Below, piece after piece: positions 1 to 43,656 of a DNA stretch of 43,656 bases. Under the pieces are notes generated by a model. It saw only the letters and a list, made by a program, of their open reading frames with translations. It did no database searches and was not told the origin of the DNA. The translations under genes were made by a program, and so were the position numbers. Each line of letters opens with the position of its first letter. Positions within the stretch are counted from its first letter, which is position 1. The DNA lies in assembly GCA_016789865.1 (NCBI GenBank), contig JAEUPC010000142.1, positions 1 to 43,656 on the forward strand, in the 5' to 3' direction. The stretch comes from Rubrivivax sp. Lineage in GTDB: Bacteria; Pseudomonadota; Gammaproteobacteria; Burkholderiales; Burkholderiaceae_C.

Positions 1-13
1 CGAATCCACCACG

Positions 14-922
14 ATGAGCCAACACACCACCTGCGCCGGCGCCCCGGCCGCGCCCGACCTGCGGCACCGCGCCGCCTTCCGCTACCTCGACCGGCTGCGC
101 GTGCGCTGGGCCGAAGTGGACATGCAGAAGATCGTCTTCAATGGCCACTACCTCATGTACTTCGACACCGCCATCGCGGGCTACTGGCGCGCCCTGGCGC
201 TGCCGTACCACGAGACGATGGAGGCGCTGAGCGGCGACATGTTCGTGCGCAAGGCCACGGTGGAGTACGAAGGCTCGGCGCGGTATGACGACCTGTGCGA
301 GGTGGGCGTGCGCTGCCAGCGCATCGGCAAGAGCTCCATGGTCTTCGCGCTGGCGCTGTTCCGTGGCGAGACGCGGCTTGTGCACGGCGAGCTGGTCTAC
401 GTGTTCGCCGACCCGGCCACCCAGACCAGCCGGCCGGTACCGGCCTCGCTGCGCGAGGTGCTCGAGGGCTACGAGGGCGGCCGGCCGGTGCTCGACTGCC
501 AGGTCGGTGGCTGGGGCACGCTCGGCCACGACGCGCGCCGATTGCGCCAGGCGGTGTTCGAGGCGGAGATGGGCGTGCGCCAGAACATGACCGAAGACGC
601 CGCGGACCCCGCAGCGTTGCACGCGGTGGCGTACAACCGGTTCGGTTTGGCCGTCGGCACCGGCCGACTCGCGGTGGTGCAGGCACCGGGGCGCGCGCGC
701 ATCGCCCGTGTGGCGGTGCACGGTGCGTTGCGCGGCGCAGGTGTGGGCGCGGCGCTGGTGCGTGCGCTCGTCGCGGCGGCTCGAAGCCGGGGCGACCACG
801 AGGTGGTGCTGTCGGCGCAGGCCAGCGTGCAGCGCTTCTACGGGCGGCTCGGGTTCGCCACGCAAGGCCAGCCTTACGAGGAGGCCGGCCAGCCGCACCA
901 GGACATGGCGATGACGCTGTAG
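14..922 (+). CDS. Thioesterase (4HBT hotdog) fused to GNAT acetyltransferase
   Basis: A 302-residue two-domain protein. Residues about 22-150 form a YbgC/FadM-like hotdog acyl-CoA thioesterase: the stretch RVRWAEVDMQKIVFNGHYL carries the active-site Asp (D36) and the following conserved Tyr (Y46). Residues about 175-302 form a GNAT N-acetyltransferase of the ElaA/YjcF type, with the acetyl-CoA pyrophosphate loop R240-G-A-G-V-G-A and the late FYGRLGF motif. Each domain family is usually encoded separately (thioesterase about 130-150 aa, GNAT about 150 aa), so this is a natural fusion rather than an annotation error, since one frame covers both without a break. The thioesterase is predicted to hydrolyse acyl-CoA in the cytoplasm. 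The acceptor of the acetyltransferase cannot be predicted. ATG at 14 is the first start in the window; its promoter lies outside. Confidence 0.88.
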   Translation: MSQHTTCAGAPAAPDLRHRAAFRYLDRLRVRWAEVDMQKIVFNGHYLMYFDTAIAGYWRALALPYHETMEALSGDMFVRKATVEYEGSARYDDLCEVGVRCQRIGKSSMVFALALFRGETRLVHGELVYVFADPATQTSRPVPASLREVLEGYEGGRPVLDCQVGGWGTLGHDARRLRQAVFEAEMGVRQNMTEDAADPAALHAVAYNRFGLAVGTGRLAVVQAPGRARIARVAVHGALRGAGVGAALVRALVAAARSRGDHEVVLSAQASVQRFYGRLGFATQGQPYEEAGQPHQDMAMTL

Positions 923-931
923 CCCAGGCGC

Positions 932-1285
932 TCAGGCACGCTCGCCTGGCTGCGGGGCCTGGGGCGGGCATCGCTGGAACACCTCCACATGGCGCGTGCC
1001 GGCGAGCCAGGGGCCCAGTACTTCGCGGCCCTCACGGTCGACGAGTTGCTCGAAGGAGGCATCGACGAGGGCGGCCACCGGCGTCGCGGCCGGGCGCGCT
1101 TCGGCCGCGTAAACCTCCATCACGGTGACCGTCATGCCGGTGGGGTCAACGCGGCTGTAAAGCGTCGCGGCCAGGCCGGCGTACCGGGCCCGCAGGTCGG
1201 CCTGCCACGCCTGCGCGGCGGCGATGGCGCGCGTGGCCTGCGCAGAGGCCGTGCGCCAGTAGATGAACAGTTCGTGCGAGGCCAT
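932..1285 (-). CDS. DUF4936 family protein
   Basis: A 117-residue protein beginning MASHELFIYWRTAS, matching the DUF4936 family, a small Burkholderiales family of unknown function with a ferredoxin-like or dimeric alpha/beta-barrel look (short strand, long helix rich in Ala/Arg, strand TVTVMEVY). The open frame extends further upstream to 1444, but that part is low-quality, arginine/proline-rich sequence overlapping ygfZ, so the ATG at 1285-1283 is chosen. It follows ygfZ on the same strand after 70 bp and may be co-transcribed with it. It faces the thioesterase-GNAT gene tail to tail with a gap of 9 bp. No catalytic motif is visible and no function is proposed. Confidence 0.75.
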   Translation of the reverse strand: MASHELFIYWRTASAQATRAIAAAQAWQADLRARYAGLAATLYSRVDPTGMTVTVMEVYAAEARPAATPVAALVDASFEQLVDREGREVLGPWLAGTRHVEVFQRCPPQAPQPGERA

Positions 1286-1355
1286 CGCCGATTCGATTGC
1301 CCTTGGCGCGAGCGGCGGCCCCATGTTCGCGAGAACCGGTCTCGTCGCCCCTCTG

Positions 1356-2300
1356 TCAGGCTGCCGCGCCGGGCAGCTCGTAGGGCAGGGCGGCCAGGCG
1401 CACCTTCGGGCCGTCGGCGCGCCCGGCGTGCAGTGCACCCGCATCCGCGGCCGCGATCTTCAGTTCCACCAGGCCGGCGAAGGACCCGGCATGCCCGGCG
1501 CCGAGCACCACCCTGCCGGCCGGCTGGTCGGGGTCGTTCTCATCGAAGACCTCCTGCCCGGCTTGAAGCGGTTCGTCGGAACGCACCAGATAGGCGCGGC
1601 GCTTGAGTGTGCCGCGGTACTGGCTGCGCGCCACCACTTCCTGACCCGGGTAGCAGCCCTTCTGGAAGCTCACGCCGCCGACCGCCTCGAGGTTCACCAT
1701 CTGCGGCACGAACTGCTCGACGGTCGCCGCGGTGATGCGCGCCGTGCCGCTGTGCACCTCGAGCCAGCGCCAGGCGTCGTCATCGAGGACGGGCCCGGCG
1801 TCGGTGCCGGCGGCACCGGAGCGCAGCACGCGCGGCAGCGCCTGGCCCTCGACCACCGCGTCGGGCAACCGAATCAACTGGCCACCTTCGTCCGACGGCG
1901 CTGCGCACCACGGCTGCCGCAGCGAGCCCCAGGCAGGCAGGCCTTCGGCCGCTGCGCCGGCCAGGCCCCACAACGGCACCTCCGCGCTCGCATCGCTCAG
2001 CCGGCACTTGGCGCGCAGCACGAACATCGACAACCGCTTCAGCGTCGGCGCCAGGACATCGGCACTGCAGCCCAGCAGCAAGTCGCCCGCAGCATCGCGC
2101 CAGACCACGAAGGTGGCCAGCAGCCGGCCCTTGGCCGAGCAGTAGCCGGCCAGGCGCGCCGTGCCGCTGCCCAGGCCCACCACGTCGTTGGTCAGCTGTC
2201 CTTGGAGGAACGTGGCCGCGTCCGTGCCGCTGGCGCGAATGACGCCCCAGTCGTGCAGCCGCAGCGCACCTGAGAAGGCGGCGAGAGAAGGCGAAGACAT
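1356..2300 (-). CDS. ygfZ: tRNA-modifying/folate-binding protein YgfZ (GcvT-like)
   Basis: A 314-residue member of the YgfZ/GcvT family, which uses tetrahydrofolate to support maturation or repair of iron-sulfur enzymes such as MiaB. The diagnostic signature K-G-C-Y-x-G-Q-E is present as KGCYPGQEVVARSQYRG (K214, C216), along with the N-terminal FLQGQLTNDV motif (about 31-40) that lines the folate pocket. The frame is open to 2324, which would overlap the divergent mltG start. The ATG at 2300 (MSSPSLAAF) gives the normal family N-terminus and leaves a 22-bp shared promoter. A CATAAT hexamer on the minus strand (2312-2307) lies 6 nt before this start, so the transcript may be leaderless. Confidence 0.92.
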   Translation of the reverse strand: MSSPSLAAFSGALRLHDWGVIRASGTDAATFLQGQLTNDVVGLGSGTARLAGYCSAKGRLLATFVVWRDAAGDLLLGCSADVLAPTLKRLSMFVLRAKCRLSDASAEVPLWGLAGAAAEGLPAWGSLRQPWCAAPSDEGGQLIRLPDAVVEGQALPRVLRSGAAGTDAGPVLDDDAWRWLEVHSGTARITAATVEQFVPQMVNLEAVGGVSFQKGCYPGQEVVARSQYRGTLKRRAYLVRSDEPLQAGQEVFDENDPDQPAGRVVLGAGHAGSFAGLVELKIAAADAGALHAGRADGPKVRLAALPYELPGAAA

Positions 2301-2306
2301 GCGGCG

Positions 2307-2314
2307 ATTATGAT
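2307..2314. promoter_or_regulatory. Candidate bidirectional -10 element between ygfZ and mltG
   Basis: The 22 bp between the two start codons contain one AT-rich patch, ATTATGAT. Read on the plus strand it gives TATGAT (2309-2314), 8 nt before the mltG ATG; on the minus strand it gives CATAAT (2312-2307), 6 nt before the ygfZ ATG. Both fit a sigma-70 -10 box at a distance that would put transcription starts at or next to the start codons. No convincing -35 was seen on either side. This is inference from spacing only. Confidence 0.45.
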
Positions 2315-2322
2315 TTCCGCCC

Positions 2323-3351
2323 ATGTCAGCAAGGTCCCGAGGGTCTCGCCGTTGGCTGGCCCGGGTGGGGGCCGTTGCGGTTGTGTTGTTGCTGGCCGCG
2401 TCGGCGGCGGCATGGCGCGCCTGGCAATGGGTTGATCAGCCGATGCCGCTGGCCGCCGCGCGGGTGGAGGTGGCAGTCGCCCCCGGTGCGTCGGCCCGCG
2501 GCGTGGCGCAGCAGTGGGCCGACGCCGGCGTGCAGATGTCGGCTCGCTGGCTGTACGAGTGGTTCCGCTGGTCGGGCCAGGCACGTGCCATTCGCGCGGG
2601 GACCTACGAGCTGACGCAGCCCGTCACGCCCAGGCGCCTGCTGGCGATGATGGTCAACGGTGAGGTCGTTCGAGAACGCGTGCGCTTCATCGAGGGTTGG
2701 ACCTTTCGGCAGCTGCGCGCCGAACTGGCCCGCGCGCCGCACCTGCGCCGCGACACGCAGGCGCTTTCCGATGCCGACGTGATGGCCGCGCTCGGCGCAG
2801 CCGGCCAGCACCCCGAAGGCCGCTTCTTCCCTGACACCTACAGCTACGGCCGCGGTGTCAGCGACCTCGCGGTGCTCAGGCAGGCGCACGCCGCCTTGCA
2901 CGAAAGGCTCGCCCAAGCGTGGGCCGAGCGGGCCTCGGACTCGCCGCTGAAGAGCCCCGACGAGGCGCTGATCCTCGCCTCGATCGTCGAAAAGGAGACG
3001 GGCATCGAGGCCGATCGTGCCCAGGTGGCGGGCGTCTTCGCCAACCGCCTGCGGCAGGGCATGCTGCTGCAGACCGACCCGACGGTGATCTACGGCCTGG
3101 GGGAGAAGTTCGACGGCAACCTGCGCAAGCGCGATCTGCTTGCCGACGGGCCGTACAACACCTACACGCGCGGCGGCCTGCCGCCCACGCCGATCGCGCT
3201 GCCGGGCCTGAACTCCTTGCGCGCGGCGGTGCGGCCGCAGGCGACGAAGGCGCTGTACTTCGTGGCCCGCGGCGACGGCAGCAGTGTGTTCAGCGAGACG
3301 CTGGCCGAGCACAACCGCGCGGTCAATCGGTACCAGAAGGGCCAGCCTTGA
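2323..3351 (+). CDS. mltG: Endolytic murein transglycosylase MltG
   Basis: A 342-residue MltG (YceG-like). It cleaves nascent glycan strands in the inner-membrane-proximal peptidoglycan and is thought to set chain termination of newly made strands. A single N-terminal membrane anchor spans about residues 13-31 and is followed by a periplasmic LysM-like region and the YceG catalytic core. The catalytic Glu lies in LASIVEKETG (E223, matching E218 of E. coli MltG), followed by the family blocks VFANRL, TDPTVIYG and YNTYTRGGLPPTPI. Length matches the family (about 340). The ATG at 2323 fits the basic pre-anchor sequence. mltG upstream of tmk and holB is a conserved proteobacterial order; here a 183-bp repeat-bearing gap separates mltG from tmk. 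Confidence 0.96.
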   Translation: MSARSRGSRRWLARVGAVAVVLLLAASAAAWRAWQWVDQPMPLAAARVEVAVAPGASARGVAQQWADAGVQMSARWLYEWFRWSGQARAIRAGTYELTQPVTPRRLLAMMVNGEVVRERVRFIEGWTFRQLRAELARAPHLRRDTQALSDADVMAALGAAGQHPEGRFFPDTYSYGRGVSDLAVLRQAHAALHERLAQAWAERASDSPLKSPDEALILASIVEKETGIEADRAQVAGVFANRLRQGMLLQTDPTVIYGLGEKFDGNLRKRDLLADGPYNTYTRGGLPPTPIALPGLNSLRAAVRPQATKALYFVARGDGSSVFSETLAEHNRAVNRYQKGQP

Positions 3352-5243
<1,892 letters not shown>

Positions 5244-5298
5244 GTTCGTGCGGGCAATCCCGCTGACTTTGAGCCACTTGCTGCGCGGCGCGCTTCGC

Positions 5299-5304
5299 TA
5301 CACT
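5299..5304 (+). promoter_or_regulatory. Candidate -10 box 7 nt before pilZ
   Basis: TACACT is followed by exactly 7 nt and then the pilZ ATG at 5312, so transcription would begin at about the start codon. A TTGCTG at 5278-5283 is only 15 bp upstream, a poor -35 spacing. No RBS is seen before this ATG. Together this suggests a leaderless pilZ transcript in addition to read-through from holB. Confidence 0.4.
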
Positions 5305-5311
5305 GCATCAC

Positions 5312-5713
5312 ATGAACGACCGCCTGACCACCCGCTCGGCGGGTCTCGCTCCCGCGGCCGCCCCGGGTGGCGCCGCGCGACCGAGCGTGATTCAACTGGT
5401 CTTTCGCGAGAAGGGTGCGCTCTACGCCGCCTACATCCCCCTGCTGTCCGAAGGCGGTCTGTTCGTGCCGACCACGCGCGACTACCGGCTCGGCGAGGAC
5501 ATCTACCTGCTGCTGTCTCTGCCCGACGACCCGCAGCGCTTCCCGGTGGCCGGCAAGGTGGCCTGGATCACCCCCGCCAATGCCTCGGGCGGGCGCACGC
5601 AAGGGGTTGGCGTGCGGTTCCCCAACGACGAGAAGACCCGCCAGCTGAAGACCAAGATCGAAGAGATCCTGGGCACGAGTCTGCAGTCGGCCAAGCCGAC
5701 GCAGACCATCTAG
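5312..5713 (+). CDS. pilZ: PilZ-domain protein, type IV pilus assembly PilZ
   Basis: A 133-residue protein of the true PilZ subfamily that lies between holB and a TatD gene in many proteobacteria and is needed for type IV pilus biogenesis (interacting with PilB and FimX in Xanthomonas). The core reads QLVFREKGALYAAYIPLL, GGLFVPTTRDYRLGEDIYLLL, GKVAWITP and GVGVRF. The RxxxR and (D/N)xSxxG motifs that bind cyclic di-GMP in other PilZ domains are absent, which is normal for this subfamily and implies it does not bind the nucleotide by itself. An alanine/proline-rich N-terminal tail of about 22 residues precedes the domain. Start at 5312 is 68 nt after holB. Confidence 0.93.
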   Translation: MNDRLTTRSAGLAPAAAPGGAARPSVIQLVFREKGALYAAYIPLLSEGGLFVPTTRDYRLGEDIYLLLSLPDDPQRFPVAGKVAWITPANASGGRTQGVGVRFPNDEKTRQLKTKIEEILGTSLQSAKPTQTI

Positions 5714-5772
5714 TCGCCCCAGGCGTCGTTGCGCCGCGGGCGGACCGCGGCTGCAGGCTGCGATGGCAGCGC

Positions 5773-5792
5773 GGCGGCGGAATACCGCCGCC
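5773..5792 (+). promoter_or_regulatory. GC-rich hairpin between pilZ and the TatD gene
   Basis: GGCGGCGG, AATA, CCGCCGCC: an 8-bp perfect stem with a 4-nt loop, ending 15 nt before the TatD start at 5808. There is no downstream T-run, so it is not a classic intrinsic terminator. It could limit read-through, stabilise the upstream mRNA or affect access to the TatD start region. Structure is read directly; function is inferred. Confidence 0.5.
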
Positions 5793-5807
5793 AGCCTGAC
5801 AGGCCCC

Positions 5808-6626
5808 ATGTTCGTCGACTCCCACTGCCATTTGAGCTTCCCCGAGCTGCTGCCTCGGGTGGACGAGATCCTCGCGGCCATGGCGCCGGCCCGCGTCGAG
5901 CGCGCGCTGTGCATCTGCACCACGCTGGAAGAGTTCGAGACGGTGCTCGGCCTGGCCAGGCGAGATGCGCGCTTGTATGCCACGGTGGGCGTGCACCCTG
6001 ACAACGAGGGCGTGCAGGAGCCTTCGGCCAGCGACCTTGTGCGCCTGGCTGCCCACGACCGGGTGGTGGGCATTGGCGAGACCGGCCTGGACTACTACCG
6101 CCTGAACGGGCGAAGCCTGGCGCAGATGCAATGGCAGCGTGACCGGTTTGCGGCGCACATCGACGCGGCCCGCGAGGCCGGTCTGCCGCTGGTCGTGCAC
6201 ACCCGAAGCGCCGGCGCCGACACGCTGGCAATGCTTCGCGAAGGCGGCGCGCGCGGTGGGGCGCTGCGCGGCGTCTTTCATTGCTTCACGGAAACCGGGG
6301 AAGTGGCCCGCGCGGCGTTGGACCTGGGCTTCCTCATCTCGTTTTCAGGCATCCTCAGCTTCAGAAACGCCGAGGAACTGCGTGCCGTGGCGAAAGCAGT
6401 GCCGCTGGATCGTTGCCTGATCGAGACCGACAGCCCCTACCTTGCGCCGGTGCCTTACCGGGGCAAGCTCAACACGCCGGCGTGGGTGCCGCACGTGGCC
6501 GCGGCGCTGGCGGCCGCCAAGGGGCTTTCCATCGAGGAGGTGGCGCATGCCACGACGCGCAACTTCGAGGGGCTGTTCGGTCTGGCGCCTGCGGGCAAGG
6601 GCGGCGGATCAGGCCTCGATGTGTGA
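5808..6626 (+). CDS. TatD-family metal-dependent DNase/hydrolase
   Basis: A 272-residue TIM-barrel hydrolase of the TatD/YcfH family, 3'-5' exonucleases linked to DNA repair and turnover. Metal ligands are visible: H6-x-H8 in FVDSHCHL, the Glu of GIGETGLDYYR, the HTR motif (LVVHTRSAG), the HCF block (GVFHCFTE) and the Asp of LIETDSPYLAPVPYRGK near the C-terminus. The frame is open to 5763, but the ATG at 5808 gives the standard MFVDSHCHL start. It follows pilZ as in many proteobacteria, and its stop overlaps the ankyrin-gene start by 8 nt, so the two are translationally coupled. Confidence 0.94.
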   Translation: MFVDSHCHLSFPELLPRVDEILAAMAPARVERALCICTTLEEFETVLGLARRDARLYATVGVHPDNEGVQEPSASDLVRLAAHDRVVGIGETGLDYYRLNGRSLAQMQWQRDRFAAHIDAAREAGLPLVVHTRSAGADTLAMLREGGARGGALRGVFHCFTETGEVARAALDLGFLISFSGILSFRNAEELRAVAKAVPLDRCLIETDSPYLAPVPYRGKLNTPAWVPHVAAALAAAKGLSIEEVAHATTRNFEGLFGLAPAGKGGGSGLDV

Positions 6627-7299
6627 CCTGCGCGCCAGGTCGGGTGGGGCGTTGCCGAATGGCCGGCGGCGTTTCGCCTTGGCGGCAGGGCTGCTGCCGC
6701 TGTGGGCCCTGCATCCCGATGCGGCGGCGGATCCGCGCGAGGACTTCTTCAAGGGCATCGAGCTGGACCGGCCGGGCCTGGTGCAATCGGCGCTCGCCGG
6801 CGGGCTCGACCCCAACACTGCCGATGACCAGGGCCGTACCGGGCTGCTGCTGGCCCTGCGCGCTGGCGCTTTCGAGGTAGCGGCGGTACTGCTGGCCGCA
6901 CCGGGCATCGAGGTCGATCGCACCAGCGTGCGGGGGGAGACTCCCGTGATGCTCGCGGCCTTGCGCGGCGAGCTGCAGTGGATGGAGCGGCTTGTGTCGC
7001 GCGGCGCCGCCGTCAACCGATCTGGGTGGACGCCACTTCACTATGCGGCCAGCGGGCCGCAACCGAAGTCGTTGGACTGGCTGTTGGATCGTGGCGCCGA
7101 GGTGGATGCGCGTTCGCCCAACGGGACGACGGCTTTGATGATGGCGGCAGGCTACGGCGCTATCGATGGTGTGGACGTGCTGCTCGGGCGTGGCGCCGAT
7201 CCGGCGGCACGCAACCACGCCGGGCTCAATGCGGCCGACTTTGCGCGGCGTGCCGGTCGCGAGGCGGTAGCGGCCAGGTTGTTGCGAGCCGTGCGTTGA
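6619..7299 (+). CDS. Exported ankyrin-repeat protein
   Basis: A 226-residue protein made of about five ankyrin repeats (diagnostic units such as GWTPLHYAASGPQPKSLDWLLDRGAEVD and GTTALMMAAGYG..GVDVLLGRGADP, each with the TxLhhAh and LLxxGA cores). The first 36 or so residues contain a basic stretch, a hydrophobic run and DAAA before DPRED, which looks like a cleavable signal peptide, so it probably acts in the periplasm as a protein-binding adaptor. The ATG at 6619 lies inside the TatD stop region (8-nt overlap). No enzymatic domain. Genes of this type follow TatD in several Burkholderiales as far as I recall, but the partner is unknown. Confidence 0.82.
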   Translation: MCDLRARSGGALPNGRRRFALAAGLLPLWALHPDAAADPREDFFKGIELDRPGLVQSALAGGLDPNTADDQGRTGLLLALRAGAFEVAAVLLAAPGIEVDRTSVRGETPVMLAALRGELQWMERLVSRGAAVNRSGWTPLHYAASGPQPKSLDWLLDRGAEVDARSPNGTTALMMAAGYGAIDGVDVLLGRGADPAARNHAGLNAADFARRAGREAVAARLLRAVR

Positions 7300-7437
7300 T
7301 CACGCTGCCCGGCGCAGCTTGTGTGGTGGATGTCATCTCGCCGGTGGTTTGCAGGTTCGCCCCTTGTACGGGCCGAGTGTCGCCGCGTAGAGTCGCCCGC
7401 CAACGCTGCCGTTTCAGTGAATCGCGGAGGGTCTTCG

Positions 7438-7656
7438 ATGGCGCACCAGAGTCCTGATCACAACCCGTTCATGTTGCTCGTTCACCCGGAAGCCGTGTTT
7501 GCTGCGGTTGAGAAGTCCGAGCGGCTCGGACTGCTGAACCGGCACCTGTGCCGGCCGCTCGACCGGCCTGCCGGTGGACCGGCCGCTGGCTCGCCCCAGT
7601 CAGGTGAGAGCGAGGCCGACGACGAACCACTGAGCGGCTTCGCCCACACGCAGTAG
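7438..7656 (+). CDS. Small hypothetical protein (72 aa)
   Basis: A 72-residue frame starting MAHQSPDHNPFMLLVHPEAV with a strong RBS (GGAGGG, 6 nt upstream of ATG 7438). The first half looks folded and helical (NPFMLLVHPEAVFAAVEKSERLGLLNRHLCRPLD), the second half is Pro/Gly/Ala-rich. Short proteins with an NPFML..PEAV..A.E.S.RL..L..R.CRPLD pattern are, as I recall, found in Burkholderiales without known function; that is memory rather than a search. The frame is open further upstream to 7321 but the RBS argues for 7438. It stands alone 138 bp after the ankyrin gene. Confidence 0.65.
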   Translation: MAHQSPDHNPFMLLVHPEAVFAAVEKSERLGLLNRHLCRPLDRPAGGPAAGSPQSGESEADDEPLSGFAHTQ

Positions 7657-7900
7657 TGGAAACGCGTGCCGTGGTATCAAGTTAGGCTGATGTCTTCATG
7701 CTTTGCTTGATGTATCGCGAGGATGACATTGGGCAGGGACGTCTGCCCATTTCACTTCTTCAGATACAGACCACAATGTATATTATGTCAATATATTGAG
7801 GGCCGCAGAGTATTCGAACCGGCCCAGCACAGTCCCTTCGCCTTCGCCTTCGCCTTCGACGCCATTGCCGATGCCGGCCTGCCTTGGACCGTATTGAGTC
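7657..7900. other. AT-rich intergenic stretch with palindrome and hexamer repeat
   Basis: This 244-bp gap between the small protein and the convergent redox gene contains the most AT-rich run of the window (about 7660-7815). It holds a perfect 12-bp palindrome TCAATATATTGA (7788-7799) and, further on, four exact tandem copies of CCTTCG (7835-7858). A frame at 7723-7962 runs through it but shows no coding character, no RBS and overlaps the redox gene antisense. No terminator with a T-run is obvious. The composition suggests relic or foreign DNA, or a structured 3' region. Confidence 0.6.
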
Positions 7901-10801
7901 TCAGCCCAACGACTCCGCCGCCGCAGCCAAGTCGCCACGCACCAGTGCCTTCCTCGCCTTGACCAGTGAGCCCGGGTCCTGAAGCAAGCGCATGAACGGC
8001 TTCGCTGTCCCGGGCGGTCCGACGATCAACCCTCCGGCCAGCTCGCCATCGCGAACGACGAGGCGCCACCACGCGTCGGAGCCCGCAGCGGCCTCCAGCG
8101 AGTCGTCGCCCGGGCGCGGGGCGATGTCGCCGAAGCTGCGCACATCGATGCCGTCACACTTCAGTTGAACCACCTGGCGCGCAGCCGCCACTGCGCCCGT
8201 CTCGCCGAAGACGCTGTCCACGACGACCGCAGCTTGCGCCGCGCCGATGGGCCACAACCCTCGTGGGCTGCCTTCCAGCTCGGCGCAGTCGCCCGCGGCG
8301 AGGATGAAGGGGTCACTGGTTCGCATCTGTGCGTCGACCCGGATCCCTGCCCCCACCGACAGACCGGCCTGCTGGGCCAGATGCACATTGGGCTGGATGC
8401 CCAGGCACGCCACATAAAGGTCAGCCCGCACCCTGGGGCCGTGCGCCAGCCACGCGGCGCCGATTTCGGGCGTGCCGTCGTAGCGTGTTACCTGGACCCC
8501 GGTGACGACCTGCACCCCCAGGCTCTCGAGGTATGAGCCGAGCACGGCTGCGCCACGATCGTCCAGCTGAGCATTCATCAGCCGCTCGGCGCGCTGCAGC
8601 AGCGCTACGCGCAGGCCGAGCTTGTGCAGCGCATCGGCAGCCTCGACCCCGAGCACACCGCCGCCCACGACCACGGCGCGCCGTGCCCGCGCGGCACGCA
8701 CGTACTCGCGGATCGAGGTGGCATCTTCGGCGGTTCGAAGGACAAACGCGTTCGGATGCTCCATGAACCCCGGGTCGGGCACGCTGGCACGGGCCCCGGT
8801 GGCGAGGATGAGCCGGTCGTAGGGCAACCACTCACCGCCGGTGAGCCCCAGTCGCTTCTGTTCTCGGTCGATGCGGGCCGCCACACGGCCGTGCAGCAAC
8901 TGGACGGCGTTGGACTGCGCCCAGTCAGGCGGCACGAGGTGCAGCGCCTCCATGCCTTCGGCGTCATAGACCAGCCGCCCGATGCCCATGCGGTTGTAGA
9001 AGCGATGGGGCTCGTTGGCCACGATCGTGATGTGCAGGCGCGGGCTGCCACGCCGCAGGCCTTCGGCCACGCTCATGCCGGCCACGCCATTGCCGACGAT
9101 TACCACGCGCGTCACGTCGGTCCCCCGGGCGCGGTCGAGCCTCGCGGCGGCAGCGATGGTGGCGGGGTCGGCCCGCGGCGCCGCCGATCGGGCGTCTCGG
9201 TCGATCGTCACCGGGCCGCCGACGACGCACATGCAGGCCAGGCGCACGTTGCTGTCCAGGCCCATGCGGCGCAACGTGGCCCGCTCGTCGGCGCTCATTG
9301 CCGAAAGGTGCTCCGCGCCGGAGCAGATGGCCACGGCGTCGGCCCCGCATACGCCCGAGCGACAGCCGTAGCTGATCTTCAGGCCGGCCTTCTCGATCGC
9401 CTCCAGGAGCGTGCCGTCGCTGGCCGCCTGGAAGGTGATCCCGGTTTCGCGGTCGGTCACGTCGACCGCGTGGCTTTGCGCCAGGCGGTCCTTCAGGCTT
9501 CGGGCGCCGCCGAATCGCGACTTGTTCTGTCCGGCGCCTGCCGGCAGGATGCTGCCCTGCCCCTGCGTGCGGGCCGTGCGCGCCGCCTCGGCGGCCCGCT
9601 CGTAGCGGCGTTCGGCGCGCAGCCCGCCCTGCGCCAGCGCCAGCGCCAGCAGCACGCCTGCGCTGCGCGACAGGTGCGCCAGCCATTCCGGCGCCGCGCC
9701 CCCCACGAGCCGACCGATCGTCTGCACGATGATCGGGCCGGCAAAGAAGTAGAAGATCGAGATCGCCACAGCGCCGAAGGCCAGCGAGATGCGATAGGGG
9801 TTGGTCGGAGCGAAGGCCACCGTGAGCCCGTACAGCCCGGCCGACGCGGCGCTGGCGCCCAGCAGCAGGGCCAAGCCCAGGCCCGGATGGGTGACGCCCA
9901 GCGGCTGGGCCAGAAAGTAGCCCAGCAGCAGGCCGGGCAACAGGCCCATGAACAGCCGGCGCTGTGCGGCGTACCGCGGATCGTCGTCGTACACGTCGCT
10001 GAACACGGCGGCGCGCGGGTTGAAGTCGTAGCAGTTCTTCTGGCAACCCAGGCACGGTTCGCAGTAGCCGTTGCGCACCAGCACCATCGGCGCCTGGCCA
10101 TAGGTGCGCTGGATCGGCCCCAGTGGGCAGAAAGTGCCGCACCATCCGCTGCGGCCCTTGAAGAGGGCGCCGCCGACGAGCGCCGCCCCCAGCATCACCA
10201 GCACGAGCCCACCCAGCGTCGGGCCGTGGTGGTTGAGCCAGGGCTGTCGCAGCGCCACCGCGCCGATGAACAGACCCAGCGCAATCGTGAAGGCACCGTT
10301 CTTCAGCCCCGGTGGCAGCTCGGCGGCTCGGCCGCGGCCCAGCGAGCGCGGCAGCTGATTCAGCGCGGCCATCGGGCAGATCTGCCGCCACAGGCCTGGG
10401 GCGATGATCAGCAGCGCCGGTACCACCGGAATGGCCAGCCCCCAGAACAACAGCAACCCCAGCTCGGGCCGCGTGAACAGCAGCCCCGCAAGCACCAGCG
10501 CCACGGCCAACGCCGCGCCGCGCAGGGCCACCCACACCCAGGTCGGCACCAGACGCGGCAACTGCGTGTAGTTGCGGAAGTGCCGTGCCGACGATTCGGT
10601 GAACTGCGCCTCCCGCGCCTCGCGCGTGGCGGCATCCAGCGCGGCGCGCGCCGCGTCGGCGGGCGACGCCGTGGTCGCGGGCCTTGGCGGGTTGGCCGAG
10701 GCAGCGGCGGCAGTCAGGGCCCGCGGCGGCGGGCCTTTCACGACGGTGGGAGGTGTGGCCGCAGGAGCGGCGGGCTTGATGGGAATGGGCGCGCGACTCA
10801 T
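7901..10801 (-). CDS. Membrane redox fusion: 4Fe-4S membrane module + [2Fe-2S] ferredoxin + FAD/NAD(P)H oxidoreductase
   Basis: A 966-residue single-frame fusion. Residues 1-75 are an Ala/Pro-rich tail. Residues about 85-395 form a multi-span membrane module like NapH/NosR/CcoG with C142 in RQICPM, then WCGTFCPLGP (C221, C225) and a 4Fe-4S motif C247-x2-C250-x2-C253-x3-C257. Residues about 440-535 are a plant-type [2Fe-2S] ferredoxin domain with C480-x4-C485, but Asp (D488) where the third Cys should be; C493 and C523/C525 are other possible ligands. Residues about 565-860 are a rubredoxin-reductase/NirB-like flavoprotein with two dinucleotide motifs (GNGVAG at 570, GGGVLG at 713), ATGA and AAGDCAE. 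The likely path is NAD(P)H to FAD to Fe-S to a membrane or periplasmic acceptor, unidentified. It is last in an apparent operon with the CNB and FHA genes (14-nt gap). Confidence 0.9.
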   Translation of the reverse strand: MSRAPIPIKPAAPAATPPTVVKGPPPRALTAAAASANPPRPATTASPADAARAALDAATREAREAQFTESSARHFRNYTQLPRLVPTWVWVALRGAALAVALVLAGLLFTRPELGLLLFWGLAIPVVPALLIIAPGLWRQICPMAALNQLPRSLGRGRAAELPPGLKNGAFTIALGLFIGAVALRQPWLNHHGPTLGGLVLVMLGAALVGGALFKGRSGWCGTFCPLGPIQRTYGQAPMVLVRNGYCEPCLGCQKNCYDFNPRAAVFSDVYDDDPRYAAQRRLFMGLLPGLLLGYFLAQPLGVTHPGLGLALLLGASAASAGLYGLTVAFAPTNPYRISLAFGAVAISIFYFFAGPIIVQTIGRLVGGAAPEWLAHLSRSAGVLLALALAQGGLRAERRYERAAEAARTARTQGQGSILPAGAGQNKSRFGGARSLKDRLAQSHAVDVTDRETGITFQAASDGTLLEAIEKAGLKISYGCRSGVCGADAVAICSGAEHLSAMSADERATLRRMGLDSNVRLACMCVVGGPVTIDRDARSAAPRADPATIAAAARLDRARGTDVTRVVIVGNGVAGMSVAEGLRRGSPRLHITIVANEPHRFYNRMGIGRLVYDAEGMEALHLVPPDWAQSNAVQLLHGRVAARIDREQKRLGLTGGEWLPYDRLILATGARASVPDPGFMEHPNAFVLRTAEDATSIREYVRAARARRAVVVGGGVLGVEAADALHKLGLRVALLQRAERLMNAQLDDRGAAVLGSYLESLGVQVVTGVQVTRYDGTPEIGAAWLAHGPRVRADLYVACLGIQPNVHLAQQAGLSVGAGIRVDAQMRTSDPFILAAGDCAELEGSPRGLWPIGAAQAAVVVDSVFGETGAVAAARQVVQLKCDGIDVRSFGDIAPRPGDDSLEAAAGSDAWWRLVVRDGELAGGLIVGPPGTAKPFMRLLQDPGSLVKARKALVRGDLAAAAESLG

Positions 10802-10815
10802 CGCTGCGGCGTGCC

Positions 10816-11322
10816 TCAGTCGCCGCCCTGAAGGCGGCGCAACCGCGCGGCCACCGTCGCTCCCAGGTCACGCAGCAATGTCACCGCGATGCGCGGCTGC
10901 CAGGCGGCCAGCTGGAGCAGCGCTTCGCGCGAGAGCAGCAGCACCTCGGCGCTGCCGCGCGCCCTCACCCGCACCGTGGCCGGCGCACCGTCAAGGAAGC
11001 CCAGCATGCCGAACACGTCGCCCTCTTCGCGCAGTTCGGCAGGCACCGGCGCGGCGCCGGGGCCGGGGCCCGGGGGCTTCGCCACTTCGACCACCCCGCT
11101 GGCCACGAAGCCCAGCACGCCAGCCGGCTGACCGACGTCGATGATCACCGCGCCTGCCGGGTAGCGCCGCTGCGCCGTGAAGCCGATGAACTTCTCCCAG
11201 TCCTCTTCGCTGATCTCGCCCAGGATCGCGCGGCCCGGGTCGGCCAGGTCGCGGGCCACCGCCGGCGCCGGTGCCGGCGCGGCAGTGGGTGCGGCGCCAT
11301 ACTGGAAGAAGTCGTTGGCCAT
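10816..11322 (-). CDS. Stand-alone cyclic-nucleotide-binding-fold protein
   Basis: A 168-residue protein with one CNB (CAP/PKA regulatory-type) domain at about 35-160 and no DNA-binding helix-turn-helix, so it is not a Crp/Fnr regulator. The beta-barrel reads RRYPAGAVIIDVGQPAGVLGFVASGVVEV, and the phosphate-binding cassette region is GDVFGMLGFLDGAPATVRV. The cassette's usual Glu (FGE) is Met here and its Arg (R-S/T-A) is missing, so ordinary cAMP/cGMP binding is doubtful. A Pro/Gly/Ala loop (about 82-95) is inserted before the cassette. The ATG at 11322 has a good RBS (AGGAGA). The frame is open to 11406 but lacks domain character there. It lies between the FHA gene (99-nt gap) and the redox fusion (14-nt gap). 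Confidence 0.87.
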   Translation of the reverse strand: MANDFFQYGAAPTAAPAPAPAVARDLADPGRAILGEISEEDWEKFIGFTAQRRYPAGAVIIDVGQPAGVLGFVASGVVEVAKPPGPGPGAAPVPAELREEGDVFGMLGFLDGAPATVRVRARGSAEVLLLSREALLQLAAWQPRIAVTLLRDLGATVAARLRRLQGGD

Positions 11323-11421
11323 CGCGATGTCTCCTGCCCGCGGGCCCGGCAGCAAGCGGACGCAGGACCTGCGGCCGCCGAGCCCGGCGGGTTGCCCCGC
11401 GCCCAAGGACGCGGCAGGGCG

Positions 11422-12594
11422 CTAGCGTACAGCCTTCTCGGGCGCCGCCCGCTCGGCCAGCTTCGGGTCGTCGTAGGCTGCCCCGACGTACGTCGAGAGC
11501 GCATCGGCCAGGCCCTCCTCCCAGGCCTTGCCCACGCCCACGCCCAGTGCGGTCCACAGGCTGCCGTAGATCTTCCACAGGCGCGCGGGGTCGCCGCCGC
11601 CCTGCCCGATGCGCTCGATGGCCGATGGCGCCAGCTGCTCGCCCAGCCGCTCGCCCGCCACGGCAAAAGCCAGCAGCAGCCGCTGCATGTGCTGCCCGAG
11701 TTCGCTGTGCGCCCGCACGAGCACGGCTTCGGCCTCCTCGCCCGAGGTCAGCAGCGCAGTGATGGCCTCCTCGGGCCCCGGCGCCATGCGCAGCCGGGCC
11801 GCTTCGGATTTGGCCAGCCCCACCGGCGCGCGGCTGCCCAGTTCGCGCAGTTGCCGCGCCTGGGCCGACATCTGGCGATGCAGCGCCAGCACGGCCACGC
11901 GCAGCAGGCGGGCGACGCGCTCCGCGGCGACGGCGGGATCGTTGACGCCCAGGGCCTCTACCGGAACGCCCAGGCCGCCGGCCAGGCGCTGCAGCACGTC
12001 GGTGGTGCCCGGCGGTGCGCGGCGCGCGGCCTCGCGCGGCGCCGGCACCGCAGCCGCCTCGGCCTTCGGTGCCGCCGCCCGCAGTTCCTCCAGCACTTCC
12101 TTGGGAGGCGGCTTGCTGATGCGCGTCAGGCCGGTCTTCACGTCGGCAGACGCGACCCCGGGCTGCAGCGGGGCCTGCTGCCAATCGGCGCCCACCATCG
12201 CGGCGGGGTCGCCGCCTCGCCGCGGACCCGGCGCCGCCACCGGTGCAGCCGGCTTGGCCGCGGCGCCCTGCGCGTCGGGGACCACCGAGACCTCGAACTG
12301 GTAGCTGCCCAGACCCACGCGGTCACCGTGCCGAAGCACGTGGTCGGCGGGCAGCCGCTCGCGTGCGCCATTGACGAAGGTGCCGTTGGTCGAGGTGTCT
12401 CGCAGCACCTGCCGGCCTTCGATGCGCACGATCTCGCAGTGCCGCGCCGACAGCGCCAACTGCCGGTCGGCGATGGGCCAGTCGCATGACGGGTCTCGCC
12501 CGATCACGAACTTGGCCGCATCGGGCGGCACGTTGACCACCAGGCGCACCCCATCGGCGTTCTCCGCGCCGCGCACGAGTTTCAGGCTGAGCAT
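11422..12594 (-). CDS. FHA-domain protein with type VI secretion-type C-terminal domain
   Basis: A 390-residue protein. The N-terminal FHA domain (about 5-105) has the conserved phosphothreonine-binding residues: G32-R33, S49-x-x-H52 and the N70-G71-T-x-V-N-G stretch. A disordered Pro/Ala/Lys linker (105-210) leads to a helical C-terminal region (about 215-380, with LLRVAVLALHRQMSAQARQL and WEEGLADALSTYVGAAYDDPKLAERA) matching the domain found in TagH/Fha/ImpI proteins of type VI secretion. No other type VI genes are in the window, so this looks like an orphan adaptor. The frame runs open to 13971 only as antisense of the acyl-CoA dehydrogenase; the ATG at 12594 starts the FHA fold directly. 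It is first of the FHA-CNB-redox run. Confidence 0.88.
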   Translation of the reverse strand: MLSLKLVRGAENADGVRLVVNVPPDAAKFVIGRDPSCDWPIADRQLALSARHCEIVRIEGRQVLRDTSTNGTFVNGARERLPADHVLRHGDRVGLGSYQFEVSVVPDAQGAAAKPAAPVAAPGPRRGGDPAAMVGADWQQAPLQPGVASADVKTGLTRISKPPPKEVLEELRAAAPKAEAAAVPAPREAARRAPPGTTDVLQRLAGGLGVPVEALGVNDPAVAAERVARLLRVAVLALHRQMSAQARQLRELGSRAPVGLAKSEAARLRMAPGPEEAITALLTSGEEAEAVLVRAHSELGQHMQRLLLAFAVAGERLGEQLAPSAIERIGQGGGDPARLWKIYGSLWTALGVGVGKAWEEGLADALSTYVGAAYDDPKLAERAAPEKAVR

Positions 12595-12756
12595 GATGCG
12601 CCGATGATGCCGCAGCGCAGCAGGCCATCCAATCCCTATGGGTTCCGGGCCGCTGCCGCGCTGTGGGGCCAGCCGCCGCCGACGGCGCGAACGCCGTGCT
12701 ACAACGTGCCACCGAACTCCCCTCGCACGCGGCAGCTTCGCGCTGGCCGGAATGCC

Positions 12757-13935
12757 ATGGACCTGAACTTCACACCTGCCGAACTCGCGTTTCGCGCCCG
12801 CATCCGCGAGTGGGTGGCCGCCAGCCTGCCACGCGACATCAGCCAGAAGGTGCTGCTGGCCCAGCACCTCACGCGCGACGACATGCAGCGCTGGGCGAAG
12901 ATCCTCGGCCAGCAGGGCTGGCTGGGCTGGGGCTGGCCGCAAGAGTTCGGCGGCCCGGGCTGGAGCGCCGTGCAGAAGCACCTGTTCGAGGAGGAGTGCG
13001 CCCGCGCCGGCGCGCCGCGCGTGGCGCCGTTCGGGCCGATCATGGTGGCGCCGGTCATCATGGCCTTCGGCAGCGCCGAGCAGCAGCGGCGCTTCCTGCC
13101 CGGCATCGCCAGCGGCGAGGTGTGGTGGAGCCAGGGCTACAGCGAGCCCGGCGCGGGCAGCGATCTCGCCTCCCTGAAGACCCGCGCCGAGAGACGCGGC
13201 GACAGGTACGTCGTCAACGGCCAGAAGACCTGGACCACGCTGGGCCAATACGGCGAATGGATCTTCTGCCTGGTGCGCACCAGCAGCGATGGCAAGCCGC
13301 AAACCGGCATCAGCTTCCTGCTCATCGACATGAAGAGCCCGGGCGTCACGGTGCGGCCGATCCGCCTGATGGATGGCGAGTGCGAGGTCAACGAGGTCTT
13401 CTTCGACAACGTGGAGGTGCCTGCCGAGAACCTCGTCGGCGAAGAGAACAAGGGCTGGACCTACGCCAAGCACCTGCTGGCGCACGAGCGCACCAACATC
13501 GCCGATGTCAACCGTGCCAAGCGCGAACTGGAGCGGCTCAAGCGCATCGCCAGGGCCGAAGGCGTGTGGGACGACCTGCGTTTCCGAGACCAGATCGCGC
13601 TGCTCGAGGTGGACGTGGTGGCGCTGGAGATGCTGGTGCTGCGCGTGCTCTGGGCGGAAACGGGCGGCAAGCAGAGCCTGGACATCGCCGGGCTGCTGAA
13701 GATCAAGGGCAGCGAGATCCAGCAGCGCTACACGGAGCTCATGATGCTGGCCTGCGGCCCCTACGCCGTGCCCTTCATCCGCGAGGCCATGGAAGCCGGC
13801 TGGCAGGGCGACCATGTCGGCGCCGCGCACTGCGCCACTGCCGGCTTCATGTACCTCAACTACCGCAAGACCACGATCTACGGCGGCAGCAACGAGGTCC
13901 AGCGCAACATCGTCGCGCAGACGGTGCTGGGCTGA
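12757..13935 (+). CDS. Acyl-CoA dehydrogenase (first of a pair)
   Basis: A 392-residue FAD-dependent acyl-CoA dehydrogenase that introduces an alpha-beta double bond in an acyl-CoA. It shows the N-terminal helical domain, the FAD/substrate block WWSQGYSEPGAGSDLASL and NGQKTWTT, and the C-terminal TTIYGGSNEVQRNIVAQTVLG containing the Glu-x-Gln-Arg-Asn that closes the FAD/substrate site. It most resembles the large subunit of pimeloyl-CoA-type or steroid/bile-acid-type dehydrogenases. The ATG at 12757 (MDLNFTPAEL) is the family start; upstream frame is antisense or spacer. It lies divergent to the FHA gene. The next gene follows after 19 nt, suggesting they form a heteromeric enzyme. Confidence 0.93.
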   Translation: MDLNFTPAELAFRARIREWVAASLPRDISQKVLLAQHLTRDDMQRWAKILGQQGWLGWGWPQEFGGPGWSAVQKHLFEEECARAGAPRVAPFGPIMVAPVIMAFGSAEQQRRFLPGIASGEVWWSQGYSEPGAGSDLASLKTRAERRGDRYVVNGQKTWTTLGQYGEWIFCLVRTSSDGKPQTGISFLLIDMKSPGVTVRPIRLMDGECEVNEVFFDNVEVPAENLVGEENKGWTYAKHLLAHERTNIADVNRAKRELERLKRIARAEGVWDDLRFRDQIALLEVDVVALEMLVLRVLWAETGGKQSLDIAGLLKIKGSEIQQRYTELMMLACGPYAVPFIREAMEAGWQGDHVGAAHCATAGFMYLNYRKTTIYGGSNEVQRNIVAQTVLG

Positions 13936-13954
13936 ACGACGAGGGGCCACGGAC

Positions 13955-15082
13955 ATGGACTTTGACTTCACCGAAGATCAGCAGTCGTTGCGCGACGCCG
14001 TGCGGCGCTGGGTGGACAAGGGCTTTCCCTTCGAGCGCCGGCACGCGTTGGCCAGGGCCGGTGGCGCGACGCGCGAGGTGTGGGGTGAGCTGGCCGAGCT
14101 GGGCCTGGCCGGCCTGGCCATCCCCGAGGCCCACGGCGGCCTGGGCTTCGGCGCCGTCGAGGCGATGGTGGTCAACGAGGAGTTGGGGCGAGGGCTCGTC
14201 AACGCGCCCTTCACGCACGCCGCACTCGTGGCGCCTGCCCTGCTGGCCGCCGGGCCCGCGGCCGTGCAGGCGCACTGGCTGCCGCGCATGGCCACCGCCC
14301 AGGCGCTGGTGGTGCTGGCCCATCAGGAACGGGCCGCGCGCTACCGGTTGAACCACGTGGCCACCCGCGCAGCACGCCGGGGCGACGCCTGGGTAATTGA
14401 CGGCGCCAAGAGCCTGGTGCCCGCCGGCGACGAGGCCGACGGATTCATCGTGCCGGCACGCATCGGCGGGGCGGTGGACGATGCGGCGGGCGTCGGCCTG
14501 TTCCTCGTCGAACGTGGCGCAGCCGCGGTGCGTGGCTACCCTACGCAGGACGGCGCCCGCGCCGCGGAGCTGACGCTGACGTCGGCGCCAGCCGCGCTCA
14601 TCGCCGAAGACGGCCTCGGCGCGCTCGAGCACGCCATCGACGTGGGCCTGGCCGGCTGCGCCGCCGAGGCGGTGGGCGTGATGGACCGCTACGTGGAGCT
14701 GACCGTCGAATACATGAACACGCGCCGGCAGTTCGGCGTGCCGATCGCCGGCTTCCAGGCGCTGCGCCACCGCATGGCTGACATCAAGATGCAGCTGGAA
14801 CTTGCGCGCTCGATGAGCTACTTCGCCACGCTCAAGCTCGGCGAGCCGGCGCCGCAGCGGCGCCGCGCCGTGGCGCAGGCGCGCGTGCAGCTTGGCCACA
14901 GCATGCGTTTCGTCGGCCAGCAGGGCGTGCAGCTGCACGGCGGCATCGGCATCACCGACGAGTACCAGGGCAGCCACTACTTCAAGCGCCTGACGGTGCT
15001 CGAAACGGTGTTCGGCGACACCTTGCATCACCTGGGCGAGGTGTCCTCGCGCATGCAGGACACGGCTGGCGTCTTCGCCTGA
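13955..15082 (+). CDS. Acyl-CoA dehydrogenase (second of a pair)
   Basis: A 375-residue acyl-CoA dehydrogenase homologue resembling the small subunit of the pimeloyl-CoA dehydrogenase type. It begins MDFDFTEDQQSLRDAVRRW and carries EYMNTRRQFGVPIAGFQALRHRMADI and the QQGVQLHGGIGITDEYQGSHYFKRL block, but its C-terminus lacks the (A/S)NE-x-Q-R element present in the upstream partner. The complementary loss fits alpha2beta2 acyl-CoA dehydrogenases in which each chain supplies part of the FAD or active site, as established for mycobacterial ChsE-type enzymes. RBS GAGGGG 8 nt before the ATG at 13955. The substrate is not predictable here. Confidence 0.92.
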   Translation: MDFDFTEDQQSLRDAVRRWVDKGFPFERRHALARAGGATREVWGELAELGLAGLAIPEAHGGLGFGAVEAMVVNEELGRGLVNAPFTHAALVAPALLAAGPAAVQAHWLPRMATAQALVVLAHQERAARYRLNHVATRAARRGDAWVIDGAKSLVPAGDEADGFIVPARIGGAVDDAAGVGLFLVERGAAAVRGYPTQDGARAAELTLTSAPAALIAEDGLGALEHAIDVGLAGCAAEAVGVMDRYVELTVEYMNTRRQFGVPIAGFQALRHRMADIKMQLELARSMSYFATLKLGEPAPQRRRAVAQARVQLGHSMRFVGQQGVQLHGGIGITDEYQGSHYFKRLTVLETVFGDTLHHLGEVSSRMQDTAGVFA

Positions 15083-15135
15083 CCCGTTCTGCCCGCGGCG
15101 ACGTCATCGGACCGCCAGGACGACGCCCAGAGCCC

Positions 15136-16155
15136 GTGGCCGACTCACCACCGCCGTTGCCCGAGCTCGCCCCGGGCGCCATCACGGACGTTGCCGGTGT
15201 GCACGTCGGCCACGCGTCGGTGGCCGGCCGGCCCAGCGGCTGCACGGTCGTGCTGTGTCCCGAAAACCGGGCCACCACCGGCGGTGTCGCCGTGCGCGGT
15301 GGCGCCCCAGGCACCCGCGAGACCGACCTGCTGCGCCCTGAGAACACCGTGGCCGAGGTGCATGCCGTGTTGCTGACCGGCGGCAGTGCTTTCGGGCTGG
15401 ACGCCGCTGCGGGGGTGATGAGATGGCTTGATGAGCGAGGTCGCGGCCTCGCGGTGGGCCCGGCCCGGGTGCCCATCGTGCCGGCGGCGGTGCTGTTCGA
15501 CCTGTGGCTGGGCGACGCACGCCTGCGGCCCGATGCCGCCACGGGCCACGCAGCGTGCCAAGCCGCCTCGGCACAGCCGCCAGCCCAGGGCAACCATGGC
15601 GCCGGCCTGGGCGCCGCGGTGGGCAAGCTGTTCGGCATCGCCCGGGCCTGCAAGGGCGGCATCGGCACGGCGTCATTGCGCCTGGGCCGCTTCACGGTCG
15701 GGGCGCTGGTGGCCGTGAACGCCATCGGTGACGTGCTCGACGACGCCGGCCAGGTGCTCGCCGGCGCGCGCAGCGAAGACGGCCGCAGCTTCATCGACGC
15801 GCGGCGTGCCCTGCTGCGAGGTGTGGCGCCGGTGCCGGTGCTGGAGCGCATGGCCGGAACGGCCACGACCATCGGCGTTGTCGCCACCGATGCGCGCCTG
15901 GACAAGGCCGCGGCCACTCAACTGGCAGCGCTGGCCCACCACGGCCTCAGCCGGGCCATCAACCCGGTGACGGTGAACGATGGCGACACGCTGTTCGCGC
16001 TGGCCACCGGTGGTGCCGGCGTCGGCGGCGACCTCGGCACGCTGGGTGCGCTGGCCGCCGAGGCGGTGAGCCGTGCCATCCGCAACGCGGTGCTGGCCGC
16101 GGAACCGCTTGCACATCCGCCGCTGCCGGCCCTGCGGTCGCTGCGCGGGTTGTAG
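15136..16155 (+). CDS. P1/S58-family peptidase (DmpA/NylC-like Ntn hydrolase)
   Basis: A 339-residue member of the self-processing P1 family (MEROPS S58), which includes L-aminopeptidase D-Ala-esterase DmpA, beta-peptidyl aminopeptidases and nylon oligomer hydrolase NylC. Hallmarks are the start AITDVAGVHVGH, the TGGSAFGLDAAAGVMRWL block, GAGLGAAVGKLFG, the conserved Asn in AVNAIGDV (N195) and GTATTIGVVATD, where T244/T245 is the likely autocleavage site releasing the nucleophile (position inferred by family analogy). Cytoplasmic; no signal peptide. GTG at 15136 is the best start since it leads directly into the family N-terminus. It follows the second dehydrogenase after 53 nt and may be co-transcribed. 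It ends tail to tail with the GT2 gene. Confidence 0.88.
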   Translation: MADSPPPLPELAPGAITDVAGVHVGHASVAGRPSGCTVVLCPENRATTGGVAVRGGAPGTRETDLLRPENTVAEVHAVLLTGGSAFGLDAAAGVMRWLDERGRGLAVGPARVPIVPAAVLFDLWLGDARLRPDAATGHAACQAASAQPPAQGNHGAGLGAAVGKLFGIARACKGGIGTASLRLGRFTVGALVAVNAIGDVLDDAGQVLAGARSEDGRSFIDARRALLRGVAPVPVLERMAGTATTIGVVATDARLDKAAATQLAALAHHGLSRAINPVTVNDGDTLFALATGGAGVGGDLGTLGALAAEAVSRAIRNAVLAAEPLAHPPLPALRSLRGL

Positions 16156-16259
16156 GGGGCAGGTCGGCCCGGCGGTGTGTGTTGACGCACCTGGCTCTGG
16201 CAGCGCTGGGCCCACTGGGGTGGCCCGAAGGGTCGGGCAGTTGGCCGGCCGCTGCCTGC

Positions 16260-17162
16260 TCAGCCCCGACGGAACCAGCGCAGCCCATGCGCTGCCGCGC
16301 GCTGCCACAGCAACCCGGCAAAGCTCAGCAATTGCCGGCTGGCGTCGCCCCAGTGGCCAAGGCGCCGCAGCGTATCGGCTTGGCGAAGCAACACGCGCTG
16401 GTGGGGCCACAGCGTCGTGTCGTTCGCGCGGCGCACGAACTCCCGCCGCACCATCTCCGGGATACCGCGCATCGCGGCGAGGTCGCGACGCTGCGCGCTC
16501 AGGCCGGTGGCGGCGTAGTCGGCCACGACGACGTCAACCCACTGCATCGGCCCCCGAAAGGCCGCGCGCAGGTTGAAGTCCCAGTCTGCCATCACCGGGT
16601 AGGCCAGATCGAAGCCGCCGAGGCGGTCGAACAAGTTGCGGCGGTAGAAGATGGCCTGCTGGCAGATGTTGCCGCGCAGCAGCCGATGCAGGGGCATCTC
16701 GCCGGCGTGGCGGCCACCGGGCGCCACGCCCAGGCGGCTGGGGCCCATCACGCGCACGTCGCCGTAGACGACATCGGCGGCTGCACGCCGCAGCCACGGC
16801 GCCATCTGCTGCAGCGTGCCAGGGCCGTGCAGGCGGTCGTCGCTGCCCAGCACCAGCACCCACTGACCCGCCGCGCAGGCGATGCCCAGGTTGATGGCGT
16901 CGTACACGCCGCGGTCGGGGCGCGACAGCACCGTGCAGGCCGGCAGCGCCGGCGCGTTCTCGCGCGCCAGCTCTGGTGTGCCGTCGGTGGACGCGCCATC
17001 GCTGACGATGACCTCGAAACTGCGCTCGCGCTGGGCGGCCAGCGAGTCGAGTGCTGCTCCCAGCGTGGTGCGGCTGTTGAATGTCGGCACGATGATCGAC
17101 ACCAATGGCGCCGACTCCGGCCCGCCGCGCGATGCGGCCGGCGGCGCGCTGGCGTCGCTCAC
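16260..17162 (-). CDS. Glycosyltransferase family 2
   Basis: A 300-residue GT-A inverting glycosyltransferase. It shows the nucleotide-binding start VSIIVPTFNSRTTLGAAL, SDGASTDGT, RGVYDAINLGI and the metal-binding acidic pair in LGSDDRLHG (D108-D109), followed by DWDFNLRA. The SRPDRGVYDAMN-like motif is typical of enzymes adding hexoses or HexNAc during polysaccharide synthesis. The GTG at 17162 is chosen because it lies 7 nt after a CAGGG Shine-Dalgarno-like block; both are part of the dispersed repeat also found at tmk. The gene is first of a mixed-orientation group with sugar-related genes, and follows the FkbM gene on the same strand (58-nt gap). Confidence 0.9.
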   Translation of the reverse strand: MSDASAPPAASRGGPESAPLVSIIVPTFNSRTTLGAALDSLAAQRERSFEVIVSDGASTDGTPELARENAPALPACTVLSRPDRGVYDAINLGIACAAGQWVLVLGSDDRLHGPGTLQQMAPWLRRAAADVVYGDVRVMGPSRLGVAPGGRHAGEMPLHRLLRGNICQQAIFYRRNLFDRLGGFDLAYPVMADWDFNLRAAFRGPMQWVDVVVADYAATGLSAQRRDLAAMRGIPEMVRREFVRRANDTTLWPHQRVLLRQADTLRRLGHWGDASRQLLSFAGLLWQRAAAHGLRWFRRG

Positions 17163-17215
17163 TGGACAACCCTGCGCGCGGCGCGCTTCGGGACGAGCGT
17201 TGGGGAGCGGCCCGG
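17154..17215 (-). repeat. Third copy (C) of the RBS/GTG-start repeat
   Basis: On the minus strand this 62-bp copy starts CCGGGCCGCTCCCCAACGCT and ends with CAGGG, seven nt, then GTGAGCGAC, the first codons of the GT2 gene. It aligns end to end with copies A and B at 3419-3542, including the weak hairpin (CGCT...AGCG), the SD-like block and GTGAGC. The stop codon of the upstream FkbM gene (17221-17223) lies just outside it. Confidence 0.8.
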
Positions 17216-17220
17216 CGCGC

Positions 17221-18006
17221 TCACGCCGCCCCGGTGCCGGCGCGCTGCCGTTCCCGGCGTGCGCGCCGCCAGCCGCGCCAGGCCGCCTGCAGGCGCGCCA
17301 CGCGCGACTGCGCCAGCGCCGCGGGCACGTCATCCGCGGCGACGAAGACCACGTTGCCGTGCATCGGCACGTTCGGCCGCAGCGCAGCGAAGCCCAGGTT
17401 CACGAAACGCGGCGCGAGCAGGCGCTCGATGTCGGGCAGCAGGCCGGCCGAGGCGTAGACGCGTTCGGTGCTCACCTCGGCATAGATCAGGCGCACCCTG
17501 GCCAGCAGCTCGGCGGGCATGGCGCCCAGCACCTGGTACTCGGCGCCCTGCACATCGACCAGCAGCGCATCGGGCGGCTCGAGTCTCTGCTCGGCCAGCA
17601 GCGTGTCGAGGCGGCGCGTGGCGACCTCGATGGTCCTGGCCACCTGCACCTCGGGGAACAGTTGCTCGTGCGTGCCGAAAGACAGCAGCGAACTCGACTC
17701 CCCGTCGTTGCTCGTGACGTGGAACTGCGCGGTGCCGTCGTGGTCGGAAATGGCTACAGGGAAGACGCGGATGCGCGGGTCGGCCGCGGCGGCCGCCTGC
17801 AGCGCGGCCAGTGGTTCGGCCAGCGGCTCGAAGAGATAGATCGCCTGCAGGTGCGGAAACACCCGCCCGATCAACCGAGCCTCCTGGTAGCGGTGGGCGC
17901 CGATGATGGCCAGCACACGCAGTTCGCCGCACAGCCGCCGCCCGATCAGCTGCCGCAGCAGGTCGGTGTCGTAGATCGGATAGGGGGCGTCCAGCAGGGT
18001 CGGCAT
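17221..18006 (-). CDS. FkbM-family methyltransferase
   Basis: A 261-residue SAM-dependent methyltransferase of the FkbM family, O-methyltransferases often found in polysaccharide and glycan clusters. Visible elements are VLAIIGAHRYQEARLI (motif I position), IYLFEPLAEPLAAL (the acidic residue binding the SAM ribose), VFPVAISDHDGTAQFH, and ALLVDVQGAEYQVLGAM, the family's usual LKIDVEGAE block. The C-terminus is a basic Arg-rich tail (RGWRRARRERQRAG). The motif I glycines are poorer than usual (GAHRYQE instead of GANxG), so catalysis should be checked. The ATG at 18006 gives MPTLLDAPYPIYD. It lies upstream of the GT2 gene on the same strand and divergent to the next methyltransferase. Confidence 0.85.
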   Translation of the reverse strand: MPTLLDAPYPIYDTDLLRQLIGRRLCGELRVLAIIGAHRYQEARLIGRVFPHLQAIYLFEPLAEPLAALQAAAAADPRIRVFPVAISDHDGTAQFHVTSNDGESSSLLSFGTHEQLFPEVQVARTIEVATRRLDTLLAEQRLEPPDALLVDVQGAEYQVLGAMPAELLARVRLIYAEVSTERVYASAGLLPDIERLLAPRFVNLGFAALRPNVPMHGNVVFVAADDVPAALAQSRVARLQAAWRGWRRARRERQRAGTGAA

Positions 18007-18075
18007 GGCTCGTGGCCCGGATGCACGGGCGCACGGGCCGTGCGCAATCCGGGGCGCGCGATTATGGCGGCCGCG

Positions 18076-18987
18076 ATGCGAGACACTTCACTGCCCATGC
18101 CTGCCCCGACTGCATTGCCCGCCTGCCCCGACTGCGGCCACACACCGGCGACCGCGCTGGGCGCGCTGCCCGACGTCGCGTTCTTCGCCGGGCGCCGGCT
18201 CGTGGCGCCGCTGCCCGGTGGCCGACTGCTGCGATGCGCGGCCTGCGACCTGCGCTGGCGCTGGCCGTTGGTCACGGGTTTCGAGCAGCTGTACGACAAC
18301 AGCGCCGTCGACGCGTGGACGATGGGGCCGATGCGCCAGGACCAGCAGCTGGTGCACGACATCGTCGTCTCGAGGGGGCAGGCGCGCAACGTGCTCGACT
18401 TCGGCTGCTACAGCGGCGAGTTCCTGGCCCGCTTGCCCGCACGTCTGCAACGCTACGGCGTCGAGGTCTCGGCCGCCGCGGCCGCGCTGGCGCATGAGCG
18501 CGCCGGCGCGACGGTCAAGGCGACGCTGGCGCAGCAGGCCGCCGACTTGCGTTTCGACGTCGTCGTGGCGATGGACGTCATCGAACATGTGCCTTCGCCG
18601 CGCGCTCTGCTCGGCGAGCTGCTGGAGCGGCTGGCGCCCGGCGGGCTTCTGATCATCACCACCGGCGACGGCGCCAACGCGTTGTGGCGCATGGTGGGCC
18701 CGCGCTGGTGGTACTGCTATTTCCCGGAGCACATCGCCTTCATCTCGCGGCGCTGGCTCGAGGTGCATGTGCCGGCCGCGGGTGCCAAGCTGCTCGACGT
18801 GCAGACCTTCAACTATCTGCAGCAGCCGGGTGCGGCCAAGCGCTGGTGGGGCTGGCTGAAGTACCTGGTCCGTCCGGCGCACCAGGCGCGCAAGCGCGTG
18901 CGCCATCTGCAGGAGACAGGCCGCGACCTCGGCGTGCCCGGCGGGGGCCTCGTGCGCGACCACCTGCTCGTGCAGGTGGCACGCTGA
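18076..18987 (+). CDS. Class I SAM methyltransferase with N-terminal zinc ribbon
   Basis: About 303 residues. An N-terminal zinc ribbon (C17-x2-C20 ... C54-x2-C57) precedes a Rossmann methyltransferase fold: motif I VLDFGCYSGEF (106-116), VVVAMDVIEHVPSPRALL and LAPGGLLIITTGDGAN, then PEHIAFISRRWLE. This layout is typical of methyltransferases acting on sugars or nucleotide-sugars in surface polysaccharide loci. The start is uncertain: ATG at 18064 and 18076 are both in frame. The first overlaps an AT-rich GATTAT that may be a -10 box, so 18076 is preferred. It is flanked by the divergent FkbM gene and the convergent DUF5672 gene. Confidence 0.85.
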   Translation: MRDTSLPMPAPTALPACPDCGHTPATALGALPDVAFFAGRRLVAPLPGGRLLRCAACDLRWRWPLVTGFEQLYDNSAVDAWTMGPMRQDQQLVHDIVVSRGQARNVLDFGCYSGEFLARLPARLQRYGVEVSAAAAALAHERAGATVKATLAQQAADLRFDVVVAMDVIEHVPSPRALLGELLERLAPGGLLIITTGDGANALWRMVGPRWWYCYFPEHIAFISRRWLEVHVPAAGAKLLDVQTFNYLQQPGAAKRWWGWLKYLVRPAHQARKRVRHLQETGRDLGVPGGGLVRDHLLVQVAR

Positions 18988-19012
18988 GCGCGACGCGGCG
19001 CGCCCGCCCCGC

Positions 19013-19858
19013 TCAGGCGGTTCGCGGCGGCCGGTCGGCGCGTGGGCCGAGCAGCCCCATCACGCTGGCGGCAGCGTCGAGGATGCGCGTGCTCGGCTCG
19101 TCGCGGCCCACACGCAGCCGGCGTTCGATGACTCGCTTGGCCAGCGTGGGCATGCGCGGCACCAGCGCGCGCGCCAGCCGGCGGGCATCACGGCTGCGGA
19201 AGAACTCGTCGGGCAGGATGTCCAGCCAGGTGGCCAGCGTGGGCTCGTCCAGCACGCGCGGCAGGTTGTACACGCCGTGGAAGCCGAACGTGGCGCCCTG
19301 CGATCCGTCGTTCTCGAAGGCGAAGCGCCGGGCCAGTGACAGCGGGGCGAAGGTGACCCCGTGCTCGCGTTCCAGCAGGTTGCGATAGGTGCGGCACAGC
19401 GCCACGTCTTCGGGGTGCTCGTCGTCGATGCGCAGGTCCATGCCGGCGGCCAGCAGACGGCGCGAGCGCAACGAGAACCCGCCGTTGCCCACTGCGCGCG
19501 ACTCGGGCTGGTCGGGCCACGGGGCGCCGACATAGTCGTAGGCGAGGAAGCTGTTGGTCCAGGCCCAGGGCTCGACGACGAAGCCGTCCCACTGCGTCAC
19601 CAGCACGTGCGAGGTGCGCACCCAGCCGGGCATCAGGCGCAACACGAAGTGCGAGTACTCGGCCGACGACGTGATCGGGTCGATGTCGACGATTTCGATG
19701 CCCGGCAGCGGCCGCTTGGGGGTCCAGCCGCTCGTGAACAGAATGGCGCGGGCGAAGTCGATGCCGGCCATCGAGCGCAGCAGCGCCTGCGTGGCCAGCA
19801 ACGGCGCACGCGTGTCCACGGCGACAAGGGTGACTTGCGGCAGGGCCAGGCGCGTCAT
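19013..19858 (-). CDS. DUF5672 family protein (putative glycosyltransferase-like)
   Basis: A 281-residue protein matching DUF5672, a family often found in glycan loci and resembling GT-A glycosyltransferases. Features: QVTLVAVDTRAPLLATQAL near the start, SAEYSHFVLRLMP, VLVTQWDGFVVEPWAWTNSFLAYDYVGAPWP with a D-G-F acidic spot, GNGGFSLRSRRLL (the GNGGF block resembles the acceptor-binding GGFS of galactosyltransferases), and HPEDVALCR. The C-terminal 60 residues are less conserved. The frame opens at 19879, but the ATG at 19858 gives the natural start, and a CAAAAT hexamer on the minus strand is 6 nt before it. No catalytic evidence exists in the sequence. Confidence 0.82.
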   Translation of the reverse strand: MTRLALPQVTLVAVDTRAPLLATQALLRSMAGIDFARAILFTSGWTPKRPLPGIEIVDIDPITSSAEYSHFVLRLMPGWVRTSHVLVTQWDGFVVEPWAWTNSFLAYDYVGAPWPDQPESRAVGNGGFSLRSRRLLAAGMDLRIDDEHPEDVALCRTYRNLLEREHGVTFAPLSLARRFAFENDGSQGATFGFHGVYNLPRVLDEPTLATWLDILPDEFFRSRDARRLARALVPRMPTLAKRVIERRLRVGRDEPSTRILDAAASVMGLLGPRADRPPRTA

Positions 19859-19864
19859 GCGTCG

Positions 19865-19907
19865 ATTTTGCCAGTGCACCGGGAATCCCCCTGTCGATAG
19901 CTACACT
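19865..19907. promoter_or_regulatory. Divergent candidate -10 boxes for DUF5672 and GT4 genes
   Basis: The 54-bp gap between the divergent starts has CAAAAT on the minus strand (19870-19865), 6 nt before the DUF5672 ATG, and TACACT on the plus strand (19902-19907), 5 or 8 nt before the two possible GT4 ATG codons (19913, 19916). Neither start has an RBS. No good -35 boxes were found. Spacing-based inference. Confidence 0.4.
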
Positions 19908-19912
19908 GATTG

Positions 19913-21100
19913 ATGATGAATCTTTCCGGCTTGCGGCGCGTGGGCATCAGTCTGGGGGGGATCGGCGCCCTGCACGACGGCCTCGGCGAGTTCGCCCTGC
20001 AGATCGGCCAGCGCATCGCCCAGGCAGCGCCCGAATGGCGCGAACGGCATCGGGTGGCCTTCGATTTCCACCTGCGCGAGCGCCTGGCCGGCCTCTTTGG
20101 CGATGCGGTCAGCTATGTGCCGGTGACGCGCTGGCAGCGCCTTCGCCACGTGCAGCCGCAGCCCTACGCACTGTGGCACTCGCTGCACCAGCTCAACAAG
20201 ACGCTGCCGCCGGCGGGCTGCGGGCCGCGCTTGGTGACGGTGCACGATCTCAACTACCTCTACGGCCGCAACGCGTTCTCCACCTGGCGTCATCACCGGC
20301 GCACCCGGGCGCTGCTGGGTCGCACCGATGTGGTCGTCGCCATCAGCGAGCACACCTCCGGCGACGTGCGGCGGCACCTCGGCTGGCAAGGTCCGGTGCA
20401 GGTCATCCTCAACGGTGCGCGCTCGTTCGTCGGCAACCCGCAGCGGCCGCTGGAAGGCTGGCCGGCCGAGCCCGACCCGGCGGCGCGGCCGTTCCTGTTC
20501 CACCTGAGCCGCATGTCGCGTTCGAAGAACCCGCAGGCGATCATCGAACTGGCGCGCCGCTGGCCCGAGATGACCTTCGTGCTGTGCGGACCGCCCGGCC
20601 AGGATTCACGCCGGTTGCGCGACGCGGTGCGGCTTCCAAACGTGCAGTTCCACCTCGGCGTCGACGATGCGCAGAAGGCCTGGGCCTACGCGCATTGCGC
20701 CGGCTTCATCTTCCCTTCATGGACCGAAGGCTTCGGCCTGCCGCCGATCGAGGCCATGCATTTCGGCAAGCCTGTGTTCCTCGCGCGGCGCACCAGCCTG
20801 CCCGAGATCGGCGGGCCGCTGGCCGGGTACTTCGACGACTTCGAGCCCGGGTCGATGCGGCGTGTCGTCGAAGCGGGTCTGGCGCGGGCGCGCGAACCCG
20901 GCCATGCAAAGGCCGTGGCGGCACACGCGGCGCGCTTCGACTGGGACCGCGCCGCGGCGGCCTACCTGGCGCTGTACGCGCGGCTGCTGCAACTGCCGCA
21001 GCCCGTGGCCCAGGCGCCGGTGGACCTGCCGCCGCGTGCAGCGGCCGGCAGGACGGAAGGTGAGGCAGCAGCCACGGCGGCAGGCGGGGCCCCGGGATAA
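19913..21100 (+). CDS. Glycosyltransferase family 4 (group 1)
   Basis: A 395-residue GT-B retaining glycosyltransferase of group 1. The acceptor domain contains LVTVHDLNYLYG and VVVAISEHTSGDVRRHLG. The donor domain has PFLFHLSRMSRSKNPQAIIELA, the FHLGVDDAQKAWAYAHCAGFIFPS block and the EX7E-type signature in WTEGFGLPPIEAMHFGKPVF, binding the nucleotide-sugar phosphate. The C-terminal 35 residues are Ala/Pro/Gly-rich. Start is ATG 19913 or 19916. The TAA stop (21098-21100) overlaps the candidate -10 box of ribF. It probably adds a sugar in the same pathway as the neighbouring GT2, methyltransferases and DUF5672, but no product can be named. Confidence 0.9.
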   Translation: MMNLSGLRRVGISLGGIGALHDGLGEFALQIGQRIAQAAPEWRERHRVAFDFHLRERLAGLFGDAVSYVPVTRWQRLRHVQPQPYALWHSLHQLNKTLPPAGCGPRLVTVHDLNYLYGRNAFSTWRHHRRTRALLGRTDVVVAISEHTSGDVRRHLGWQGPVQVILNGARSFVGNPQRPLEGWPAEPDPAARPFLFHLSRMSRSKNPQAIIELARRWPEMTFVLCGPPGQDSRRLRDAVRLPNVQFHLGVDDAQKAWAYAHCAGFIFPSWTEGFGLPPIEAMHFGKPVFLARRTSLPEIGGPLAGYFDDFEPGSMRRVVEAGLARAREPGHAKAVAAHAARFDWDRAAAAYLALYARLLQLPQPVAQAPVDLPPRAAAGRTEGEAAATAAGGAPG

Positions 21101-21101
21101 T
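21096..21101 (+). promoter_or_regulatory. Candidate -10 box 7 nt before ribF
   Basis: GATAAT is followed by CCGGCGC (7 nt) and the ribF ATG; it overlaps the stop codon of the GT4 gene. The whole string GATAATCnGGCGCATG recurs at the PurM-like gene (32571). No RBS precedes ribF, consistent with a leaderless transcript. Confidence 0.45.
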
Positions 21102-21108
21102 CCGGCGC

Positions 21109-22092
21109 ATGCAGGTCTTTCGAGGTTTCGGCCATCGCGCGCTCCTCACGCCTTCGGGCCACGCCCTGACCATCGGCAACTTCGACGGCGTGCATCGCGG
21201 CCACCAGGCCATGCTGGCGCTGCTGACCAACGAGGCACGGCACCGTGGCCTGCCCTCGTGCGTGCTGACCTTCGAGCCGCACCCGCGCGACTTCTTCGCC
21301 GAACGGGCCGGGCAGGTCCAGGCGGCGCCCCGGCGCATCAGCACGCTGCGTGACAAGCTCGCGGAGATCGAACGCTGCGGTGTCGACCGTGTCGTCGTGC
21401 TGCGCTTCGATGCGGCCTTCGCCGGGCAACTGCCGCAAGTCTTCGTCGAGCGCGTGCTGGTGCGCGGCGTCCAGGCGCGCTACGTGCTGGTCGGCGACGA
21501 CTTCAGCTACGGCGCCAAGCGTGCCGGCAGCTACGCTACCCTCGATGAAGCCGGTCGCAGCGGCGGCTTCGACGTCGCGCGCATGATGAGCTACGAAGTG
21601 CACGGCCTGCGCGTCAGCAGCTCGGCGGTGCGCGAGTCGCTGGCGGCCGGCGACCTGCCGCGTGCCGAGGCGCTGCTCGGCCGCCCTTACGCGATCAGCG
21701 GCCACGTTCTGCACGGCCGCAAGCTCGGGCGCGAGCTCGGGTTCCGCACGTTGAACCTGCGCTTCGGGCACCCGCGTCCGGCGGCCGCGGGCATCTTCGT
21801 CGTGCGCGTGCACGGCCTGGGCGCGGCAGCGCTCGGCGGCGTGGCCAGCCTGGGCGTGCGGCCCACGGTGGAAGACAGCGGTCGCATGCTGCTGGAGGCG
21901 CATGTGTTCGACTGGCCGGCGTCCTTGGGCGCCGAGGGCGGGTATGGGCGGGTCGTTCGCGTCGAACTGCTGCACAAGATGCACGACGAAGTGCACTACG
22001 ACTCCCTGGGCGCGCTGGCGCGCGGCATTGCGGCGGACACCTCTGCCGCCCGCCAGTGGTGGCTGCAGCGCGCGGCGGCTCAGAACCGGTAG
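21109..22092 (+). CDS. ribF: Bifunctional riboflavin kinase/FAD synthetase RibF
   Basis: A 327-residue bifunctional enzyme making FMN and then FAD. The N-terminal FMN adenylyltransferase domain has the nucleotidyltransferase signature TIGNFDGVHRGHQ (about 21-33), EPHPRDFF, YVLVGDDFSYGAKRAG and RVSSSAVRESL. The C-terminal riboflavin kinase domain has GRPYAISGHVLHGRKLGRELGFRTLN, GVASLGVRPTVE and EAHVFDW. Length and domain order are standard. The ATG at 21109 starts 8 nt after the GT4 stop. ribF upstream of ileS-lspA is the conserved proteobacterial order, here interrupted by a convergent porin-like gene. The 3' ends of ribF and that gene overlap by 13 bp. Confidence 0.96.
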   Translation: MQVFRGFGHRALLTPSGHALTIGNFDGVHRGHQAMLALLTNEARHRGLPSCVLTFEPHPRDFFAERAGQVQAAPRRISTLRDKLAEIERCGVDRVVVLRFDAAFAGQLPQVFVERVLVRGVQARYVLVGDDFSYGAKRAGSYATLDEAGRSGGFDVARMMSYEVHGLRVSSSAVRESLAAGDLPRAEALLGRPYAISGHVLHGRKLGRELGFRTLNLRFGHPRPAAAGIFVVRVHGLGAAALGGVASLGVRPTVEDSGRMLLEAHVFDWPASLGAEGGYGRVVRVELLHKMHDEVHYDSLGALARGIAADTSAARQWWLQRAAAQNR

Positions 22093-22988
22093 ACCAGCCC
22101 CAGGTTCGCGCTCCAGACGTCGCGTTGCCGGGTCAGCGGGCTCGCCGCAGCCGGACCGAGCAGACGCGCGGCGCTACCCCCGTAGAACATGTGCCAGGAG
22201 CCGCCGAGCTCGGTGCGCGCATTGACGGCCGCCGACAAGTCGCGCATCCCGGCCGGCGGCGTGTATACCGGGTAACCCGAGCGCAGCGACTGCTCGTCGG
22301 TCACGCCGAAGTAGGTCTGCATGTGGCGGTCGCCGGCGTAGGCCAGCGCCGCGCCGAGGCTCCATGTCGTGTCCGGGCTGAATCGCAGTTCGCGCCCGAG
22401 GTGCGCGTCGCCCTGCCAGCCGCCGCCGCGACCCAGCGCGTCGAACACCGCTGTGGCGCCTGCGCTCCAGCCATCCCACAGCTTGTAGGTGGCCGAGGTG
22501 CGCACGCGCAGCGTGCTGGGGATGTTGCCCATCCCCATCAGCTGCCCGCTGCTCGATTCCTGGCGGCCGAGGTCGTAGCGCAGTCCGACATTGATGCGCC
22601 AGCGCTCGCTGGGCGAAAGGTCGATGCGCAAGCCGCCGCGCTCGCCCGGCTCGCTGGCCGAGCGGAACCCGCCGCGCGTGGCAATGCTGATGCGGTCCCA
22701 GCGCAGATAGAAGCCCGGGTTCAGCCGCAGCGACTGCCTGTCGGAACCGGCGAACTCCGGGCCGTAGACGAGCACGCCGCCGATCGACGCATCCCATGGG
22801 CGCCGGCCGGGCGAATCGCGGGGGAGAGTCTGCGCACTGTGCTCTGCACCCGATGGCGCCGTCGGCACCTCGTCGGCTGCGGCAGGGCTCGCCCACGGCG
22901 CCAGCGCGGCCACGAGCAGCAACTCCCATCCGCCGGCTCCACGCACACTTGACCCCGCTGCAAGCCGGCCTCTGCGCCACCACATCAT
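22080..22988 (-). CDS. MipA/OmpV-family outer membrane protein
   Basis: A 302-residue predicted outer-membrane beta-barrel of the MipA/OmpV family (MltA-interacting protein, scaffolding murein enzymes, or porin-like). A signal peptide spans about 1-39 (LLLVAALAPWASPAAA before DEVP). The mature part starts with the family's WDASIGGVLVYGPEFAGSDRQSLRLNPGF and ends in the barrel-type C-terminal sequence LGLVYRF with a terminal Phe. Start codons ATG 22988 and 22985 are adjacent; the long upstream open frame is not coding-like. It sits opposite to its neighbours between ribF and ileS, with a 13-bp tail overlap into ribF, suggesting later insertion into a conserved block. Confidence 0.87.
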   Translation of the reverse strand: MMWWRRGRLAAGSSVRGAGGWELLLVAALAPWASPAAADEVPTAPSGAEHSAQTLPRDSPGRRPWDASIGGVLVYGPEFAGSDRQSLRLNPGFYLRWDRISIATRGGFRSASEPGERGGLRIDLSPSERWRINVGLRYDLGRQESSSGQLMGMGNIPSTLRVRTSATYKLWDGWSAGATAVFDALGRGGGWQGDAHLGRELRFSPDTTWSLGAALAYAGDRHMQTYFGVTDEQSLRSGYPVYTPPAGMRDLSAAVNARTELGGSWHMFYGGSAARLLGPAAASPLTRQRDVWSANLGLVYRF

Positions 22989-23503
22989 CGTCACATCCAG
23001 ACTTCCCAGTGCCAGGCGTGCAGAGCGTGCACTCAAGCCCCCGCCGCCACACGGCATCGTTAGCATGGCGCGCAAGCGTGAAGATGGGCTGAAATGAACC
23101 GAGCCTGCGTTCGTCGCAGCCTGACCCGTGGGACTTCGCCGCGCCGCCGGCCGCGGCTCGGGCGCTGTGGTGTGACGGGAGCTGTTCCCCGACGGCTCGT
23201 CCAGAGGCGACAGATAGAATCGTTCCATGCAACGCGCTCGCCCGATCTCCCTGCGCCAGCGCTGGCACGCAGCCACCCGCAGGCAGGCGACGCGTGACCG
23301 AATTCGCCGCGCCCGCTGAAGGCCGCCCGCGGCCATCGGCCCGCAGCGCGGCGGCGGCGAGGCGACCGAGATAGCCAAGTCGGGCCGCGCCGGGGCACCG
23401 GGCGGCCCCAGGCGCTTGTCGGAACCGGCCGCCAACCGGCGCGAGGCGTGCCCAGCCGCCCCTGAAGAACCCTGCGATCTCCGCGCCGACGCGCGTTGCC
23501 CTC
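22989..23503. other. 515-bp gap between the MipA/OmpV gene and ileS
   Basis: No convincing gene in this stretch; a short frame at 23094-23297 has no RBS or recognisable product. It should hold the divergent promoters of the porin gene and ileS. The clearest candidate is TAGAAT at 23215-23220 on the plus strand, without a good -35; if used, ileS would have an unusually long leader of about 280 nt. A 7-bp inverted repeat GGGCCGC/GCGGCCC lies in that leader (23382-23388 / 23402-23408). No T-box features are seen. Confidence 0.5.
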
Positions 23504-26380
23504 ATGAGCACCACTGCCACCGACTACCGGCAAACCCTCAACCTGCCCGACACGCCGTTCGCGATGCGCGGCGACCTGGGCAAGCGCGAGCCCGGCTGGA
23601 TCAAGGCCTGGAACGACAAGGGCATCTACCGGCGGCTGCGTGCCGCGCGGCGCGGGGCGCCGCTGTTCGTGCTGCACGACGGCCCGCCGTATGCCAACGG
23701 CACGCTGCACATCGGCCATGCCAGCAACAAGATCCTGAAGGACATGATCGTCAAGGCGCGGCAACTCGCCGGCTTCGATGCGCGCTACATCCCGGGCTGG
23801 GACTGCCACGGCCTGCCGATCGAGAACCAGATCGAGAAGACGCACGGCCGCGGCCTGCCGCGCGACAAGGTGCAGGCACTGTCCCGCGCCTACGCCACCG
23901 AGCAGATCGGCCAGCAGATGGCCGACTTCCAGCGCCTGGGCGTGCTCGGAGACTGGGAGCACCGCTACCGCACGATGGACTTCGCCAACGAGGCCGGCGA
24001 GATCCGCGTGTTGAAGCGGCTGTTCGAGCGCGGCTTCGTCTACCGCGGCAGCAAGCCGGTGTATTGGTGCTTCGACTGCGGCAGCTCGCTGGCTGAGTTC
24101 GAGATCGAGTACGCCGACAAGAAGAGCATGGCGGTGGACGTGGCGTTCGCCGCGGCCGACGCCCAGGCGCTGGCCAATGCGTTCGGCCTGGCCGGCGCGG
24201 CCGCCCTGCCCGCCCCGGCCTTCGCCGTGATCTGGACGACGACGCCCTGGACGCTGCCGGCCAACCAGGCGCTGAACCTCAACCCGGCGCTCGACTACGC
24301 GCTCGTGCCCACCCGGCGCGGCGTGATGCTGATCGCCGCTGCGCTGGTGCAGAAGTGCCTCGCACGCTGGGGCCTCGAAGGCGCCGTGCTCGCCACTGCC
24401 AAGGGCGAGCGCCTGGGTGGCCTGCAGTTCAAGCACCCGCTGCACGATGTGCACCCGGGCTACGCGCGGCTGTCGCCCGTGTATCTGGCCGACTACGCCA
24501 CTGCGGAAGACGGCACCGGCATCGTGCACAGCTCGCCGGCCTACGGCGTGGACGACTTCAACTCCTGCCTGGCGCACGGCCTGAAGCACGACCGGATCCT
24601 GAACCCCGTGCAAGGCGACGGCCGCTACGAGGAGGCGCTGGCGCTCTTTGGCGGGCTGAACATCTGGAAGGCCAACGAGCGCATCGTCGAGGTGCTGGCT
24701 CAAAGCGACCGGCTGCTGGCCAGCGGCGCGCTCGTGCACAGCTACCCGCACTGCTGGCGCCACAAGACACCGGTGATCTACCGTGCCGCCGCGCAGTGGT
24801 TCGTGCGCATGGACGAGGGCGAGGGCGTATTCACCGTCGACAAGGCGCCTCGCACGCTGCGCCAGCTGGCGCTGGACGCCATCGACCAGACGGCCTTCTA
24901 CCCCGAGAACGGTCGCGCGCGGCTGCGCGACATGATCGCCAACCGGCCCGACTGGTGCATCAGCCGCCAGCGCAGCTGGGGCGTGCCGTTGCCGCTGTTC
25001 CTGCACAAGGTGACCGGCGAGCCGCACCCGCGCACGCTGGAGTACATGGAGCGCGCCGCCGCACTCGTCGAGCAGGGCGGCGTCGAGGCCTGGGCGCAGC
25101 TGGACGCTGCGGACTGGCTCGGCGCCACGGGCGAGCTGTCGGCCGAGGTCTATGCCAAGAGCAACGACATCCTGGACGTGTGGTTCGACTCCGGCTCCAC
25201 CTTCCACCACGTGCTGCGCGGCTCGCACCGGGGGCCGCCGGGCGACCGCGGCCACCACGAGGCCGGCCCCGAGGCCGACCTCTACCTCGAAGGGCACGAC
25301 CAGCACCGCGGCTGGTTCCACAGCTCGCTGTTGATCGGCTGCGCGCTCGAAGGCCGGGCGCCCTATCGCGGGCTGCTGACCCACGGCTTCACCGTGGACA
25401 GCCAGGGCCGCAAGATGAGCAAGAGCCTCGGAAACTTCGTCGAGATGCGCGAAGTGGCCAGGCAGATGGGCGCCGAGATCATCCGCCTGTGGTGCGCGGC
25501 CACCGACTACTCCGGCGACCTCAGCATCGACGACAAGGTGCTGGCGCGCGTGGTGGACAGCTACCGCCGCATCCGCAACACGCTGCGCTTCCTGCTGGCC
25601 AACACCTCGGACTTCGATGCGCGGAAGGATGCGGTGCCGGCCGCCGAGCTGCTGGAGATCGACCGCTGGGCGCTGGCCCGCGCTGCCCAGGTGCAGGCCG
25701 AGATCCTGAAGCACTACGAGGTCTACGAGTTCCACCCGGTGGTGCACCGGCTGCAGGTGTTCTGCGCCGACGACCTGGGCGCGTTCTACCTCGACGTGCT
25801 GAAGGACCGCCTCTACACCACCGCGCCGAAGTCGCCGGCCCGCCGCTCGGCGCAGACCGCGCTGTGGCACATCACCCAGGCCATGCTGCGCTGGATGGCG
25901 CCCTTCCTCAGCTTCACCGCCGAGGAAGCCTGGGAGGTCTTCGGCAAGACCGGCGAGTCGATCTTCTGCGAGACCTACTGGAAGTTCGACCTGCCCGGTA
26001 GCGACCCGGCGCCGCTGTTGGCCAAGTGGGCCCGCATCCGCGAGCTGCGCGACGCTGCCAACAAGGAGATCGAGAGCCTGCGCGCGGCAGGCGCGGTGGG
26101 CTCGTCGCTGCAGGCCGAAGTGGCACTCACCGTGGCGGCCGATGACCATGCGCTGCTGGACAGCCTGGGCGACGACCTCAAGTTCGTGCTCATCACCTCG
26201 GCGGCGCGCCTGCGCGAGGGCGCGGCGCCGAAGATCGAAGTCACCGCCAGCGCGGCACGCAAGTGCGAGCGCTGCTGGCACTGGCGCGACGATGTCGGCC
26301 ACGACCCGCAGCGCGCGGGTTTGTGCGGGCGCTGCACCAGCAACCTCTACGGCGCGGGCGAGACCCGGCGGTTCGCGTGA
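23504..26380 (+). CDS. ileS: Isoleucyl-tRNA synthetase
   Basis: A 958-residue class I aminoacyl-tRNA synthetase. It has the HIGH motif (69-72, in [12 protein letters not shown]), the KMSKS motif (637-641, in [10 protein letters not shown]), the CP1 editing domain with [18 protein letters not shown], the W..W tRNA-binding blocks, and a C-terminal zinc finger C921-x2-C924 ... C941-x2-C944. Length matches bacterial type I IleRS of proteobacteria (about 940). The ATG at 23504 gives [23 protein letters not shown], the standard N-terminus; no clear RBS precedes it. The stop overlaps the lspA GTG by 4 nt (GTGA), so the two are translationally coupled, as is usual for ileS-lspA. Confidence 0.97.
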
Positions 26381-27009
26381 GTGCGGCCGGCAGCGACCGC
26401 GCCGACGCCGGTGCGGAGGTGGCCACTGCGCCGCTGGGTGTTGAGCCGGCCACTGCGCCGCCGGGTGCTGAGCCGGCGGCTGCGCCGCCGGGTCCGGTGC
26501 GCACCGGCTGGACGCCGGGCCTGGCCTTCTGGCTCGGGCTGGCCGTGGTGGTCATCCTGGCCGACCAGGCCACCAAGGCGCTGGTGCTGCAGCGATTCCA
26601 GTTCGGCGAGGTGCAGCCGGTCACGTCGTACTTCAATCTCGTGCGCGTGCACAACTCCGGCGCCGCCTTCAACTTCCTGGCCAGCGCTTCGGGTTGGCAG
26701 CGCTGGTTCTTCGTCGTACTGGGTGTCGTGGTCTCAGGCTTCATCGTGTGGATGATCCGCGCCCACGGCCAGCAGCGCCTGTTCTGCTTCGCGGTCACGA
26801 TGATCATGGGCGGCGCGCTGGGCAACGTCGCCGACCGCCTGCTGCACGGCTACGTGGTGGACTTTCTGCAGTTCCGCTTCGGCTTCCTGGAACCCGTCTT
26901 CCACGGCGGGTACTTCCCGAGCTTCAACCTCGCCGACAGCGCCATCACGCTGGGTGCCGGCTGCCTGATCCTCGACGAGCTGATTCGCATGAGGCGGGCG
27001 CGGGCCTGA
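26377..27009 (+). CDS. lspA: Lipoprotein signal peptidase (signal peptidase II)
   Basis: A 210-residue inner-membrane aspartic protease that removes signal peptides from diacylated prolipoproteins. Four membrane spans follow residue 48. Catalytic Asp residues are D153 in [11 protein letters not shown] and D187 in FNLADSAI, and the [10 protein letters not shown] block is present. Start is the GTG at 26377, overlapping the ileS stop by 4 nt. Compared with the usual 160-170 residues there is an extra hydrophilic Ala/Pro-rich N-terminal tail of about 45 residues containing a 9-residue period ([26 protein letters not shown]; 27-bp DNA repeat), which would lie in the cytoplasm. A later start seems less likely because no other good start precedes the first span. 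Confidence 0.93.
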
Positions 27010-27042
27010 GAAAACAGTCGCCGGCCGGGGCCCGCAACCGCC

Positions 27043-27058
27043 GCCGGCGATTGCCGGC
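27043..27058. terminator. Possible terminator hairpin between lspA and the MFS gene
   Basis: GCCGGC, GATT, GCCGGC forms a 6-bp stem with a 4-nt loop in the 77-bp gap between the two convergent genes. A T-run is nearly absent (only TT follows), so it may work as a Rho-assisted or bidirectional stop, or not at all. Confidence 0.3.
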
Positions 27059-27086
27059 TTCCGCAGAGGCGCCTCAGGCCGCCGCC

Positions 27087-28277
27087 TCAGGCCGCCGCGG
27101 CGCCGGCCCTTGCCCGCGCGACCGTTGCATCGCCGGGCAGCCACGCGATGAACGCACAGGTCAGCACGGCCACGCCGGCCATCGCCAGCAGCAGCGTGGA
27201 GAAGCCGGCCGCCTTCACCGCCGGCCCCAGCGCCCACACCGCCAGCGAGCTGATGCCGATCGACACCGTCAGCCGCATGCCGGCCACGCGCGAGCGCATG
27301 CGGTCGTCGACAAAGCGCACGATCATCGCCTCGGTGAACGGGATGGCGCCGAAGACCAGCACCATCACGCCGATCAGCGCGACGTACAGCCACCACCCTT
27401 CGGCGCGCACCGCCAGCAGCAGCGCCATCACCTGCGCCAGCACGATGCCCAGGTACAGGCCCTTCAGCGGCAGGCGGTCGATGAGCCGGCCGACCACCAC
27501 CTGGGCCAGCGAGGCCACGGCGTAGACCACGGCCAGCAGCGTGCCCAGCAGCGCCGGGTCTTCCACCACGCCGCGCATGCGCTCGGTCAGCAGCTGGCCG
27601 TTGCCGTTGGTGGTGAGGTTGAAGATCACGCCGCCGGAGGCCGCCGCCGCCGTCATCACCAGGAACACGCGGGCCAGCATCGACGCCGGCAGCTCGTTGC
27701 CGGCCTGCCGCTTGCGGGCCGCCGGCGGTTCGGCCTCGGCCGGCGCCACCTTCATGAACCACAGGCCGCAGGCGATGGACACCAGCCCCGGCACCACGAA
27801 AGCCGCGCGCCATCCGCTCCACTGAACAAGGAAGCCGGTGACGATGGCCGCCGCGGCGATGCCCAGGTTGCCGGCCAGGCCGTTGAGGCCGATGACCGCG
27901 CCGGGGTTGGCCGCGCGCTGCACCAGCATCGGGATGCCCACCGGGTGGTAGATCGCGGCGAAGGTGCCCAGCAGCGTCAGCGCCGCGGCCAGCTGCCAGG
28001 CGCTGCGCGTCAGCGCCACGAGGATGGCGGCCACCCCGATGCCGAAGAAGAACACCAGCATCATGCGGCGCCGCCCCCACAGGTCGCCCAGGCGGCCGGC
28101 CGGCAGTGAGCCGGCACCGAACATCACGAAGGCGCCCGCGCCGAAGGGCATCAGGTCTTCCCAGCGCGCGAAGCCGAATTCCGCGGCGATGGCCGCCACG
28201 GCGGTGGCAAAGACCAGCAGGAACAGGTGGTCCAGCGCGTGGGCCACGTTGAGCAGGATGACGAGCCGTCGGGTCAT
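27087..28277 (-). CDS. MFS transporter
   Basis: A 396-residue major facilitator with about 12 predicted spans. The loop 2-3 signature is GRLGDLWGRRRMMLVFF and the equivalent in the second half is GRLIDRLPLKGLYLG. It also has ATAVAAIAAEFG, the YHPVGIPMLV block and an NGLAGNLG stretch in span 5, features seen in the fosmidomycin-resistance (Fsr-like) / YhhS-type subgroup, though the substrate cannot be told. The frame is open to 28391; the ATG at 28277 (MTRRLVILLNVAHALDHLF) gives a normal short cytoplasmic start. It is convergent with lspA and divergent to the DUF2189 gene (181-bp gap). Confidence 0.88.
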   Translation of the reverse strand: MTRRLVILLNVAHALDHLFLLVFATAVAAIAAEFGFARWEDLMPFGAGAFVMFGAGSLPAGRLGDLWGRRRMMLVFFFGIGVAAILVALTRSAWQLAAALTLLGTFAAIYHPVGIPMLVQRAANPGAVIGLNGLAGNLGIAAAAIVTGFLVQWSGWRAAFVVPGLVSIACGLWFMKVAPAEAEPPAARKRQAGNELPASMLARVFLVMTAAAASGGVIFNLTTNGNGQLLTERMRGVVEDPALLGTLLAVVYAVASLAQVVVGRLIDRLPLKGLYLGIVLAQVMALLLAVRAEGWWLYVALIGVMVLVFGAIPFTEAMIVRFVDDRMRSRVAGMRLTVSIGISSLAVWALGPAVKAAGFSTLLLAMAGVAVLTCAFIAWLPGDATVARARAGAAAA

Positions 28278-28458
28278 GTCGGTGAGGCTGCCTGCGGCCC
28301 GGCGCCGCGCGGCATGCCGGCATTGCACCACAGGGGCACCTGGGCCGCGGGGCCAGCGGCGGGCGCGCGGCAGGCATCGGCCCCAGCGCATCGGCCCGGG
28401 CCCATGCCTCGGGCCGGCCCCAGTGGACGGGTACCGCCGCCCCGCCTAGGCTCGCCGC

Positions 28459-29283
28459 GTGAGCTCCGCAGAAGCACCGCCCCCCTCATCTGGCACATCC
28501 GCGCCGTCCCCGGGCACGCCGGCCGCGGCCGCCGCGCCGCAGGCCCAGCCTGGCATCGTGCTGCAGCCGCTGTCGATGCGCGACCCGTTCCTCTGGCTGT
28601 GCCAGGGCTGGGCCGACTTCCGCCGCGCGCCAGCCATCGGCCTGTTCTATGGCGGCTGTTTCACCGTCATGGGCTGGGCACTGATGAAGGTGTACGAGCA
28701 GGCGCCGGCCTACCTGCTGGCGCTGTCGGCGGGCTTCCTGCTCGTCGCGCCGTTCCTGTGCCTGGGCATCTACCACGTCAGCCGCGAACTGCAGGCCGGG
28801 CGCCGGCCCGACTTCGGCGCTTCGCTGATGGCCTGGGAGTCGCGCATGGGGCAGCTGGGCATCTTCGCCTTCGTGCTGCTGGTGCTGGAGATGCTGTGGG
28901 CGCGCTCGACCCTGGTCATCTTCGCCGTCACCTTCGACGGCATGCCCGACTTCAAGGGCTCGATCTCGGCGCTGTTCAACCCCGAGAACATGACCTTCAT
29001 CGTCGCCTGGGCCGTGGTCGGCGCGATCTTCGCCACGTTGATCTTCTCGGTCAGCGTGGTCAGCATGCCGATGCTGCTGGACCGGCCTACGGACGCCATC
29101 ACCGCGGCGCTGACGAGCCTGCGCCTGGTGCTGACCCGCACGCCGGTGATGTTCTTCTGGGGGGCGCTGATCGCAGCTATCACCTTCACCGCGATGGTGC
29201 CGTGGTTCACCGGCCTGGTGGTGGTGGCGCCGGTGATCGGGCACGCGTCCTGGCATGCTTATCGCGCTGCGGTCGCCGCCTGA
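28459..29283 (+). CDS. DUF2189 / BPSS1780-family integral membrane protein
   Basis: A 274-residue membrane protein of the DUF2189 family. An Ala/Pro-rich cytoplasmic N-terminus (about 1-35) precedes five or six hydrophobic spans (about 58-80, 84-106, 130-160, 175-205, 230-268). Conserved family pieces are DPFLWLCQGWADFRRAP, APFLCLGIYHVSRELQAG, SVVSMPMLLDRPTDAITAA and HASWHAYRA near the end. Function is unknown; these proteins appear alone or near respiratory genes in Burkholderiales. GTG at 28459 is the likely start; TAGGCT lies 6 nt before it as a weak -10 candidate. No RBS. Confidence 0.85.
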   Translation: MSSAEAPPPSSGTSAPSPGTPAAAAAPQAQPGIVLQPLSMRDPFLWLCQGWADFRRAPAIGLFYGGCFTVMGWALMKVYEQAPAYLLALSAGFLLVAPFLCLGIYHVSRELQAGRRPDFGASLMAWESRMGQLGIFAFVLLVLEMLWARSTLVIFAVTFDGMPDFKGSISALFNPENMTFIVAWAVVGAIFATLIFSVSVVSMPMLLDRPTDAITAALTSLRLVLTRTPVMFFWGALIAAITFTAMVPWFTGLVVVAPVIGHASWHAYRAAVAA

Positions 29284-29343
29284 TACGGCTTCGGGATCGA
29301 TTGAATTGGTCGGGGCCACAGACCGTGGCGGATTCGGGCCGCC

Positions 29344-29594
29344 GGGGTGCCCTGCTCCGCGAATGTCCTCTAGCGGCGGCCCAGCTTCGCGGGTCCCCCG
29401 CATGCCCCCTTGATTTCGCTGCGCAGGGCACCCCATCGTCACGATCCGGCACCCGCGTCGGGACCTGGCCCACGAAGACCCACCCAGGTGCCACCGACGA
29501 CGGCGGGTGGTCGACGCAGCGAAACAGAGGATGCACTCAGGGGTCCAGCGAAGCTGGGCCGCTGAACAAGGACATTCGCAGAGCCGACCACCCG
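29344..29594. repeat. Inverted pair of 91-nt structured elements
   Basis: Two elements of identical length face each other: L at 29344-29434 and R at 29504-29594 (reverse). Each is bounded by its own terminal inverted repeat: GGGGTGCCCTG / CAGGGCACCCC in L, CGGGTGGTCG / CGACCACCCG in R. Aligned in the same orientation, the terminal stems differ at four positions and in each case the partner base has changed to keep the pair. The interiors share GCGAATGTCC, CGGCCCAGCTTCGC and TTTCGCTGCG, including an inner stem GCGAA/TTCGC. The 424-bp gap (29284-29707) contains nothing else recognisable; reading frames crossing it are repeat-derived. Resembles an oversized BIME/REP pair or a structured RNA. 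Confidence 0.85.
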
Positions 29595-29707
29595 GCGTCC
29601 TCGGCGCCACCATCTCGTCGAAGGCCTTTCCATGTTTCGAACGCAAGTGCGTACGAGCGGGCGGCTGCGCGCACTGGTGGCGGTCCGGCCTCGGGGCCGG
29701 GAGCGGC

Positions 29708-30319
29708 TCAGCGCCGGTCGTGCAGCGCGTAGGCGATCGTGCTCAGGTCGACATACTCGAGGTCGCTGCCCACCGGCACGCCGCGTGCCAGCCGCGTGGC
29801 CTTCAGGCCGCGCGCCTTCAACGCGGTGGCCAGCGCCTGGGCGGTGAGTTCGCCTTCGGCGGTGAAGCCGGTGGCCAGCACCACCTCCTCCACTGTGCCG
29901 TCGCAGGCGCGTTGCAGCAGGCGCTCCACACCGATGTCGGTGGTGCCCACGCCGTCGAGCGGGCTGATGCGGCCCATCAGCACGAAGTACAGGCCGTTGT
30001 AGCTGCCGCTGCGTTCCAGCGCCGCCTGGTCGGCGGGCGTCTCCACCACGGCCAGCAGGCGGGTGTCGCGGCGTGGGTCGGCGCAGGTGCTGCAAACATC
30101 GGCTTCGGTGAAGGTGTGGCAGCGCGAGCAGTGACGCACCGACTGGGCTGCCTGACGCAAGGCGCCGGACAGGTGCAGTGCACCGGGGCGGTCATGCTGC
30201 AGCAGGTGGTAGGCCATGCGCTGCGCCGACTTCACGCCCACGCCGGGCAGCCGGCGCAGGGCCTCGACCAGCTCTTCGAGCGCGTGGCCGGGCCGGGCGG
30301 GCTGGGGCGTGGGGGTCAT
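29708..30319 (-). CDS. recR: Recombination mediator RecR
   Basis: A 203-residue RecR, which with RecF/RecO loads RecA at single-strand gaps. Features in order: helix-hairpin-helix [20 protein letters not shown] (21-40), the four-cysteine zinc finger C64-x2-C67 ... C76-x2-C79, the TOPRIM domain ([29 protein letters not shown]) and the C-terminal Walker-like [19 protein letters not shown]. Length matches the family. Third in the dnaX-ybaB-recR operon on the minus strand, 60 nt after ybaB. Confidence 0.97.
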
Positions 30320-30379
30320 GCGGGGCGGGCTGCAGCGCGGGCGAAGGGCGGGCTGGCGGCCCTGCGCTGCCCGCCGGGC

Positions 30380-30706
30380 TCAGAACGGAAACTTCATGCC
30401 CGGCGGCATCGGCAGCCCCGCGGTGAGCTTGCCCATGCGTTCGGAACTCACGCTCTCGGCGCGGCGCACCGCGTCGTTGAAGGCGGCGGCCACCAGGTCT
30501 TCCAGCATGTCCTTGTCGTCGGACAGCAGGCTGGGGTCGATGGCCACCCGCTTCACGTCATGGCGGCAGGTCATCGTCACCTTCACCAGGCCGGCGCCGG
30601 AGGTGCCCTCGACCTCGGTGTTGGCCAGTTCCTCCTGGGCGCGCTTCATGTTCTCCTGCATCGCCTGCGCCTGCTTCATCAGGCCGGCCAGCTGGCCTTT
30701 CATCAT
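30380..30706 (-). CDS. ybaB: YbaB/EbfC nucleoid-associated protein
   Basis: A 108-residue small DNA-binding protein of the YbaB/EbfC family, which binds and compacts DNA as a tweezers-like dimer. It has [34 protein letters not shown] at the start, then [25 protein letters not shown], the [18 protein letters not shown] helix and a C-terminal [12 protein letters not shown]. Of two adjacent ATG codons, 30706 is preferred since GAGG lies 8 nt upstream; 30703 is possible. The long frame upstream overlaps dnaX and is not coding. The gene lies 38 nt after dnaX and before recR, the conserved order. Confidence 0.95.
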
Positions 30707-30744
30707 GGTCGAATCCTCGGCAAGGGTGGGAAGGAATGGGGTGT

Positions 30745-32508
30745 TCAAGCGGGCTTGATCGACCCGGGCACGATGCGCGCGCCCTTGAACTGTGCCAGCA
30801 GCTCGCGGACCACCGGGTCGGCCTGGATCGTGGCCTCGGCGTCGGCCTGGCGGCGTGCGCGTTCGGCGGCATCGCGCCGTGCCGGCGAGTCTTCGGGCAG
30901 GCCGGGCAGCAGCTGCAGCTGCACCGGGCCGCCCAGCGCGCCGGACAGCGCGGTTGCCAGCTTGTCGGCCAGCGCCTTCTGACGCAACGCCTCGCGCTCG
31001 ACCGCGAGCCGCCAGGTGGGAGGCTCGGTGCCCTCGTCGATGCCGATCAGCGCCGCCGACCACGCCAGCTCGCGCACCAGGGCCGCGATGCCGCCGCGCT
31101 CGACGAGCGACAGCACCAGGGCCTGCCAGCGATCGCCAAGCGCCCGCGGCACGGCAGGAACGATTGGCTCGGTCGGACCGGTCGAGCCGGATGGCGCGGC
31201 CTGAGCCCGCGCACCTGTTGGCGCGGCCGCGGGTGCCGCGGGCTCGCGCAAGGCCAAGCTGTCTGGCGCCTGGGCAGGGGCAGGCTCGGGCCCACGAGCC
31301 CCGGAGGACGCAGCGGCAGGCACCGGTGCCGCCGCCGGCACCGGCGTGCGCCGCGAAGGCGGGGCCGGTGCGCGCAGCGGCGCGCTCCTCGGTTCACGCG
31401 CTGGGGCAGCCTCGCTCGGAAAGGCCAGGAAGCGCAGCAGCACCATCGCCAGCGCCGCGTGTTCGTCGGGCATCAGCGGCAGCTCCGCGCGGCCGTGCAG
31501 CGCCATGCTGTACAGCAGTTGCGTCTCGTCGGGCGCCAGCAGGGGTGCCACGGCGCGCGCGTCGCCGGCCTCGGGGTCGGCGGCGTCCAGGGTGCCCGGC
31601 ACCACCTGCTCCACCGCGGCTTGCTGCAGCAGCATCGCCAGCTCGTCCAGCGTACCGGCGGCCGACTGGCCGCGTTCGCGCAAGCCTTGCACCAGCGCCA
31701 GCACGGCAGCGCCGTCGCGCGCGGCCAGCGCCTCGACAACCTCGCGCGCGCGGCCGCGTTCCACGCTGCCGAGCATGGTGCGCACCACGGTCTCTTCGAG
31801 CTTGCCGCCGCCGTAGGCGATGGCCTGGTCGGCCAGCGACAGGCCGTCGCGCATCGAGCCGCGCGCCGCGCGGCCCAGCAGCCGCAGCGACGCATCGTCG
31901 TACGGCACGCCCTCGGCGGCGAGCACCTGCGCCAGATGGGCACGCACGGTGTCGGGCGCCATCGGCCGCAGGTTGAACTGCAGGCAGCGGCTGAGCACCG
32001 TGGGCAGCATCTTCTCCGGGTCGGTGGTGGCCAGCACGAACTTCAGGTACTCGGGCGGCTCTTCCAGCGTCTTCAGCAGTGCGTTGAACGCATCCTTGGT
32101 GAGCTGGTGCGCCTCGTCGATCATGAACACCTTGAAGCGCCCGATGCCCGGCTTGTAGGCGGCGCGCTCGATGAGGTCGCGGATCTCGTCGATGCTGCGG
32201 TTGCTGGCCGCGTCGAGCTCGATGTAGTCGATGTAGCGGTCGGCGTCGATCTCGCGGCAGGCCTGGCACTGGCCGCAGGGCTGGGCGGTGATGCCGCCGC
32301 TGCCGTCGGGCCCGGTGCAGTTCAGGCTCTTGGCGAGGATGCGGCTGACGGTGGTCTTGCCGATGCCGCGCGTGCCGGTGAACAGGTAGGCGTGGTGCAG
32401 CCGGTTGCGCGCGAGCGCGTGGCTGAGCGCCTGCACCACATGTTCCTGGCCGACCATCTGCGCGAAGGTGCGCGGGCGGTACTTGCGCGCGAGGACCACG
32501 GTGCTCAT
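30745..32508 (-). CDS. dnaX: DNA polymerase III subunits gamma and tau (DnaX)
   Basis: A 587-residue clamp-loader ATPase. N-terminal AAA+ core: [15 protein letters not shown] (10-24), Walker A GTRGIGKT (45-52), zinc cysteines C64, C78, C81, C84, Walker B MIDEAH (129-134), sensor 1 [18 protein letters not shown] with the SRC motif (173-175). A Pro/Ala-rich linker joins the C-terminal tau region that binds polymerase alpha and DnaB. No A-AAA-AAG slippery run is visible, so the E. coli frameshift that makes gamma is not expected here. The ATG at 32508 gives [19 protein letters not shown] hexamer is 7 nt upstream and no RBS is seen, which suggests a leaderless mRNA. First gene of the dnaX-ybaB-recR operon. 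Confidence 0.96.
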
Positions 32509-32515
32509 CGCGGGC

Positions 32516-32576
32516 ATTCTATGGGGCGCCATCGTGCGGGCCGCCTCGTGGGCGACGCGAAGCGCGCGCCGATAAT
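32516..32576. promoter_or_regulatory. Divergent candidate -10 boxes for dnaX and the PurM-like gene
   Basis: In the 75-bp gap, TAGAAT on the minus strand (32521-32516) lies exactly 7 nt before the dnaX ATG, and GATAAT on the plus strand (32571-32576) lies exactly 7 nt before the PurM-like ATG. Both starts lack an RBS. The symmetric 7-nt spacing favours transcription starting at the A of each ATG. No clear -35 boxes. Confidence 0.45.
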
Positions 32577-32583
32577 CGGGCGC

Positions 32584-33723
32584 ATGTCGATGTCTCCTGC
32601 CGCGTCCGCAGGCCCCGTGCCGAACGCCGTGCTGAGCTATGAGCAGGCGGGCGTGCGCTACGAGCTGATCGACCCGCTGAAGGTCGCCGCGCAGCGTGCC
32701 GCTGCGGCCACCGCGCTGCACTTGGGCGCGCACGGCCTGGCCGAAGTGGCGGCCTCACGCGGCGAGTCGGCCTACGTGGTGGACGTGGGACCGTTCCACC
32801 TGGCCAGCATCGTCGAGTGTCTGGGCAGCAAGGTGCTGGTGGCCGATGCGATGAAGGCGCTCACCGGCCGCAGCCACTACGCCGCGATCGCACAGGACAC
32901 GATCGCGATGGCCATCAACGACCTCGTCACGGTGGGCGCCACGCCCCTGGTCGTGCAGGCTTACTGGGCGGCTGGCGGCAGCGAGTGGTTCGAAGACACC
33001 GAACGGGCCCGTGCCCTGGTGGACGGCTGGAAGGCCGCGTGCGACCACTGCCAGGTGGCCTGGGGCGGCGGCGAGACGCCGGCACTGGCCGGCATCGTGG
33101 AGCCCGGGCGCATCGACCTGGCCGCCGCGTGCACCGGCATCGTCCAGCCGAAGGAACGGCTCAGCCTGGGTGAGCGGCTCGGCCCGGGAGATGCGATCGT
33201 GCTGCTGGCTTCCAGCGGCATCCACGCCAATGGCCTGAGCCTGGCGCGCAAGCTGGCCGAGCGGTTGCCGGCGGGCTACCTCACCGAGGTGGCGCCCGGC
33301 CTCGGCTATGGCGAGGCGCTGCTGGCGCCGACGCTGCTGTACTCGCCCGTGACCGAGGCCCTGTGGGCGGCCGGCGTGCGTGTGCACTACGCAGCCAACA
33401 TCACCGGGCACGGCTGGCGCAAGCTGCTGCGGCACCCGGCGGCGCTGACCTACCGCGTGCACACCGTGCCGCCGGTGCCGCCGGTGCTGCAGTTCATTGC
33501 GCGCGAGGCCGGGCACGGCGTCGCCGAGGCCTACGGCACGTTGAACATGGGCGCCGGCTTCGCGCTTTTTGTCGCCGCCGCCGATGCCGCCCGCGCCGTG
33601 GAGGTGGCCCAGCGCCGCGGCATCGCTGCGTGGGTGGCCGGCCAGGTCGAGGCAGGGCCCAAGCGGCTGGTGGTGGAACCGCTGGCGCTTCAGTTCGACG
33701 CCGACGCGCTGGCCCTGCGCTGA
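32584..33723 (+). CDS. PurM/AIR synthase-like protein
   Basis: A 379-residue member of the PurM/SelD/ThiL/HypE ATP-binding superfamily, closest in look to PurM (AIR synthase): AINDLVTVGATPLVVQAYW, WGGGETPALAGIV, ASSGIHANGLSLARK, HYAANITGHGWRKLL and GTLNMGAGFALFV follow the PurM block order. The PurM GTDGVGTK ATP-binding motif is not kept (here VECLGSK), so it may be a paralogue with another substrate rather than the purine enzyme. SelD is unlikely: no Cys/Sec-Gly-x-x-Lys start motif. ATG 32584 (or 32590) is the start. It is divergent to dnaX and has a GATAAT box 7 nt upstream. The frame open back to 30736 is antisense to dnaX. Confidence 0.8.
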   Translation: MSMSPAASAGPVPNAVLSYEQAGVRYELIDPLKVAAQRAAAATALHLGAHGLAEVAASRGESAYVVDVGPFHLASIVECLGSKVLVADAMKALTGRSHYAAIAQDTIAMAINDLVTVGATPLVVQAYWAAGGSEWFEDTERARALVDGWKAACDHCQVAWGGGETPALAGIVEPGRIDLAAACTGIVQPKERLSLGERLGPGDAIVLLASSGIHANGLSLARKLAERLPAGYLTEVAPGLGYGEALLAPTLLYSPVTEALWAAGVRVHYAANITGHGWRKLLRHPAALTYRVHTVPPVPPVLQFIAREAGHGVAEAYGTLNMGAGFALFVAAADAARAVEVAQRRGIAAWVAGQVEAGPKRLVVEPLALQFDADALALR

Positions 33724-33836
33724 AACAGGGCCTGCACGCCGCGCGCGTGTGTAACAGCGCCGCGCGTGGGCCTTGAGCGCGCGCAACGATGCGCTCGACG
33801 GGCCGCCGCCCGCGGGCATTCACCAATGCCCCAGGC

Positions 33837-33865
33837 TTGATCGGGTCGGGCGCGATCCGTACATT
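33837..33865 (+). promoter_or_regulatory. Candidate sigma-70 promoter of cfa
   Basis: TTGATC (33837-33842), a spacer of exactly 17 bp, then TACATT (33860-33865), about 75 nt upstream of the cfa ATG. This is the best full -35/-10 pair seen in the window, and unlike the other candidates it leaves a normal leader with an RBS (AAGGA) before the gene. Confidence 0.55.
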
Positions 33866-33940
33866 GGCCGCTGCGCGCCCGCCACGGGGCGAGCTTGCTG
33901 TTGCTAACCCCAGGAGTGCAGGCGCAAAGGACACGGCGTC

Positions 33941-35200
33941 ATGATCGAAAGCCTGGTCGCTGACCGCATCAGCCGCCTGGAGGGCCCGGCCGCTTCGGCG
34001 CTGGCCGTCGAGTTGCCCGGCGCGATGGGCGCGCGCCGCATCGGGGCGGCCAACGCCGAGGTGGTGCTCAAGCTGCACAGCCTGCTGCCGCTGCGCCATG
34101 TGGTCACCGGCAACATCGGCGCGCTGGCCACCGACTGCGTCGAGGGCCTGCTCGAGATCGAAGGCCCGATGCGCCGCGTCGCCGACGTGGCCGCAGGCCT
34201 GCTGCACGGCAACCCCACCGCGGCGGCACCGGCGGCCCGGCGCGGCTCGCTGCGCAGCGCGCTGTTGTCGCGCTGGCGCCATCGCCCGGCGCGCGACGCG
34301 CGCCAGGTGCAGCACCACTACGATGTCTCCGACGAGTTCTATGCGCTGTGGCTCGACGTGCGGCGGGTCTACTCGTGCGCCTACTGGCCCGACGCCCGCA
34401 TGACGCTGGCCGCCGCACAGGAGGCCAAGCTCGAACATGTCTGCCGCAAGCTGATGCTGCGCCCCGGCGAGCGCTTTCTGGACATCGGGGCCGGCTGGGG
34501 CGCCCTGTTGCTGTGGGCGGCCGAGCGCCATGGCGTGCGGGCCACCGGCATCACGCTGTCGAGGAACCAGCACGCGCACGTCAACCGGCTGATTGCCGCG
34601 CGCGGCCTTGCCGACCGCGTGCGCATGCTGCTGCTGGACTACCGTGACCTGCCCGAAGACGAGCCGTTCGACAAGATCGCCTCGATCGGCATGTTCGAGC
34701 ATGTCGGCCGCGCACGCCTGCCCGCGTACTTCGCCAAGATCCGCCGTCTGCTGGCGCCCGGCGGCCTGCTGCTGAACCACGGCATCACCGCCGGGGGCAC
34801 GCGCCACGCGCAGCTGGGCGGCGGCATCGGCGACTTCGTCGAACGCTGGATCTTCCCCGGCGGCGAGCTGCTGCACGTGTCGCATGTGCTGCAGGTGATG
34901 GCCGAGCAGGGCCTCGAGGGCCTGGACACCGAGAACCTGCGCCCGCACTACGCACGCACCCTGTGGGCCTGGTCCGATGGCCTCGAGGCGCACCTCGATG
35001 CGGCGCGCAAGGCGACCAACGACCGCACGGTGCGCGCCTACCGGCTGTACCTTGCGGGCAGCGCGCTGGGCTTCGAGCGCGGCTGGATGGCGCTGCACCA
35101 GACGCTGGCGTCGCGGCCCAGCGGCCGCTTCGACGACAGCGGGTTGCGCGGCGCGCAGTGCACCTACCCGTTCAGGCGCGACTACATGTATCCGCGTTGA
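33941..35200 (+). CDS. cfa: Cyclopropane-fatty-acyl-phospholipid synthase
   Basis: A 419-residue SAM-dependent enzyme that turns cis-unsaturated acyl chains of membrane phospholipids into cyclopropane chains, usually in stationary phase or acid stress. The signature HHYDVSDEFYALWLD (125-139) is followed by YSCAYW (C146, matching the bicarbonate-site Cys of E. coli Cfa), the SAM-binding LDIGAGWG (180-187), SIGMFEHVG (E253) and LLNHGIT (H280). The N-terminal 120 residues form the lipid-binding SCP2-like part. Length is close to the family (380-420). RBS AAGGA 9 nt before the ATG at 33941. It stands alone between the PurM-like gene and the 4.5S RNA gene. Confidence 0.94.
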   Translation: MIESLVADRISRLEGPAASALAVELPGAMGARRIGAANAEVVLKLHSLLPLRHVVTGNIGALATDCVEGLLEIEGPMRRVADVAAGLLHGNPTAAAPAARRGSLRSALLSRWRHRPARDARQVQHHYDVSDEFYALWLDVRRVYSCAYWPDARMTLAAAQEAKLEHVCRKLMLRPGERFLDIGAGWGALLLWAAERHGVRATGITLSRNQHAHVNRLIAARGLADRVRMLLLDYRDLPEDEPFDKIASIGMFEHVGRARLPAYFAKIRRLLAPGGLLLNHGITAGGTRHAQLGGGIGDFVERWIFPGGELLHVSHVLQVMAEQGLEGLDTENLRPHYARTLWAWSDGLEAHLDAARKATNDRTVRAYRLYLAGSALGFERGWMALHQTLASRPSGRFDDSGLRGAQCTYPFRRDYMYPR

Positions 35201-35277
35201 GCCGGGCGGCGGCCGTCGGTCTCTTGGTCATCGTGGCGCTGGCGCCTGCCCCCGGGCAGACCGGAAGAGCGCTCGCC

Positions 35278-35283
35278 TACAAT
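35278..35283 (+). promoter_or_regulatory. -10 box of the 4.5S RNA gene
   Basis: TACAAT lies about 7-10 nt before the predicted 5' end of the SRP RNA (35291-35294). The -35 region has no good match to consensus. The position fits a dedicated promoter for ffs in the short gap after cfa. Confidence 0.5.
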
Positions 35284-35293
35284 CGCCCTCGAC

Positions 35294-35381
35294 GGGCCTC
35301 CCCGCATGGAAGCGCGCCCAACCGGGTCAGGTGGGGAACCAAGCAGCCCTAAGCGTTGCAACCAGTGCCGGGGTCAGGCTC
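35294..35381 (+). ncRNA. ffs: 4.5S signal recognition particle RNA (small bacterial SRP RNA)
   Basis: The conserved SRP domain IV is plain: GGGTCAGG, then TGG-GGAA-CCA as a GGAA tetraloop on a 3-bp stem, then AAGCAGCC, matching the Ffh-binding hairpin of E. coli 4.5S RNA. The ends pair: GGGCCT (35294-35299) with AGGCTC (35376-35381), and CCCC (35300-35303) with GGGG (35370-35373). The length of about 90-95 nt fits. The RNA binds Ffh to target nascent membrane proteins to FtsY. The exact 5' and 3' ends are uncertain by a few nt. The stop codon of the convergent kinase gene (35383) directly abuts the 3' end. Confidence 0.93.
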
Positions 35382-35382
35382 G

Positions 35383-38064
35383 TCACCTTGTGTGGCCAGC
35401 GGCGATCGCCGCCACCAGCGCATCGCGCAGCGCGCGGGCCGAATCCAGCTCGGCGCTGCCGGGTTTCAGCCCGCCGGGTTCAGCCCGGTCGGCGTAGATG
35501 AGGCCCAAGGTGGTGCCCTTGAGCACCAGCGGCAGCACCACGAAGCTGCCGGCCTTGACCTGGCGCTGCCACCACGCCGGCATGCGAACCCCCACGGTTG
35601 CGGCGTCGTCGATCAGCGTGTCCACGCCGCGGGCACACACCACCGCCAGCAGGTCGCCCTGGGCGGCCGGCCGCACTTCGAACAGCGTCGGCGGCAGCGG
35701 GCCGAGCGCGAAGCGGCCGACCAGCCGGCCGGCCGGCGCGCCCGGGCTGGCGTCGCGCAGGCACAGCACGACAACGCGGCAGGCCAGCGCATCCCGCAAT
35801 GTGGTCAGCGCCAGCGCCAGCGCGTCGTTCAGGCGCATCGAGCCACCAGCCAGGCCTTGCTGGATGCGCAGGCGCCCCGCCCGGAGTGCTTGCGCCGCCG
35901 GTGTGTCGGCTGCCGCAGCGTGGCCCGCCGATTCCGCTGTGGCCGCCATGCCCGCCGGCGCGCCGGCATGGCCTGGTGTGGGTTGGGTCCCCTGCACAAC
36001 CTGCGCTGGCCGTGGGGCCGGTGCTCCCGGCGCGGCCGGTGCGCGGGCGGCGGCCGATGCAGATGACGCCGCGGCGGCCACGGCGGCGGCTGCCTCGCCC
36101 GAAGACGCCGGCACCCGTGCCCCGGGCTCGTTGCGCGTGGGTGCCAGCAGTCGACGCGCTGGTTCGTCGCGGGCGAGCTTCAGGCCCATCGCCCGGGCCA
36201 TGGCACTAACGCGCGCGCGTGCCGCCCGCGTGGCCTGCTGAGCCGCCTGAGTGGGCAGTTCCAGCGCCGCCGCGTAGCGCGCGGCGACCTGACCCACACG
36301 GTCTTCCAGGCCTTCGCTGCCGGCCTGCATCACCGCATCGGCCAGCGCGTTGGCGGCATGGCCCAGCCACCGCTGCCGGTCGCCGGGGTCGGTCACCAGC
36401 CGAGCGGGCACTTCGCCATCGGCGCGCCGCATGGCCCGCTGCAGGCCTTCGGGCAGGCCCCAGGCACGCGCCACCCCGCAGCCCAGCTCGTTCAGCGACA
36501 GGCCCAGCACCTGCACGGCCAGCGATTCACGCTGCGCCTCGGTCGCCGCCGCGTCGCCGGCCTGCGCGGCAAGCCGCTCGCGGATGCGCTCGGCCTCTTC
36601 CGGAAAGTAGTACTCCACGAGCAGGCGGCCGAGGTTCTGCAGCATTGCGCCGAGAAAGGCCTCCTCGGTGGCACGGGCCTGCGGCTCCAGTTCGGAGGCC
36701 AGCGCCCCGGCTGTCAGCGCGCGCAGGAACTCCTGCCGCAGCACCGCGGCGTGATCCTTGTCGCGCATGTGTTCCAGCAACAGCACGGTCATCGCCATGT
36801 TGCGGATGCCGGCGAAGCCGACCAGCGCAACGGCGCGCGACACGGTGGTGATGCGGCCACCGCCGGCCGAGGCGAAATGCACTGAGTTCACCATGCGCAG
36901 CAGCTTGCTGGTCAGGGCCACGTCGGTGAGCACCTCGTCGACCAGGTGCGCCAGGCGCGCCGTCTCGGAGGTGGCCAGGCGCTGGATGCGCAGCACGGAG
37001 TCCGAAAGCGCCGGGAAGTCCGACTTGTGGCGGATGCGCCGCAGCAGGAACTCCAGGGTCGCGTGCACCTCCGCGGCAAGCGGCGGCGCGGGGGCCGACG
37101 ACTCGGGCTGTGCCCAGGCCTGCAGGGCCGCGTGCATGGCTCGCGCACTGTCGTAGCGCTCAGCCGGCGCGCGGGCCAGCGCGCGGTGCACGATGGCGCG
37201 CAGCGCATCGTCCACGCGCACCGAGTCGGGCAGCAAGAGATCCTCCGCGCACACGCGCTCCAGGGCACGCCACGGATCGGTTTCCTTCAGCAGCGGCGCG
37301 CCGGCCAGCAGCTCGCCGAGCATCACGCCGGCGGCAAACACGTCCATCGCCGGCACCGGGGCTTCGCCGCGCGCCGCCTCGGGCGAGATGTAGCCTGGGC
37401 TGCCCACGATGGCGCCGAGGCCGCCGGGAATCGCCGCGGCGCCCGGCGCGCTCAGGCGCGCGGCGATGCCGAAGTCCATCACCCGCGCGCGCCCGTCCTG
37501 CCCGACCAGCACGTTGCTCGGCTTGAGGTCGCGATGCACCAGGCCGATGGCGTGTGCGGCGGCCAGCGCGTCGAGGACGCCGAGCATCAGCTGCACCGCC
37601 TCGCCGGCCGGCCAGGGTCCGGGGCGCTGGCGGCGCAGCTGCGTCAGCGTCGGGCCGTCGACGAACTCGAACACCAGGCAGGCGGGCGCGCCGCCCGGCG
37701 TGGCGTCGAGCGCTTCGAACACCGGCACCACGTTGGGATGGCTGAGCGCACCGACCGCACGCGCCTCGTGCAGCCACTCGTCATGCGGGTGCGGGCCGGC
37801 GCCGCTGTCCTGCGGCTCGAGCACCTTGAGCGCCACGTCGCGCTGCAGCAGCGGATCGTGGGCCAGCCACACGCGTGCCTGGGCGCCGCGGCCGAGCTCG
37901 CGCTCCAGCTTGAAGCGGCCGATGTGGCGGCCGCGGTCGGCGGCCGACAACGGCGGCGCGGGCAATGTGGGCAAAGCGGGCGATGCGGGCGATGCAGACG
38001 ATGCAGACGGCCGCACCGGGCTCCTCGCGGAGACGGCGGAGGAGGCGGAAGCGGCCACGCTCAT
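35383..38064 (-). CDS. Ser/Thr protein kinase - HDOD - GAF signalling protein
   Basis: An 893-residue protein with three domains. Residues 50-320: Hanks-type Ser/Thr kinase with glycine loop LGRGAQARVW, catalytic Lys K80 (VALKVLE), HRDLKPSN (D179), DFG (197-199) and SPGYISPEA, all intact, so active kinase activity is expected. Residues about 335-620: an HDOD domain (FPALSDSVLRIQRL..., LTSKLLRMVNSVHFA, LLQNLGRLLVEYYFPEEAERI), a signalling module related to HD domains but without a complete HD motif. Residues about 725-890: a GAF-like sensor domain. A low-complexity Ala/Pro linker (640-720) separates HDOD and GAF. The ATG at 38064 is 43 nt after the upstream pseudokinase-HDOD gene, with which it is probably co-transcribed. 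Soluble; no membrane span. Confidence 0.9.
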   Translation of the reverse strand: MSVAASASSAVSARSPVRPSASSASPASPALPTLPAPPLSAADRGRHIGRFKLERELGRGAQARVWLAHDPLLQRDVALKVLEPQDSGAGPHPHDEWLHEARAVGALSHPNVVPVFEALDATPGGAPACLVFEFVDGPTLTQLRRQRPGPWPAGEAVQLMLGVLDALAAAHAIGLVHRDLKPSNVLVGQDGRARVMDFGIAARLSAPGAAAIPGGLGAIVGSPGYISPEAARGEAPVPAMDVFAAGVMLGELLAGAPLLKETDPWRALERVCAEDLLLPDSVRVDDALRAIVHRALARAPAERYDSARAMHAALQAWAQPESSAPAPPLAAEVHATLEFLLRRIRHKSDFPALSDSVLRIQRLATSETARLAHLVDEVLTDVALTSKLLRMVNSVHFASAGGGRITTVSRAVALVGFAGIRNMAMTVLLLEHMRDKDHAAVLRQEFLRALTAGALASELEPQARATEEAFLGAMLQNLGRLLVEYYFPEEAERIRERLAAQAGDAAATEAQRESLAVQVLGLSLNELGCGVARAWGLPEGLQRAMRRADGEVPARLVTDPGDRQRWLGHAANALADAVMQAGSEGLEDRVGQVAARYAAALELPTQAAQQATRAARARVSAMARAMGLKLARDEPARRLLAPTRNEPGARVPASSGEAAAAVAAAASSASAAARAPAAPGAPAPRPAQVVQGTQPTPGHAGAPAGMAATAESAGHAAAADTPAAQALRAGRLRIQQGLAGGSMRLNDALALALTTLRDALACRVVVLCLRDASPGAPAGRLVGRFALGPLPPTLFEVRPAAQGDLLAVVCARGVDTLIDDAATVGVRMPAWWQRQVKAGSFVVLPLVLKGTTLGLIYADRAEPGGLKPGSAELDSARALRDALVAAIAAGHTR

Positions 38065-38107
38065 CGTGCGGGCGGTGGCGGTCCGGGCACGGAGGATGCC
38101 GGCCCCG

Positions 38108-39997
38108 TCAGCGCGCGAGCGTCGAGCTGCCCGCCGAACGCGCCCGCAGCGCCGACTGCGCGCGCACGCCGCCTGCCGCGGCCCCTGCGCCACGCTGCGG
38201 GGCTCCTGAAGTACCCGAACGGCCGTCGCCAGCGTCCAGCGGCATCGGTGCCGTGTGGGCGATGCGGTCACCGGCGGGCCGATCCTGCAGCGCCTCTTGC
38301 AGGTCGCGCAGCGACAGGTCGAGCAGCCGCCCATAGCGCTGCACCACGCGTTGCAGCGCGCTGGCCACCTTGGCCGCCGGCTGGGCCATCGCGTCGACCG
38401 CCTCGTTGGCGCAGCTGGCCACCAGGCGCAACATGTCCTCGTCGGTCTGCGGCGGATGCACGGGCGCCGAAGGGGCCGGCCGACGAATCATGCCGAGCAC
38501 CATCTCCGGCAACCCCCACCAACGCGCCACGGCATGACCCAGGGCGTCGATGTCGGCGCCGAGCACCGCGAACGCGGCCCCCTCCTCGCTCATGCCGGGC
38601 TCGGGCGGGTCGCCGTCGCGCGCCGGTGGCCCGGGTTGCATCAGGCGGCGGATCTGCGCGGCGTCGTCCGGGAAGTGGTACTGCACGACCAGCCGCCCCA
38701 GGTTCTGCAACAACGTGAGCAGGTAGACCACCTCGCCGTCATAGACGGGAGACCGCAGCGCCATGGCCACGCGGCCGGCGCGCTTGCAGCGTTCCATCAC
38801 CCGTTCCAGCTCCGCGGCGGCCGGTTCGCCAAGCGGCCCGGGCCAGGTGCGCAGGCCCAGCGCCGCGCGGCGCACGCCTTCCAGGCCCACCATCGCGATG
38901 GCACGGCGCACCGTGAGCACCGGGCCGTTGCCCGAGACCTGGGCGCCGCGCACCTGCGCCGTGTTCACCACGCGCAGCAGCTCGAACGACAGGGCCAGGT
39001 CCTCCAGCACCACTTCGGCCAGTTCGTTGTTGCGCTCGCGCTCCATCATCGCCAGGCGCGCGGCCCGCGCGCCGGCGCCCGCCGAGGCGGGCAGCACGCC
39101 GGCGGCACGCAGCTTGTCGGCCAGGAGACCGAGCACGCCGCCTTCGGCCGAAGACTCGGCCTGCACCCAGCCTTCCAGCGCGTGCAGCAGCGTGCGGGCG
39201 TTGCGGTAGCGCTGCCGCTCCTGCCGGTCGGTGGCGCGGTTGACGATGGCCCGCAGCGGCTCGGCCACCGGGTGCGCGGTGGTCCAGGGCAGGCGCACGA
39301 TTTCGCGCCCGTGCGGCGGCAGCCGCGAGACGGCACGGCCCACGTCAGGCTCTTCCAGCGCCGGCACCCCGGCCAGCATGCCGTGCAGCAGCAGCCCCGC
39401 GGCGAGCACGTCGCGCTCGGCGGCGGCCCGCTGGGTGCTCAGCTGCGACGCCGCCGAGCCGCTGCTTGCGGCAGCGGCTGCCAATGCCATCGCGGCCGGG
39501 CTCTCGCAGGCCACCTCGAGGCCCGCCAGGCGCACCTGCTGCTGATCGTCGACCAGCAGCATCGCCGGTTGCAGGTCGCCGTGCACCACGCCGGCCTCGT
39601 GGGCGTAGGCCAGCCCTTGCAGCGCGCCGCTGGCCAAGGCGGCCGCCTGCAGCCCGGGCAGGCCCTTGCGCGGCATGCGGTCGGCCAGCGTGGCCAGCCC
39701 GGCCAGTTCGTACGCGGCATAGGGCCAGCCCTCGTGCACGCCGAGGTCCACCACCGGTGCGAGCCGCGGATGCGCAAGCCGCGCCGCGCGGCGAACGGCC
39801 TGCGTCCAGCGCTCCAGGGCGTCGCCTGCCGGCGGGGCCACACGCGGCAGCACGAGCATCAGCTCCTCGCCGCCCCGCTCGGCCACCAGCCAGTTCATCG
39901 TGTGCTGGCTCTTGCCCAGCAAGCGCAGCAGCTGCCAGCGCCCGAAGTGGCGCGGTGCGCCCGGGCGGGGCGAGGTATCGGAGGCCGTGGCGGACAT
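38108..39997 (-). CDS. Pseudokinase-HDOD protein
   Basis: A 629-residue paralogue of the downstream kinase-HDOD protein. The kinase-like domain (about 18-285) follows the fold (FGRWQLLRLLGKSQHTMNWLVAE, YAYELAG-like hinge, AHEAGVVHGDLQPAMLLVD) but has lost key residues: the glycine loop is degenerate, the VAIK Lys is absent (ELMLVLP), HRDLKxxN is HGDLQPAM, and DFG is LAG (LAGLEVA). It should be catalytically dead. The HDOD domain (about 315-570) reads LAEVVLEDLALSFELLRVVNTAQV, RRAIAMVGLEGVRRAAL and LLQNLGRLVVQYHFPDDAAQI. The tail (580-629) is Gly/Ala-rich. ATG 39997 (MSATASDTSP) is the start. It probably acts as a regulator or scaffold of the neighbour kinase. Confidence 0.88.
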   Translation of the reverse strand: MSATASDTSPRPGAPRHFGRWQLLRLLGKSQHTMNWLVAERGGEELMLVLPRVAPPAGDALERWTQAVRRAARLAHPRLAPVVDLGVHEGWPYAAYELAGLATLADRMPRKGLPGLQAAALASGALQGLAYAHEAGVVHGDLQPAMLLVDDQQQVRLAGLEVACESPAAMALAAAAASSGSAASQLSTQRAAAERDVLAAGLLLHGMLAGVPALEEPDVGRAVSRLPPHGREIVRLPWTTAHPVAEPLRAIVNRATDRQERQRYRNARTLLHALEGWVQAESSAEGGVLGLLADKLRAAGVLPASAGAGARAARLAMMERERNNELAEVVLEDLALSFELLRVVNTAQVRGAQVSGNGPVLTVRRAIAMVGLEGVRRAALGLRTWPGPLGEPAAAELERVMERCKRAGRVAMALRSPVYDGEVVYLLTLLQNLGRLVVQYHFPDDAAQIRRLMQPGPPARDGDPPEPGMSEEGAAFAVLGADIDALGHAVARWWGLPEMVLGMIRRPAPSAPVHPPQTDEDMLRLVASCANEAVDAMAQPAAKVASALQRVVQRYGRLLDLSLRDLQEALQDRPAGDRIAHTAPMPLDAGDGRSGTSGAPQRGAGAAAGGVRAQSALRARSAGSSTLAR

Positions 39998-40153
39998 GGT
40001 CGCCCGATTGCATCCCGCGCCCCTGCGAGGCGAAGCGCGGAACAACACCAGGAGCGCCCGCCAGTTCGCCGCGCCGGGCGGCGATGTGCACTGCGGCGCC
40101 GCAGGCTGCCCGATGGGTCGGCACAGGCCCGGCTGCCCGGCTGCCCCATCCGG

Positions 40154-43100
40154 CTACAGCGGGACCAGCCTGCCGGTTCCGGTGATGAGCGCTGCGTGCA
40201 CCTCGTCGTCCGGCTGGGCAAGCTGCACCGCGGCGCGATAGCGGTCCATCTGGGTCCGGTAGCCCGCTGCATGCAGCCCGGACTCTTCCGGCGCGGCGGC
40301 CAGCTTGAAGTCCAGCACCCACCACACCCGCCGCCCGCCGGGCCCGCGCAGGGCCACGAGCCGATCGATGCGCAGCATCTCGCCCTCGTGCACGAGGGTG
40401 ATCTCGTTGGCCGCCTCGAGCCTGAGCGCCGGGTCGAAGAACCGCGCGACTTCCGGGTTGCCCAGCACGGCGTCCAGGGCACGGCGTATCGCAGCGTGCT
40501 CTGCGACGGGCACGCCGAAGGCGCGGGCCGCGGCCACGCACGCCTCGGCGCGAGCGGCCGGGGCCGGCAGCTGCGTGCCCTGGGTGACCCACTCCAGCGC
40601 CCGGTGCAGCGCGCGGCCCATCGAAGCCGCCGGCGAGGGGCTGGTGGCAGGCCGGGCCTGCGGCGCATGGGAAGGCATTGCACCCGGCGGCGCATCCACC
40701 GCCCCATCCGGCCCGCCCGCAGCTTGCACCGCCGCAAGGCGCAGCTCGGGCAACGCCGGCCATGCCGCCTCGGCGAGCCCGGCCTGCGTCGGCCGCGCCG
40801 GCGGCGCGTCGACTGGGTTGGCCTGCGGGCGCCATGGTGGGCGCCACAGGCGCGCGTGCGGCTGCACCAGCGTGTACCAGCTGAGGTCTTCGGCCGGCGC
40901 ACCGCCCTCACCGCCGCCGCCGCCGTCTTCGGGCTCGGCGTCACGGTCGGGGGCGTGGCGGCCGCCCGCCTCCGGCTCCACGCCGCTGAAGACCAGCCAC
41001 TCCCGGGCGCGCGTCATCGCCACGTACAGCGCGTTCATCTCCTCGCGCGCGGCGGCGGCCTGCTCGGCGGCCATCAGGTGCTCCAGCGTGGGCGCGCTGG
41101 TGGCGCGGCTGCGCACAAAGGCGGCGCGGCGCGGTGCGCCCTCGTGCACCGGCCAGTCCACGAGCAGGCCAGCGCGCATGCGCGGCGGGCGGCGGCCATG
41201 GCTGTCGGCCACCAGCACCGCGCGCGCTTCCAGGCCCTTGGCGGCGTGAATGGTCAGCAGGCGCACCGTGTGCTGGGGCGCTGCCATCGCCACCTTCACT
41301 GCGCCGCCGCGCATCTCGCGCACGAAGGCATACATGTGCGCGAAGCGCCCGTGCCCGCTGCCACCGGCCTCGCCGAGGGCGGCAGCCAGCAGGCCCTCGA
41401 GGGCGCCCAGCGCCGCGGCCCGCCGAGCCGCCGGCACGCACCTGGCCATGCGCTCGAACACGTCGCCCTGGTGCACGATGCGGTCCAGCGCATCGTGCGG
41501 CGGCATGTCCTGCACGGCTTCGCTCCAACGGGGCAGCAGCGTTGCGGCGCGGCGCAGCACGGCGCTGTCGCCCCCACCGGTGCGCAGCAAGGCCCGCAGC
41601 CACGAGCAGCGCAACGTGCGTGCCTGGCTCGCCAGCCACAGCAGGTCGTCGTCGGAAGCGCCGAACAGCGCGCTGCGCAGCGCGCGCGCCAGCGACAGGT
41701 CGTGGCCCGGCGACACCAGCGCATCGAGCAGGGCCACCACGTCCTGCACCTCAGGCACTGCGATGAGCGCCTGCTCGTCGGCCAGCGCGTGCGGCACACC
41801 AAGCGCCGCCAGCGCCTCGGCCACCGCCGCCAGCACCACGCGGCGACGGGCCAGCACCATGATGTCGTCCGGCGCCACGCCCTCTTCTTCGACGAGCGCC
41901 GAGACGGCCAGCGCCACGCGGCGCGCCTCCTCGGCCAGCAGGCGCGCCTCGGGCTCGTGACGCGGCACGGTGAGCGAGTCGCGCCACGGGGGCAACGCCT
42001 CGCCGTCCGCGGCCTTGCCGCGCGAGCGGCGCGCTGGCCGTGGCACCGGTTCCAGCACTCGCACGTGGCCCGGTGCGCCGCCCGGCGACGGGCCGGGCCC
42101 CGAATGCGCCCGGAAGGGCCCCCAGGCCCCACCGGCGGCCAAGCGGGGAAAGACCGCATTCAATGCGCCCACGATGCCCGGGGCGCACCGACGCGTGTGG
42201 TCGCACTGCAGCAGCGAGCCCTGCATGCCGCTGATGACGAGTTCGCACGCGGCTTCGAAGACGCGCGGCTCGGCGCTGCGGAAGCGGTAGATGCTCTGCT
42301 TGGGGTCGCCGACGATGAACAGCCCCGGGGGCCGATGGCCGCTCGCGCCGCCGCCGGCCCCGGCATATCCACCCAGCCAGGCGGCCAGCGCATGCCACTG
42401 CAGCACGCTGGTGTCCTGGAACTCGTCGATCAGCACCTGCTGAAAGCGCTGGTCCAGGCGCTCCAGCACCCAGCCGGCCAACGGCGCGTCGGCCAGCAAG
42501 GCGGCCACGGCGCGTTCCAGGTCGGCCATGTCGACCAGCGACCGCTCGCGCTTGAGCGCGGCGAACTCGGCCAGCATCGCGACGGCCAGCGCGGCCATGG
42601 CTTGCTGGTCGCGCCAGGCCGCCCATTGCCGCCGCTGCCGCTGCAAGGCGTGCAGCTCCTGCGAGAGCCCCGCGGTATCGGGCAGAGGTTCGAGGCAGTG
42701 CCGCAGAACGTGCTTGTCGGTGTGCAGCGCGCTCCACACGCCGCTCCAGCGCGCTGCCGCGTCGGTGTGCTCCAGCGCCAGGTCGATCGCTGCGGCGGCG
42801 TCGCGCGCGCGCTTGCCGCGTTCGCGGCCCGCGGTGGCGGCGAGCGCGCGCAGCCGGCCGCGCAGGGGCTCGTGCGCCAGTTGCCGCGCCGGATCTGCCG
42901 TTTCGAAGCTGCCGGCGCCGCCCGCGCCACCGGCGCCCCCGGCGCCGCCCGCGCCGGGCGCCTGCGCCGGTTCGATGGAGGTCCACAGCGTGCCGGCCGC
43001 ATCGGCGCGCCCGATCTCCAGGGCCTTGTCCAGCACCGCACCCAGCCACTGCGACACCGCGGCGCGGCGATGGCGGGCGACGAGCTCGTCGTGGTGCGCG

Positions 43101-43656
43101 CGCAGCCGCTCGTCGTGCAGCAGCCGGCGATACAAGCGCTGCATCACGGCGCCGTGCAACGGGGCGGTGTCCTCGATCAGCTCGAACGCCGCCGGCAACC
43201 CCAGCTGCTGCAGCAGGGCCAGCGGCGCGTGCACCACGAGCTCGTGGAACCAGCCATGGAAGGTGCGCACCTGCACCGCCTGGCCCTCGCGCAGCAGCCG
43301 CTCGTGCAGCCCGGCCCACTCGGGGGCCAGCGCATGCGCCTCGATCGCCGTGAGGCCACGCAGCTGCAGCTGGGCCACCCGCTGCTCGTGCGTGGCGGCG
43401 CCGTCGGCGAAGGCCACCAGCAGCTCGTCCAGCCGCTGGCGCATCTCGGCCGCCGCCTTGCGCGTGAAGGTGATGGCCAGGATCTGCGCCGGCGGCACCT
43501 GCTGCAGCAGCGCGCGCAGGATGCGCGCCACGAGCATCCAGGTCTTGCCGGCACCGGCGCAGGCTTCCACGAACACCGGCCGCCGCGGGTCGCAGGCGGC
43601 GGCGTAGAAAGGCTCGCGCGCGACCTCGGCGCCGTCGATGCGGTAGGCCTCGCGCG
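40154..43656 (-). CDS. UvrD/RecB-family helicase-nuclease (AddA/RecB-like), 5' end outside window
   Basis: About 1,166 residues are visible; the frame stays open through the window edge (upstream codons read YRIDGAEVAREPFYAAACDPRRP), so the start is missing. Superfamily 1 helicase motifs: Walker A CAGAGKT (about 43537-43560), ITFTRKAAAEM, VRTFHGWFHEL, DEFQDT (about 42413-42433), GDPKQSIYRFR, LLTIHAAKGLEA and VAMTRAREWL. At the C-terminus is a RecB-type PD-(D/E)xK nuclease: NEITLVHEG, RIDRLV, VLDFK (about 40303-40320) and QMDRY. It probably processes double-strand breaks as an AddA partner of an AddB-like protein encoded outside the window. Gly/Ala low-complexity runs (AGGAGGAGGAGG near 42920-42955, and a Gly/Glu run near 40900-40925) are insertions. 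A 156-bp gap separates it from the pseudokinase gene. Confidence 0.92.
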   Translation of the reverse strand, partial: REAYRIDGAEVAREPFYAAACDPRRPVFVEACAGAGKTWMLVARILRALLQQVPPAQILAITFTRKAAAEMRQRLDELLVAFADGAATHEQRVAQLQLRGLTAIEAHALAPEWAGLHERLLREGQAVQVRTFHGWFHELVVHAPLALLQQLGLPAAFELIEDTAPLHGAVMQRLYRRLLHDERLRAHHDELVARHRRAAVSQWLGAVLDKALEIGRADAAGTLWTSIEPAQAPGAGGAGGAGGAGGAGSFETADPARQLAHEPLRGRLRALAATAGRERGKRARDAAAAIDLALEHTDAAARWSGVWSALHTDKHVLRHCLEPLPDTAGLSQELHALQRQRRQWAAWRDQQAMAALAVAMLAEFAALKRERSLVDMADLERAVAALLADAPLAGWVLERLDQRFQQVLIDEFQDTSVLQWHALAAWLGGYAGAGGGASGHRPPGLFIVGDPKQSIYRFRSAEPRVFEAACELVISGMQGSLLQCDHTRRCAPGIVGALNAVFPRLAAGGAWGPFRAHSGPGPSPGGAPGHVRVLEPVPRPARRSRGKAADGEALPPWRDSLTVPRHEPEARLLAEEARRVALAVSALVEEEGVAPDDIMVLARRRVVLAAVAEALAALGVPHALADEQALIAVPEVQDVVALLDALVSPGHDLSLARALRSALFGASDDDLLWLASQARTLRCSWLRALLRTGGGDSAVLRRAATLLPRWSEAVQDMPPHDALDRIVHQGDVFERMARCVPAARRAAALGALEGLLAAALGEAGGSGHGRFAHMYAFVREMRGGAVKVAMAAPQHTVRLLTIHAAKGLEARAVLVADSHGRRPPRMRAGLLVDWPVHEGAPRRAAFVRSRATSAPTLEHLMAAEQAAAAREEMNALYVAMTRAREWLVFSGVEPEAGGRHAPDRDAEPEDGGGGGEGGAPAEDLSWYTLVQPHARLWRPPWRPQANPVDAPPARPTQAGLAEAAWPALPELRLAAVQAAGGPDGAVDAPPGAMPSHAPQARPATSPSPAASMGRALHRALEWVTQGTQLPAPAARAEACVAAARAFGVPVAEHAAIRRALDAVLGNPEVARFFDPALRLEAANEITLVHEGEMLRIDRLVALRGPGGRRVWWVLDFKLAAAPEESGLHAAGYRTQMDRYRAAVQLAQPDDEVHAALITGTGRLVPL

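Follow-up and report, generated by a model that had tools for sequence, protein, structure and literature searches.

Results

Structure of the element between the DUF2189 gene and recR

The window, that is, the whole 43,656-nucleotide stretch of Rubrivivax sp. DNA analyzed in this study (contig JAEUPC010000142.1), contains a gene for a DUF2189 membrane protein (28459..29283, forward strand) that converges with recR (29708..30319, reverse strand). The convergent gap between them holds an element of a young subfamily that measures 370 bp including its outer ends (29284..29653, forward strand). These limits were set from the ends common to the young copies, from the end patterns at copies genome-wide, and from the corresponding gap in relatives, which was short and element-free in all 14 relatives in which both genes were recognized, including two with approximately 90% DUF2189 identity. 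The left copy of the target site is TGA (29281..29283, forward strand), three bases that double as the DUF2189 stop codon; the right copy (29654..29656, forward strand) is CGA here, one base off the left TGA, most other copies having TGA or TCA.

Within the element lie two 91-mers, L (29344..29434, forward strand) and R (29504..29594, reverse strand), which the original prediction had described as an inverted pair with compensatory changes in the terminal stems. L and the reverse complement of R indeed align without gaps, with 66 of 91 bases identical. Stem pairs 1-91, 7-85, 8-84, and 10-82 differ between L and R on both sides with complementarity kept, L has G-C and R has G-T at pair 11-81, and an additional pair, 12-80, also forms. 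The three inner blocks are likewise found in both L and R and proved to be the most conserved letters of the units. The conserved internal-loop block GCGAATGTCC occupies 29359..29368 of L (forward strand) and 29570..29579 of R (reverse strand), and the block TTTCGCTGCG occupies 29414..29423 of L (forward strand) and 29515..29524 of R (reverse strand).

The predicted 11-bp stem is present in L and R, but most copies carry a longer one, which extends outward by approximately 11 to 13 bp to a total of approximately 25 bp. With this outer stem, the left unit spans 29326..29453 (matched on the forward strand by covariance model R1, described below, at 117 bits; the strand favored in the wider family is the reverse one) and the right unit spans 29485..29612 (matched on the reverse strand at 120.6 bits; favored strand, forward). 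The outer extension is worn around L. Compared with shuffled sequence, R folds far better (z -7.4) and L moderately better (z -2.7).

Copies in the host genome and in other taxa

The host genome assembly comprises 4.59 Mb in 247 contigs and is 76.9% complete. A BLAST search of this assembly with the 251-bp stretch spanning L and R returned approximately 40 distinct full or partial copies (76 match rows, including opposite-strand self matches). Covariance model R1, which was built from 30 host-genome units, matched at least 66 distinct units at 76 bits or more in the same genome, counted down to the first opposite-strand duplicate and with the 30 training units among them. Of 60 genomes sampled from the same genus, 33 contained units. 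A second covariance model, R2, built from 58 diverse units, was applied to an order-wide sample of 250 genomes and detected units in 12 of them (the host genome included), which represent 7 of 121 genera and three families. The further copies that the original prediction had asked for are thus present both in the host genome and in related Burkholderiales.

Scanning named genomes for the unit pattern yielded at least 117 stretches. The stretches listed came from Rubrivivax, Hydrogenophaga, Rhodoferax, Ideonella, Methylibium, Aquabacterium, Paucibacter, Roseateles, Caldimonas, Variovorax, Polaromonas, Ramlibacter, Sulfurisoma, and one Rhodocyclaceae MAG; outside Burkholderiales, they included Luteimonas terricola, Lysobacter sp. 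A03, and a Lysobacterales MAG, in which R2 confirmed the units. The clearest case outside Burkholderiales is Luteimonas terricola, where loci L234, L268, L271, and L276 have the same design. Carriage on plasmids or phages was also considered and set aside: three Variovorax records of 1.19 to 1.30 Mb carry units, and the four stretches opened were all without annotation. No units were found in phage records or in E. coli genomes, and the viral collection gave one contig. At loci L187 and L189 to L193 of genome G230, copies lie between the arms of another type of repeat, TAGCTATTNAATTNNTAGC, so that two repeat families are nested there.

Covariation and structure of the unit

RNAalifold analysis of 30 host-genome units revealed a stem of approximately 25 bp, an asymmetric internal loop, and an apical hairpin, with double changes in 27 of the 37 predicted pairs. 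In an alignment of 58 units from many genomes that was not fitted to a covariance model (A3), 24 of 26 stem pairs were double-changed, a number as high as which occurred in none of 500 shuffles, and 91.8% of the cells were paired, compared with 37–43% when the alignment was slid by one to three columns. Alignment A4 was fitted to the covariance model and consists of the best 150 of 182 matches, possibly with some opposite-strand overlap among them; here 25 of 26 stem pairs were double-changed (one of 500 shuffles reached that number), the covariation score was 0.686 compared with 0.165 after shuffling (none of 500 as high), and 90.4% of the cells were paired compared with 33–47% after sliding. 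The number of further pair types in the 150 units did not exceed that in the shuffles, 70 of 500 of which reached it. The many copies with double-changed stem pairs rule out a coincidence of two sequences, and together with the intergenic placing described below they support the original prediction that a hairpin, rather than a protein, is under selection.

The unit thus consists of a stem of up to approximately 25 bp, a purine-rich internal loop of nearly fixed letters, and a variable apical hairpin. On the favored strand, the loop reads AGCGAA[G/A]T.AAGG.GGAG opposite GG.GGACAT[GA/TC]GC. The two sides are coupled. Among the 135 of 150 units of A4 that could be parsed, GAAG occurred with TGA in 113 and GAAA with TTC in 20, with 2 others; among the 27 of 30 parsed in the host-genome alignment, the combinations were GAAG/TGA in 16, GAAA/TTC in 8, GAAA/TGC in 2, and GAAG/TTC in 1. 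We interpret the coupling as an exchange between tandem G.A mismatches and Watson-Crick pairing. The favored strand was also considered as a translation start (AAGGAGG ... ACATG), a reading that was dropped because window-type units lack that ATG.

Matches to the covariance models were mostly 105 to 141 nt long. Long extra sequence was observed inside the units at L078:1501-1641, L089:1501-1641, and L075:1653-1841; at L078 and L089 it lies within the apical hairpin, a part that therefore tolerates insertions.

Strand asymmetry of stem mismatches

In A4, 403 of 3,889 stem cells departed from Watson-Crick pairing. On the strand opposite to that in which the unit was first written, hereafter the favored strand, these mismatches comprised 228 G.T, 80 A.G, and 43 G.G, compared with 30 A.C, 8 C.T, and 5 C.C of the opposite types; 9 were A.A or T.T. 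The totals are therefore 351 G-type versus 43 C-type, and the G-type was more frequent in 125 units, less frequent in 8, and tied in 17. Most stem pairs and most lineages contributed to this excess; the asymmetry was reversed in Luteimonas (0 versus 4, from few cells) and in one other lineage (1 versus 2). In agreement with the direction of this excess, the favored strand had the more stable RNA folding energy in 194 of 210 units (105 pairs).

In the 30 host-genome units, the asymmetry was weak or absent, with 13 G.T versus 16 A.C and 11 A.G versus 3 C.T and 4 C.C. The favored strand folded better in 37 of 59 host-genome units and, in the window, slightly better for L and not for R. Because the stem mismatches outside the host genome are mostly G.T, G.A, and G.G on one strand, they point to selection on a single-stranded fold, which explains the asymmetry in the wider family and is not clear for the host-genome units. 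A mutation bias tied to the orientation of the unit would be a less probable source of the asymmetry. The tolerance of G.A and G.G besides G.T suggests that DNA fits at least as well as RNA, and single-stranded DNA rather than RNA would be the selected form.

Pairing and gene context

Paired units were arranged head-to-head in 127 of 130 cases among the covariance-model hits, a count from which weaker overlapping opposite-strand matches were dropped by hand and which leaves out 36 single units, probably including some with partners below threshold, and 20 units at contig ends. One pair, at L282:6320-6576 of Roseateles asaccharophilus, has the opposite, tail-to-tail order. In this count and in the following one, four places (in Sulfurisoma and Ca. 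Nitricoxidireducens) fall in two loci each and were counted twice.

Gene context was called with a home-made gene finder based on codon usage. Only 2 of 216 elements overlapped a called gene, which bears out the intergenic location anticipated in the original prediction; 71 lay in convergent, 91 in tandem, and 7 in divergent gaps, and 45 had no neighbor on one side. Convergent or tandem gaps therefore account for 162 of the 169 classified gaps. Element-free gaps longer than 100 bp in the same loci were convergent in 17 cases, tandem in 165, and divergent in 106, and Fisher tests revealed that elements were enriched in convergent gaps (p 1.4e-20) and depleted in divergent gaps (p 1.9e-17).

In tandem gaps, the 61 pairs lay at a median of 32 nt downstream of the upstream gene and 68 nt ahead of the next. 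Both units of these pairs were equally stable whatever the direction of transcription (p 0.23), which fits selection through mobility and not through one transcript. The 16 single units in tandem gaps showed no orientation preference (7 sense and 9 antisense).

Insertion sites, ends, and remnants

A search with R2 in 29 recR loci of relatives found no units. Given the element-free gap in relatives, the pair in the window appears to be one recent copy of an interspersed repeat that spreads like a short mobile element. Young copies in the host genome share common ends over approximately 370 bp and have imperfect terminal inverted repeats, and the left-end and right-end patterns occur at element copies across that genome. 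Among the 16 young copies with both ends recognized, a 3-base TNA duplication was evident, with identical flanks in 10 and the same middle base in 14. No insertion sequence with the ends of the young subfamily was seen in the host genome assembly (76.9% complete).

In three derivatives the L hairpin was missing, the junctions lying at its base or close to it, and one remnant lacked the whole core (G000:C78:26419-26442, which is locus L146, and L029, L030, and L041). Such junctions near the hairpin base are expected from deletion of a DNA palindrome during replication.

The outer ends and the insertion sites vary between lineages, and the hairpin core is the part common to them. A single transposase that recognizes the ends is therefore unlikely. 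In Sulfurisoma sediminicola (G307), the outer sequences are different, and in 7 of 10 copies (L166, L167, L169, L171, L173, L174, and L175) the terminal ACTGANATG directly abuts the start codon of the following operon gene, mostly with a GGAG-like stretch just upstream. The old start codon seems to have been kept at the left end of these copies, and the element may carry a ribosome-binding site of its own.

Search for a mobilizing enzyme

The REP-associated (Y1) transposase suggested in the original prediction was searched for. The results did not bear out such an association. No Y1_Tnp match was found in the host genome, which is weak evidence when taken alone since the assembly is 76.9% complete. 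Furthermore, no unit occurred in 42 Y1 loci of approximately 3 kb; 30 of them gave only five chance-level matches of 9.5 to 11.4 bits, and the other 12 gave none. The presence of Y1 was also independent of the presence of units: in a hand tally of the 60-genome genus sample, Y1 was present in 15 of the 33 genomes that carry units and in 14 of the 27 that do not. Among 19 unit-bearing genomes examined, 10 had Y1 and 9 had none. It was absent from the high-copy genomes G012 (99% complete), G063, G078, and G018, and, among the matches listed, five genomes reached 56 or 57 units each, of which only G009 had Y1. A Y1 transposase was consequently rejected as the driver for lack of both linkage to, and correlation with, the units.

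An IS91-type Y2 transposase was also rejected, a Y2_Tnp match, in some cases weak, being found in 7 of 17 unit-bearing genomes. Among the recurrent neighbors of the units, judged by eye, no hidden transposase was recognized, and the clusters looked metabolic, transport-related, or housekeeping.

Recurrent placing in operons

Elements recur in propionyl-CoA carboxylase/methylmalonyl-CoA mutase operons and in protocatechuate-4,5-dioxygenase-type clusters, at varying gene boundaries, the gene names being our reading of the translations. In the propionate operons of several genera, elements lie between pccB- and pccA-like genes at L239, L265, L280, L311, and L317, and between mutase- and meaB-like genes at L175 and L180; the L280 site has three units. 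Recurrence across genera was observed for 47 of 73,536 pairs of immediate neighbors versus 72 of 415,416 pairs of farther genes, with unlabeled loci taken as separate genera, so that related species inflate both counts. Copies at corresponding operon boundaries were 62–76% identical, like unrelated copies (medians 71–72%, from a background of one family only). Because they are no more alike than other copies, we rejected them as proof of a kept function; the recurrent placing in operons is a hint of a host role, not proof.

Discussion

The reading we favor, with a probability of roughly 0.6, is that the repeat is a mobile element, interspersed and non-autonomous, that consists of two long, imperfect, head-to-head hairpins, a giant counterpart of the REPIN/BIME. 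We infer that it is mobilized in trans and that a protein recognizes its loop. An enzyme supplied in trans would recognize the folded single strand of each unit through the fixed loop letters. The substrate would be one strand per unit, and within a pair these strands would point outward. Copies that disrupt promoters or genes would be lost, so that the surviving insertions would lie mainly downstream of genes, in many cases at stop codons. We propose only tentatively, and with some doubt, that the family represents a separate class of mobile DNA, characterized by a large folded single strand and a fixed purine-rich loop, present in at least two orders of Pseudomonadota, and served by a dedicated enzyme that is neither Y1/RAYT nor IS91-type Y2.

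Several other explanations account for part of these findings. The repeat may be a cis-acting RNA, in which case a transcribed double hairpin would tune the transcript ends, mRNA stability, or translation of its neighbors and be kept by selection. The placing behind genes and inside operons, the avoidance of divergent gaps, the recurrent neighbors (47/73,536 versus 72/415,416) in the propionyl-CoA carboxylase and protocatechuate-dioxygenase-type operons, and the strand-specific fold are all consistent with this explanation. Nevertheless, in tandem gaps the transcribed favored-strand unit is no more stable than its partner, single units have no preferred orientation, the site in the window is empty in relatives, copies at equivalent operon boundaries resemble each other no more closely than copies of the one-family background do, and Rfam provided no family. 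We therefore regard a cis-acting RNA as improbable. We also consider it unlikely that the repeat is a MITE with conserved cargo, whose ends and transposase would come from a lineage-specific insertion sequence and in which the hairpin pair would be a passenger. The imperfect inverted repeats and TNA duplications of the young host-genome copies suit such an origin, as do the different outer sequences in Sulfurisoma with their recurrent end at a start codon, and, judged by the TNA duplication, the supplier in the host genome would presumably be of IS5/IS1031 habit. However, no insertion sequence with such ends was seen in the 76.9% complete assembly, and the part shared across lineages is the hairpin core and not the ends.

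An ordinary REP/BIME spread by a Y1 (RAYT) transposase would have the same inverted-doublet architecture and the same gene context (PMC3116915, PMC3733652), and Y1 is present in about half of the unit-bearing genomes examined (10 of 19). This explanation is largely refuted and we consider it very improbable, given the size of the units, the scarcity of the GTAG tag, the four high-copy genomes without Y1, the 42 Y1 loci without a unit, and the similar frequency of Y1 in unit-bearing and unit-free genomes of the genus.

The meaning of the repeat lies in its relation to the REPINs, which are explained by a linked RAYT. The present family has the same design and genome habits, with units several-fold larger, no GTAG tag, and no linked or correlated RAYT, which implies either a second route by which hairpin pairs spread or an undiscovered recognizing factor. 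Because the loop letters, the favored strand, and many copies are now defined, tests of binding, mobility, and transcripts can be targeted, and the repeat, apparently unannotated in many environmental Burkholderiales genomes, gains a testable identity.

Comparison with known repeats and mobile elements

ERIC, Correia, and similar large palindromic repeats are approximately 100–300 bp long, intergenic, and foldable, like the units described here. To our knowledge, they are limited to other groups and have neither this loop nor the double-unit design. Integron attC sites, which we take not to be the identity of the units, were set aside. Against Rfam, the stretch in the window had no match at E values up to 1, and 12 loci gave five sub-threshold matches at chance level at E values up to 5. 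Among the literature matches listed, there was no description of this element, and those to the letters of the unit were all to one 10-letter word in unrelated papers. The table of PMC2864571 includes the candidate motifs Burkholderiales-1 and GUCCY-hairpin, without an Rfam number. The former is alike by taxon and the latter has a name that resembles the invariant ATGTCCY of the units; on this comparison of taxon and name, the two motifs may be related to the units.

Like MITEs, the elements are short and non-coding and have imperfect terminal inverted repeats with a 3-bp target duplication, the last in young host-genome copies only. No parent insertion sequence was found for them in the 76.9% complete host assembly, and, in contrast to MITEs, it is their core, not their ends, that is conserved across orders.

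The closest resemblance is to the REPs. REPs form inverted doublets with a preference for convergent and tandem gaps (PMC3116915, PMC3733652), a REP is defined as a palindromic unit of 20–50 nt that follows a conserved tetranucleotide, usually GTAG, with a tnpA-REP (Y1) gene next to some copies and correlated with their presence, and the REPs of E. coli have an irregular stem and one recognized strand (PMC8266576). The family described here differs in that its units measure approximately 105–135 nt with a large internal loop of fixed letters, in that the GTAG tag is missing as a rule (at the foot of the favored strand, GTAG occurred in 5 and CTAC in 4 of 103 spacers), and in that no Y1 (RAYT) gene is linked to or correlated with the units. 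Of the features that characterize REPs, the inverted intergenic doublet is thus present, whereas the unit size, the tag, and the linked Y1 gene are not. The likeness to a BIME noted in the original prediction holds for the architecture of inverted paired hairpins. In common with REPINs and BIMEs, the family shows a pair of inverted hairpins separated by a short spacer, numerous copies between genes with a preference for convergent and tandem gaps, stem irregularity, and one favored strand; it is a real, widespread, and strongly structured double-hairpin repeat of REPIN-like design.
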